Origin: an uncultured euryarchaeote
GTDB lineage: Archaea; Thermoplasmatota; Poseidoniia; Poseidoniales; Poseidoniaceae
Assembly (NCBI GenBank): GCA_937894115.1
Contig: CALBFP010000066.1
Location: 1 to 50,223 of the forward strand
DNA: 50,223 nt
Direction: 5' to 3'
Positions 1 to 50,223 of this stretch are shown here, piece after piece. A model generated the notes under the pieces. The model was not told the origin of the DNA. It worked only from the letters and a program-made list of their open reading frames with translations, and ran no database searches. Made by a program: the position numbers and the translations under genes. Numbering within the stretch: the first letter of the stretch is position 1; each line of letters begins with the position of its first letter.

Positions 1-35
1 TAAGTGAGCAATCAAAACCGGTTTCTTCCGGAGGG

Positions 36-335
36 ATGGAATCCATTCTCGAGCAACAGGCTGCGAACATTGCAAATCAAATTGAGTCTAAAATGGACGA
101 TATTTTAGACGAAGCACCTGAGAAAGTTGCTCTCTTACAAGACGATTATCTTGAAAGAATCGACCCTCAGGTCCTTCGAATGACTCGATTAACAACGGAA
201 ATGGTTCACGAATTGATGTGGGATCTTGGAAGACCGGGTGCCGTTGCTGACATCACTCTGATGACTCGAATCGAAGACGCAACAGAAATGTTGGGTGATG
301 TTCTTACATCCTTACCCGATTCGGAAGAGGAGTGA
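36..335 (+). CDS. Small acidic protein of unknown function, start uncertain
   Basis: I do not recognise this 99-residue protein. It is acidic, rich in Asp/Glu/Met/Leu and predicted mostly helical, with no signal peptide or membrane segment, so it is probably cytosolic. The ATG at 36 directly abuts a GGAGGG run, which is too close to act as its ribosome binding site. The frame stays open to the window edge (no stop from base 3), so the true start may lie upstream and the gene may be partial. Its stop overlaps the GTG start of the VTT membrane protein by 4 bases, which suggests translational coupling. That coupling is the only hint to function. Confidence 0.6.
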   Translation: MESILEQQAANIANQIESKMDDILDEAPEKVALLQDDYLERIDPQVLRMTRLTTEMVHELMWDLGRPGAVADITLMTRIEDATEMLGDVLTSLPDSEEE

Positions 336-1138
336 TTGGTTTGAAACGATTGCCGAGACCTTCCGTATCCCAACTGCCCCGTCCCTCAGAACTTCATCTC
401 ATCGACGGGCGTAAAAATCTCGAACAGATGAAACAACAAAAAGTTCAGGTGTATCAATGGCGCGCTCTATTTGGGCTCCTTGCCTTGATATTTTGCGGTG
501 TTGCAGGTTATGTCTTATTCCAAGATGCTGTTGACATCATCGATTGGTTCAAAGGGTTTGGAATCTGGTCGCCAGTGTTGTTTTGTATCGCACTATCCTT
601 AGCGATTGTGCTCCTCCTACCAACACCGTTTGTGAAGGTCGGTGCAGGGGCAATCTTCCCGTTTTACGTAGCCGTTGTTGTTAATTTCGTCGCATCGATG
701 GTCGGGGGATTCATCGCCTTTGTTCTTGGAAGATGGCTGTTTCGAGATTCGATTCAACAAGCGATACAAAACGATCAACGAATGGTGAACATTGAAGCTG
801 CCCTTGGTGAGGATGCGATGCGAATTTCAGTGCTTGTACGTCTTTCACCAATCCTGCCTGATGAATGGTTGAATTACATCATGTCGGCAACTCCAGTCAC
901 GTTACGCGTGTTTCTTTTGTCCAACGTATCGAGCATCATCTATTGTTTCATCTATGCTTACTACGGTCACGCTTTGGGTTCGATTGCATTAAGTCGCTCG
1001 GGTATGTCTGGATTGACGCAATCGAGTGGAGGTCTGTTGCTGCTTCTTCTTGGAATTGTGGCAACAGTGGTTGCAACTGTGATTGTTACTCGCACGTCAA
1101 TTCGTGTTCTCAAAGAGGCAATTGGCGAGGCTGAGTGA
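332..1138 (+). CDS. TVP38/TMEM64 (VTT/DedA-like) integral membrane protein
   Basis: 268 residues starting at a GTG that overlaps the previous stop (GTGA). After a basic N-terminus of about 45 residues come several hydrophobic helices. The middle carries the family signature of a polar stretch with Arg and Pro, LVRLSPILPDEWLNY, around residues 169-183. Re-entrant-like Gly-rich helices precede it, and a strongly hydrophobic C-terminal helix follows. VTT proteins are lipid scramblase/transporter-like proteins of the cytoplasmic membrane; the substrate here cannot be told. The coupled small acidic protein may be a partner. Family assignment is good, function unknown. Confidence 0.75.
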   Translation: MIGLKRLPRPSVSQLPRPSELHLIDGRKNLEQMKQQKVQVYQWRALFGLLALIFCGVAGYVLFQDAVDIIDWFKGFGIWSPVLFCIALSLAIVLLLPTPFVKVGAGAIFPFYVAVVVNFVASMVGGFIAFVLGRWLFRDSIQQAIQNDQRMVNIEAALGEDAMRISVLVRLSPILPDEWLNYIMSATPVTLRVFLLSNVSSIIYCFIYAYYGHALGSIALSRSGMSGLTQSSGGLLLLLLGIVATVVATVIVTRTSIRVLKEAIGEAE

Positions 1139-1208
1139 AAGTCGCTGACGAATCCAAGAATCCATAGCCTTGAAACAATGGGTTCCTTCGCAGATGCGGG
1201 GGCGGGTC

Positions 1209-3794
1209 ATGAAACAAGGTGCACAGCCAATTATTCATGGTGAGGAATGGATTCCAGACGCGGCGTTGACTTTTACCCAACCGCTTCTCATCGACGCTGC
1301 CAGAGAAGAGGTTATGCGGTTCTTTACAGAACGGCATGAAGGCCACGTATTCCTTGCCGCAAACATCTGGGACCACCTCAACGTTGACGGTCAAACGTCT
1401 TTTGATGGCGAATCTTGGCACACGTTCAGTGAGCGCTTTATTGACGCTTTTCGAAGAGGATTTGAGGCCCAAAATACACATAAAATTTCGAAAATACTCG
1501 AACATGAAGTCATGCCGCGTCGCCGAATTGATGAACATCTGAAACGGAGAATAACCCACTTAATTGTCGATCTTCGACTTTGTTTGCGTCGATTAGCACA
1601 TTACATGTCGGTAACAATGAATCAACGAATGGAATGGCAGCGCCTCATGACGCGCACACGGGCTATGGATGCGCACCTCAAGGAAGTGTTCTTTTCAGGC
1701 ATGGAAACACCAGACGGTTCTCGTTTTGGCGGGAAAGGCTTCCGCTCGACTTGGCAAGAAGGCGTGGTTGCCGTAGCAACAGCGTTGAGTCGTGCAGAAG
1801 AGCCAAACAAATCACATCGGCCAGGAAACGGTTACGAAGGCGATTTGGTCGCTCCGATGATTCGAGATGTTGGCCTAGCATTAGCGATGGGTGACACAGT
1901 TGTTGACGTCATGGCTGCACAAATGGGCAAGTCAGGGTCAAATCAAGACGGAGGCCATGCAGGTTCAGGTGGACGCGACCTCCACATTGGAGCGTGGCAT
2001 GTGGGGGTACTTCCGCCAACTGCCCCACTGCCTATCGCAAGCGCTACAATGACCGGTCTTGCTTTTGCTGCTTGGAAACAATCCCTCGACCGATTCCACA
2101 TCGCCTGCATTGGAGAGGGTGCATCCTCATCAGGTGAGTATTGGGAGGCACTCAATTTCGCTGGAGCGCGTGGTTTGCCGATATGCTACATCCTTCAAAA
2201 CAATCAGATTGCACTCGATACATCACCAGCAAATCAATCGGGTGTTGAATTGTGGGCTGATAAAGCGAAAGCCATGGGTTTCCCAGGCTGGACCATCGAT
2301 GGTTCTGATCCGGCCGCTTGGCACGCTAGCGTAGCGACAGCACGCGAGTTTGGTCTTGCTGGTGGAGGGCCAACAATGGTTCACGTTGAAACGATGCGAG
2401 GTTGCGGTCATGCACATCACCATGACGACCTCTATCTCGGTTCAGAAACGGGGACGCCTCCTGGATACGTTGACCGCGAGATGCTGGAATATTGGGCCGA
2501 TAAAGATCCGATTCCAACCCACAGAGCCCTGATGTTAACCCTCGGTGCAAGCGAAAACGATCTTGATGAAATGGAGTCTGAAGAGCAAGCGCATGTCGAT
2601 GAGGCACGACAAATCGTTGAAGCGATGGATTGGCCTCAACCTGATACCGTTACCAAAGGCGTTACGTCTCTTCATGATGCAAGAACACACAACGAGCATT
2701 TCAGCAGTATAGGTTCGACATTCGATGGTCAATTAGAGGCATCCATTCAACCTTTGAACTATGTTGATTCGGGAGGTTGGACTTATGCTCGGGCCATACA
2801 GCAGGCGATGGTGGATGTTGCAAACGAATTTGGTGATGCATGTGTCTTTATTGGTGAAGATATGGAAGTCGCTGGTGCTTTTGGAATGAACATGGCCTTG
2901 AAGAACGCAGGCCACCAAGAGAAACTGATCGATATGCCTCTTTGCGAGGCGATCATCGTACACACTGGAGTTGGTTCTGCTCTCTCTGGAATGCGTCCGA
3001 TGGTGGAAATTCAGTTTGGAGGATTTGCTGCGCTTGGATTCAATGCATTGGTCAACAATGCGGCTATGTTGCGTTGGCGTTGGGGTGCAGATTGTCCCAT
3101 GACCGTTCGGATTCCTTTAGGAGCCCGAACACGCTCGGGTCCTTTCCATGCGAACATGATCGAGTCGTGGTTTGCAAACGATCCAGGATTGGTTGTCATC
3201 GCTCCAGGTACACCACAGGATGCCTATGATTTGCTGATCGAAGCGGCTCATCTCGACGACCCTGTACTGTTCCTCGAACATATTGGTCTGTACGGTCTCA
3301 GAGGAGGCCAGACAGGTTGGGGTCAGAACATCAACCAAAAGGTCGACACAAAATCCGTGCATGAAGCACTCAAAAAAGGTGAAAAACATGCCATTGGAAA
3401 AGCATCGAAACTTCGAGAGGGGGCACATGTCACTTTGGTTACATGGGGCGCAATGGTACACATAGCCGCCTTAGCTGCTGAGGAGTTGGCGACAAAACAA
3501 ATTGAGGTTGAAATTCTCGACTTACGGACCCTCATTCCCTTCGACGCAGAATCATGCGTTGCATCGGTGAAAAAAACAGGCCGTCTTGTCGTTCTACAAG
3601 AAGGACAATGGCACGGTGGACTTGGCCACACCATACAATCCCGGATTGTGGAATCGACCTTCTACCAACTCGAAGCTCAACCGGTTGTAATTGGAGCCAT
3701 CGATACACCTGTACCGTTTTCACCACCGTTGGAAGATTATACCATCCCTTCGGTTGAACACGTCGTAAAAGTAATTGAGAAACTGATGGACTGA
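1209..3794 (+). CDS. 2-oxoacid dehydrogenase E1, fused alpha and beta subunits
   Basis: Thiamine-diphosphate enzyme for oxidative decarboxylation of a 2-oxoacid (branched-chain, pyruvate or similar), feeding an E2 acyltransferase. The alpha half has the ThDP motif: GEGASSS at about residue 302, then an NN pair about 28 residues later. The beta half starts near residue 517 and carries GEDMEVAGAFG and a typical EIQFGG segment. About 140 residues of unassigned, helical, Arg/His-rich sequence precede the alpha domain. The frame is open upstream to a TTG at 1170 and an ATG at 1194; I prefer the ATG at 1209. At about 861 residues it is longer than a plain alpha-beta fusion. No E2 or E3 gene is adjacent, so substrate is undecided. 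Confidence 0.85.
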   Translation: MKQGAQPIIHGEEWIPDAALTFTQPLLIDAAREEVMRFFTERHEGHVFLAANIWDHLNVDGQTSFDGESWHTFSERFIDAFRRGFEAQNTHKISKILEHEVMPRRRIDEHLKRRITHLIVDLRLCLRRLAHYMSVTMNQRMEWQRLMTRTRAMDAHLKEVFFSGMETPDGSRFGGKGFRSTWQEGVVAVATALSRAEEPNKSHRPGNGYEGDLVAPMIRDVGLALAMGDTVVDVMAAQMGKSGSNQDGGHAGSGGRDLHIGAWHVGVLPPTAPLPIASATMTGLAFAAWKQSLDRFHIACIGEGASSSGEYWEALNFAGARGLPICYILQNNQIALDTSPANQSGVELWADKAKAMGFPGWTIDGSDPAAWHASVATAREFGLAGGGPTMVHVETMRGCGHAHHHDDLYLGSETGTPPGYVDREMLEYWADKDPIPTHRALMLTLGASENDLDEMESEEQAHVDEARQIVEAMDWPQPDTVTKGVTSLHDARTHNEHFSSIGSTFDGQLEASIQPLNYVDSGGWTYARAIQQAMVDVANEFGDACVFIGEDMEVAGAFGMNMALKNAGHQEKLIDMPLCEAIIVHTGVGSALSGMRPMVEIQFGGFAALGFNALVNNAAMLRWRWGADCPMTVRIPLGARTRSGPFHANMIESWFANDPGLVVIAPGTPQDAYDLLIEAAHLDDPVLFLEHIGLYGLRGGQTGWGQNINQKVDTKSVHEALKKGEKHAIGKASKLREGAHVTLVTWGAMVHIAALAAEELATKQIEVEILDLRTLIPFDAESCVASVKKTGRLVVLQEGQWHGGLGHTIQSRIVESTFYQLEAQPVVIGAIDTPVPFSPPLEDYTIPSVEHVVKVIEKLMD

Positions 3795-3881
3795 ATCGTT
3801 GCATACGAATCTGTGAAGAACCTCGGTTTTCCTTCAGTTGACGAACAGAAGCATCAAGACCCATGACGTACGGGGAAGATT

Positions 3882-4985
3882 ATGGAGCAGAAGGATGAGT
3901 TGATGGGAATCCCCCAACTCCTCCACTTCAACGCAATGCTCATCACGGGTGCATTGTTTCTTGCAATCGTTTTGGTCAATGGGCTTGCTCAATCCAACTC
4001 TATGCTTGTTGTTGGTGTTATTCTCTTGCTCTCCATTGGTTTGCTTATCACCAGTGCTGAGTTCTTCATTGAAGGTGCAAAGGGGTTGGCTCGAAGAGCA
4101 GGTATTGCAGAGATTGTCATCGGATTGACCATTGTTTCGATTGGAACTTCGTTACCTGAAATTCTCGTTTCAGGAAGTGCAGCCTACGAAGCAAGTCAAG
4201 GTAAAACAGGAGCAGCAGATTTTGCAATCGGTAGCATCCTTGGTTCTGTCTTGGTTCAAATTACCCTTATCTTGGGCATTGTTGTGATGACCAGGTCGGT
4301 CAAGGTTCGACCATCATGGCTCAATCGTGACGGTGTCATTATGCTTCTCGCAGTTATGTTGTTCTTGTTTTTTGTATGGACGGACGATGTTTTAGAACGG
4401 TGGGAAGGCGCAATCCTCGCATCGCTTTATGTCACCTACATTGTTTGGTTGCTGATGAAGCGGGAAGCGATTCGACAAGAGGAAGTACAGGATGCTGGTG
4501 ATTATGAAATTCGAGGCTCAAATTGGAGTTCTGCAGCCTATATGATCATGATTTTCCTCGGTCTAGGTTTTGCTGTCTATTCAGCCAACGTCTTGGTTGA
4601 GCAAGCCTGCGATCTTGCGGAACGTCTTCATGTTCCTCATTCTGTTGTGGGTACAACCGTTTCTGGGATTGGGACATCGTTACCTGAACTGACCATTGCC
4701 ATAATGGCTGCAAAACGAAGCAAGGGTGTTGCCATCGGAACCCTCATCGGTTCAAACATTACCGACCCGCTCCTGTCGATAGGTATTGCATCGATGATTA
4801 GCCCCTTATCGATATCAAAATCGGACAACGGGCTGACCATGGAAGTCATTGCTCCTGCAACCATCCTTGGTGTTTTGTTGGCTCTTTTCTTCATGCGTCG
4901 CACATACCGATTTGAACGATGGGAAGGAACCTGTTTGGTACTTTTCTACGTTGCTTTCCTCGTCGTTTTGCAACTGAATCGTTGA
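3882..4985 (+). CDS. Sodium/calcium exchanger family (CaCA) membrane protein
   Basis: 367-residue polytopic membrane protein with the two inverted alpha repeats of the CaCA superfamily. The first is GTSLPEILVSGSAAY at roughly residues 88-102. The second is GIGTSLPELTIAIMAA at roughly residues 261-276, followed by GSNITDPLL. The acidic residues in the two LPE motifs are the family's cation-binding residues. It probably extrudes Ca2+ (or exchanges another cation) against Na+, fitting a marine cell. The start at 3882 has a GGGGA about 7 bases upstream; an ATG at 3903 with AAGGATG upstream is an alternative that removes a short polar leader. Confidence 0.85.
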   Translation: MEQKDELMGIPQLLHFNAMLITGALFLAIVLVNGLAQSNSMLVVGVILLLSIGLLITSAEFFIEGAKGLARRAGIAEIVIGLTIVSIGTSLPEILVSGSAAYEASQGKTGAADFAIGSILGSVLVQITLILGIVVMTRSVKVRPSWLNRDGVIMLLAVMLFLFFVWTDDVLERWEGAILASLYVTYIVWLLMKREAIRQEEVQDAGDYEIRGSNWSSAAYMIMIFLGLGFAVYSANVLVEQACDLAERLHVPHSVVGTTVSGIGTSLPELTIAIMAAKRSKGVAIGTLIGSNITDPLLSIGIASMISPLSISKSDNGLTMEVIAPATILGVLLALFFMRRTYRFERWEGTCLVLFYVAFLVVLQLNR

Positions 4986-5032
4986 ATTGGAAGCAAATCA
5001 AGACTTATGTCCAACGTCCATGTGGGTGTACC

Positions 5033-6181
5033 ATGGTCGACTTTCAATTGGATGAAATGCAAGAGATGCTGCGTGAACTCGCACGAGAGTTTGCTCGGGA
5101 TGAAATCCGTCCAAATGCGGAACATTGGGATAATGAATCCATTTATCCAAAGGAAGCCATACAACTCGCACATGAAATGGGTCTTCTCAATCTTCACATC
5201 CCAGAGGAATACGGAGGACCTGGTCTTGGTTGTATGGAAGAGGTCATTGTTAACGAGGAACTTGCATGGGGTGACCCCGGATTCTCCACAGCTGCGTATG
5301 CAACCGCTTTGGCATGTGCACCGATCATCACCGGTGCAACAGAAGCACAGAAGAACGTGTGGTTGCGAAAAGTTGCAGAGGAGGGTGCACTTGCATCCTA
5401 CGCCGTAACTGAACCGGGTGCAGGTTCTGACGTGGCAGCCATCCAAACAACTGCAATTCGAGACGGTGACGATTACGTCATCAATGGCTCGAAGATGTGG
5501 ATAACGGGCGCAGGATATGCCGATTTCTTTTTTGTTCTTGCAAAGACGGATCCCGATTTGGGTTATCGTGGAATGTCCGGTTTCATTGTTGAATCCAGTG
5601 CTGAGGGGCTCTCACTTGGGAAGAAGGAGACCAATATGGGGCAACGATGCAGCGATACGCGAAGCATTACCTTCAACAACGTGCGGGTACCGGCCAATCA
5701 ATTGGTCGGAGAAAGTGAATCGGGTGGTTGGATGAACGCCATGAATGCGTTCGATTTGAGCCGACCCAACGTTGCTGCTCATGCAACAGGACTCTCAAGA
5801 GCGGCGTACGAACATGCACTTCAGTACAGCAACGAACGTCACACATTTGGAAAGCCATTGCACAAACATCAAGCCATTCAATTCATGCTTGCAGATATGA
5901 AAACCAACATTGAGGCAAGTCGAATGTTAACTTGGAAATCTGCTGCTGATGCCGATGCAGGGATTCGGAACACAGAATCTGCCGCTCACGCAAAACGATT
6001 TGCATCGGACATGGCCATGAAAATCGCTACCGACGCTGTGCAGATCTACGGCGGGTATGGTTACTCAGAGGAATATCCCGTTGCTCGACTGATGCGGGGT
6101 GCCAAAGTAATGCAAATTTACGAGGGGAGCAGTCAAGTTCAGAGAATGATTATTGGCCGAGAAATAACCAAGGGATTATGA
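5033..6181 (+). CDS. Acyl-CoA dehydrogenase
   Basis: FAD enzyme introducing a trans-2,3 double bond into an acyl-CoA, in beta-oxidation or amino-acid degradation, passing electrons to electron-transfer flavoprotein. It has the N-terminal helical domain, the signature VTEPGAGSD near residue 126, and the C-terminal YEGSSQVQR near residue 363, whose Glu is the usual catalytic base of short/medium-chain members. The ORF is open to 4919, but the upstream part overlaps the exchanger gene and does not resemble the family. The ATG at 5033 gives 382 residues, the normal length. Chain-length specificity cannot be read. It converges with the next gene with a 6-base overlap of stops. Confidence 0.92.
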   Translation: MVDFQLDEMQEMLRELAREFARDEIRPNAEHWDNESIYPKEAIQLAHEMGLLNLHIPEEYGGPGLGCMEEVIVNEELAWGDPGFSTAAYATALACAPIITGATEAQKNVWLRKVAEEGALASYAVTEPGAGSDVAAIQTTAIRDGDDYVINGSKMWITGAGYADFFFVLAKTDPDLGYRGMSGFIVESSAEGLSLGKKETNMGQRCSDTRSITFNNVRVPANQLVGESESGGWMNAMNAFDLSRPNVAAHATGLSRAAYEHALQYSNERHTFGKPLHKHQAIQFMLADMKTNIEASRMLTWKSAADADAGIRNTESAAHAKRFASDMAMKIATDAVQIYGGYGYSEEYPVARLMRGAKVMQIYEGSSQVQRMIIGREITKGL

Positions 6182-6847
6182 CTTTCTCTTGTCACGTTCA
6201 AAGTGCTGCATGATCATGTCAGAGAAATCCTGCATCCAATTTCCTTCCTCCTTCTCTTCTAAGAATGCGTCTTCCGTTGCATCCTCAAACAGGTCCTCAT
6301 CAAGAAAATCGAATTCATCGAACGCGTCCATGTCTTCTTCGTCAAACATGTCACAAACTTCGTCAAAGTCTTGTTGTTGGTCGATGATGTCTTGGGTCAC
6401 AACCATATCATCTTGAAACATGTAAACATGGTAAAGTTGCTCTCTTGGACACACAATGAATTGAGCGATTAATGGAATGTCCATTGCTAATTTGACATCA
6501 TTGTGAAGACTAAGGGCTAACGACGCGAGGCGGTCTCCGATTGGTAAGTGACGTTTTTCTTCGTGAATATCAAGGCATAAACTTGCAGTGTAGCTCAGCG
6601 TCCGTTCAGAATCAAAGTCGTTTTTTCGGGCAGCACCCGTTACAGTGATCTCCCACGGCACTTGGCTGAACAAACCAACCTCTCGAGAAGCAATCACTTC
6701 GTAATGCCGACCTGAGCGTCCTCGAATGCGGATTATGATTTTGTAAATTTTGCTTGTTTGGAGTAAATCAATGCCGTCCAATCGACACACATCCTTGAGG
6801 AATTTTATCGATTTTTCATGGGGTGAATCGACGAATCCGTTTGACAT
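6176..6847 (-). CDS. Hypothetical protein with very acidic C-terminal tail
   Basis: About 223 residues, not recognised. The N-terminal two thirds looks like a folded alpha/beta domain. The last 70 residues or so are dominated by Asp, Glu, Phe and Met before a short basic end. No signal peptide or membrane segment is visible. The longer start at 6892 would overlap the divergent MobA-like gene. The ATG at 6847 is preceded by GGAGG at a rather long spacing and is preferred. Its stop overlaps that of the acyl-CoA dehydrogenase. The tail resembles those that bind basic partners, but that is only an impression. Confidence 0.6.
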   Translation of the reverse strand: MSNGFVDSPHEKSIKFLKDVCRLDGIDLLQTSKIYKIIIRIRGRSGRHYEVIASREVGLFSQVPWEITVTGAARKNDFDSERTLSYTASLCLDIHEEKRHLPIGDRLASLALSLHNDVKLAMDIPLIAQFIVCPREQLYHVYMFQDDMVVTQDIIDQQQDFDEVCDMFDEEDMDAFDEFDFLDEDLFEDATEDAFLEEKEEGNWMQDFSDMIMQHFERDKRKS

Positions 6848-6913
6848 ATCGAAGTAAAACCTCCACTCTTTATGAACCGAAATTCTCAACATCGGTTTGT
6901 GTTTGGTTCATCC

Positions 6914-7498
6914 ATGGTTGGCTTGAATGTCATTGTATTGGCAGCCGGTCGTTCTTCTCGCCTTGGTCAGCCAAAGGCCTTCGTAGAAGTTGGTGGACGG
7001 CCCTTGATCGAACATTTAGTTCATCGATTGCAGCATTTGCAAGGAGTTGAAATTACAGTGGTCACCAACGACGATCTCCTCGCCGATGTTCTTCTTGCAT
7101 GTCCGTCCGTACATGCAGTGTTGAATCCAAACCCTGAACAAGGGCGAACAGGTTCGATTCAAACCGGCCTTGCTAGCATATCTGAACGAGGTGGTGGCCT
7201 GCCCAAACATTTGCTTGTTGTTCCGGTGGATCGTCCAGGTTGGAGCATCGAAATCGTGAACAAATTGATCGAATCGAAAAAGACTGCGTGTCCTGAATCG
7301 GAGGGCAGGGGCGGTCATCCATTGTACCTCGTTGGTGAAGACATCACTGCCGTGTATCTCTCAAAAAGCGATGAACCGCTCTCTTCAATCGTTCAACGGC
7401 ATCAAATACCTGTTGATTTCAAGTGGCTCCATTTGAACATCGACACTGTGGCCGATTTGGATGAACTCAAGTTCGCCTCAACAGAAGATTGGTTCTAG
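6914..7498 (+). CDS. MobA-like NTP transferase (molybdenum cofactor cytidylyl/guanylyltransferase)
   Basis: 194-residue nucleotidyltransferase with the N-terminal motif LAAGRSSRLGQPKAF (about residues 7-21), diagnostic of the MobA/MocA group, and the metal-site VVPVDRPG segment in the middle. Such enzymes attach CMP or GMP to molybdopterin. The ATG at 6914 begins right before the first strand; the frame is open to 6872, but that part has no family similarity. The gene directly precedes xdhC, the classic pairing for maturation of xanthine dehydrogenase-family enzymes, so MocA-type cytidylylation for the hydroxylase at 16.3-20.7 kb is the likely role. I infer this from context. Confidence 0.82.
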   Translation: MVGLNVIVLAAGRSSRLGQPKAFVEVGGRPLIEHLVHRLQHLQGVEITVVTNDDLLADVLLACPSVHAVLNPNPEQGRTGSIQTGLASISERGGGLPKHLLVVPVDRPGWSIEIVNKLIESKKTACPESEGRGGHPLYLVGEDITAVYLSKSDEPLSSIVQRHQIPVDFKWLHLNIDTVADLDELKFASTEDWF

Positions 7499-7534
7499 GG
7501 CAAATGGTATTTGTAGGGTCTTCAAGGGATTGTT

Positions 7535-8401
7535 ATGACGGCAAGAGTTTTGACATGGATGTTGGAACAATTGCGTCTTAATTCTCCAATTGTTCTTGCA
7601 ACTGTTGTTGAAGCGAAGGGCAGTGTTCCTGGGAAAACAGGGGCTCGTCTCGCAATGAATCGATACGAAGAGTGGGTCGGAACCGTTGGAGGCGCAGGTT
7701 TGGAGCATCGCGTCCTCAATCGCTGTAAGGAAATGATTCAAGAAAACAAAGCGACATCTGAAGTCCACACTTTTGGACTCAATAAAGGGGCGAAGGGCTA
7801 TGAAGTACAACCGTTGGACTCTCTTTGTGGTGGCCGAGTCACCATTTCATTGGAGTTGATGTTGCCCATGCCGCATGTACTATTGATGGGCGGTGGCCAC
7901 TGTTCAGAAGCAATCACAAAACTGCTTCCAACAAAAGGTTGGAGTTATTCTGTTCAAGATACTCGCAAAGAGTTCACAACAAACGAACTCTATCCAGATG
8001 CAATCGAACGCCATCATTCAACGGTTGAATCCTTTTTTTCTAACGAGTCGGCAGAGACGATGACTCGTTTTTCAGATGTCCTACTGCTCGGACACGATTA
8101 TTCTGAAGATCTTGAGCGTCTTCAACGGCTCCTCCACCTTGCAGAATCTGCAAACCTTCCATTGGATGGAAAGGCCTTTCCTCGAATTGGTGCTATTGGA
8201 AGTCGCACAAAGTGGAATTCCTTCTCAAAATCGTGCATTGAGGCAGGAATTCAAGCATCAATACTTGGGGATGTACGTTGCCCAATTGGATTGAATATCG
8301 GAGCAGAATCTCCTGAAGAAATTGCAATTGCCGTCATCGCCGAAATTTTATCCATGCACAAAAACGTGGATGTTCATGCTCCAAATTGGCGAGATCGATG
8401 A
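7535..8401 (+). CDS. xdhC: XdhC/CoxI-family maturation factor
   Basis: 288 residues. XdhC proteins bind the molybdenum cofactor, protect it during sulfuration and insert it into xanthine dehydrogenase-family apoenzymes. The N-terminal domain has VEAKGSVPGKTGARLAM and the Gly-rich TVGGAGLEH. The C-terminal Rossmann-like domain has MGGGHCSEA near residue 118 and ends with the family hallmark IGSRTKW, then DVRCPIGLNIGAESPEEIAIAV. It has an AAGGGA ribosome binding site and follows the MobA-like gene by 36 bases. Together they imply that an active molybdenum hydroxylase is made, most simply the one encoded 8 kb downstream. Confidence 0.88.
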   Translation: MTARVLTWMLEQLRLNSPIVLATVVEAKGSVPGKTGARLAMNRYEEWVGTVGGAGLEHRVLNRCKEMIQENKATSEVHTFGLNKGAKGYEVQPLDSLCGGRVTISLELMLPMPHVLLMGGGHCSEAITKLLPTKGWSYSVQDTRKEFTTNELYPDAIERHHSTVESFFSNESAETMTRFSDVLLLGHDYSEDLERLQRLLHLAESANLPLDGKAFPRIGAIGSRTKWNSFSKSCIEAGIQASILGDVRCPIGLNIGAESPEEIAIAVIAEILSMHKNVDVHAPNWRDR

Positions 8402-8410
8402 GGTCTCTGA

Positions 8411-9493
8411 ATGGTATCAATGAACGAGTCTTGGCGCATGCGGAATGGGTTGAAAATCCCAAACCGGAGTGTTCTCGCTGCAATGACAAACAAACAAAGT
8501 CATGCTGATGGCACGCTCTCCGAAGAAGAGATTGCTTTTCTCATCCGACGCGCAATAGGCGGATTTGGCATCATAACAACTGCAGCCTCGCACGTCCAAC
8601 AATCGGGCCAAGGTTGGGAAGGTGAACTCGGTGTGTGGAGCGACCATCACCTCCCAGGATTAACCAATTTAGCAACCAAATTGAATGAACTTGGTGCACG
8701 ATCGTTCGTTCAAATTTTTCATGGAGGTATGCGCGCACCATCAGACATTACTGGCCAACAACCTTGTTCTGCGAGTGAAACCTTCATCTCCGAAAAAGAG
8801 GGTTTTTCAAGAGAACTTTCAACGCAAGAAGTTGAAGATACAATCCATGCATTTGTTGAAGCTGCAAAACGTTGCGAATCAGCGGGCTTCGATGGTATTG
8901 AATTGCATGGAGCTCATGGCTATTTGATAGCACAATTTCTTGGTTCAAACACCAATCGTCGAAACGATCAATTCGGAGGGGGGTTGAATGAAAGGTGCAC
9001 GTTTTTACTGAAAATCATTCGAGGAATTCGTGCTATTGTGGACCCCAATTTTGCCATCATGGTCCGGCTTTCACCCGTTTCAGAGGAAATTGGCATTACA
9101 CTTGATGACACCAAGCATGTCATTGAATTGCTGGTTAAAGAAGAGATCGATGCACTTCACATCTCCTGCTGGGATGTGTTTGAGGAGCAGCAAAACAGCC
9201 GAACCATTACCGAAGAACTCTGTTCCGTCTATTCCGAATCCATTCCAATTGTATCGACTGGATCGGTTTGGAGCGCAAAGGACGCACAATTTGTTCTCGA
9301 TCAAGGGGCACAAGCGGTCGGAGTCGCTCGTGTAGCATTACCGCATCCCGATTGGGCTTTTCTCGTCAACGATCCCACATACAACCCTTCTCGACCGCCA
9401 TTCGCTCCAGAAGAACTTTTGACGGCTCAACTCAGTCCAACCTTTGTTGACTATATGCGTCGCTGGAAGGGCTTTGTCACGGACGGTCGATGA
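8411..9493 (+). CDS. Old Yellow Enzyme-family NADH:flavin oxidoreductase
   Basis: 360-residue FMN TIM barrel. Family features are the N-terminal LKIPNRSVLAAMTN, the VQIFHGG strand near residue 100, and ELHGAHGYLIAQFL near residue 163 holding the H-x2-H pair that binds the substrate carbonyl. The phosphate-binding end STGSVWS lies near residue 280. It lacks the FeS/Rossmann extension of 2,4-dienoyl-CoA reductases, so it is a compact ene-reductase type that would reduce an activated C=C bond with NAD(P)H. GAGGT lies 6 bases before the ATG, right at the end of xdhC, so it is likely cotranscribed with it. Its 3' end overlaps the convergent orn by 17 bases. Confidence 0.87.
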   Translation: MVSMNESWRMRNGLKIPNRSVLAAMTNKQSHADGTLSEEEIAFLIRRAIGGFGIITTAASHVQQSGQGWEGELGVWSDHHLPGLTNLATKLNELGARSFVQIFHGGMRAPSDITGQQPCSASETFISEKEGFSRELSTQEVEDTIHAFVEAAKRCESAGFDGIELHGAHGYLIAQFLGSNTNRRNDQFGGGLNERCTFLLKIIRGIRAIVDPNFAIMVRLSPVSEEIGITLDDTKHVIELLVKEEIDALHISCWDVFEEQQNSRTITEELCSVYSESIPIVSTGSVWSAKDAQFVLDQGAQAVGVARVALPHPDWAFLVNDPTYNPSRPPFAPEELLTAQLSPTFVDYMRRWKGFVTDGR

Positions 9494-10025
9494 ACACATG
9501 TTGGCGGAAATGTTTGAGTTCAAACACGGATTCGCGAATGTCATCTAGAGCAAGGTGTGCTGCTTTTTTCTCAAATTTTGGTAATCCTGGATACCAACGC
9601 CGAGCGAGTTCTTTGATGGTTGAAACATCGACCATTCTGTAATGCAGGTAATCGGTTACGCTCGGCATTTCCTTAACCAGAAATTGGCGGTCGTTCCAAA
9701 CTGAATTTCCACACAATGGGGCAGTTCTTGGCGGAACATGTTGTTTGATGAACTCAAGGGTTTGGGCCTCCGCCTCTTCAAGCGTGACGGAATGGTTCCT
9801 CACTCGTTCGATCAATCCGCTGCCAAAATGATGTCGTGTATTCCATTCATCCATCCCTTCAATCAGTGCTTCATCCACCGATACAGCAAGGTTTGGTCCT
9901 TCAGCGATAATGTTCAATTCTGAATCGGTGATGATGGTAGCAATCTCAATGATGCTCTCACGTTTCAAATCCAAACCCGTCATCTCGAGGTCAATCCATA
10001 CCATTCGTTTGTTTGGTTCGTCCAT
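9477..10025 (-). CDS. orn: Oligoribonuclease (3'-5' exonuclease, DEDDh)
   Basis: 182 residues from the preferred ATG at 10025. It degrades very short RNAs to mononucleotides. The first exonuclease motif WIDLEMTGLD near residues 9-18 carries the catalytic Asp and Glu. MDEWNTRHH, CGNSVWNDRQFL and the terminal HLALDDIRESV complete the DEDDh set. The frame extends to a GTG at 10136 that touches the stop of the giant membrane protein gene, but the extra 37 residues have no counterpart in the family, whose usual length is about 180. Orn is typical of Gammaproteobacteria, Actinobacteria and eukaryotes, so its presence in an archaeon suggests ancient lateral acquisition. Confidence 0.9.
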   Translation of the reverse strand: MDEPNKRMVWIDLEMTGLDLKRESIIEIATIITDSELNIIAEGPNLAVSVDEALIEGMDEWNTRHHFGSGLIERVRNHSVTLEEAEAQTLEFIKQHVPPRTAPLCGNSVWNDRQFLVKEMPSVTDYLHYRMVDVSTIKELARRWYPGLPKFEKKAAHLALDDIRESVFELKHFRQHVFIDRP

Positions 10026-10136
10026 ACCATACCGAGTTGAAATCGGTTCTTGAAGTCGGCGCTCCTTCGCAGAACAAGGATTATCAGGAACGAGGCCAAA
10101 GGTATCATCGATTGGTTGAAACTCGTACCTAGCCAC

Positions 10137-13100
10137 TCACAATGGTTCAAAGTCGAGGACGATTTGACCGAGCATGTTGACTCGAACGACGGGCTTGAAA
10201 CCTTCATGCGGAGTCATCTCAATGGTTCGAGTGATCTTTTCGATCGATTCCTTTGGCAGACGCACATCGAAACCTTCCGTTGTCTTGACATAGCCAACGT
10301 TGCTCACAACATTCTCAATCTGTTGAGGTTCTTCCTCCTTCTGCAACATTTCCAAGAAGTCTTCGGATTCGTCGACTTCCTCATCTTCTTCCAAAAGGTC
10401 GACTTCTTCCGATTCTTCTTCGGCCGATTCCTTTTCTTCCGATTTAACCTCAATCGCTTCCTCCTCTGGCTCATCTGTTGCGGTCCTAGGCTCAATTTCG
10501 TCGATTGGGGCAACGTCACCAAAGACCTGTGGAATTGCAACTTCGGCGACATCATAGGTTGAGCGGCGCTCCATGTAGATGAAACCGTATCCCAAAGCAA
10601 GCAATCCCATCATAACCAAACTCAAGCTCTGGTAGATGACTTCCCCATCGAGATTCAAGTACAGAATAAACAGCGTAAACATTGAACCAAACACTCCAAG
10701 AGCTCGTCTCCAACGAACCTGTTGTTGGGTTTCATTAAATCCGGTCATGGCAAGTGCGATGAGAATTGCTGCAGTTAAGAAAAGAGCGAGGTTGGTTTGA
10801 GAATCACCGAACGCGACAACAACACCTGCCAATGCTGAAACAACACCTGAGAAGCCCATCAGTTCGATGAAATTGAAGAACTCTTCATCGTCCTTCCACT
10901 CGAACATCTTTGCATCGTAAATTTGGTCATTCTTCGATGAGAGGTAAATCATGACGGCTCCCTCGACGAAGAAAACGCCGCCGGTTAGAAGCGTCTGGAT
11001 CTCCTCGCCTCCGACCTCGAATTGATAGATCAAATTCATGAGGGTAAGTCCATCGACGAGTGGCAAAAACAAGATGGAGATTTTGTCACCTTTCTGTATT
11101 GCTTCATAGGTTGCCCAACCGCCCCCTGCCAGCATACCAAGTCCATTCGCGACATCGAACGATAGAAGGAGGCATGAGATTGCAATGACTCGTAATTGAG
11201 CGTCGAGAGAATAAGGCATCAATCCGCTCAATCGTTCTTCATCAATGACATTCATTGAAAGGATGCCCTTGGAATCTGCAACCCAAAGTCCGTACACGAT
11301 GGCGCCAGATAAGACCATTGAGATGCCGAAAACCTCTCCGCTAACGTCATTTCCTCCATCGGACAAACCGAGTATGAACGAGAAGATGAGACCGATTGAG
11401 AGCATTGGGATGAGATTGATGTCACCGCGAACCCAAGCCATGAGAAGACCGAACAGACACGCAATCAACGGTAGCCACGAAGCGGTTGGAAGAAGCGCCC
11501 ACGCTCCGAGAAGGAACCAAATCATTGGAATAAACCACGGGAACGGATTCTCAGCGTCGTTTTTGGTCTGCACCTCACGTATGCTCCATGCAATCGGCAT
11601 CAACATGTGTGCTGAAACGATCATTCCACTCACCGATGTGAACCAAAGGGCTGCCGCCTGATTGTCGTAATACGAACCTAACAATTCAGCAGCGATGCTG
11701 TTGTCATCGAACCAAAGGAACGCCATCAATGAGAGTGGTGCTAACATCATAACACCATGGTGACGGTATTGGCCAGCGATGAGAGCAACCAGTACATACA
11801 TGCTGACCAACAACAAACCACCCGATTGGTCCATCATTCCAATCAAGAGGAGGACACACAACATCACCTGATCAGCAGTGCGATCGAGGTGCTCCCGATC
11901 GAGACCGCGTTTGTTGATAAGAACAAAAGCGGCAATTGGAGCAGCAAGGAACATGGTATCGTATACGATTCCCGCTTTGAACAGTCCATCTCCCTCGAGA
12001 GAGCTTCTCACATCCAACATAAGGACCAAAGAGGATGCAGCGATGATCAACAGCATTACAGCACCAATCATTCGGCTTTGTGAGGACAAAACGTCCATTG
12101 AATTGATTTCCCAAAACAACATACCGATTGGTATCATGTACAATCCAATTACCCAGTAATTGTCGACGACCGTTTGTGAATCGAGCGTACTGATTCCGAT
12201 GGTGATGGTCAGCAACGAGAAGGCAAGTGAAATTCGTCCGATTGAACCGAACGATCTGTCTTGAAGATTCAATTCATTTTCATCCTGATCTTTTTGCATC
12301 CAAGCGTTGGTTTCAGCGTCGTATTTGTACGAACCTGATGCTTTGTTTTCGAGCAGGCCCAACAAAAGACCAAGGTCAAGTTCGACATCCCGAACCGTGT
12401 TAAACAGGATGTAAACGATAACTCCGAGGAGGACGTATTCAAGCGAAAGACCGTTGAGTTCTGCGATTTGATAGGAATCAGGGATTTCGAGTTTCTCCAA
12501 GAGGAGCAATCCTGAACTGACAATCAAGGCGGTAACGAGAGCAATCGTTGAATTTCGGCGTTCGATTTCTCCACCGTTTCGAGCATTGAGCATCGATTCG
12601 TAGACCATACCGAGCAAATAGATGATGAAAATCCAAGGTGCAAACCAATAGCCTTCTAAAATCGTTGAACTTAATGCAATCAGGAGAACGGATTGAGCGC
12701 TGCTCCATGTTGAAATTTTCTCTAAGCGTCGAGCCGTCTCCGAGATGACGACAATGCCCATGGCGACTGTAAGGGCCATTTCGGGTTGAGTAATGCCAAA
12801 TACGACTCCGTCAATATCGCCCATTCGGTCGCTAAGGAGGTACGAAAAGGACAGGGCAGATACGGTAAGATCGGCAACCCATCGGCGGGTTGCTTCTGCC
12901 TTGAAGAGCATGTATGAAATCATGATGAGGGACAAAATCCAAGGGATGATGGCGCCATCGCCGGTTAGTGTCCATAATGCGAAGGCAAGACCGATTGGCA
13001 TAGCAGGTACCCTGTTTTTGTGAGTCGCAGGGAAGTAGGCACAAAGCACCGTAATCCACAACGCTACTGGCAGCGTTACCAGAGATGCGGCGTCTCCACT

Positions 13101-14105
13101 CAGTGAAGCCGGCTTGAAGGGTCCAAGGATGAGATTTAATTGCGCGACACTTGCGACGAACATCGAAAGCACGACAGCACCGATCATGAAAAACGACATT
13201 TTCTCTGCTAGGCTTTGTTTTATGCGTTCGTTGCCAGCAAGAGATCCTTGAATGATGACGATGTAAACCAAGAGAGAGAGCGCTCCACCCTCTCCACCGG
13301 CAGGAGCGTTTTCGTTGAGGATTTCATACACGAGTGGAATTATACCCGATACGACACTGACGACAGCAAAATTGATCGATTTGTTCGACATCAACGCACT
13401 GTACATCGAAAGACCACAAAGACTGACAATCGATATCCCCAGTTCGTAAGAGACCTCATGGTTGGAATACTCAATCCATCTTCCGACTCCAACAAGCACC
13501 AACGCGAGCGGTATGTAGGTTGCAACAGCCCATCCAAAAGCTGTATTGCCTTTGTACCGATCGAGCAATCGCCGGTGAATGAACCACATAGCGACTGCAC
13601 CCGAGGCTTGGGCGTAAATCATGTTCGGGCCTGGCGTGAACTCATTTCCGGTGTTGCTGCCCATAAAATCCAGACCTCCAATTTCTTGGAGAGAAAAATA
13701 ACCGCCAAGATAGCGAATACCCCAAAGGGTCCCAACAGCCATGAAAAAGAACGCAAGACCGAGGAGATAATTTTGTGAAATCATGAGATGGTAGTCGTTC
13801 TTCTTGGCTTGCAATTCGACCATGAAAAGGGCAATAGCGGAAGAAATAAGGCCGCCGATGAAGAGAATGATGTACCGTTCTTCTCCACCCTCAGAATATG
13901 CGATTCCAATGAGGCCTGACCAAATCGCAATCATCGCCACACCAAACATGATGATTTCAGCAAAGCGTTCAAGTGAATCTCCCTTGGTATCCCCGGGTGC
14001 TCGGACTATGATGGGTTCGAACGGTATTTCTTCTTCCTCTTTGGCGTAAATGGCGTCTTTGGCTATCGATACCGTTTGTCTGACCTTCCTCTTTGGTGCG
14101 GGCAT
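10137..14105 (-). CDS. Giant polytopic membrane protein (1322 residues) of unknown function
   Basis: Not recognised. After a basic/acidic cytosolic N-terminus of about 45 residues I count roughly 36 hydrophobic segments up to about residue 1150, many paired with short loops. A soluble C-terminal region follows, very rich in Glu/Asp/Ser, and ends in a small basic-acidic domain. No catalytic motif, ATPase or transporter signature stands out. The repetitive spacing of helices suggests growth by internal duplication. It is divergent from the subtilase gene and preceded by a good TATA element at 14131-14140. It might be a membrane scaffold or a transporter of a new family; I cannot choose. Confidence 0.85.
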   Translation of the reverse strand: MPAPKRKVRQTVSIAKDAIYAKEEEEIPFEPIIVRAPGDTKGDSLERFAEIIMFGVAMIAIWSGLIGIAYSEGGEERYIILFIGGLISSAIALFMVELQAKKNDYHLMISQNYLLGLAFFFMAVGTLWGIRYLGGYFSLQEIGGLDFMGSNTGNEFTPGPNMIYAQASGAVAMWFIHRRLLDRYKGNTAFGWAVATYIPLALVLVGVGRWIEYSNHEVSYELGISIVSLCGLSMYSALMSNKSINFAVVSVVSGIIPLVYEILNENAPAGGEGGALSLLVYIVIIQGSLAGNERIKQSLAEKMSFFMIGAVVLSMFVASVAQLNLILGPFKPASLSGDAASLVTLPVALWITVLCAYFPATHKNRVPAMPIGLAFALWTLTGDGAIIPWILSLIMISYMLFKAEATRRWVADLTVSALSFSYLLSDRMGDIDGVVFGITQPEMALTVAMGIVVISETARRLEKISTWSSAQSVLLIALSSTILEGYWFAPWIFIIYLLGMVYESMLNARNGGEIERRNSTIALVTALIVSSGLLLLEKLEIPDSYQIAELNGLSLEYVLLGVIVYILFNTVRDVELDLGLLLGLLENKASGSYKYDAETNAWMQKDQDENELNLQDRSFGSIGRISLAFSLLTITIGISTLDSQTVVDNYWVIGLYMIPIGMLFWEINSMDVLSSQSRMIGAVMLLIIAASSLVLMLDVRSSLEGDGLFKAGIVYDTMFLAAPIAAFVLINKRGLDREHLDRTADQVMLCVLLLIGMMDQSGGLLLVSMYVLVALIAGQYRHHGVMMLAPLSLMAFLWFDDNSIAAELLGSYYDNQAAALWFTSVSGMIVSAHMLMPIAWSIREVQTKNDAENPFPWFIPMIWFLLGAWALLPTASWLPLIACLFGLLMAWVRGDINLIPMLSIGLIFSFILGLSDGGNDVSGEVFGISMVLSGAIVYGLWVADSKGILSMNVIDEERLSGLMPYSLDAQLRVIAISCLLLSFDVANGLGMLAGGGWATYEAIQKGDKISILFLPLVDGLTLMNLIYQFEVGGEEIQTLLTGGVFFVEGAVMIYLSSKNDQIYDAKMFEWKDDEEFFNFIELMGFSGVVSALAGVVVAFGDSQTNLALFLTAAILIALAMTGFNETQQQVRWRRALGVFGSMFTLFILYLNLDGEVIYQSLSLVMMGLLALGYGFIYMERRSTYDVAEVAIPQVFGDVAPIDEIEPRTATDEPEEEAIEVKSEEKESAEEESEEVDLLEEDEEVDESEDFLEMLQKEEEPQQIENVVSNVGYVKTTEGFDVRLPKESIEKITRTIEMTPHEGFKPVVRVNMLGQIVLDFEPL

Positions 14106-14130
14106 TTGAATCGATTAACCATACTAGGAT

Positions 14131-14140
14131 TATAATATAA
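14131..14140 (-). promoter_or_regulatory. TATA-like promoter element for the giant membrane protein gene
   Basis: Read on the minus strand the site is TTATATTATA, within an A/T-only run, about 26-35 bases before the ATG at 14105. That position is where an archaeal TATA box sits for a leaderless or very short-leader transcript, consistent with the lack of a ribosome binding site at this start. The rest of the 126-base divergent region (14106-14231) shows no other convincing element for the subtilase gene. Confidence 0.5.
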
Positions 14141-14231
14141 AATAACACCCAACATTTTGGTCATTGGTAGCATTTCATGAGAAGAAATTTACACCCGAAT
14201 TGAAAGAGTTCAAACCCTAGTATTTGTTCGC

Positions 14232-16241
14232 ATGCCTATGAGCCGCTTGAAGAAGCCAACTTTTGTGCTAACAATTCTCTGTCTGGCGATGTTTATTCTA
14301 CCGACTGTTTTCGCTACAGTACCTGTCGAATCCGATCAGGAACCTGCAGAAGAAGGATGGTGGGTTGATACGACCGTTGATCGAAACGACAATGGAATCG
14401 GTGATATGGTAGAAGTGCATCAAAAACATCCACTGTTCCTTGATGAAGAAAACACTCTTCCGCTGATCATCGATTTCTCGTTTACACCTGGTGATGCTGA
14501 GATTCAAATGTTGGAGGAGAATGTCGACTACCGCCACCAATGGACTCTCAAAGGCATCGATGCTCTTGCAGGACGCATTCCTGTTGAACACATACTGGAA
14601 GCTTCCAATTTACCAGGTGTAGTCATGATTGAGCTTGATGGCCTTCTCAGCGTTACAAACGGTGACGCTGCAGTGCTTCACGGTGTTGACACTGCTTGGG
14701 CTGAAACAGGTTATGACGGTTCGGGCACGACAGTTGCAATCATTGACACTGGAATTGACGGCAACCATTCGGGTCTCGACGATCAAGACGATGACCCAGC
14801 CACGCATGACCCGAAAATCATTGGTTTCTATGACCCTGTCAACAATCCTTCGTTGAGAAACGGTACCGAAGTGTTCCCCTATGACGATCAAGGCCACGGC
14901 TCTCATTGTGCAGGTACAACTGCTGGAACCGGGGCTCCAAATTACGACCACCCAGGCATGGCTCCGCAAGCCTCCCTTGTTGGAGTAAAAGTCCTCGATG
15001 CTGGTGGAAGCGGTTCTTTTGCCACAGTTATGGCGGGGATGGAGTGGACGGTTGAGAAGCGTCATCAATTCAACATCCGTGTTGCATCGATGAGTCTTGG
15101 TGGTCCTGGCGCAATTGAGTGGACTTCATCAGAAGAAGACAGTGTGAACCGTTATGCAAACACGATGGTGGAAAACGGTATTGCGCTTTTCATTGCAGCA
15201 GGTAACAACGGTGTATCCGGCCAAATCGGCACACCAGGCAGTTCAGAAGATGCGATAACGGTCGGCGCACTCGACAAGGATTCTGCTATTGCAGTTTACA
15301 GTAGCCAAGGACCAACCGAAGAAGGTCGCATTAAACCCAATTTCGCCTTTGTGGGCTCTGACGTTATGTCGGTTGCTCACAACACAGGAGACGGCTATGT
15401 TGCCTTCAGCGGAACGAGTATGGCCACTCCTGGTGCTGCCGGTGTTGCAGCCCTCATGTTGCAATCCAATCCGAAATTACGACCTTTGGAATTACGAAAC
15501 ATTATGCAGGAATCCGCAACCTATCGGCAATGCCACTACATGTTTGCAAATGAACCGTGCGCAGAAGACTTGATTCCGAAAAACCGACAAAACAACGTCT
15601 ACGGTCACGGAGAGGTCCGAGCACTTGACGCAGTTATGTGGGCTGCCGAGCTTGATTATACCTTCAACAAAGACCTCAACCTGACAGTCACAACGCCAGC
15701 AACTCTCGACAACCGTATTCATTTGATGCGAGGCGATTCCATCGAATTCGAAGCAAGTCAGGGCTTATTCAATGCACAATGGACCACAAATCACCTCAAT
15801 GACACATGGGCGGACATTCTAAATTTCCGGCAAGGTGATTCAACGGGAGAGTTGTTGCTTACGGACATCAACAAAAAACTTGAAACGATCCCAGGAGTCA
15901 ACGTCTTGGACAATCATACCATCTCGCTGCGAGCGATACAATTCGTCGACAACGCATACACGGCATCACCGCTCATGACCGTAGAAGTCATGGTCATGGA
16001 CAACAGCACAATCCCACTAAGCACCTCCTCATCCGAGGGAATCTCGACGAATGCACTGATTGGAATTTCCATTGCAGGTATTGTGGTGTTCCTCGTGGCA
16101 CTTCTGATAATATCCACCATATCAACCAAAGAAGAGGGTACGCTCGCTGGGAAGGATCTGAGGGCTTTGCTCGATTCAGAGGTCGATGACGTTGTGGATG
16201 CTGATATCACCGAAAATCCGTTTATAGATGAGGCGTCATAA
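14232..16241 (+). CDS. Secreted, membrane-anchored subtilisin-like serine protease (S8)
   Basis: 669 residues. An N-terminal signal peptide (basic start, then a hydrophobic core ending near residue 28) is followed by an inhibitor-like propeptide and a complete S8 domain. The catalytic residues are Asp172 in AIIDTGIDG, His222 in GHGSHCAG and Ser396 in SGTSMATPG, with oxyanion Asn325 in AAGNNG. A beta-rich domain follows, then a transmembrane helix around residues 612-632 and an acidic cytosolic tail, so the protease is displayed outside and tethered. It would degrade extracellular protein for a heterotrophic life. An ATG at 14238 is an equally possible start. Confidence 0.92.
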   Translation: MPMSRLKKPTFVLTILCLAMFILPTVFATVPVESDQEPAEEGWWVDTTVDRNDNGIGDMVEVHQKHPLFLDEENTLPLIIDFSFTPGDAEIQMLEENVDYRHQWTLKGIDALAGRIPVEHILEASNLPGVVMIELDGLLSVTNGDAAVLHGVDTAWAETGYDGSGTTVAIIDTGIDGNHSGLDDQDDDPATHDPKIIGFYDPVNNPSLRNGTEVFPYDDQGHGSHCAGTTAGTGAPNYDHPGMAPQASLVGVKVLDAGGSGSFATVMAGMEWTVEKRHQFNIRVASMSLGGPGAIEWTSSEEDSVNRYANTMVENGIALFIAAGNNGVSGQIGTPGSSEDAITVGALDKDSAIAVYSSQGPTEEGRIKPNFAFVGSDVMSVAHNTGDGYVAFSGTSMATPGAAGVAALMLQSNPKLRPLELRNIMQESATYRQCHYMFANEPCAEDLIPKNRQNNVYGHGEVRALDAVMWAAELDYTFNKDLNLTVTTPATLDNRIHLMRGDSIEFEASQGLFNAQWTTNHLNDTWADILNFRQGDSTGELLLTDINKKLETIPGVNVLDNHTISLRAIQFVDNAYTASPLMTVEVMVMDNSTIPLSTSSSEGISTNALIGISIAGIVVFLVALLIISTISTKEEGTLAGKDLRALLDSEVDDVVDADITENPFIDEAS

Positions 16242-16307
16242 CCGTCCTAAATCAATAAAACGCTAAATACATCTAAGGAGCCTTCCAATCAGGGATGGGC
16301 GAGTCTT

Positions 16308-16910
16308 GTGGTGGGTGAAGAATACGTCAAGATGACCCCTCTTGCAGCACATACAATTTGGTCTGCAGTTGTCAACGGTCAGATGAAACAAGCAATCGCA
16401 CCATCCAATGCGATTTTGCTCGATGTTCTTCGCGACGAAGTTGGGATGTTGGGTGTCAAGCGTGGATGCGATTTAGGGACTTGTGGTTGTTGCGCAGTTC
16501 TGATCGACGGAGAGCCCCGCCTCTCTTGCCTCTGCTTGGCAGGTCAAGTTCAAGGTCAAAACATCACAACGGTTGAGGGACTCGCTGAAGGGGCACACCT
16601 TGCGCCAATTCAAACCTGTTTTGCAACACATGGCGGTTCGCAATGTGGATTTTGCACACCGGGATTTCTAATGAGTGCTGAAGCGCTTCTTACAGTAAAT
16701 AAAAATCCCAGCAGAAACGAAATATCCTGTGCCATTGAAGGGAATCTTTGCAGGTGTACGGGCTATCAGCAAATCATTGATTCGATTGAGGCCGCTGCAG
16801 CCATCAAACGAGGTGAAGCACCTGCTTTACCTCCGGCGAGTAATCCGCACCCGAATCCCCACCCAATGGGGCCAGAAGAACCTTCAATGCCACCAGGTCA
16901 TGCGAGGTGA
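16308..16910 (+). CDS. Molybdenum hydroxylase small subunit, two [2Fe-2S] clusters (CoxS/HcrC-like)
   Basis: 200 residues. It carries the plant-type ferredoxin cluster ligands Cys54, Cys59, Cys62, Cys74 (C-x4-C-x2-C-x11-C) and the second cluster Cys113, Cys116, Cys148, Cys150 in CGFCTPG and CRCTGYQ. It passes electrons between the molybdenum site and the FAD subunit. After residue 170 it has an unusual tail rich in Pro, His, Asn and Gly that the family normally lacks. The GTG at 16308 or the ATG at 16332 may be the start; neither has a strong ribosome binding site. The stop is embedded in the ribosome binding site of the large-subunit gene, so the three subunits form one operon. Confidence 0.9.
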   Translation: MVGEEYVKMTPLAAHTIWSAVVNGQMKQAIAPSNAILLDVLRDEVGMLGVKRGCDLGTCGCCAVLIDGEPRLSCLCLAGQVQGQNITTVEGLAEGAHLAPIQTCFATHGGSQCGFCTPGFLMSAEALLTVNKNPSRNEISCAIEGNLCRCTGYQQIIDSIEAAAAIKRGEAPALPPASNPHPNPHPMGPEEPSMPPGHAR

Positions 16911-16915
16911 AGTTC

Positions 16916-19720
16916 ATGGCAGGAGGGTATCGTCAACAACCTGGAGCCTCGTCAGGAGGAACGCGCAAGGACGGAAAACGAGTTGCTGGTAAGCAAAAAT
17001 TTCCTCCACCTGGTTCTGGTGGTTCCCACCCAAACATGGGGCCGCGTGATCTCGATTCAATTCCAGAATCTGTAGGAGGGAAAGAGCCACAACCCGCAGG
17101 GTCTCACATTCACGATCGTTATCGAACCGGTACGGAAGTTGGAAAACCTCGTGCATTGGTCGATTCGTATGCGAAGGTTACAGGACAAGCATGGTACGGC
17201 GATGACGTGCGCTTGCAAAACGAAATCATTGGAAAGATTCTTCGCTCCCCTTATCATTACGCCAAAATCAAATCGATTGACACTTCCAAGGTGGAAGCAC
17301 TTCCTGGCGTTCTTGCTGTTGCCACGGGTGCAGACGCTCCAAACACATTCGGTGTTTTACCGGTGACAAAGGATGAGCACGCGATGGCGGTGGAAAAGGT
17401 CCGCCATGTTGGTGATCTCGTTGCTTGTGTTGCAGCAGTTGATGAAGCAACTGCAATGGAAGCACTGAATCTGTTTGAAATTGAATGGGAAGTTCTCGAC
17501 CCGGTCTTTGATCCAAGAAAAGGCCTCGAGGATCAGGACGAACCCATCCATTGGAGGGGGAAGTATCACGTAGGTACAACTAACGTGCAAAAACGTGTTT
17601 TCCAAGAGTTTGGGGATCGAAGTCTTGTTGTGGACCCAACCGCATCTTCGCACGGAAAGTGGCGCATGGAAGGAGTCCATCACGGATTTACTGAGCCCCA
17701 TGCTGTTGTAGCTCACTGGGATCCGAACGGGCGTCTTCAACTCTACACTCCTCAGCAGGTCCCTCACTACGCACATCGAGCACTTTCGACGGTGTTGGAA
17801 GTACCAATGCACCAAATCAATGTCATTCGTACCTTTGTGGGCGGCGGTTTTGGTGGAAAATCCGATCCATTCCCACACGAAATGTGTGCAGCCATCCTCT
17901 CCCGTAAAGCAGGTCGGCCCGTCCGTATCACCTTCAGTCGCGAAGAGGTGTATTGGATCAACAGAGGTCGTCATCCGAGTTACATTGAGGTCAAAATGAC
18001 AGCTGACGATGAGGCCAGAATTTCAGGTTTTGACATTGATGCACTCATCGATGGTGGAGGATTTGCTTCTTTCGGACACGTGACTTCTTACTACAACGGC
18101 GTCCTTGCCACCGCTCCATATGAACTGGGTTCGTTTCACTACACGGGCGCTCGAGTTTGGACCAACAAACCTGCAAGCGGAGCGATGCGTGGACACGGTG
18201 CTGTGAACACTCGATGTGCGGTAGAGGTTGGACTTGATGAAATGGCCGAACAAATGCAGGTCGACCCCATCGATCTTCGTCTAGCAAATCTTTTGCCTCC
18301 GCACAGCCGAACGATTTCTGGTTTTCGAATCACTTCCAACGGAATGCGCCAAGCCCTAGAGCGCGTTCGTGAAGGTTCGGATTGGGACAAAAAATTCCGC
18401 CAATTACCGCTTGGTAAAGGCATAGGAATCGGCTGTGGATTCTTTATTTCAGGTTCAGGTCTGCCGATTCACTGGGATCCGAACCGATTTCCACATGCAA
18501 CAGTACACATCCAAATCGACATGGACGGAGGTGTCACCGTCCATACAGGTGCAGCAGACATCGGGCAAGGTTCGACCACAGCGGTTGCACAGGTCGTCTC
18601 CGAGGTACTGGCACTACCCATTGAAATGATTCACGTCCGTTCTCATGAAAGCGATACCAGTCCTGTCGACCTGGGTTCGTATTCAAGTCGTGTCACGTTC
18701 ATGAATGCGAATGCTGCTATTCGAGCGGCACTGGATATTCGAGAAAAATTGCTCAATGCTGCGTGGGAGATGTTGGGTTACCACCCCGATGTTTTGGTCC
18801 TGAACGACCGAAGAATCTACTACAAGCACGACCCAGCGGTTGGAGTGTCCTATCTCGAAGCGCTGCACAAGGCACAAGAAGACAAGGGTTCATTGATTTC
18901 GAGCGGAGCCTATCGGTCGCCGCCGATGGGTGGTGTACACAAGGGTGCTGCTGCTGGATTGGCGCCAGCATACTCCTTCTCAGCGTACATCGCTGAGGTC
19001 GATGTCGATGTCGAGACAGGGCTGGTTTCTTGTACCAATGTCTGGGCTGCTCACGATTGTGGTAAGGCCTTGAATCCGCTTGCAGTGGAAGGGCAAATTA
19101 TTGGATCTTGTCACATGGGTCTTGGCCAAGTCCTTTCTGAAAAGATGGTCTATGGAAGAACGGGCCATTTGCAAAATCCAAATCTTTTGGAATACAAAAT
19201 TCCCTCGGTCCATGAAATGCCGCATGTGACGCCGATCATTATCGAATCCTCCGACCCAGAGGGGCCGTTTGGTGCAAAAGAAGCGGGGGAAGGGCCGCTT
19301 TTACCCATACTCCCTGCCGTTGTCAACGCAGTTTATGATGCGATTGGGGTTCGTATTCGAACCTTGCCTCTTTCAATGGATGTGGTATGGAAAGCAATCT
19401 CATCGAAGACGAGGTCGCTCGGCGGTATCGAAGCAACCGAATTACCATCTCCACGACTTGAACATAGCCTGCTCCAACAGACGCTTGCTGAGCGAGGTGC
19501 CCAACACAGAGAACGAGACCGCCGCCGACAGCGCAGTGAGGATACGAGTGCATATGTGAACGGAGTCTTGTTTGGTTTCGATCCAGACCGACCGCTTGAA
19601 GATCAAGTAGAAGGCTGGAAATCAGCAGTTGAACCCGTTCCTGAACAATTGGCGGAACTCGGTTTGGCAGGCAAAGCTTGGTTGAAAAAAGAACAACGCC
19701 AAATGGGAGGTGACAAGTGA
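16916..19720 (+). CDS. Molybdenum hydroxylase large subunit, 4-hydroxybenzoyl-CoA reductase-like
   Basis: 934 residues binding the molybdopterin cofactor. Key motifs are GGGFGGK near residue 309, GAMRGHGAVN near 422, DIGQGSTT near 549, GSYSSRVTF near 588 and GAKEAGEG near 786, where the Glu is the conserved active-site base. It lacks the AYRCSF loop of true aerobic CO dehydrogenase. GAMRGHG and GSYSSRVTF recall 4-hydroxybenzoyl-CoA reductase. The N-terminal 80 residues are Gly/Pro/Gln-rich and low in complexity, and about 100 extra residues with an Arg-rich stretch follow the normal C-terminus. GAGGTGA at 16904-16910 favours the ATG at 16916 over the GTG at 16907. The substrate is probably an aromatic or other CoA ester, which is inference. 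Confidence 0.88.
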   Translation: MAGGYRQQPGASSGGTRKDGKRVAGKQKFPPPGSGGSHPNMGPRDLDSIPESVGGKEPQPAGSHIHDRYRTGTEVGKPRALVDSYAKVTGQAWYGDDVRLQNEIIGKILRSPYHYAKIKSIDTSKVEALPGVLAVATGADAPNTFGVLPVTKDEHAMAVEKVRHVGDLVACVAAVDEATAMEALNLFEIEWEVLDPVFDPRKGLEDQDEPIHWRGKYHVGTTNVQKRVFQEFGDRSLVVDPTASSHGKWRMEGVHHGFTEPHAVVAHWDPNGRLQLYTPQQVPHYAHRALSTVLEVPMHQINVIRTFVGGGFGGKSDPFPHEMCAAILSRKAGRPVRITFSREEVYWINRGRHPSYIEVKMTADDEARISGFDIDALIDGGGFASFGHVTSYYNGVLATAPYELGSFHYTGARVWTNKPASGAMRGHGAVNTRCAVEVGLDEMAEQMQVDPIDLRLANLLPPHSRTISGFRITSNGMRQALERVREGSDWDKKFRQLPLGKGIGIGCGFFISGSGLPIHWDPNRFPHATVHIQIDMDGGVTVHTGAADIGQGSTTAVAQVVSEVLALPIEMIHVRSHESDTSPVDLGSYSSRVTFMNANAAIRAALDIREKLLNAAWEMLGYHPDVLVLNDRRIYYKHDPAVGVSYLEALHKAQEDKGSLISSGAYRSPPMGGVHKGAAAGLAPAYSFSAYIAEVDVDVETGLVSCTNVWAAHDCGKALNPLAVEGQIIGSCHMGLGQVLSEKMVYGRTGHLQNPNLLEYKIPSVHEMPHVTPIIIESSDPEGPFGAKEAGEGPLLPILPAVVNAVYDAIGVRIRTLPLSMDVVWKAISSKTRSLGGIEATELPSPRLEHSLLQQTLAERGAQHRERDRRRQRSEDTSAYVNGVLFGFDPDRPLEDQVEGWKSAVEPVPEQLAELGLAGKAWLKKEQRQMGGDK

Positions 19721-20697
19721 TGTTGATGCCTCCGTTCCACCTGCACCATCCCTCAACCATCGAAGAGGCCTGTGAACTGGCTGCGGGCTTCCTTGAAACC
19801 AAAGAATCTTTTGATTGGGTTGCTGGAGGAACGGATTTGTTGCCAAATTACAAATGGCACATCAATGTCAAACAACACGTCATTTCTCTAGCACGTGTTC
19901 AAGGTATTGATACGATTTCGATGCACGAAATAGGAGCGATGGCCCGACTTGGTTCGATTGCCTCGTCAAGGGATGTGCACCCACTCATCGCTCAGGCAGC
20001 CGGCAAGGTTGCCTCATCCTTGATTCGTAACAATGCCACGCTTGGCGGAAATATATGTCTTGATACGCGCTGCTTTTGGTTCAATCAAAGCGAGGATTGG
20101 CGTCGTTCCATTGATTGGTGTCACAAAGAAGATTGTGGGACGGGTTCAGATTGTCGAGTCATTCCAAATCAGAACACACTCTGTGTTGCGACCTACCAAG
20201 GCGATGTTGCACCGTCCCTGATGGTTCTTGAAGGGCTCCTCCACATCATTGGTCCGAAAGGGGAACGCCAAATCCCCGTGGACGAGTTCTTCCAACTTGA
20301 TGGCATCACTCGCAACGTGCTTGAAGAGGGTGAGTTCATCCTTAAGGTCACATTCCCAGAAGGTGTTGAGAACAGAGTTGGATCATACAAGAAACTCCGA
20401 GTACGAGAATCGTGGGATTTTCCCGAAGCAGGTGTAGCAGCATCTTGGATTGAAGGCGATCTCTCATCGCTTCGCATTGCTTCAACTGCGCTTGAGTCCA
20501 TACCGCGCTTGCATCAACAAGAAATTGACAAACTCGACGGTGGCTTTTCTACGGACAAAATCCTTCAACTCTCGTATGCTATGATGAAATCCATAAAACC
20601 CGTCAACAACACGGCGCTTCCACCAAGGTATCGAAAATCAATGGTGAAAGTCCTTGCAAAACGATGCCTTCAAGAGATTTTAGGTGATGGTGAATGA
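19720..20697 (+). CDS. Molybdenum hydroxylase FAD subunit with extra Cys-rich ([4Fe-4S]-type) insert
   Basis: 325-residue FAD-binding subunit. The FAD motif VAGGTDLLPN lies near residue 35 and ATLGGNICLDTRC near residue 106. The normal CoxM fold is interrupted by an insert with Cys113, 118, 134, 139, 145 and 155. As I recall, the same kind of insert, with the same 16-residue spacing between the first two ligands, holds a [4Fe-4S] cluster in the beta subunit of 4-hydroxybenzoyl-CoA reductase. GGAGGTGA lies 6 bases before the ATG, which overlaps the large-subunit stop. Its own stop overlaps the ATG of the secreted-protein gene downstream. The insert is absent from CO dehydrogenase and xanthine dehydrogenase. 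Confidence 0.9.
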   Translation: MLMPPFHLHHPSTIEEACELAAGFLETKESFDWVAGGTDLLPNYKWHINVKQHVISLARVQGIDTISMHEIGAMARLGSIASSRDVHPLIAQAAGKVASSLIRNNATLGGNICLDTRCFWFNQSEDWRRSIDWCHKEDCGTGSDCRVIPNQNTLCVATYQGDVAPSLMVLEGLLHIIGPKGERQIPVDEFFQLDGITRNVLEEGEFILKVTFPEGVENRVGSYKKLRVRESWDFPEAGVAASWIEGDLSSLRIASTALESIPRLHQQEIDKLDGGFSTDKILQLSYAMMKSIKPVNNTALPPRYRKSMVKVLAKRCLQEILGDGE

Positions 20698-21662
20698 AGA
20701 AAAACAGTTTTTTTTTGGTGACACTCCTAGCTTTCGCAATGCTACCTGCTCACTCAGCACAATTTCCCTCAAACAATGAGTGGGAATTTGGCTGGGACTC
20801 TGAGGTTGACCCAAGTTATGACCTTGCTCTTGATGGTGAAAAGTGGAAGATAGAAGACACATTGGTGTTTTACGTTGACAATCCGCGGGTCAACGACCTC
20901 AGTCTTTCAATAAGCGTCGAGTTTGAAGATGATGTTGCGTTTATAGATACCTCGTTTGAAGAATCCATTACCGTAAACGCGCAATCAAATGAGACGTTTT
21001 CAATTGTTTTGACCACCTCAAATGGAGATGATGTACGGGCCCATTCTCCAAGCGATAAAATAACAATTCGTGTAACTGCTGAGGAAAGTGCAGCAGGTGC
21101 TCCTGTTTCTCCAAAGGAAATTGATGCAGACTTGAACATTCCGAGGCATCATAATCTCTTGCCAGAGGTGAACCTGGTCGTTAGTTCCGTCGATGCAGGA
21201 ACTTGGGTTGATGAGACGCTGCTCCTTAGAAACATGGGCAACAGCGTGGATGCTGCGAGCAAAATAGAAGCGGAAGTCCGTGGATGCCCTCTCTTGGATG
21301 TTGATGGCTTTGAGGAAGGCGAAAACACTCAAATCCAACCAACCGGAGTTGATGATAATCCACCAGCAGAAGTCCGATTTCGAATCGCTCCGTCATCAAC
21401 CCATTCTTCGAGGACATGCGAAGTGATGATCATCGTCACCTCGGAAGGAAACGGATTGGAACGCAGCACAGTGTTTGAAATCGCTATTGATGAGGCAGGA
21501 GGCGGTCAGTCCTCGGATGCAGGAGATAGGGGGTCCAGTGCATCCAATTCCGAGTCCGATTCGGAAGGTTCCTCGGCCCTACCAACCCTTGGTTCACAAA
21601 GTGTGTTTGTTTTGTTGGGAATCGTTGCCTTTCTCCGTCGTAATCGCCTCGATGTTGGCTGA
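20694..21662 (+). CDS. Secreted protein with C-terminal hydrophobic anchor, coupled to the Mo hydroxylase
   Basis: 322 residues of no recognised family. A clear signal peptide (residues 1-22, ending AHSA) is followed by an acidic beta-rich ectodomain with two Ig-like/CARDB-like stretches. Next come a Ser/Asp/Gly linker and a C-terminal segment LPTLGSQSVFVLLGIVAFL followed by Arg-Arg. This layout resembles the PGF-CTERM type of archaeal sorting signal, though the PGF motif itself is not present. The ATG overlaps the FAD-subunit stop as ATGA, so it is translated with the hydroxylase. It may bind substrate or an electron partner outside; that is a guess from position only. Confidence 0.75.
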   Translation: MKKNSFFLVTLLAFAMLPAHSAQFPSNNEWEFGWDSEVDPSYDLALDGEKWKIEDTLVFYVDNPRVNDLSLSISVEFEDDVAFIDTSFEESITVNAQSNETFSIVLTTSNGDDVRAHSPSDKITIRVTAEESAAGAPVSPKEIDADLNIPRHHNLLPEVNLVVSSVDAGTWVDETLLLRNMGNSVDAASKIEAEVRGCPLLDVDGFEEGENTQIQPTGVDDNPPAEVRFRIAPSSTHSSRTCEVMIIVTSEGNGLERSTVFEIAIDEAGGGQSSDAGDRGSSASNSESDSEGSSALPTLGSQSVFVLLGIVAFLRRNRLDVG

Positions 21663-21789
21663 TTAGGGCCTGATGCGTGCAGGGGTCTTTGGACAAAAAT
21701 CCTCTAAACGTCAAGGGAGAATCATTATGTGTGTATCTTGATTCCGATGAAAAGAACATACTGCGCTTGCCGCAGAATGAGGTGAAATT

Positions 21790-23382
21790 ATGGTAGAGAC
21801 AGGGAAAACAAAACTCTCTGTCGAAAAGAAACTTATGATTGGACTTGTGGTCTCAATTCTTCTCTCAACCACCCTCATCATCGCAGCCTCATCCTCGAAA
21901 GAAACGGTGTTCTCGCCGTATGTCCGAGATGCTGAAGGTGATTTCCAGTACCAACAACTTTCGAAGATGCGCGATACCCTAGGGGAAGGAAAAGATGGTG
22001 CAGGTTATTCGATTTACAACACTATGTCAACTCCGATGCTTGTCAACGATTGGCAAGATCCACACCGAACCATGCTCATTATTGCAGCACCAGAAAAACC
22101 GTTCGATGCTGCAGAAGCTCAAGCCATTCATGATTTCGTTACCGAAAAGGGAGGGAAAGTTATCCTTGCTGCCAACTCGACCAACGCAAAGCGTGTTGGA
22201 GAAGAATTTGGTGTAAATTATTTTGATGCACCCGTCTCCGACAGAAAATGGTTCTATGAAGTAACCGATCAAAGTGAGGTACGCATGCCTCCACAGGAAA
22301 CCAAGTTATGGTCCGTAGCCTCAGTCAATGAAGACCTCGATTTGATGGACGAACCTTCACTTCGAACACCTTGTACAGAAGCAGCGGTCAACTCTGATGA
22401 CGTTGACAATTGTCGTATGCCTGTACTCTTCCATGCGCCAACTGCGATACAGGTTCTTGACTTGGAGGATGATTCAAGAAAGGTAAGCGTTCTTGCATCT
22501 GCAAGCGATCAAGCGTTTGTAGCGACAGGTGGCAACTTTGACATCAACAGCGCCAACAACCCCAAGACTGGAAAAACAGATTTAATCGTCCGAATGGATT
22601 ATCCGGGCATAAACACATACGACAGAATAGCTGGATCAAACACACTCGGTGAAGTTTCGGTAACAGGCAGCATCGTATTCGTTTCAGACCATTCGGTCTT
22701 TGCGAACCATTTGTGGAATCGAGCTGATGCAGATCTTACAGGAAAGCAGCAATGCGGAGAAATTTACATCCAAAACGGTCACACTTGCTGGTCCACCGAT
22801 CCTGACGGTTTGTCGTCATCTCGAGGTGATACTACATGGCAAGGAAACGAACTCTTCTTCCGTGCCTTGATACGTGACATGATGGAATTTGACAACGATG
22901 AGTTGTCGTCCACAATCACGCGTAATGTTGATGAATTCAATGTCGTGTTTGATGAGAGCCGTCACGTTTCAAGCATTGCAACCCAGCCCTTCACTGAAGC
23001 CATTGGTGCAGTTGTCTTATTGACGAGTGATGTTTACCTGAAGTGGCTCATCATTCTCAATCTCTTTGCGCTTCTTGCAATAGCGATTATGGTCGTACCT
23101 GAAAAAGAGAATTGGAGACATGTTTTCGATCTCACTCGATTTAGAGAACGTCCGACAAAAGTTGATTCATCGCTGTACCAAGTCCGAGTCCGAGAGGCAT
23201 TCCTCTCAAAGGTTCGGCAGTTTAATGACCTCACGCGGGACGAGTTTGCCCGCAAAACCCCTGCAGAAATCATGCAGATGGTTCGTGACCCACGCCTTGT
23301 TGAACTGGTAAGTTCAGCACGATCATATTCCAACGAAGAACTTCGGAACATTATACCGATTATTCGTCGTTGGGGAAACTGA
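21790..23382 (+). CDS. DUF4350-type membrane protein of the MoxR/DUF58 operon
   Basis: 530 residues. An N-terminal membrane segment (about residues 15-35) precedes an ectodomain whose first part, with an ML-IIAAP strand and the DFVTEKGGKVILAAN segment, looks like the DUF4350 (GATase-like) fold. A second hydrophobic helix near residues 417-436 leads to a basic cytosolic tail of about 90 residues. Proteins of this type sit with MoxR ATPases and DUF58 proteins in many genomes and are thought to form a membrane-associated maturation or stress system. GAGGTGA lies 5 bases before the ATG. The operon probably runs from here to 26.8 kb. Confidence 0.75.
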   Translation: MVETGKTKLSVEKKLMIGLVVSILLSTTLIIAASSSKETVFSPYVRDAEGDFQYQQLSKMRDTLGEGKDGAGYSIYNTMSTPMLVNDWQDPHRTMLIIAAPEKPFDAAEAQAIHDFVTEKGGKVILAANSTNAKRVGEEFGVNYFDAPVSDRKWFYEVTDQSEVRMPPQETKLWSVASVNEDLDLMDEPSLRTPCTEAAVNSDDVDNCRMPVLFHAPTAIQVLDLEDDSRKVSVLASASDQAFVATGGNFDINSANNPKTGKTDLIVRMDYPGINTYDRIAGSNTLGEVSVTGSIVFVSDHSVFANHLWNRADADLTGKQQCGEIYIQNGHTCWSTDPDGLSSSRGDTTWQGNELFFRALIRDMMEFDNDELSSTITRNVDEFNVVFDESRHVSSIATQPFTEAIGAVVLLTSDVYLKWLIILNLFALLAIAIMVVPEKENWRHVFDLTRFRERPTKVDSSLYQVRVREAFLSKVRQFNDLTRDEFARKTPAEIMQMVRDPRLVELVSSARSYSNEELRNIIPIIRRWGN

Positions 23383-23403
23383 AGAAAATAGGAGGAAAAT
23401 GAC

Positions 23404-24546
23404 ATGCAACCCCCCGCACCACCAGCAGCCCCGCCCGCGCCAGCGCCAGCAGCGCCAGCGGCACCAGCACCACCTGCGCCTGCAGCACCAGCGGCACCAG
23501 CCGCTCCGGTAGCACCAGCAGCCCCAGTGGCGCCCGCCGCACCTGCAGCACCGGCCGCTCCGGCTAAGCCGAAGCACCAAAGCACCCCTGAAGTCCGAGA
23601 GCGACTTTCCGCCGTTGGCGCCATCGCACAAGCGATCAGTGCCGAAGTCCAGAAAGTCATCATCGGTAAGAGCCACGTCATCGATAACGTGCTCATCAAC
23701 ATCCTTTCCAACGGAAACCTCTTGTTTGAGGATTACCCTGGATTGGCAAAGACCTTGATGACCAACACGTTTGCTGATGCACTCGGTTGCGACTTCAAGC
23801 GTGTACAATTCACGCCTGACTTGCTACCGGCTGACATCACAGGTACCAACATCTATGATGCAAAGAAAGGTGAATTCACATTCAAGCCAGGACCACTGTT
23901 CTGCAACCTACTCCTCGCTGACGAGATCAACCGTGCTCCGCCAAAGACACAAGCAGCATTGCTTGAGGCTATGCAAGAGAAGCAAGTGACAATCGGTACC
24001 GTCACCCACAAACTTCCTGCACCGTTCATTGTTATGGCGACTCAAAACCCGGTCGAACAAGAGGGTACCTACCCGCTTCCAGAAGCTCAACTTGACCGTT
24101 TCATGTTCAAGATGAGTGTTGGTTACCCAGACCGTGCTGACGAAGATGAAATCCTTGCTCGACGTATCACACGTGGAAAGGATGCTGTCGATGTTGACGT
24201 TATCACCGACCCGCAGCGTGTTATCGCAATGCAACAAGCCTGTGAAGACATCTACGTCGATCCTGCCATTCGTATGTACATGGTCGAAGTAGTTGCTCGA
24301 ACTCGTGAAGATCCTCGCGTTCTTGTCGGTTCTTCGCCTCGTGGTTCTCAAGCGTTGCTCAAGACCTCTCGTGCGGCAGCCGCATTGCGAGGCCGTGACT
24401 TCGTAACGCCTGATGATGTGAAATCGATTGCAGAACTTGCAATTGCACACAGAATGATTCTCAAGCCAGAGCACCAAATCAAAGGTCTTGAGGCTGGCGA
24501 AGTTATGCAAAGCATTCTACGAGAAGTTCCAGTACCTACCGTTTGA
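23404..24546 (+). CDS. MoxR-family AAA+ ATPase with Pro/Ala-rich N-terminal tail
   Basis: 380 residues. A tail of about 55 residues made almost only of Pro and Ala precedes a full MoxR ATPase. Walker A is EDYPGLAKT near residue 117, Walker B LLADEINRAPPKTQ near 177, sensor 1 VMATQNPVEQEGTYPLPEAQLDRF near 210, and the C-terminal lid follows. MoxR proteins act as chaperones that help cofactor insertion or complex assembly, usually with a DUF58/vWA partner encoded next door, as here. GGAGG lies 8 bases before the ATG. The family normally starts near residue 60, so the tail is an addition and may be a flexible tether. Confidence 0.93.
   Translation: MQPPAPPAAPPAPAPAAPAAPAPPAPAAPAAPAAPVAPAAPVAPAAPAAPAAPAKPKHQSTPEVRERLSAVGAIAQAISAEVQKVIIGKSHVIDNVLINILSNGNLLFEDYPGLAKTLMTNTFADALGCDFKRVQFTPDLLPADITGTNIYDAKKGEFTFKPGPLFCNLLLADEINRAPPKTQAALLEAMQEKQVTIGTVTHKLPAPFIVMATQNPVEQEGTYPLPEAQLDRFMFKMSVGYPDRADEDEILARRITRGKDAVDVDVITDPQRVIAMQQACEDIYVDPAIRMYMVEVVARTREDPRVLVGSSPRGSQALLKTSRAAAALRGRDFVTPDDVKSIAELAIAHRMILKPEHQIKGLEAGEVMQSILREVPVPTV
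23407..23571 (+). repeat. Low-complexity Pro/Ala-coding repeat
   Basis: Imperfect tandem repetition of short GC-rich units such as GCACCAGC and CCAGCAGCCCC, encoding the Pro/Ala tail of the MoxR protein. It is much richer in G+C than the surrounding sequence. The reading frame is kept throughout. The bias produces a long false ORF of Gly/Ala codons on the other strand (23034-23711). Confidence 0.8.
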
Positions 24547-24582
24547 GATCGTTAAATCATACTTGACTAGAGGTGTTCTCGG

Positions 24583-25896
24583 ATGTGGAGTCGTAAATCA
24601 GCAATGCTGGGGAGTATGGCGGTTGCCATGTACCTCCTCGGTCTGACGCTAAGAAACTCACAGTTGGTCACGATCGCAGTGGTCATCTTTGTGTTTTTGA
24701 CGTGGGCTGCCCTTTTTGGTGGTCATGCTGACGTTGCTTCTACCGGACGACGAGCAGAAGAGTGGATGGGTGAAGAAGGCGTTGCCTTGGGCAGTGTCCT
24801 TGCTATGCGCAAACTCTCAGGGGCGCGAATCTTTGAGGACGGAGAACTCACCGTTACGTTACGGATGCAGAACAACTCTGGACTTGCAAAAATTCTCGAG
24901 GTTCGCGACCGAGTCCCTGAAGTCATGCGAATCAAAGAAGGTTCAAACTACATTTTGATGGAACTGGGTCCACGACGAGAAACCTACATCGAGTACACGC
25001 TTGAATGCCCGTTGCGCGGCTTCTACAGTGTGGGTCCAGTGGCGGTTCGTGTCCAAGACCCATTTGGATTGTTTCACAAGGAAAAAGAAATGCATGTCTA
25101 CAACGATTTCCTTGTATTCCCGAAAATGGAAGATCTCAAAGAGACCTTTGTCAAATCCCGTGTACCAAAAATCTTCACGGGGGCAGTCAACATCAGACAA
25201 CCAGGTCCTGGTTCGGAATTTTATTCGCTTCGAGAGTATTTTGACGGTGACTCCTTCCGAGCAATCAATTGGAATGCTTATGCGCGTTCTGGAAAATTGA
25301 TGGTCAATGAACGAGAGCGAGACGCTGTTTCCGATGTCATCATCATCATCGATTCAAGAGCGGTGAGTGAAACGGGCCCAGTGAGTCGAAATGCATTGGT
25401 TTATTCCACTCGTGCAGCCGCATCCCTTGCAAAGTACTTCCTAGGCCGTCGAGATTCTGTCGGCGTCGTCGTTTATGGCGATGAAGTCGTGAGTGTCGAT
25501 CGCGACACCGGCAAGAAACAGCTCTACGTTATCTTAACCAAATTGGCAGGGGCTGTTGCTCGTGGAAACATACCTCTGCAAGTTGTTGTCAACCGCATTC
25601 TACCGCACATCAACAAGGGCAGTCCGATCATCTTCCTGTCGAATCTTGAGGACGATCCAACAATTGTCAATGCATTGAGAGACTTCAGGGCTCGTGATTT
25701 CGATGTTACCGTACTCTCTCCATCCTCGCTGGAGTTTGAATTTGATGCGAAACGCCTCGATCGAACAGGATATGAGGTAATGAAAACGGAACGCGATGTT
25801 TTGATCGGGGAACTGCGTGGACTTGGCGTGAACATCATGGATTGGGAGCCGGATATGTTGCTTTCAACTGCGCTTGCAGGTGCAAGAGGATTTTGA
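24583..25896 (+). CDS. DUF58 protein (vWA-like, MoxR partner)
   Basis: 437 residues. Two N-terminal hydrophobic segments (about residues 8-45) anchor it. A beta-rich region follows, then the DUF58 hallmark GSEFYSLREYFDGDSFRAINW near residue 211, AYARSGKLMVNERE, and a vWA-like strand VIIIIDSRA near 252 with a metal-site-like Asp-x-Ser. It sits between moxR and a membrane-protein gene on one strand, the usual arrangement of MoxR-DUF58 systems. The role is probably as membrane adaptor for the ATPase; its client is unknown. Confidence 0.9.
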   Translation: MWSRKSAMLGSMAVAMYLLGLTLRNSQLVTIAVVIFVFLTWAALFGGHADVASTGRRAEEWMGEEGVALGSVLAMRKLSGARIFEDGELTVTLRMQNNSGLAKILEVRDRVPEVMRIKEGSNYILMELGPRRETYIEYTLECPLRGFYSVGPVAVRVQDPFGLFHKEKEMHVYNDFLVFPKMEDLKETFVKSRVPKIFTGAVNIRQPGPGSEFYSLREYFDGDSFRAINWNAYARSGKLMVNERERDAVSDVIIIIDSRAVSETGPVSRNALVYSTRAAASLAKYFLGRRDSVGVVVYGDEVVSVDRDTGKKQLYVILTKLAGAVARGNIPLQVVVNRILPHINKGSPIIFLSNLEDDPTIVNALRDFRARDFDVTVLSPSSLEFEFDAKRLDRTGYEVMKTERDVLIGELRGLGVNIMDWEPDMLLSTALAGARGF

Positions 25897-25908
25897 GGTG
25901 AATTGACA

Positions 25909-26829
25909 ATGACCATGCGAAAGACAACCTCGGACACAAGTCATCTCTACGATGGAAAGGTTGTTCGCTCTTCTGCTCCAAGCCGCAAGAAGATTGCTGG
26001 ACAAATGGGAATTGGTTCGGAAATTCCCAAAGAGGCGATACCTGAATTGGAAATGCCTTCCTTCATCGAAAGTTTGATCGGCGGTCCAATCGTTCCAAAG
26101 ATGAAGTTTCTTCCACCGGACAAGTTCGTTCAGAACATGCAGCTTGGAGTTTACGTCATCCTCATCGGTCTCGCACTCCTCACCTACATCATTTCACCAC
26201 CAGAAGGCACCATTTGGTTCCTCTTGCTTGGTAGTGCAGATCTCGCACTGTTGTTCCAAATAGGAATTATTGTTGGTGCAACGGGTCTTGGATTCTGGGG
26301 AGCTTACCAAAGGGACGCTCGCTACATGTTGGGATCCTACCTCCTGTTCATTTTGGCAATCATGCGTTTCGCTTCATCCAAAACGAGCGTAAATGATCTG
26401 TTTGGACTCGCTGATAGTCCCACCGTGCTTGCTTCTTTGGTCGTGATTTATTCCGTTCTTCTCATCATGTACTTTGAATTGTCAAATGGCGTTCTCCGTT
26501 ATTCAATGCTGGATACCAGCATTCGCACCAATGAGGTTTATGTCATGAATCCAAAGAAAATCGTTGGTAAATATCACCGTTCTTTGATCATTAATCCAAT
26601 CATTGCAACCGTTCTTGCAACCTTGGTTCTTTCAGCAAACACAATCTTGCCATGGATTGTAGGAATACTCTCGGAAGATACGGCAACACGACTTCGTGAG
26701 TCTGTTGAACTTGGGTCGGTGTATGGTGTAGCTCTTGGAACCTTGTTCGTTTTCCTCGTGGTTGGAGGACTGTTCGCATTGGACCTTCCTGCATACATAC
26801 AGAAGCGTCGAGAAGCAAGCGATGAGTGA
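25909..26829 (+). CDS. Membrane protein of the MoxR/DUF58 operon, unknown function
   Basis: 306 residues from the ATG at 25909, which has GAGGTG about 8 bases upstream; a TTG at 25903 would add two residues. A polar, basic N-terminal region of about 75 residues is followed by about seven hydrophobic helices: three or four between residues 77 and 145, two near 165-190, and two near the C-terminus. No domain recognised. It is the last gene of the operon and its stop lies 2 bases from the convergent aspartate kinase stop. By position it should act with MoxR and DUF58 in the membrane. Confidence 0.7.
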   Translation: MTMRKTTSDTSHLYDGKVVRSSAPSRKKIAGQMGIGSEIPKEAIPELEMPSFIESLIGGPIVPKMKFLPPDKFVQNMQLGVYVILIGLALLTYIISPPEGTIWFLLLGSADLALLFQIGIIVGATGLGFWGAYQRDARYMLGSYLLFILAIMRFASSKTSVNDLFGLADSPTVLASLVVIYSVLLIMYFELSNGVLRYSMLDTSIRTNEVYVMNPKKIVGKYHRSLIINPIIATVLATLVLSANTILPWIVGILSEDTATRLRESVELGSVYGVALGTLFVFLVVGGLFALDLPAYIQKRREASDE

Positions 26830-26831
26830 AT

Positions 26832-28154
26832 TCACGATTGCTGAATGAAAGATTGATTTCGTTTTTGAATCAAATCATGCAAGATGTGCAATGCCTGAAC
26901 AAGGTCTTCGCCATCAATCGCTACGCGAGCAGCAGATGAGGTTTGATTGAGCCAAGTCAAATCAAATTCGGTTGTTTCGAATGCAGCATTGATCGAATCG
27001 ACATTGCTCTCATCGCAGCCAATAAGTGAGAGCAGCCCGAGGTGGTGATGGAGTTGAGGTTCGATGTTAAAACGCTCAAAGATGGATGCAGCCCGATGCA
27101 TGTCATGTTGAGAAACGATCAAGCGTGAATCGCCCAATCTCGATTCCAAGCCCCACCAATGGACGTCATTTTGTGCCAAATCACCAAGTATTTTGACGAG
27201 TTGACGCTGATGAGAATCCACATGGTGATGTGAAAATCCGAGGCTGATTACATTCGGTAAACAACCAATTGCTTTGAGTTGTTTTTCAGGTCGTGGAGGT
27301 CCGATTTTGGTGTTTTTCTCATCATTTCCATGATAGAGGTGACGGACTTCAAGGGTGATGCTGGGTTCAATTAACGGTTCAATGGTTGATGGGTGTAGGA
27401 CCGGTGTATCCATCAACGACAATTCAATTGCCTCTTGATAAGTCAGGTAGGGAATGGTTTCGGACCGCACGCCCCAACGTGGATTCAGCGTGAAGATGCC
27501 CGGGACATCTTTCCAGAGGATGACACGATCAGCGTTGATGAGGTTGGCGATGGCTGTTGCAGAGTGATCGGACCCTCCTCTACTTAGGATTGCGATTTCC
27601 TTGTTCTGTCCTTCGCCAAACCAACCCGTGATAACAGGTGTGCCGTAAAGTGTATTTGGCTCAAGTTTAATGCTTGAAGCCTGTATATCGACATGGTTTG
27701 CTTGATAGTTCCCATCGAGCGTGATCCCGATGTCTTCTGCTCCTAGAGGGTAAGCATCGTAACCATACTCTTGAAGCCGATGTGCAACGACAAGTGCGCT
27801 CAGTCGCTCACCAGATGCAAGCAAATTGTTCAATGCTGAGCGGTCTTCTGGGTTCTGCGCAAGGAGACGCAGCGCATCTTTGAGATTGTGAAGGACCATG
27901 GAAAACAGATGCGCATTTCTGGAAGTGTCCAGCCCTGGTGCGAAACGTAGATGTTGTTTTGACAAGTCTTGTACCAATCGACTTGCATAATCGGGATCTC
28001 TTGCGGCGCGGTACAACCGATCGGTGGTACCCCACAGAGCAGATACCACGAGGATCGCTTGATCTTCACCTTCAATGACCTCTGCTATTTTCTGAATGTC
28101 AACAGGCTCTCGTAGACAAGATCCCCCAAATTTGTGAACGACTTTACCACTCAC
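26832..28154 (-). CDS. Aspartate kinase
   Basis: 440 residues. It phosphorylates L-aspartate to aspartyl-4-phosphate, the first step to lysine, threonine, methionine and, in Archaea, to aspartate semialdehyde used for aromatic amino acids. The N-terminal KFGGSCLRE carries the catalytic Lys; SRGGSDHSATAIA near residue 205 and WKDVPGIFTLNPR near 230 are kinase signatures. The last 130 residues look like an ACT regulatory region, suggesting feedback control by an amino acid. It starts at a GTG overlapping the chorismate synthase stop (GTGA) and is the last gene of the aromatic operon. A homoserine dehydrogenase domain is absent. Confidence 0.9.
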   Translation of the reverse strand: MSGKVVHKFGGSCLREPVDIQKIAEVIEGEDQAILVVSALWGTTDRLYRAARDPDYASRLVQDLSKQHLRFAPGLDTSRNAHLFSMVLHNLKDALRLLAQNPEDRSALNNLLASGERLSALVVAHRLQEYGYDAYPLGAEDIGITLDGNYQANHVDIQASSIKLEPNTLYGTPVITGWFGEGQNKEIAILSRGGSDHSATAIANLINADRVILWKDVPGIFTLNPRWGVRSETIPYLTYQEAIELSLMDTPVLHPSTIEPLIEPSITLEVRHLYHGNDEKNTKIGPPRPEKQLKAIGCLPNVISLGFSHHHVDSHQRQLVKILGDLAQNDVHWWGLESRLGDSRLIVSQHDMHRAASIFERFNIEPQLHHHLGLLSLIGCDESNVDSINAAFETTEFDLTWLNQTSSAARVAIDGEDLVQALHILHDLIQKRNQSFIQQS

Positions 28155-29224
28155 AAAGCATCACGTTTCCTCAGGAGAAGATCGCATAGAACGAGCGTTG
28201 TCATGGCTCGTGCAACGCTAACAGCACGTGGTCCCAGTACCGGATCGTGACGTCCTTTCACAGTGAGTGGCTTTTTCTCACCGTCTTCTAAATCCAACGT
28301 AACTTGTGAGGCTGCAATACTGGATGGGGGCTTGAAGGCAATTTGAGCAAAGAGTTTGGAACCAGAGGAAAGCCCAGCGATGCTACCATCGGGTTGGACG
28401 CCTTCTTGGATGGGTTCATCCGGTGTGCCACCCCACGGATTGTTGTGTTCGATACCAGTCATTCGAACGGCATCAAAACCTCTTCCAAATGCAACAGCAC
28501 GTGCCGCAGGAATGGAAAGATAAGCCCGTCCAAGCGCTGGTTCAAGGCCATCAAACCATGGTTCACCCACACCTTGAGGAATGTTCGAAACAAGGACATC
28601 GACTCGACTTCCAATCGAATTCAGTTCTTTTCGAGCGGTGTTGATGCGTTCTTTCATCTCTTCGACGACGCTTGAATCGCGACAACGAAGTTGCTCGCAG
28701 AGTTCGTTGGCCCACTCATCCGGACATTTATCGATTCGAGCAGCCTCAATATCGCCAACAGCACCAACATGTGCATCGATTTGTATTTCTCCCAACAAAG
28801 GCTCGACGATTGCTGCTGAGGCTACAATTCCCGCAGTTAGTCGTGCAGAAGAGGAACCCCCTCCACGCAAATCGGCATAGCCACCGCTTCGAAGTGACAT
28901 GAGGAGGTCCTGATGTCCCGGTCTTGGGTGGTTCGGAATGAAGCTGTATTCGTTACCTCTTGCATCTTTGTTTCGTATTTGAATTAAAATTGGTTGTCCT
29001 GTCGCGTAACCGTTGTGGATTCCTGTGAGCAATTCAACAACATCGTCCTCTTTGCGCTTACTTGCGAAATGACCTCCCGGTCTTCTGGTCAACATGCGTT
29101 GAGCAATTCGTTCTTCATCGATTTGAAGCCCAGCAGGAACACCTTCCAACAAGGCCCCTACGAGGTTTCCATGACTCTCTCCAAAGAGAGTCATGGTCAG
29201 GTTCTCACCAAGGCGCATCTTCAT
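28151..29224 (-). CDS. aroC: Chorismate synthase
   Basis: 357 residues from the preferred ATG at 29224. It converts 5-enolpyruvylshikimate-3-phosphate to chorismate with reduced FMN. Signatures are TLFGESHGNLVGALLEGVPAG near the start, RPGHQDL, SGGYADLRGGGSSSARLTA near residue 120 and SGSKLFAQIAFKPPSS near the C-terminus. A TTG at 29242 is another start, but chorismate synthases begin just before the first strand, favouring 29224. It lies between the shikimate kinase and aspartate kinase genes. The codons for MTLFGESHG form a perfect inverted repeat (29169-29196). Confidence 0.94.
   Translation of the reverse strand: MKMRLGENLTMTLFGESHGNLVGALLEGVPAGLQIDEERIAQRMLTRRPGGHFASKRKEDDVVELLTGIHNGYATGQPILIQIRNKDARGNEYSFIPNHPRPGHQDLLMSLRSGGYADLRGGGSSSARLTAGIVASAAIVEPLLGEIQIDAHVGAVGDIEAARIDKCPDEWANELCEQLRCRDSSVVEEMKERINTARKELNSIGSRVDVLVSNIPQGVGEPWFDGLEPALGRAYLSIPAARAVAFGRGFDAVRMTGIEHNNPWGGTPDEPIQEGVQPDGSIAGLSSGSKLFAQIAFKPPSSIAASQVTLDLEDGEKKPLTVKGRHDPVLGPRAVSVARAMTTLVLCDLLLRKRDAL
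29169..29196 (-). repeat. Perfect 12-bp inverted repeat with 4-base loop inside the aroC 5' end
   Basis: The plus-strand arms CCATGACTCTCT (29169-29180) and AGAGAGTCATGG (29185-29196) are exact reverse complements around CCAA. It falls at codons about 10-19 of aroC, which encode the conserved TLFGESHG motif. In the mRNA it could fold into a strong hairpin near the translation start. The protein constraint explains part of the sequence but not the perfect pairing. Confidence 0.85.
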
Positions 29225-29268
29225 TGCACTCGTTCGTCCCAAACATCACGTCTTCAAGAACTTGAGCC

Positions 29269-30159
29269 TTACTCCTCAGACTCGTTTCGTTCAGGATTCA
29301 AGAACCGAGTTTCAATCACATTAATCTGCGGATGTTTGTTTTCGTACCACGTTTTGATACGCTGAATCACTCCTTCTAATTGAATTGGAATCACGATTAC
29401 AATAGCGGTTCCAGAACCGCTTAAGCCAGCAGCACGTGCCCCGTTGACAAGTGCGTCGTTTGCCAATATTCTCGCTTTGTGATCCCTCGTTGCTCCGGTA
29501 ACGCCACGACCGTTGAGTGTAAGAGCAACCAGTTCATTCCCGTCCTGTATAGCATTAAGAGCCTGAATAAATTGTTGCTGATGAGGAAGAAAATCGTCAA
29601 GGGAAGGCCGAACTTCACGGGGTCCACGAGAAATCAGCAGCACCTTCCATTCATCTCGATTGGGTCCATTCCCCTCAAGCAACACCCCTTGCTCAATGTT
29701 GGGTTCATTGGCGTTGATGAGTTTCCATCCTCCTGCAACGCAAGCCCACGTGTCGTCGATGCTTCCTGTCAAGGTGATTTCAGCACGAACTTGTGCATCC
29801 ACGGCTATGGCGACGAGTTGATGCATTTCAAGTGACATTTCCATTGAATCGCAAAGAGCCCGAATTGCTGCAACACACAACGCTGATGAGGATTTTAGTC
29901 CTTGACGTTGCGGTATCTTTGACTGAACAGCCCAGTGCAGATTTTCCTCATCCGTAGGCAAATCATATCCTGCAGCTTTCCATGCTTCGACGACTTGAGA
30001 AAGCAGACCATCTTCATCATGAAGTTCGAGTTTGCTTTTTCGATCGAGTAGGCGAACCATTATGGGTAAATCGAGCGCCATGCTGGCACCGTATCCAGTA
30101 CCTGCTGCATGGAGTAGACTGCATGCACCATGCGCCCTTCCTTCTCCCAGTACTGCCAT
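29269..30159 (-). CDS. Archaeal shikimate kinase (GHMP family)
   Basis: 296 residues. It phosphorylates shikimate at the 3-position using ATP. It belongs to the GHMP superfamily, not to the bacterial P-loop AroK. Evidence is the GHMP ATP-binding motif PQRQGLKSSSALCVAAI near residue 88, the N-terminal AHGACSLLHAAGTGYGASMAL typical of archaeal shikimate kinase, and the C-terminal GLSGSGTAIVIV segment. The start lies 3 bases after the stop of 3-dehydroquinate synthase II. Homoserine kinase or galactokinase are GHMP relatives, but the operon decides for shikimate kinase. Confidence 0.88.
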   Translation of the reverse strand: MAVLGEGRAHGACSLLHAAGTGYGASMALDLPIMVRLLDRKSKLELHDEDGLLSQVVEAWKAAGYDLPTDEENLHWAVQSKIPQRQGLKSSSALCVAAIRALCDSMEMSLEMHQLVAIAVDAQVRAEITLTGSIDDTWACVAGGWKLINANEPNIEQGVLLEGNGPNRDEWKVLLISRGPREVRPSLDDFLPHQQQFIQALNAIQDGNELVALTLNGRGVTGATRDHKARILANDALVNGARAAGLSGSGTAIVIVIPIQLEGVIQRIKTWYENKHPQINVIETRFLNPERNESEE

Positions 30160-30162
30160 AAT

Positions 30163-31161
30163 TCAACGCTCCTGAGACGGAGCAGAGATGCTTTGTCCGA
30201 CATGACGGGTTGTGGAGAGCGTGCTCCCGAGAATGCGATCGCCAACCGATAGGTTTGTCACAGAGCAGACTCCAACATCGTTCAAAACCAAGCGAACCGT
30301 CTCCGCTTGTTGAATGAACACATGTCCTTCATTAGTATTTTCATCCTTAAATCTCAATAGAATGAAAGGACGGTATTCGATTTTCATTCGACCCACGGTT
30401 GCTGCACGCGTTGCACCATCACTTCCAACGATTAAGATTTCATCGCCGGACTTCAATTCGCAAAGGTATTTCGTAGAACCATCTGCAAGGAGCGTGTATG
30501 CTTCCACGCTACCTGCATTGATTCGAAAAGGCCGCGTTGGTACGTATTTTGATTGAATCGTTTCACCGTGAATAAGGACATATGAGCGAGCGGTTGAACC
30601 AACCAATAAGCCCTCTCCTTCCTCCAACATGGACAACAGGTCAATGCATACTCGGTCGCCAGAGTGTCCTTCTTGTACAGCGGTAATGGTCATGGTGGTA
30701 AGTTGCAGTGGTTCTCTTTTCTTGGAACCCATTGACGGTGTTTCAGTAACTTGCTCCAAGCGAAGCGACTTGGCAACCAATGCCGCTTCAAGACAGTTGT
30801 TTGTGCACAACAATGCGTCGACACCAATGTCGAGTGCAAAGGCTGCCCCTTGTGCTTGAATCGGTTGAACAATTTGTGCTGCTACTTTGGTTGGCGTCGA
30901 TTCAGTTGCGGCTAAAACATTCTCAATTGGAATCATTGACCAATCTTCGAACGTCAAAAGAATCCACTCGACACTACCTGCGAGGCTTCTTGCTTGAGAT
31001 TGTGCGGATTCAGAGTCGATGTGAATGTGGCCACCAATTTGAACCCCATCTCGATACAAGCAACCGTCCCGAACAGATATTCCGTTTTCAACATCGAGTG
31101 AAAATACAGCATCGATCCCTTTGTTCCCAGTTTTTTGGGATGATTCAAGCCAGACTTCCAT
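30163..31161 (-). CDS. 3-dehydroquinate synthase II (archaeal AroB')
   Basis: 332 residues. It oxidatively deaminates and cyclises 2-amino-3,7-dideoxy-D-threo-hept-6-ulosonate to 3-dehydroquinate, using NAD. The signature block GEGLLVGSTARSY, then TRPFRINAGSVEAY and YLCELKSGDEILIVG, runs from about residue 186 to 250, as in archaeal DHQ synthase II. GAGGTAATTTA lies directly before the ATG. It follows the ADH synthase gene by 9 bases, and the two catalyse consecutive steps. This is unrelated to bacterial AroB. Confidence 0.93.
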   Translation of the reverse strand: MEVWLESSQKTGNKGIDAVFSLDVENGISVRDGCLYRDGVQIGGHIHIDSESAQSQARSLAGSVEWILLTFEDWSMIPIENVLAATESTPTKVAAQIVQPIQAQGAAFALDIGVDALLCTNNCLEAALVAKSLRLEQVTETPSMGSKKREPLQLTTMTITAVQEGHSGDRVCIDLLSMLEEGEGLLVGSTARSYVLIHGETIQSKYVPTRPFRINAGSVEAYTLLADGSTKYLCELKSGDEILIVGSDGATRAATVGRMKIEYRPFILLRFKDENTNEGHVFIQQAETVRLVLNDVGVCSVTNLSVGDRILGSTLSTTRHVGQSISAPSQER

Positions 31162-31170
31162 TAAATTACC

Positions 31171-31965
31171 TCACAGCAGGCCATTTACCGTCATTGCATC
31201 ATCAACAGATGCTTCGTCATGAACAATCATCATTAGTGCCTTTGCGACAGATTTTGGAGATTCATGGGCGAAAACTTGGCGACCCATGCAGACCCCTGCA
31301 GCACCGTTGTTCATCGCCATTTTGACCATAGCAAGCATGGAACGTGTGTCCGATTTCGGGCCTCCAGCGACCAACAATGGAATTGGAACACCAGATGTCA
31401 CTCGAGCAAACGTCTTTTCATCACCGGTCCAGGTGGTTTTTCCAACGTCACAACCAATTTCAAAAGCAATTCGTGCAGCATGTGCAACTCCGTTGGTCTC
31501 GTCGCCGTCGACCTGCAGATTTGGCCCGCGTGCATAGACCATGCCCAGCACAGGCAATTCTCGCTGATGGCACTCTGTGGTTAATTTCCCCATTGCTTCC
31601 AACATCGTTGCTTCACCATCGGAGCCAATGTTGATTTGAGCTGATGCAGCCACACCGCCTCTTGATTCGACTTCGGATGCTTGGCCAACTGCGACTTTAC
31701 GGTCTGCATCGAGACCGCCATGTCGAGTTGATGCTGAAAAATGAATAACCATACTCGTGTTGGTTCCATCGCACAAATGGTGGTAGTGACTTACAACTCC
31801 CTTGTGTGCAATGATGGCATTAACACCCGCATCCGTCAATTCCCGTATCAGATACTCGGTGTCCTCAAGGCCCACGGTTGGAAAATCCGACATGCCGTGA
31901 TCGATAGGAATCCAGACACCTCGTCCGTTTGGAAGGAGGCGATTAAGCCGTTCGGACTTGTTCAT
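31171..31965 (-). CDS. 2-amino-3,7-dideoxy-D-threo-hept-6-ulosonate synthase (ADH synthase, AroA')
   Basis: 264 residues. A class I aldolase-like TIM barrel that joins L-aspartate semialdehyde with 6-deoxy-5-ketofructose-1-phosphate, the archaeal replacement for DAHP synthase. Seen here are IPIDHGMSDFPT near residue 20, VYARGPN near 142, a DVGKTTWTG strand near 173 with the Schiff-base Lys, and VAGGPKSD near 200. The ATG at 31965 is preferred; the frame extends to 31989 with no family match. It is the first gene of the minus-strand aromatic operon. Class I fructose-bisphosphate aldolase is the main alternative, rejected because of the neighbour DHQ synthase II. Confidence 0.9.
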   Translation of the reverse strand: MNKSERLNRLLPNGRGVWIPIDHGMSDFPTVGLEDTEYLIRELTDAGVNAIIAHKGVVSHYHHLCDGTNTSMVIHFSASTRHGGLDADRKVAVGQASEVESRGGVAASAQINIGSDGEATMLEAMGKLTTECHQRELPVLGMVYARGPNLQVDGDETNGVAHAARIAFEIGCDVGKTTWTGDEKTFARVTSGVPIPLLVAGGPKSDTRSMLAMVKMAMNNGAAGVCMGRQVFAHESPKSVAKALMMIVHDEASVDDAMTVNGLL

Positions 31966-32064
31966 GTCATGACGAGATGCTTGATACATTCAATGCTTTG
32001 CATGTGTTCAATCTTGAAATTAAACAAGCAAATGATAAAAGACACAGTAGGTTTTCCGACGAAC

Positions 32065-33390
32065 ATGGACACAGGTTCAATTCTGGTTCTAGGCATTCTC
32101 GGAGGAGGATTTGTCTTAGGTGTCTGGTTCATTTTGGTTCGTCGAGATGCAGCGCTCGAAGTGCGTCAGGGCATGGTAGCTGATGGATTAAGAGCACCTG
32201 TAAAAGGGTCAAGCTTTTCCAGTGCACGTTCCGAATTTGAGCGAAAGCTGTTGATGATTGAAGCAGAGCGCCGTCGTAGGAATTTATCCGGTGGCAGCAT
32301 AACGCTCATCCAGCAAGAGCCGCAACCTGTTGCGGTTGCAGTAGAACCGGTGGTGGATACACCTCCGCCAGAAACAGAAGAAGAACAACCCGATCACGAT
32401 GACGAGGAAGAGTCTGAAGAAGAGATGCTTGAGCGCCGTCGTTTGCGAGATGAAGAATGGGCTCGCCGTAGCGAGGAAGAGGAGCGCCGCCGTCTTGAGG
32501 AAGAAGAAGCGGCACTCGCAGAGCAGCAAGAACGACTCAAAAAAGAACAGGAAGAACAGGCAGAGCGCGATCGAATCGCTGCAGAAAAGGCCGCAGAAGA
32601 GGCTCGACTTAACGCTGAGCGTGACGCTGCTGCTCAAGCAGAACGTGATGCTGAAGAAGCAGCACGACAGGCAGAACTCGCTGCTGCGGAGGAACAACGA
32701 CTCGCAGAAATTCGTGCTGCACAAGAAAAAGAAGCCCTAGAGCGACGAGAAGCAGCATCCAGGGCATTGGAAGAACTACGTGCTCGCCTCGAGCGAGAAG
32801 GCGCCCGCTCATCGGATGTTCAAGTTTCACTGATGTGGAACAATTACAACGACCTCGACCTTCACGTTGTTTGTCCATCAGGAGAGCGCATTCACGGTGG
32901 AAACAGAAAATCGGCCTGCAACGGTGAACTCGATGTCGATGCAAACGTTCGCCCCGACTCTCGGAAACCAGTTGAAAACGTTGTGTGGCCCGAAGGTGAA
33001 GCACCTGCAGGAACCTATCAGGTGTTTGTTCACTACTACAAAAAGCACAAGAAGCGACGTTCAAAAGATCCAACAAAATTCCAGGTCATTGCCAACGCTT
33101 ATGGCGATTTAATGGAGTATGCTGGCGAACTCACCTTTGGGGAAGAGATTCAACTTGTCTGTACGTTCAATGTACCGACAATGGAAGAACGAGAGCGAAT
33201 TAAGAGGGATTTGGAAGAGCAAGTGCGACGAGCCGAAAGCGGTGAAGTATCGGCTTCCCAAATCATTGCTGATGAGGCAACACCAAAGCAGGTTGAGTTT
33301 GGTGACCTCGTTGATGAGATTGAAAGTGAAATTGCAGATTTACCTGAAGATGATGGTTCAGGGGTTCCACCAGCACCAAGTTTGGATTGA
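32065..33390 (+). CDS. Membrane-anchored coiled-coil protein with DUF2135-like C-terminal domain
   Basis: 441 residues. An N-terminal transmembrane helix (about residues 4-22) is followed by a Pro/Glu-rich linker. A long charged Glu/Arg/Ala coiled coil spans about residues 115-255. A beta domain follows with VQVSLMWNNYNDLDLHVVCPSGE near residue 253, GELDVDANVR and PAGTYQVFVHYYKK. That pattern of a strand with DLDLHV, then a G-x-L-D-x-D turn, resembles DUF2135/YfaP-type domains. An acidic tail ends the protein. The frame is open to 31741, but that part lies over the ADH synthase gene on the other strand and is not coding. Orientation across the membrane and function are unknown. Confidence 0.78.
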   Translation: MDTGSILVLGILGGGFVLGVWFILVRRDAALEVRQGMVADGLRAPVKGSSFSSARSEFERKLLMIEAERRRRNLSGGSITLIQQEPQPVAVAVEPVVDTPPPETEEEQPDHDDEEESEEEMLERRRLRDEEWARRSEEEERRRLEEEEAALAEQQERLKKEQEEQAERDRIAAEKAAEEARLNAERDAAAQAERDAEEAARQAELAAAEEQRLAEIRAAQEKEALERREAASRALEELRARLEREGARSSDVQVSLMWNNYNDLDLHVVCPSGERIHGGNRKSACNGELDVDANVRPDSRKPVENVVWPEGEAPAGTYQVFVHYYKKHKKRRSKDPTKFQVIANAYGDLMEYAGELTFGEEIQLVCTFNVPTMEERERIKRDLEEQVRRAESGEVSASQIIADEATPKQVEFGDLVDEIESEIADLPEDDGSGVPPAPSLD

Positions 33391-33393
33391 TGC

Positions 33394-34527
33394 TTAGGAG
33401 AGAATGTCGTCCAATCTGTCGTCGTTCAATGCGTTGCGTACGCTTCGTGCGATGCGTCGACCCGTTGACATGCGCGTCTCATTGATGTCCGAGTAAGGAG
33501 AACCTCCAACGAATGGATTTGAACCTGCGACGATACGAGCACTGATTTCAAACACTTTGAATTCAAGTGAATCTGTGACGATCGTCTCCAAACAAAACGG
33601 CCCGATCATGCCGCGTGAATCTTCTTCCAGTTCAAAAGAAGCAGCGACGGTTCCTTCTGCCATTTCGAAAGCCCGAGGCAACAACGATTCCCGTATCACG
33701 ACCGGCTGATTACCGGTGACGACAAACGAGGGTTCCATTCCGGATTCTCGTAGATCTCGCAAGGAACCAAGTTTGTAGAATTCGTCAACGTTGGCCTCAT
33801 CTCGACGATCCATGGAAAGCAACTCAAGTCGTCCGAGATTCTTTCCAGCGTATTTTCCACGACCTTGCACCTGATAACCATCGCTTGCAAGTGGATCAAA
33901 GAAGAAGTGGAGGTAGTAACGACAGCCAAGGACGTACTCTTGAATGGTGAATTCCTCTTCAATGTCGACGTTTCGTCGAAAATCTCGATAGTCTCGGGCG
34001 ATGAAATAACCTCGTCCTCCTTTTGCACCAGCATATTTGACGATGACCGGTCCATCGATGTCGTGAGGGTCTTCAAGCACTTTTGGCATGGTACATCCAC
34101 CAGCAATCAACCAATCCCGTTGCTTTGCACGGCTGCTTTCCCATCGGAGAATCCCTCGATTTCCAAAGGTTGGGACTTCTAAATTTCGGAAATTCTCGCT
34201 TCCGAGGTATTCAACAAGAGACCCGTGTGGGACCATCACGACGTTCTTGCTCCGAAGCCATTCCGCATGATCGAGCATTTCACGATAATCATCCAGCATC
34301 AACCACTCGTCAGGCTCAGCACCTGGGAACGCTTTGTAAAAACGTCGACGGTTTTCCCCGACAGCGATTCCGAGGGTTCGGAAGCCTTCCATGCGAGCTC
34401 CATGGAGGATTTGAAGCGATGAATGAGACGCGACAACACCGATTGTAATGTTGTCCTTATCGTAGTCCGCAAGCCAAGACAGGAGTGTGGAGTGGTCTAC
34501 GCCCATGTCGAGGGGTTTCGTATGCAC
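33394..34527 (-). CDS. purP: FAICAR synthetase PurP (ATP-grasp, purine biosynthesis)
   Basis: 377 residues. It makes FAICAR from AICAR, formate and ATP, the archaeal substitute for the folate-dependent step of purine synthesis. Matches are VVASHSSLQILHGARMEGF near residue 30, PVIVKYAGAKGGRGYF near 160 (ATP-grasp loop), FTIQEYVLGCRYYLHFF and the metal-site region GPFCLET near the end. The GTG at 34527 and the ATG at 34506 are both possible starts. Its stop is 3 bases from the convergent coiled-coil gene. Several PurP paralogues without synthetase activity exist in other archaea; this one looks like the canonical type, though I cannot test it. Confidence 0.92.
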   Translation of the reverse strand: MHTKPLDMGVDHSTLLSWLADYDKDNITIGVVASHSSLQILHGARMEGFRTLGIAVGENRRRFYKAFPGAEPDEWLMLDDYREMLDHAEWLRSKNVVMVPHGSLVEYLGSENFRNLEVPTFGNRGILRWESSRAKQRDWLIAGGCTMPKVLEDPHDIDGPVIVKYAGAKGGRGYFIARDYRDFRRNVDIEEEFTIQEYVLGCRYYLHFFFDPLASDGYQVQGRGKYAGKNLGRLELLSMDRRDEANVDEFYKLGSLRDLRESGMEPSFVVTGNQPVVIRESLLPRAFEMAEGTVAASFELEEDSRGMIGPFCLETIVTDSLEFKVFEISARIVAGSNPFVGGSPYSDINETRMSTGRRIARSVRNALNDDRLDDILS

Positions 34528-34618
34528 TCTATGACTGTTATGCTTCCACCGATATCAGCCGCTTCAAAAATGTCAATATCATGTGAAGAGTTCAAATGCT
34601 AAATCTCCATCAGAGAAC

Positions 34619-35710
34619 ATGGCAGGTTCAGACTCCCCAGCAAATCGGATGACCTATTCTGGTTATCTACGTCTCGATGAATTGCTTCAATTGCAATCCG
34701 GTCCAGCAGGCCACAGTCCTGAACCCTCCAACGACGAGATGCATTTTATCATCACTCACCAAGCCTTTGAGTTGTGGTTCAAACAAGTCCGTGCAGAACT
34801 GGACGCAGTGCATGGATACCTTGTTCAGGAATCCGTAGAGGAAGTGCAATTGCCGCAAATGGTTCATCATTTGGAGCGTGTGATTGAGATTTTTCGACTC
34901 CTGTCCAATCAGTGGAAGGTTATGGAAACGTTGAGCCCACAAGGATTCCTTGCTTTTCGAGGTCGTTTGGGCACATCTTCTGGATTTGAATCGTGGCAAA
35001 TGCGCGCTATGGAAATGCGTCTTGGTCTCAAACAGGAATCAAGAGTTTCCGACATGGATCCCATGGCGCACATGAAAAAACTCCACAAGGAAGGCAAGAT
35101 CAGTGATGAAGCGTATGAAACGCTTGATGCAATATCGATGGAACCGACGATTGAGGAACTGATTACGTCGTGGCTGTCCAGAACACCGATTAACGGTTCG
35201 ATTCCTACCGAGGATGGAGATGAAAAAACAGTTGATGCGTACGTTGATGCACACCTCGCAACGATGAAATCTCATTCGGATCGAGTTGTCGAACACATGG
35301 TCTCAATCGGCCATGGAAGCGTCGACAAGCTCAAACCGAGGATGGATGCGAACCTTGCTTCTGCTCGGAGTTTTCTCAAACCAGAAGGGGAGACAAACCG
35401 GGCACGTGCTGGTTTGTTGTTTATTGAATCCTATCCTGAACTACCGCTCCTGTCTTGGCCACGTCGATTCATTGATACTGTTGTTCAACTCGAACAATCC
35501 ATGCTTCTCTTCCGACAAACCCATGCTCGAATGGTTGAGAGAATGATCGGAAGACGAATGGGGACAGGAGGTTCGAGCGGTGTGGATTATCTCGATAAGA
35601 CAGCAACCTATCGAATCTTCACCGATTTTTGGGCAGTACGCACGGTATTGCTGCCAAGACATTCTCTTGACGACCTTATCGAATCAGATTATTACGGATT
35701 CAACATCTGA
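34619..35710 (+). CDS. Tryptophan 2,3-dioxygenase
   Basis: 363 residues from the ATG at 34619 (a GTG at 34583 would add 12). This heme enzyme opens the indole ring of L-tryptophan to N-formylkynurenine, the entry to the kynurenine pathway. Seen are YLRLDELLQLQSG near residue 15, HFIITHQAFELWFKQVRAEL near 42, which holds the active-site His, and the family motif GTGGSSGVDYLDKT near 316 just before the end. No kynureninase or formamidase gene is adjacent. It is divergent from purP and lies beside SMR and TspO genes. The enzyme is uncommon in Archaea. Confidence 0.9.
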   Translation: MAGSDSPANRMTYSGYLRLDELLQLQSGPAGHSPEPSNDEMHFIITHQAFELWFKQVRAELDAVHGYLVQESVEEVQLPQMVHHLERVIEIFRLLSNQWKVMETLSPQGFLAFRGRLGTSSGFESWQMRAMEMRLGLKQESRVSDMDPMAHMKKLHKEGKISDEAYETLDAISMEPTIEELITSWLSRTPINGSIPTEDGDEKTVDAYVDAHLATMKSHSDRVVEHMVSIGHGSVDKLKPRMDANLASARSFLKPEGETNRARAGLLFIESYPELPLLSWPRRFIDTVVQLEQSMLLFRQTHARMVERMIGRRMGTGGSSGVDYLDKTATYRIFTDFWAVRTVLLPRHSLDDLIESDYYGFNI

Positions 35711-35767
35711 AGATTTTGTCTTTGAACCCGTTCTCCTCAATTGCAATCAATAAGTCGAATTGTCATT

Positions 35768-35778
35768 TTCATATACGA
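35768..35778 (+). promoter_or_regulatory. TATA-like element before the SMR gene
   Basis: TTCATATACGA lies about 20-30 bases before the ATG at 35797, with no ribosome binding site in between. This fits a leaderless archaeal promoter. The match to consensus is modest. Confidence 0.35.
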
Positions 35779-35796
35779 TAGAGCAAAGCCAATGTC

Positions 35797-36135
35797 ATGA
35801 GCAAGTGGTTGTTTCTTGGTTTGGCAATTTTTTCTGAGGTTTTAGCGACCGCCTCTCTCAAATCAACCGAGGGGTTCACACGGTGGGGTCCTTCGCTGAT
35901 TGTTGTCGTCGGTTACTGTGCTGCCTTCTATTTCCTTTCACTTACCCTTGATACAATACCTGTTGGCGTTGCGTACGCCATCTGGTCGGGTGTCGGTGTG
36001 GCAACCATCACCATTGTCTCGTACTTCTTGTACGATCAAAAAATCGATGCTGCTGGAATTGTTGGCATCAGTTTGATTGTCATCGGCGTTGTCGTTCTTC
36101 GTTTCATGAGCGAAACCGGTGAACTCAGCGGTTAA
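35797..36135 (+). CDS. Small multidrug resistance (EmrE-type) transporter
   Basis: 112 residues with four transmembrane helices. The first holds the membrane-embedded Glu14 in AIFSEVLATASLKSTEGFT that binds cation/proton in all SMR proteins. The third has the family motif PVGVAYAIWSGVG, with GISLIVIGVVVLRF at the end. It exports cationic compounds or guanidinium-like metabolites in exchange for protons, acting as a dimer. It is transcribed separately from the tryptophan dioxygenase gene with 86 bases between, and converges with tspO. Confidence 0.93.
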   Translation: MSKWLFLGLAIFSEVLATASLKSTEGFTRWGPSLIVVVGYCAAFYFLSLTLDTIPVGVAYAIWSGVGVATITIVSYFLYDQKIDAAGIVGISLIVIGVVVLRFMSETGELSG

Positions 36136-36137
36136 CA

Positions 36138-36545
36138 TCATTGTAGAGAATTCAACAAGTATGCTGCGTTGATGATGCCAGCAAAACTGACCCAAGCGAT
36201 GTAAGGCCACATCAGTCGAGATGCAAACGGGGTTGTCCCATGAATGAGAACAACGTATGCAATCGAGAAGACAACCATTCCAATAATCATCAACAGCGAG
36301 AGAAGGTATCGTTCTGAATTGAACACTGAGGGCCATGCAAGGTTCAGCGTCAATTGGATGACAAAGCACAGAATGATGAGGTTGAATTGTTGCAAATCGT
36401 CTCTTTTGCTTAGAACCGAAGTGATACTTATGGCAAGTGTCGTGTAAAGAACCGCCCAAACAGGTCCTATAATCCACCCTGGTGGTTGAAAAAAGGGTTC
36501 ATATTCCGAATCAAATGTCACTTGATTCGCCTGACTGGGAATCAC
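36138..36545 (-). CDS. tspO: TspO/MBR family tryptophan-rich sensory protein
   Basis: 135 residues with five transmembrane helices. The first part has the family signature [16 protein letters not shown] near residue 18, and NLAWPSVFN near 66; Trp residues line the cavity. TspO proteins bind porphyrins and affect tetrapyrrole handling and stress responses. It starts at a GTG overlapping the rpoK stop (GTGA), so it is translationally coupled to an RNA polymerase subunit gene, which is odd. Heme-related genes (tryptophan dioxygenase, ctaA, ctaB) lie on both sides. Confidence 0.88.
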
Positions 36546-36799
36546 TCATCGAGGTGAGGATCGATATCGATTGGGATGAGTTCGTTGTCGTACTCATAAA
36601 CAGCAATTTTGAGTGGATCGAGAACGAAACGGACGCTTGCTTCTTCAAGTCCGTAGAGGGAGATAAGTTCGGCCTTGAACTCTTCACGAAGTTCATCTTC
36701 CTTGGCATAAAGTGGGGCGCCCATTCCGATTTGGAGTGCACGCGCACCAATGATTCGAGCTCGTTCAAAACGTGTGTGGAGTCGTGCTGGCTTGACCAT
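36542..36799 (-). CDS. rpoK: DNA-directed RNA polymerase subunit K (Rpb6 homologue)
   Basis: 85 residues, full length for the archaeal subunit. It carries [21 protein letters not shown] at residues 9-29 and the C-terminal [19 protein letters not shown], both diagnostic of RpoK/Rpb6/omega. It stabilises the largest subunit and assembly of RNA polymerase. AGGTGAAAAA directly precedes the ATG. It lies downstream of the thioredoxin-like gene on the same strand (71 bases) and overlaps tspO. Confidence 0.95.
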
Positions 36800-36870
36800 T
36801 TTTTCACCTTACGACATAACCGTCGCAGTGTTTCGACTGAGGTCCTGTTCTTCAACCCATCGGAAGGTTC

Positions 36871-37839
36871 TCATTCGGATTCATAATCCGTAGCACGTTG
36901 TTTCCTAACGGTTTGAACATAAATGATGAATGCAGGAACGATTGCGGCTAATGTGAATCCGAATACAGCGATAGCGACATCCGGCTCGCCGTTGTACGTT
37001 GATTCTGGAATAAAGAGGTTGTTTGGATTTTCATCGATTAAATCGTAACCAAGCGAAGCGAGGGAAGATGCGTACGAGAGAGGAATACGCCCAGGCGTCT
37101 CCAGGGTAACCACGATGCTTGTGACGTCTTCATCCAACAAGTTCGAGATGTTAATTGAATTAATGTACGTGTGGTTGAGCGCTTCACTCTGGTTTGAACC
37201 GTTTGATGCGGTGTTGTTTTCGGCGTTACCCGTAACGTTGAATTGAACGTGATTTGTAACCACAAATTCTTGATCGATTTGTGAGTATTCATGGGGGCGA
37301 TTCTTGGTGATCCAAACGTGGACAACATGGCCATCATTGGCTTCCCATGAAAGTGTACCATTGGTGAGAGTAAGTTCAACAAAACCGTTCCATTGGCGTG
37401 TAAAATTATCGAGCGTTGATGTCAAAACATTGGATTGGGATGAACCAACAAGGAGCCCTTCTCCACTCAAAACAACATCAGGGATTCCCCAAAATCCGTA
37501 TGTTTCATACAAACGAATGTTTGATTCGGAGAAAAAATGCAAATCTCTCGGAGAGGGGTGATGCTGGAGGATTGTTGTGTCCGTTCTGTTGAGTGAAGCG
37601 ATTTGTTCGGAGACGAGAACACACGGCTCACACCAGTCTGCTGAAAAATATTCGATGAGATGGGTTGTTTCGTTTGCTGAGCAGGTTACGTTGGTAAGGG
37701 CACAGTTGACATCAAACGTTCGAACGTCGTAAATTTTTGGCGGTGTGTCTTCGTCAAAATGACCAGCGTGAGCAACGGATTGTGAAGAGAGAATCACGAT
37801 GAAAAGAACTGCCATGCTCAATGCCCATGACCTGTTCAT
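36871..37839 (-). CDS. Membrane-anchored extracellular thioredoxin-fold protein
   Basis: 322 residues. A signal peptide (residues 1-25, ending AHA) leads to a thioredoxin-like domain with CEPC in FSADWCEPCVLV near residue 70 and a cis-Pro region WGIPDVVLSG near 118. The second half is beta-rich with many Asn-x-Ser/Thr sites. It ends in a transmembrane helix (about residues 286-307) and a basic tail. It therefore acts outside as a thiol-disulfide oxidoreductase tethered to the membrane. Being divergent from ctaA, it may serve cytochrome oxidase or cytochrome c assembly, an inference from position only. Confidence 0.85.
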   Translation of the reverse strand: MNRSWALSMAVLFIVILSSQSVAHAGHFDEDTPPKIYDVRTFDVNCALTNVTCSANETTHLIEYFSADWCEPCVLVSEQIASLNRTDTTILQHHPSPRDLHFFSESNIRLYETYGFWGIPDVVLSGEGLLVGSSQSNVLTSTLDNFTRQWNGFVELTLTNGTLSWEANDGHVVHVWITKNRPHEYSQIDQEFVVTNHVQFNVTGNAENNTASNGSNQSEALNHTYINSINISNLLDEDVTSIVVTLETPGRIPLSYASSLASLGYDLIDENPNNLFIPESTYNGEPDVAIAVFGFTLAAIVPAFIIYVQTVRKQRATDYESE

Positions 37840-37857
37840 GATTCGTGGACGCAGGGT

Positions 37858-37868
37858 CTTGTTAAAAG
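37858..37868. promoter_or_regulatory. Possible shared A/T-rich promoter element between thioredoxin-like gene and ctaA
   Basis: CTTGTTAAAAG is the only A/T-rich stretch in the 51-base divergent gap. It lies about 23-33 bases before the ctaA ATG and about 20-29 before the start of the minus-strand gene. Neither start has a ribosome binding site, which fits leaderless transcripts from a bidirectional TATA-like site. Confidence 0.3.
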
Positions 37869-37890
37869 AGGGCCGCCTTCACGGCTTGAC

Positions 37891-38961
37891 ATGGGCCAGT
37901 CTTGGTGGAAGCGTCCTTCAATGCTACCACTAGTCCTCATTGCCATGGCTGCGTCAATCATCGTCGTAGGAGGTACAATCCGTATTCATGATGCGGGGGA
38001 GTCCTGTCCGGACTGGCCTCAGTGCTTCGGAACTTGGGGCTTTATGGTCGATGAGTCAGAACAGGCTGCATACTGGGAAGCCAATCCCGATCAAATCGAC
38101 AGTCGGGGCGCAGACCATCGTTACACAATCTTCGAAATTTTTGTTGAGTGGTTCCATCGTATGTTGGTTGGAATTATCGCAATTCCGATTCTGATCAATG
38201 CTGTGGTAGCTCATAGGCTCAAATCGGAGTATGGTAATGGGTTGAGAAACTTGGCAGCGGTTTCAGGGGTTCTTCTGGTCGTACAAGCAATTGCTGGTGC
38301 TGTTACGGTCTTTTTCGACAATGCGGATTGGACGGTTGCAATGCATCTTTCTTTGGCGAGCATCTTTATTTCTCTGCTTGTTTGGCAATACATTGCAATG
38401 CGCGTCAAAGAAGGAGCAACATGGAACTTTCTGAACACTTCGCGTAGTTTCCTTCTACGGCAAAAAAAGCGGTTGATCAACATCACCGCCTCTGTATTTA
38501 TCCTCCTTATTCTCGGTGCTTGGGTTTCCAGTACTTCAGGAGGACAATACAACCAAGCATGCAGCATAGGGTTCCCAACCGGATGGCCAAAATGTCAGGG
38601 TTCTGTTCTGCCAAGCATCGATGGACCTGGAGTTCTTGTTCAAATGGTCCACAGGTTCGGTGCTGGAATCGTCGGTTTGGTGCTGATTCTTACATCAGCC
38701 AAAATCCGAATGGACGTACGCAACTATGGCGAAGGTACAGGTTTCTCGACTGCAACGAATGTCGTGACTGGGTTTTGGATGCTCAATGTGCTTGTCGGTG
38801 GGATGTACATCATGCTTGCAGACCCACAGGAGTTTCCTGAATTCATCTCGCTTCTACACCTTGTATTTGGTGTAACTTCATTCATTGCAGCAGCTGTAAC
38901 ACTCATGATGCTGAGGTTGGCGTATCTTCGTATACCAGACCCTCATGGTGGGAGTGAATGA
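37891..38961 (+). CDS. ctaA: Heme A synthase (CtaA/COX15)
   Basis: 356 residues with about eight transmembrane helices in two four-helix halves. It oxidises the C8 methyl of heme O to make heme A for cytochrome oxidase. The first half starts GGTIRIHDAGESCPDWPQC near residue 27 with a Cys pair, and has EWFHRMLVG near 87; the second half has VHRFGAG and LHLVFG. The four His positions are the expected heme ligands. A second Cys pair lies in QACSIGFPTGWPKC near 215. Its stop overlaps the ctaB ATG (ATGA). Confidence 0.93.
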   Translation: MGQSWWKRPSMLPLVLIAMAASIIVVGGTIRIHDAGESCPDWPQCFGTWGFMVDESEQAAYWEANPDQIDSRGADHRYTIFEIFVEWFHRMLVGIIAIPILINAVVAHRLKSEYGNGLRNLAAVSGVLLVVQAIAGAVTVFFDNADWTVAMHLSLASIFISLLVWQYIAMRVKEGATWNFLNTSRSFLLRQKKRLINITASVFILLILGAWVSSTSGGQYNQACSIGFPTGWPKCQGSVLPSIDGPGVLVQMVHRFGAGIVGLVLILTSAKIRMDVRNYGEGTGFSTATNVVTGFWMLNVLVGGMYIMLADPQEFPEFISLLHLVFGVTSFIAAAVTLMMLRLAYLRIPDPHGGSE

Positions 38962-39953
38962 GCGAGAATCAACCATCGCTGCTTTTGCTTTTCATCAGAT
39001 TGATGAAGCTTCGAGTGATTGTACTCCTCCAGATTACAGCCATTTGCGCAATACTTGTTCACGACTCAATCGCCCGTCACGATTTGATCGATGTGGAACG
39101 AACATGGTCTGACACACTGTGGACCTCTCTCGTCACATTGGTTGGTGGAACGTTATCTGCAGGGGGTTCAAATGCCATTAACATGTGGTATGACCGTGAT
39201 ATTGACAGAAAAATGCGGAGAACAAAAAACCGACCGCTGCCGCTTGACCAGATGCGTCCGAGAACCGCTTTGATGTTTGGAATTATCATCTCGATTCTGG
39301 GCTCCTCATTGTTTTTCTTGCTTCATTGGAAGGCTGCATTCTGGTCCTTTTTTTCGGTTGGATTTTACGTCTTTGTTTACACGATATGGCTCAAGCGCAG
39401 GACTCCTCAAAACATCGTTATTGGGGGCGCAGCGGGAGCAACACCTCCGTTGATTGGGTGGGCAGCAGCAGCAGCGGATTCCATCAATTCGATGAATCCA
39501 CTGGATTTGGGTTCACCGATTCCATGGATGTTGTTCGCTTTGATTTTTCTTTGGACACCGCCGCACTTCTGGGCCCTTGCATTGTATCGCTCGGGTGAGT
39601 ACGCAAAAGCAAACGTCCCGATGATGAATGAGGTTAAGGGTGCCAGGCGGACCGTTGTTGAATCAAAATTATACTGCGCAGGACTGTTTATGCTGGGATC
39701 CGTACCATGCTTTTGGCCGGAATCAGGTCTTCCGCTGTTGTGGGCCTTTGTAGCGGGCGGTCTTACCGTTTGGTACGCTCAATCGGTTTGGAAAATTGAC
39801 GTCAACGAACCGCTCGATGAAGACGGCCGAATGCCAAAGGCAGCGAAGTCGTTTTCCCGATCGCTGATGTATCTCGGAGCGATGTTCTTCTCGCTGGTGT
39901 TGGTGTCTTTTATCCCACCGGATTCCTTGGGTTTCTTAGGTATCGTAGGTTGA
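38958..39953 (+). CDS. ctaB: Protoheme IX farnesyltransferase (heme O synthase)
   Basis: 331 residues, a UbiA-family prenyltransferase with about nine membrane helices. It adds a farnesyl-type chain to heme B to give heme O, the substrate of CtaA. The first Asp-rich motif is NAINMWYDRDIDRKMRRTKNRPLP near residue 75; the second region is YTIWLKRRTPQNIVIGGAAGATPPLIGW near 140. Translationally coupled to ctaA. The stop codon directly abuts the CCA end of a tRNA gene on the other strand. Confidence 0.94.
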   Translation: MSENQPSLLLLFIRLMKLRVIVLLQITAICAILVHDSIARHDLIDVERTWSDTLWTSLVTLVGGTLSAGGSNAINMWYDRDIDRKMRRTKNRPLPLDQMRPRTALMFGIIISILGSSLFFLLHWKAAFWSFFSVGFYVFVYTIWLKRRTPQNIVIGGAAGATPPLIGWAAAAADSINSMNPLDLGSPIPWMLFALIFLWTPPHFWALALYRSGEYAKANVPMMNEVKGARRTVVESKLYCAGLFMLGSVPCFWPESGLPLLWAFVAGGLTVWYAQSVWKIDVNEPLDEDGRMPKAAKSFSRSLMYLGAMFFSLVLVSFIPPDSLGFLGIVG

Positions 39954-40041
39954 TGGCGCGGTGAGGGAGATTCGAACTCCCGAGGGACTTAACCCACTGG
40001 ATTAGCAATCCAGCGCAATGGCCAGGCTATGCGATCACCGC
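39954..40041 (-). tRNA. tRNA-Ser (anticodon GCU), with encoded CCA
   Basis: Read on the minus strand: acceptor stem GCGGTGA pairs with TCACCGC. The anticodon stem CTGGA/TCCAG encloses TTGCTAA, giving anticodon GCT for AGC/AGU codons. A long variable arm typical of serine tRNA follows, then a T arm with GTTCGAATC. Discriminator G is followed by CCA (39954-39956), so the CCA end is encoded. No intron. The 3' end touches the ctaB stop. Confidence 0.95.
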
Positions 40042-40078
40042 AGCGATGCGAGCCACCGAGAGTTTAGTCATGAACATG

Positions 40079-40098
40079 ACGGTTCGAAAATCAACCGT
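40079..40098 (-). terminator. Small hairpin just after the stop of the large secreted protein gene
   Basis: Arms ACGGTT and AACCGT form a 6-bp stem with an 8-base loop, 1 base past the stop codon at 40100. No U-run follows, so it may be an RNA-end or processing structure, or chance. Confidence 0.2.
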
Positions 40099-40099
40099 T

Positions 40100-43039
40100 T
40101 CATTGGAAGAAATCTTCGAACTCATCAGCCATGTTGAGTGTGGCTTCATTTCGTCTACGTGCGGAGATAACCCTCTTGAGTCGTTTCTTGGCTCGAAGGG
40201 TAATCGGTACAAACAGCGCATTCAAAACCACGAGCATCAATACGGCAATTCCAGCAAACCTGAACTCGTCATCCTCTGTGTAGTCCAGAACATCCTGTAG
40301 CCATGAAATGCCGAGTGGAGGCTCGGGTGGAGCAGGTTCCTCTGGGATGATGTGCTGGTTGTAATCCCACCATTGATCCTGTATTTCCACAGGGAGGATG
40401 TTTTCGCTTGGGAGTTGGTTCGTGTTTTCGTTACCTTTACCGTCAATCGGTGCAAGGACGTAGTAATAGGTTCGAAGAGGGCGTATGCCATCTGCTTCAA
40501 GTCCAGATTGATTGAACCAACCTTGCTCACCTTGAACTCCGGCCAATCCAGTTACCAGTGGCGTTGCGTATTTGAGGTCAAGTTCGCTTGGGTCGGTGTC
40601 CATCCTGTAGATGTTCCATGTGACGCCACCATCGTCTTCGTTGGCAGGCCACGTCCATGTCATGTTGACCTCATAACATGCGTTCCAGTTCTGTTGCTTG
40701 TTGAAGCAATCGGTTGAATTGGTGAATCGGTAGGTGTATTCAAATGCCGAAACAGCACTCGCTGGAGGCAAAGCATCGCCGCAGAGTCTTGAATCACCAC
40801 TCTCTTCCATGATGACGTTGATTCTTGAGAGGTCTGGGACACCAGCTCGATTGGTTGGCAGTACCGCATAGGAAGCGCAGGTCCCGGTATCAAGCGGTAT
40901 CGGGTCACTCCACCCCGATAACTCTGTAGGAACCAGCGCTACTGCGCTGGAGGACAACAGTTCAGACCATAGGTTTTGATTCGTTTCAACGCTGGGGTCT
41001 GGGAAAATTGTGCCCACGGATTCGTCTCCAGTAAGCCTGTAAACTTGCCAACCGCCAAGGTAAGGATTTCCAGTGTCACCTTCCGGTGTCCAGGTGAGTT
41101 CGATTGCACCTCCTTCCAGTTTGTTGTGCGAGAGATTCGCAAGGGTGACATCGGGTTGTGGCAACGCTCCAATGAACAACACAATCGTGTTTGATTGCAA
41201 GTTCAAACTGATGTTCTCCAATCCGTCATACGAGAAGTATTCTGGCGATTCAAGATAATCCCAGTATGCATCGTCCAGCGCAGGTAGTTTCAGTAATTCT
41301 ACAGAATCGTGAGGTATTGAATCCGGAAGGAGCGCTGTTAGGTTGATGTTGATGTTGAGGGATTGTAACTGCGCTGGCTGGAGGTTGTTGTCTTGTTGCA
41401 TGACCCTGAAATCCATGATCATGAGTGGTTCTTTGCCACCAGCGATGTTGTACTCAAATCCTTGTATAGGCAGGAGAACATCGTATTCGAAGTTTGCTTT
41501 ATCGAGCGAAACGGCAGAACCCGTCATGAGCGGTTCTTCGTTAATGACAACCTCGTCGATGATCGAGATGGTTTCATGTGCTTCAGCAGTAAACCCAAGA
41601 GCATCCTCAACGTAAAGTCCGATATCGTAGTTTTTCAGCGGGAACGAGGAAGCATTCACTGTGATTGATTTTCCGTATCCTATGTTGATAACGGTATCAA
41701 GCACCCAGGTGTAATTAAGCGGTTTTGCAGCGACGCTGTTGGTAATGGCTGTGAATTCAATCGTATCTGCAGTCGTGAAGGTTCCTGAGATTGAATTCAT
41801 TGTAATGATTGGCAGTATTTCCCCTGCCAGAATCGAAGTAAATTCAACGAGTGTGTTGTCCGATGGCCCCGTATCTGGCCTACCATCAAAAACGGTTGGC
41901 ATGTATATTCGCAGTTCCTTACCTTCGCCAACTTTTGTTAGGTTAAACATACACGTTGACGCTTCAGAAGGGTTGAGTTTGCCGATGGTGCACGAATCAA
42001 GGAACTCTGATTCGCCAACAGCGTCAAACATTTCGAAGGTTACAACGATGTTTTCTACGGTAAAGTTGCCAATGTTTTCAACATCGATCGAGAGCATGTC
42101 TTCTCCGTAGTAGTAATCAGGCGAGGATGGATTGTGCGATGGATACATGCTTGCAATGCGCAAGTCAAGCGTGTTATCGAGAACAATTTCGACTTGTTCT
42201 AGGTCGTTGTAATCGTTGAGATCACCATTGTACGCGCTTGCGCTGTCAATCAGTCCAAACTGGAAGATGTAACGTCCAGGGACGGAATAATTCAATGCAG
42301 GAAGTCCTGTTGTGAACGCTTGTTCGTAACCTCCAGAGGGAAGGTTGGTAACGCTTTGATTGGCGCTAGCGACGAGGGTTCCATCCAGTTCAAGCAGGTT
42401 CCAACCCATGTATGCAATCAATCCACAAGAACCGCAGGTGTGGACGGTTCCAGAAACGCTCATAGCGTAATCTTGGTCAGTGTTGAGGATAAGCTCACCA
42501 CCGTATGTATGCAAGCCAGAGAGGGTTTCGCGAGGGTCTTGATTTTGTTCGATTGCAACGTCGCTATACTCCGCTGTTAGGTTGATGTTGTAGACCAGCA
42601 CATCGTCGCTCGTGTCAACGTCTGCATAGTTGAATTTGAACACTACAGTAAACGTCCCAGTCATTCCAGATGGGTACCAAAGTGAAGAGTCGCTAAAGTT
42701 TCCTATGCCGCCACTGAGGAGTCCGTTGACGTTGATTTGGCCACTTGCTACATCGTTCGAAGAGCATTGAATTGCGCTCTTCATTCCTTCGCAAACGTAC
42801 CAGTTCATGGTACGAGTTGTGGTTTGTGGACTCAAGGCTTGGTTTTCAACCTCGGCGGAGAATTGGATGCCATCAAACGCCGGGTAGTTCCTGTCAGCAA
42901 CGGGGCTCTGGCCCGAAACGATGGCAAGGTCGACCTGTTCAATGGCCGCTGCGCTGGGTGCAACGAGAAGGGCGGAAAAAAGCGAAACCATCATCAACAA
43001 AACCAAGCCGATGCTGGTGTTTTTCTTGGACACAGCCAT
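40100..43039 (-). CDS. Large secreted membrane-anchored beta-sandwich protein
   Basis: 979 residues from the ATG at 43039. A signal peptide follows at once, with a hydrophobic core ending APSAAA near residue 32. The ORF opens at 43084, but the added part is Cys-rich and not signal-like. The ectodomain is rich in Asn, Ser, Thr and Asp and shows CARDB/Ig-like repeats, with a PKD-like segment near residues 420-490 and fibronectin-III-like parts after about residue 650 (LEGGAIELTWTP, then another near 810). A transmembrane helix lies near 922-944, then a basic tail. GGAG lies upstream. It is probably a cell-surface adhesin or envelope protein; the substrate is unknown. Confidence 0.82.
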   Translation of the reverse strand: MAVSKKNTSIGLVLLMMVSLFSALLVAPSAAAIEQVDLAIVSGQSPVADRNYPAFDGIQFSAEVENQALSPQTTTRTMNWYVCEGMKSAIQCSSNDVASGQINVNGLLSGGIGNFSDSSLWYPSGMTGTFTVVFKFNYADVDTSDDVLVYNINLTAEYSDVAIEQNQDPRETLSGLHTYGGELILNTDQDYAMSVSGTVHTCGSCGLIAYMGWNLLELDGTLVASANQSVTNLPSGGYEQAFTTGLPALNYSVPGRYIFQFGLIDSASAYNGDLNDYNDLEQVEIVLDNTLDLRIASMYPSHNPSSPDYYYGEDMLSIDVENIGNFTVENIVVTFEMFDAVGESEFLDSCTIGKLNPSEASTCMFNLTKVGEGKELRIYMPTVFDGRPDTGPSDNTLVEFTSILAGEILPIITMNSISGTFTTADTIEFTAITNSVAAKPLNYTWVLDTVINIGYGKSITVNASSFPLKNYDIGLYVEDALGFTAEAHETISIIDEVVINEEPLMTGSAVSLDKANFEYDVLLPIQGFEYNIAGGKEPLMIMDFRVMQQDNNLQPAQLQSLNININLTALLPDSIPHDSVELLKLPALDDAYWDYLESPEYFSYDGLENISLNLQSNTIVLFIGALPQPDVTLANLSHNKLEGGAIELTWTPEGDTGNPYLGGWQVYRLTGDESVGTIFPDPSVETNQNLWSELLSSSAVALVPTELSGWSDPIPLDTGTCASYAVLPTNRAGVPDLSRINVIMEESGDSRLCGDALPPASAVSAFEYTYRFTNSTDCFNKQQNWNACYEVNMTWTWPANEDDGGVTWNIYRMDTDPSELDLKYATPLVTGLAGVQGEQGWFNQSGLEADGIRPLRTYYYVLAPIDGKGNENTNQLPSENILPVEIQDQWWDYNQHIIPEEPAPPEPPLGISWLQDVLDYTEDDEFRFAGIAVLMLVVLNALFVPITLRAKKRLKRVISARRRNEATLNMADEFEDFFQ

Positions 43040-43175
43040 GCGCTCCGCTCCTGACATCGTACAATGGTCGCATGGATTGTTCAAAGACTCATCGCTTCAT
43101 CCATGAAGAAATCAATCGGTTGCAAACCCCAAATCTGTTGGCAACGTTCATGACCACCCTCGTGGTGGTAGATGC

Positions 43176-44264
43176 ATGGGAGGAGGCGAATGGTCTCAAA
43201 TCCGCGAAGACGAGGCAGGTCTAACGGCGGTCATTGAATTCCTTTCAGCCTTCACACTGTTCCTGATGATTCTCACTGCGTTCATGTCTCTCGCACAACT
43301 TGAGATGGGGTCCAATGACACAGAAATTGATCAAGTGGACCAAGCCGTCGTTGCGGGCCTCGATCGTTTAACGGGCGGTTCGGGATGGTTCGTACCGGGA
43401 GACGGAGATGGGGGTTATGTCTACTCAAACTCAACCATGGAATGGCAACTCGAGTCGGCTGAAGTATTGCAAAATGGTCGGGTCCAAACGGGATTGATGA
43501 TTGATAATCAATTGGACATGAAGCGTGTTTCAGCCTTGTCGAACGTAACGCTCTCCAGTTTTTCTCAGGGTTTGGGATTGGATGAAGGTTTGACAGCGTT
43601 TTTGCGAATTACCGTATCGTCCTCGGAAGATGCAGATCGTGTTGGAATCCAATTGTTCGAAGGAGGAGCAAACATCAACAATGCACGCATGGCCTCGACA
43701 GCATCAAGCACGGTCCGAATGGGTACTGAACTTGTGCTGATTACCCTTGAAGTTCACGATGCGGGGAGGACCAACGAAAATCTCCTTTTGACCGAGGTTA
43801 TGGTCCGACCGGTAAGCGGCGGTCCTGAATGGATTGAGGTTTACAACGACAATGCTTTCGCTACAAGTCTTCTCGGCTGGTCCTTCAACACCACATCAAG
43901 TTCGACTTCGAACGAAGTATTGCTTCAACAAGGCATCATTAGTGGTCATTCAGTTGCGCTGTTCACGGGCTCACTTGCATCGCTTGAACAAGGCAATGCA
44001 TCGCAAATGTTTGATTTGGGTCAATATGGGTTGCTGGGAGTTGGCTCGATGAATCTCTTGGATGATGCTGCCGGAACCATCGAACTGCGGTTCACTCGGC
44101 CCGGCCAAATTAATCCTGTTACCAACGCCCAAGTCGAGTGGGGAGGAGATACGGGACGAATCCTGAATCTGAATCACGTGCTCGTTTGGGAAGGAGGAAC
44201 GTGGTCGGTGCAAGAAGACGCCACTCCGGGTGATGTGTCCGCAGGACAATCAAATGCTTCATGA
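43176..44264 (+). CDS. Pilin-like N-terminus plus lamin-tail-like domain protein
   Basis: 362 residues. A short polar leader containing EDEAG at residues 11-15 runs straight into a hydrophobic helix (LTAVIEFLSAFTLFLMIL). This resembles a class III (type IV pilin) signal cut after Gly, but with Glu at position +6 rather than +5. The ectodomain ends with a lamin-tail-like domain, LTEVMVRPVSGGPEWIEVYN near residue 210, extending to a WEGGTW strand near 345. It is surface exposed and perhaps polymerised or anchored. It is divergent from the large secreted protein gene and 29 bases ahead of the KaiC-like trio. Function unknown. Confidence 0.75.
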   Translation: MGGGEWSQIREDEAGLTAVIEFLSAFTLFLMILTAFMSLAQLEMGSNDTEIDQVDQAVVAGLDRLTGGSGWFVPGDGDGGYVYSNSTMEWQLESAEVLQNGRVQTGLMIDNQLDMKRVSALSNVTLSSFSQGLGLDEGLTAFLRITVSSSEDADRVGIQLFEGGANINNARMASTASSTVRMGTELVLITLEVHDAGRTNENLLLTEVMVRPVSGGPEWIEVYNDNAFATSLLGWSFNTTSSSTSNEVLLQQGIISGHSVALFTGSLASLEQGNASQMFDLGQYGLLGVGSMNLLDDAAGTIELRFTRPGQINPVTNAQVEWGGDTGRILNLNHVLVWEGGTWSVQEDATPGDVSAGQSNAS

Positions 44265-44293
44265 ACTCAATAGGGCTGGGCTAAGCGATAGCC

Positions 44294-45076
44294 GTGCAAG
44301 CCGCATCGACATATTCCCGAGACCGCTGTGTTACAGGCATTCACGGTCTTGACGAAATTCTCCGTGGTGGAATCCCATACGGCTCCACCGTTTTGGCATC
44401 TGGAACATGTGGCTCTGGGAAGACAACCTTGGGAATGGAATTTCTTGTTCGAGGTGCATTGGCAGGTGAAGCTTGTGCACACTTTACAGCAACTGAACCT
44501 TCTGTGAAGTTGCTGGAAAACATCCGACAGTATGCATTCTTTGACATGAACATGGTCGATACGGGTTTAATCAACGTCTTTGACATGGATGTCCTCTATT
44601 CATGGCTTGGATTGGACAAGTCTACCTTCGACTTGGACGATGTTCACGCACTGATTAAATCGATTACAGACATTGTCAATACCATCGGTGTAACTCGACT
44701 TGTCATCGATTCGGTTACAACATTGTGTTACAAGATCAAGTCCGAACAGTTGATTCGTGACTTCCTTTTCACTCTTGGGAAGAAACTCGCCACTCTTGGA
44801 TGTACAACGATTCTTATCTCTGAAATCACTTCTGCAACAGAAAACGCACATTGGTCTTCTTTTGGTGTTGAAGAAGCCATTGCAGATGGCATTGTTGTTA
44901 TGGGCGATGTTGAACGTATGGGGCATTTGCTTCGATTTTTGCAGGTTGTCAAAATGCGAGGTACCGCGCACAGTCGGGCCAAGCACGCCATCGAATTGAC
45001 GCCACTGGGCGTCATGCTGACACCGATGTTGAAATGGGGCGCTCAAAGCGATAAGACTGCCAAATGGGGGAGCTGA
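44294..45076 (+). CDS. KaiC-like RecA-fold ATPase with intact P-loop
   Basis: 260 residues, a single KaiC/RAD55 domain. The start GTGIHGLDEILRGGIPYGS-type region is followed by Walker A GTCGSGKTTLG, whose Lys43 is present. Walker B is RLVIDSVTTL near residue 136. The C-terminal KMRGTAHSRAKHAIELTPLGV is the usual KaiC-like hairpin. Such archaeal proteins act in signalling and regulation rather than a circadian clock. It begins at a GTG and overlaps the ribosome binding site region of the next gene. It is the only member of the trio able to bind ATP in the normal way. Confidence 0.88.
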   Translation: MQAASTYSRDRCVTGIHGLDEILRGGIPYGSTVLASGTCGSGKTTLGMEFLVRGALAGEACAHFTATEPSVKLLENIRQYAFFDMNMVDTGLINVFDMDVLYSWLGLDKSTFDLDDVHALIKSITDIVNTIGVTRLVIDSVTTLCYKIKSEQLIRDFLFTLGKKLATLGCTTILISEITSATENAHWSSFGVEEAIADGIVVMGDVERMGHLLRFLQVVKMRGTAHSRAKHAIELTPLGVMLTPMLKWGAQSDKTAKWGS

Positions 45077-45078
45077 AA

Positions 45079-45663
45079 ATGTTCGAACTCGATCAACGAA
45101 TTGCCGAGCAACTCTCGACCATTTCATTGAACAGTTCCGTTCAAGTCCGCTGTGGAAATTCAAATGCTTTCATGGTCACGGCAAGTACCATGTTGCCGTT
45201 GATGCAGATGTTTGAGATGGGAGGAGTGTACATCTCCGCAAGTCGAGGTGCGGTTGAAATCATACAGGCGTTCGAATCGATCGGTGTCGATGTCTCAAAC
45301 ATTCAGTTCATTGATTTGGTCTCATCAGGTATCCTCGGTGGTACGGATGTAACCCACCCCAACATTCACTTTGTGGACAGCCCAATCATGCTTGAATCGG
45401 TCCTCTTGCGTACGCTCTATATTCTTCGTACGACTCACACACCCAGAAACTTCGTGTTTCTTGACAGTGTGAACGCTCTGGCCATCTACAACGAAGACCG
45501 AATGCTTGCAGAGTACCTTCACACCTTCATCAACACCTTCAGACAGCGTGAGGTTCTTTCCGTTATTCTCAACGTTCCGGACCAGACTCCGCCTCTGGTT
45601 CTTTCGAATCTTGATTTGTATTGTACGGATTTGGTCGACCGTGGCCAGGTGGTCATTCACTGA
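45079..45663 (+). CDS. Degenerate KaiC-like (RecA-fold) protein without P-loop
   Basis: 194 residues from the ATG at 45079, with GGGGGAG upstream; an ATG at 45064 would overlap the previous gene. The order of strands fits a KaiC domain, including a Walker-B-like FVFLDSVNALAIYN near residue 124 and a VLSVILNVPD strand. Where the P-loop should be there is VRCGNSNAFMV, lacking the Lys-Ser/Thr. It should not hydrolyse ATP, and may be a structural or regulatory partner of the intact KaiC-like protein 2 bases upstream. Confidence 0.75.
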   Translation: MFELDQRIAEQLSTISLNSSVQVRCGNSNAFMVTASTMLPLMQMFEMGGVYISASRGAVEIIQAFESIGVDVSNIQFIDLVSSGILGGTDVTHPNIHFVDSPIMLESVLLRTLYILRTTHTPRNFVFLDSVNALAIYNEDRMLAEYLHTFINTFRQREVLSVILNVPDQTPPLVLSNLDLYCTDLVDRGQVVIH

Positions 45664-45674
45664 GGGGATAACGC

Positions 45675-46478
45675 ATGCGAAAGAACATCAAATTCGATGA
45701 GGAAGACGAAGAATTCTTCGGGCAAGTCGGCTCTTTCGGCGTGCCAAAGTTCGACAACGAAATGCACGGTGGCGTGCCTCGAGGTTTTACCATGGTTGCT
45801 TTTACTGAGACCGGTTCAGGAGCTGAATTGTTTGCGAAACAGTTTATCTCTCCTGCTGAGGAATCGGAGAACACATTGTACATTTCGACCAACGAAGCGC
45901 AACCCGAAATCGTTCGCGTGTTCAAAAAATACGGTTGGCCGTTGGATGTAAGCGTGCGAACAATAGGCGAGGAATACAACGCCAACGTTTTGGAAAGGGA
46001 ACTTCTTGCCAGTCGATATCGGTTGGAAGGCTTTCGATTGGAAGACATTCAACGTCTTGCTCAAACACGATTTGTTGAGGATTCCACTCAGGATTATTTG
46101 ACCGAGGTAACCAATGAAATTATGGCGCTTGGGCCTTATTTTAGGGCCGGTATTGACAGTTTGGATTTCTTCCTCCAACGCGACGATCCCGGTCGTGTTG
46201 TTGCCATGATTCGTATGCTGCAAGCCCACACTCAAATGTACCGAGGATTGCTTCTCATCATGGTGTCTGTCAACGGATTGTCAGCCTCTATACGTCAAGA
46301 ATTATCCAGCATCGCAGACATGGTTCTAACCTTTGGTGTTCGAACCGTAGGTTCTGATTTTGAGACGTCGATGATCGTCTCTAAATTTCGAAATGCTCCT
46401 GAAAATCTGAAAATGCTTGTGTTCCGTGTCACGCCTGAAGAGGGCATCACACCAGAAACCGTGGAACGTATCGCTTGA
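45675..46478 (+). CDS. Degenerate KaiC-like protein with P-loop changed to GSGAE
   Basis: 267 residues. The N-terminal GVPKFDNEMHGGVPRGFTMV matches the KaiC start (G-x-D-x-L-x-G-G-x-P-x-G). The P-loop that should read GSGKT is ETGSGAELFAKQF at residues 45-57, so the catalytic Lys is Ala and the next residue Glu. The later half has a FFLQRDDPGR strand and a MVSVNG sensor-like strand. A helical insert lies near residues 110-140. GAGGGG precedes the ATG. Third of three tandem paralogues; it is presumably inactive as an ATPase. Confidence 0.78.
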   Translation: MRKNIKFDEEDEEFFGQVGSFGVPKFDNEMHGGVPRGFTMVAFTETGSGAELFAKQFISPAEESENTLYISTNEAQPEIVRVFKKYGWPLDVSVRTIGEEYNANVLERELLASRYRLEGFRLEDIQRLAQTRFVEDSTQDYLTEVTNEIMALGPYFRAGIDSLDFFLQRDDPGRVVAMIRMLQAHTQMYRGLLLIMVSVNGLSASIRQELSSIADMVLTFGVRTVGSDFETSMIVSKFRNAPENLKMLVFRVTPEEGITPETVERIA

Positions 46479-46532
46479 TTCATTCTGTGGAGCAAGCGAC
46501 ATCTCCAAAGAGGGTGGAGTTGAGGGTTGAAT

Positions 46533-47276
46533 ATGTCCAAGCGGGCCGCAACGGGAGGTTACGATCCTTCGGGTATTGATTTGGACGCTTGGACTGAACT
46601 TGAGGACCAACTTGAAGCAACCATACCCGACTACGATCGTGTTAACCGACTCATGACCTTCGGACAGGACAAACGCTGGCGTCGTAACGTTCGCAATCAT
46701 GCAACGAAGGGAATGAAAGTGCTGGAAGTCGGTTGCGGACCGGGAAGTTTTGCTGAAGATTTGGTTGGCCTTGATGTTACATGTCTCGACCCATCAAAGG
46801 AGATGTTGAAGGTTGCTAAAAGGCGCGTTGATGGGGCTCGTGCATCTCGTGGGGAAGCTCCTGCAGCCTATGTACAAGCACTCGCAGAGGACATTCCTCT
46901 GGACGAGAATTCCTTCGACATGGTTTTTTGCCTGTTCTCATTCCGTGATTTCCAGGACAAGAAGAAAGGTTTGCAAGAGATATATCGAGTCCTAAAACCG
47001 GGCGGTCAATTGGTCATCTGCGATGCGGGCAAGGCGAATTATTTGCACGGTCTCACTGGAAGAATTTGGATGAGTACTGTTGTTCAGTGGATGGCGCGTT
47101 GGGTTACCAAGAAGAAAGATCATCCTTGGAAAGGCCTTGCTCGCTCCTATACGCACTACGGCACCAACAAATATTATCGAAACATGATGAAAGAGGTTGG
47201 ATTCGAAGAGGTTTCTGGTCGACTTTTGTATCCGTTTATGATGTCAAGCCGATTCAAAGGACGAAAACCACAGTAG
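46533..47276 (+). CDS. UbiE/MenG-like SAM-dependent methyltransferase
   Basis: 247 residues. The class I methyltransferase fold is clear from VLEVGCGPGSFAEDL near residue 63 (SAM motif I) and VLKPGGQLVICDAGK near 150. DYDRVNRLMTFGQDKRWRR near residue 33 and YYRNMMKEVGFEEV near the end are the pattern of UbiE/COQ5, which C-methylates the ring of ubiquinone or menaquinone. It may serve the quinone of the aerobic chain. GAGGG lies 5 bases before the ATG; a TTG at 46527 is the longer choice. It lies between the KaiC-like trio and the ATP synthase genes. Confidence 0.85.
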   Translation: MSKRAATGGYDPSGIDLDAWTELEDQLEATIPDYDRVNRLMTFGQDKRWRRNVRNHATKGMKVLEVGCGPGSFAEDLVGLDVTCLDPSKEMLKVAKRRVDGARASRGEAPAAYVQALAEDIPLDENSFDMVFCLFSFRDFQDKKKGLQEIYRVLKPGGQLVICDAGKANYLHGLTGRIWMSTVVQWMARWVTKKKDHPWKGLARSYTHYGTNKYYRNMMKEVGFEEVSGRLLYPFMMSSRFKGRKPQ

Positions 47277-47353
47277 GACGCACCCGTTCTTTGAACGGAG
47301 GACTCCATTACCCTCATAAACCCCCTCTCAGTCGGAATTTCAAAGTGATTCTT

Positions 47354-47671
47354 ATGGGAATGGAAAAAGTCCTCCAGAGCATCAAAAAAGCCGAGCAGGC
47401 TGCTGAACAGACACTTTCTGACGCTCAATCAGAATCCAGTCGTATCCTCAGCGATGCTCGACGAGATGCAGCCGATCTCGTCGCCAAAGCAACAGAAGAA
47501 GCACAGGCGTCCATACAATCCACCCTCGATGCAGCAAAAGAAGCAGCGATGAAGAACGTTGTAACTGTACAAAAAGAGGGAGCGAAGGCAGTCGAATCCG
47601 TTGAATCCGATGCTGGGTCAAAGCAAGACTCCGCAGTAGCACTTATTGTCGAAAAACTACTGAATCAGTGA
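47354..47671 (+). CDS. atpH: A-type ATP synthase subunit H (peripheral stalk)
   Basis: 105 residues, nearly all helical, rich in Ala, Glu, Lys and Ser with heptad spacing. This is the coiled coil that pairs with subunit E to form the peripheral stalk. It directly precedes subunit I, then K and E, the usual archaeal order. The ATG at 47354 or the one two codons later may be the start. The frame is open back to 47066, but that is within the methyltransferase gene. The assignment rests on composition and position. Confidence 0.82.
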   Translation: MGMEKVLQSIKKAEQAAEQTLSDAQSESSRILSDARRDAADLVAKATEEAQASIQSTLDAAKEAAMKNVVTVQKEGAKAVESVESDAGSKQDSAVALIVEKLLNQ

Positions 47672-47680
47672 GGTGATGTC

Positions 47681-49720
47681 ATGTTCTCGACCGTACCAAT
47701 GTCTCGAATGACGTTAGCAGCACCTGTTGACGCCATGGCAGACATCGTTCGAGCATGTTCCGAACTTGGTTGCGTTCACATTGAAGACTACACCCAATTC
47801 GAAGAAGGGATTGGGATCGGTCACGCCGTTCAGAGCCAGGATGCGGACCGCGTAAGTGCAATGCTGGTCAAGGTTCGAGCAATTCGAAGCACCGTTTCAG
47901 TATTCAATTCGAAAGGTGCTATGTCTGCTGAAAACGCAAAATCCACTGCGGAGAAACTCGAGGCTGAAGTTGACAAAGCTCTTGCATACATCGAATCGAT
48001 TCGGGAAGCTGAAGCCGAGATTGCCAACCTCGAAGATCAAGTCCGCATTTTCGATAAATTGGCTCCTCTCAACATTTCTTTGGACCTCCTCTCTGGATAT
48101 TCTGGCGTTGAGGTTTATGTCGCTGAGACTGCGAATTCCTCGAAGGCCTCAAAGGTCTTTGCCGACATTAAAAACGACGTTGAATTCATGGCTCCAGCTG
48201 GTTTGGTCGCAGTTGCCTGCGCCCCAAACAAAGCGGCAGAGGTGCAAATGGCATTAGCGGAACTCAACGCCAAAGCGATTCAACTTCCAAGCGGTGAAGG
48301 AAAACCTGCAGAGCGAGCAAACGACGCTCGACAAGGTATCGAAAAGGCTCAGAAATCGATGGAATCCGACCAGAAAAAGCTCGACGCTTGGGCCGAAACG
48401 CACGGCTCAGATCTCGTCATTGTTGAAGAGTACCTTCAGCGAGAAGATGCGATTTTTACTTCGCCAACCTCGCTTGCTGTATCAAACCAAGCGTTTGCAC
48501 TCGATGCATGGGTTCCAACGGGCAACGCGGGGAAAGCTCGTTCAAAACTGAACAAAATGGTCTCTCACCTTGAAATTGAGGAGCACGTTGATGACCATCA
48601 TCACCACGGTGACCATGACGACCACCACGCTGAGCCTGAACCTCCCATCGCCTACCAAAACGGCAGTACGGCCGAACCGTTCGAACTTGTTGTCGACCTC
48701 GTCGGTCGTCCAAAGTACGGCACCTTTGAGCCCACCGGTTTGATTATGATTACACTCCCTCTCCTCTACGGATTAATTCTCGGAGACTTTGGCTATGGAT
48801 TTGTTATCGTTCTCTTGGCGCTCTGGCTGCGTTCGCTACCGTTTGCGAAGGAACCGATGGGCAAGAATGCCACAACCGTCCTCCTCTGGATGGGAATATG
48901 GTGTATGTTCTGGGGATTCTTGTTCGCTGAAGGGTTTGGATTCATATGGGATGAAGCATGGTCGCCACTGGATGGATTTTATGCATGGACAAAAGATCTG
49001 ACATATGGATTCAAATCGAGTGAAATCGGAACAGCACTTGGACTTGGGCATACATACATCCCATTCCATCGCGCTGATGGCGCTTTAACCGATTACGTAC
49101 TGCTTTCGGTCTACATTGGTGCATTCCACCTTTTCCTCGGTTTCATTATTGGATTCTTTAACGTCATGAAGGGCCACGGAATCGTTGCAGCCTTCTTTGA
49201 AAAGGGCAGTTGGATGATGATTCTTGGCGGTGGTTTCCTGCACATTTACGGCTTCATGAAGGGCAACAACGAATTGCTGGTCGGCACCATACCCGCTTAC
49301 GTCCTTGTTGCAGGTGTGCTCCTTCTCATTGTTGCTCTTGCAGTCTTCGAAGGCTTTGGATGGGCGGGTGGCATCATCATGGGGCCAATCGAAACATTTG
49401 GTCTTCTGGCAAACACGCTCTCATACTTGCGAATCATGGCGGTTGGCGTTGCCGGTGTCAAGATTGCAGAGATCAGCAACACCATGGGCTTCGCATCCAT
49501 GGTCGACGCCTTTTCAGCAGGAGACTATCACCTCGTTGTCGTCTTCTTCCTTCTGTGGATTGGAATCCAAACTTTCGCAATTGCTCTTGGACTCCTTTCA
49601 CCAACAATTCACGCAGCTCGTCTCCACTTTGTGGAATGGATGGGCAAGTTTTACGACGGCTCAGGCAGGGTCTTTTCCCCGCTTGGTGGCCAACCTCTCC
49701 ATGTGGAGGGGGAATCATAG
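47681..49720 (+). CDS. atpI: A-type ATP synthase subunit I (a subunit)
   Basis: 679 residues. The N-terminal soluble half (to about residue 350) is an alpha/beta region with two coiled coils, docking the peripheral stalks. The C-terminal half has about seven transmembrane helices with the ion-channel Arg in the TLSYLRIMAVGVA helix near residue 585. The family motif YGLILGDFGYG lies near 365. An unusual His-rich loop, residues 302-316 with 8 His and several Asp, precedes the membrane part. GAGGTGA lies just upstream of the ATG. Confidence 0.93.
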   Translation: MFSTVPMSRMTLAAPVDAMADIVRACSELGCVHIEDYTQFEEGIGIGHAVQSQDADRVSAMLVKVRAIRSTVSVFNSKGAMSAENAKSTAEKLEAEVDKALAYIESIREAEAEIANLEDQVRIFDKLAPLNISLDLLSGYSGVEVYVAETANSSKASKVFADIKNDVEFMAPAGLVAVACAPNKAAEVQMALAELNAKAIQLPSGEGKPAERANDARQGIEKAQKSMESDQKKLDAWAETHGSDLVIVEEYLQREDAIFTSPTSLAVSNQAFALDAWVPTGNAGKARSKLNKMVSHLEIEEHVDDHHHHGDHDDHHAEPEPPIAYQNGSTAEPFELVVDLVGRPKYGTFEPTGLIMITLPLLYGLILGDFGYGFVIVLLALWLRSLPFAKEPMGKNATTVLLWMGIWCMFWGFLFAEGFGFIWDEAWSPLDGFYAWTKDLTYGFKSSEIGTALGLGHTYIPFHRADGALTDYVLLSVYIGAFHLFLGFIIGFFNVMKGHGIVAAFFEKGSWMMILGGGFLHIYGFMKGNNELLVGTIPAYVLVAGVLLLIVALAVFEGFGWAGGIIMGPIETFGLLANTLSYLRIMAVGVAGVKIAEISNTMGFASMVDAFSAGDYHLVVVFFLLWIGIQTFAIALGLLSPTIHAARLHFVEWMGKFYDGSGRVFSPLGGQPLHVEGES

Positions 49721-49749
49721 TCCACTGGACATTAAATGGAGGTAGAAAA

Positions 49750-50049
49750 ATGAACAAGAATACCCTAAAAACAAGCCTAAGAATGATGATTGTACTCGGC
49801 GCACTCGTCCTGATTGCTCAGGGCGTAGCCGCTGATAGCCACGACGCACCAACCGACTGGGGAACCCCACTCGGTGCTGGTATTGCGTTGGGACTTGCAG
49901 CCGTTGGTGCTGGAATTTCCCAGGCCGCTATCGGTAGCGCTGCTGTCGGAATGATTGCAGAAGACGGATCCAAATTCGGTCCTGCACTCATCTTCACGGC
50001 TCTCCCTGAGTCGATTGTTATTCTCGGTGCACTGCCACTCTTCCTCTGA
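49750..50049 (+). CDS. atpK: A-type ATP synthase subunit K (c subunit) with leader peptide
   Basis: 99 residues. A signal-like N-terminus (basic, then hydrophobic to about residue 27, VAADS) is followed by the two-helix proteolipid hairpin. Helix 1 has GAGIALGLAAVGAGISQAA with Gln58; the polar loop is GMIAEDGSKFG; helix 2 has LPESIVILG with ion-binding Glu87. The c-ring rotates as ions pass through subunit I. GGAGG lies 8 bases upstream. Coupling to H+ or Na+ cannot be decided: Gln58 and Glu87-Ser88 are compatible with Na+ but not proof. Confidence 0.92.
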   Translation: MNKNTLKTSLRMMIVLGALVLIAQGVAADSHDAPTDWGTPLGAGIALGLAAVGAGISQAAIGSAAVGMIAEDGSKFGPALIFTALPESIVILGALPLFL

Positions 50050-50099
50050 AGATTGGTTTCGAAACAGACACGTTCTGTTTGACCGAAGGAGATGAAACT

Positions 50100-50223
50100 A
50101 TGACACTTGAAACACTTGCAAAAGACATTGCTGCATCTGCGGAAGCGCAGGCGGAAGCAATGGTCAAAGAAGCGAAAGCAGAAGCAAAGAACATTGTCGG
50201 GGAAGCTGAAGCCAAGGCTTCGT
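50100..50223 (+). CDS. atpE: A-type ATP synthase subunit E, 3' end beyond window (partial)
   Basis: Only the first 41 codons are present. They encode a helical, Ala/Glu/Lys-rich start (MTLETLAKDIAASAEAQAEA) typical of the coiled-coil N-terminus of subunit E, which pairs with subunit H. GAAGGAGATG lies just upstream of the ATG. It follows subunit K as in other archaeal operons. The gene runs off the end of the window. Confidence 0.85.
   Translation, partial: MTLETLAKDIAASAEAQAEAMVKEAKAEAKNIVGEAEAKAS

Follow-up and report, generated by a model that had tools for sequence, protein, structure and literature searches.

What do three adjacent KaiC-like genes do when only one of them encodes an intact P-loop? 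This question is raised by a contig from the MAG of an uncultured euryarchaeote of the Poseidoniaceae (Poseidoniales, marine group II), from which we analysed one stretch of 50,223 nucleotides (hereafter, the window). KaiC-like proteins are common across archaea and have been proposed to act as signalling hubs; to our knowledge, almost none of them has a known partner or mechanism.

Three KaiC-type genes and their catalytic elements

As the initial annotation had described, the region at 44294-46478 of the window carries three tandem KaiC-like genes, which Pfam and fold evidence bear out as three plus-strand ORFs arranged head to tail:

44294..45076, + strand: gene 1, member of the KaiC family whose Walker A motif is intact; GTG start; matches Pfam KaiC
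45079..45663, + strand: gene 2, P-loop-less protein of RecA/KaiC fold; 194 aa from a conserved Met
45675..46478, + strand: gene 3, KaiC-fold protein with a Walker A of the form GSG[x]E; trans K-x-[RK]-N motif present

As called mechanically, the gene 2 ORF begins at 45064, before gene 1 has ended; the Met that is conserved in relatives lies at 45079, and with this start the spacing originally given, 2 bases between genes 1 and 2 and 11 bases between genes 2 and 3, holds. The P-loop states also stood, namely GTCGSGKTT in gene 1, none in gene 2, and GSGAE in gene 3.

The gene 1 protein scored 177.6 bits against Pfam KaiC (PF06745; gathering cut-off, 26.6) and is a family member with intact Walker A (GTCGSGKTT) and Walker B (LVIDS) motifs. 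Furthermore, it carries a trans motif, K-M-R-G-T-x-H, of which KMRGTAH was aligned to K224-L-R226-G-T-S-H230 of KaiC, residues that in KaiC touch the ATP of the adjacent subunit. GKT was invariant in all 53 distinct Poseidoniales sequences, and GKT and IDS were both conserved in 40 sequences from across the phylum. The gene had been called active, which is correct for the P-loop, but only one of the two carboxylates of KaiC is kept: among the 40 phylum-wide sequences, the E78 position was retained in 37, whereas the E77 position was Thr in 34. Because of this Thr, ATP hydrolysis by gene 1 is not assured. Within Poseidoniales, gene 1 was the slowest-evolving of the three (77-99% identity), followed by gene 2 and then gene 3.

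The gene 3 protein also belongs to the KaiC family (62.1 bits against the same cut-off), and its comparison with gene 1 by hhalign gave 96.7%. Both the Lys and the Thr of the P-loop were replaced, the latter by Glu or Asp, in all 57 distinct Poseidoniales sequences. The signature of gene 3 is GSG-x-E-[LI]-[LF]-A-K-Q. Across 79 loci from named genomes, no intact GK[ST] was found in gene 3, and Glu or Asp occupied the Thr position in essentially all. Retention of the Lys was confined to certain lineages, chiefly marine group III, in which gene 3 reads SGKE or AGKE (loci L125, L127, L147, and L148), with the Thr already Glu. Judged from these sequences, the Thr-to-Glu change may precede loss of the Lys, and marine group III could represent an intermediate. 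The trans motif K-x-[RK]-N of gene 3 was aligned to KMRG of gene 1, with K in 30 of 30 sequences and R or K likewise in 30 of 30. An AlphaFold2 model of gene 3 (pLDDT 90) was matched by Foldseek to KaiC, FlaH, and SSO2452.

Gene 2, at 23.1 bits, fell below the Pfam KaiC cut-off of 26.6 and is not assigned to the family by this profile. Its profile comparison with gene 1 was weak, and a sequence search of the PDB returned no match; structure prediction was therefore used to assess the fold. The AlphaFold2 model (pLDDT 89, pTM 0.87) best matched the RecA-superfamily ATPase PH0284 in Foldseek (E 5e-7, TMq 0.69, probability 1.00) and also matched FlaH (TMq 0.64, probability 1.00). Gene 2 is thus predicted to be a RecA-fold protein, though sequence profiles barely show it. 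It had no P-loop in any of 58 distinct Poseidoniales sequences (one row containing an assembly gap), and it ends ahead of the trans-motif region.

Taken over all distinct Poseidoniales and phylum-wide sequences, a functional P-loop (GK[ST]) was absent from genes 2 and 3. Gene 1 therefore holds both cis and trans catalytic elements, gene 3 the trans element only, and gene 2 neither; such an unequal split of the catalytic parts among subunits is as expected of a mixed ring.

Conservation of the trio in Poseidoniales and across Thermoplasmatota

Among 146 Poseidoniales genomes, gene 1 was found in 87 (counting close orthologues only), gene 2 in 86, and gene 3 in 85. With families named by comparison with published surveys (PMC6461757, PMC6336850), the trio was present in all sampled Poseidoniaceae genera and in the Thalassarchaeaceae genera g14, g16, g18, and g21, and missing from all others. 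Each of the three genes gave a pN of 0.01-0.05 and a pS of 0.62-0.74 in the closest pairs within the genus; pN lying so far below pS indicates that genes 1, 2, and 3 are all maintained, under strong purifying selection. As the trio was also single-copy and contiguous in nearly all Poseidoniales genomes having it, it is not a chance arrangement, and the fixation of the P-loop losses across the order indicates that they do not reflect recent decay.

Phylum-wide, the gene 2 profile matched 141 of 293 Thermoplasmatota genomes, and 28 of the 40 gene 2 loci that were read had the trio together in the order 1-2-3; neighbouring trio genes in Thermoplasmatota loci often overlap by 4-8 bases. When one genome per species was scanned, 282 gene 3 relatives emerged, of which the best 80 came from Thermoplasmatota-type records, save one MAG titled Neomarinimicrobiota, which was taken as mislabelled; since inspection covered these best 80 of 282, restriction of the trio to the phylum is not proven. 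Gene 3 was recovered at 79 loci from this set, and a full trio was present at 74, in the same order at 73 and tightly packed at 69. The genes are hence not scattered, the P-loop losses are common to relatives, and no relative had three intact P-loops. These data support the proposal of the initial annotation that one ATPase is accompanied by two inactive paralogues, with their physical complex as a presumption.

The trio occurs in Aciduliprofundum, marine group III, and Methanomassiliicoccales bins, and gene 3 of locus L131 was 97-98% identical to records of Aciduliprofundum sp. The presence of the trio in this cultivable genus makes it testable, and a fixed operon carrying its own inactive partners would be a ready-made complex for purification. 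The methanogen-like families f30, f37, and f38 had genes 1 and 2 with no gene 3 detected, indicating that gene 3 is not always needed.

Several loci departed from the common layout. An extra gene lies between genes 2 and 3 in L116 (3751-4875), where its product includes a MetOD1 output domain (26.0 bits; cut-off, 23.8), and in L118 (8285-9400), where the gene belongs to the same cluster. In L146 (family f31), three gene-2-like ORFs stand together at 7151-8834, and a gene 1/gene 3 pair lies about 5 kb away at 13264-14849; judging by this layout, the module appears rearranged, with gene 2 multiplied.

Neighbouring genes and co-distribution with pilus genes

Upstream of the trio, the window contains two genes for putative surface proteins:

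43176..44264, + strand: conserved pilin-like gene, 362 aa; charged short N-terminus followed by a hydrophobic helix
40100..43084, - strand: large surface protein of 994 aa with a membrane segment at its C-terminus; transcribed divergently

The helix near the N-terminus of the pilin-like protein is conserved as DE-x-GLTAVIEFLSAFxLFLMILTAF, and its head has a sub-threshold similarity to the lamin-tail domain, for which the relative in L118 exceeds the cut-off. Pfam returned no match to PF07790 (Pilin_N), leaving the protein outside the type IV pilins so defined, and a PDB search gave a chance match only. The gene is probably in the same operon as the trio. The 994-aa protein matched no Pfam family and is fast-evolving, with 25-39% identity between genera.

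The divergent surface protein, the pilin-like gene, and genes 1-2-3 form a conserved block in both Poseidoniales families. Of the neighbours named originally, the pilin-like gene therefore proved to be a conserved partner, whereas the UbiE-like methyltransferase follows the trio only in Poseidoniaceae and, in some genera, has the reverse orientation. The methyltransferase and the V-ATPase were both rejected as partners, being neighbours in Poseidoniaceae only.

Pilin-like genes recur next to the trio elsewhere. One lies upstream not only in both Poseidoniales families but also in L118 and L119, and in L122, L133, and L139 a type IV pilin (PF07790) comes after gene 2 or gene 3. Genes of the same cluster as these pilins follow the module in L124, L128, and L136. 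Five of these six loci share one syntenic block, so that the pilin link amounts to perhaps three independent occurrences. Most loci outside Poseidoniales have no nearby pilus gene, for example those of Aciduliprofundum (L130 and L131).

Elsewhere in the same genome, contig C1 carries a pilus-type locus. It encodes a secretion ATPase of 508 aa together with two membrane proteins, one of them a T2SSF protein, and a pair of small proteins with weak matches to DUF7261 and DUF7262. This C1-type ATPase was present in 16 of 73 Thalassarchaeaceae genomes. Of these 16, 15 also had the trio, counted as gene 1 at least, compared with none of the 57 genomes lacking the ATPase; the pattern was counted ignoring kinship and could be a single co-loss. 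Across the phylum, the T2SSF platform protein was detected in 138 of 141 genomes having gene 2, and gene 2 in 3 of 66 genomes without T2SSF (Fisher 5e-18, kinship ignored). Similarly, the C1-type ATPase (E < 1e-120) occurred in about 81 of the 88 gene 2 genomes outside Poseidoniales. The ATPase was present without the trio in family f5 and most of f11; the distribution of the trio is thus nested within that of one type IV pilus ATPase clade.

A putative switch of pilus assembly and the rival explanations

The pilin-like neighbours, together with the distribution nested in a pilus ATPase clade, point to a pilus regulator resembling ArlH. ArlH (FlaH) resembles KaiC and regulates ArlI, the ATPase of the archaellum, which is itself a member of the type IV filament ATPase family. 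ArlH is a single protein of the archaellum operon with an intact P-loop; it autophosphorylates, and it binds ATP but does not hydrolyse it (PMC8978795). The trio proteins share with ArlH a single RecA/KaiC domain, the fold matches of genes 2 and 3, and the similarity in the C-terminal half of gene 3 (E 2.9e-13, 50.0 bits against the NCBIfam ArlH profile NF052589). Unlike ArlH, they are three proteins, two of them without a P-loop, and are encoded outside the archaellum locus; neither gene 3 nor gene 1 (34.3 bits) reached the NF052589 cut-off of 215.

We give an even chance to the three genes forming one heteromeric, ArlH-like assembly of KaiC type that switches type IV pilus assembly. In such an assembly, gene 1 would be the source of nucleotide-binding P-loops. 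Gene 3 would be a pseudo-ATPase subunit incapable of normal Mg-ATP binding, which would extend its K-x-[RK] finger into the site of its neighbour, and gene 2, reduced to a RecA core that lacks both the cis and the trans element, would have a structural or regulatory part. The whole would probably act as ArlH does, docking on a type IV pilus secretion ATPase or regulating the pilus system in a nucleotide-dependent manner, and pilus assembly would thereby become switchable. The physical complex, its stoichiometry, its pilus target, and its switch behaviour are what we infer, and the pilus role is our best single guess, not established. More tentatively, and at a probability that falls short of even, the trio may constitute a phylum-wide asymmetric ring of three obligatory subunits, which divide ATP binding, trans finger, and core among them and control the type IV pilus motor. 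If so, it would be related to the ArlH ring but hetero-oligomeric, with pseudo-ATPases among its own subunits. Should the trio act on pili, ArlH-type control would not be limited to the archaellum, and there may be consequences for how marine archaea of very high abundance attach to particles.

Archaeal KaiC-family proteins of arCOG01171, 01174, and 01175 have been noted near pilus genes and proposed as regulators, in a census whose portion considered here makes no mention of inactivated partners or of a Thermoplasmatota trio (PMC4858521). The haloarchaeal families DUF7090, DUF7125, and DUF7504 showed weak similarity to genes 2 and 3, all under the curated cut-offs, and a DUF7090 search of the genome studied here gave no match. 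A conserved trio with two inactive members was found in none of the descriptions consulted, which cover the archaeal KaiC survey literature incompletely; its novelty is therefore provisional.

The three genes might instead encode a heteromeric KaiC signalling complex with a target other than pili, such as transcription, metabolism, or cell shape, along lines suggested for other KaiC-like proteins of archaea, the pilin neighbours being incidental, an explanation that we find doubtful though worth serious attention. The neighbourhoods are highly variable outside Poseidoniales and the methanogen block, the gene inserted between genes 2 and 3 of L116 carries the MetOD1 output domain and has a same-cluster counterpart in L118, and CirA, a KaiC homologue of Haloferax, has a regulatory influence on motility and cell shape (PMC13286277). 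Against this explanation stand the nested distribution of the trio relative to pilus platform proteins and to a single ATPase clade, the recurrence of pilin-like neighbours, and the place of FlaH/ArlH among the closest folds of both inactive subunits.

Far less probable is an archaellum accessory role, with the trio as a second ArlH-like switch. Poseidoniales do have an archaellum locus, and the C-terminal half of gene 3 does match ArlH. Other archaellum genes had been thought absent, which does not hold for the genome as a whole: the locus lies on another contig, C142, and includes a separate ArlH, in which the P-loop (GEVGSGKS) is intact. Moreover, genera g16 and g21 have the trio and no close ArlI orthologue, whereas g13 and g20 have ArlI orthologues (approximately 70% identity) and no trio. 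The distribution of the trio does not follow the archaellum, and the partnership suggested by a similar published distribution (PMC6461757, PMC6336850) was thus broken by the ArlI search.

A clock- or timer-like KaiC system is highly improbable. Gene 1 is homologous to KaiC and resembles the CI domain of the cyanobacterial protein in its Walker A, Walker B, and K-x-R-G-T-x-H trans motif. Nevertheless, it differs from cyanobacterial KaiC in having one domain instead of the CI-CII tandem, Thr at the E77 position, and two inactive partners unable to bind ATP normally; all three proteins are single-domain and did not reach the circ_KaiC cut-off, and no KaiA- or KaiB-like gene was noticed in the listed neighbourhoods. 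Finally, the lost P-loops of genes 2 and 3 might be read as dying duplicates in recent decay, a negligible prospect that is ruled out by the same losses throughout the phylum and by the pN and pS of all three genes.

A second KaiC-like gene, with approximately 30% identity to gene 1, was observed on contig C300 (1441-2160; locus L093) of genome G000. Genes of this type had no match in Poseidoniales genomes without the trio; they occur in those that bear it and have an unusual P-loop, GASGAMKSS.
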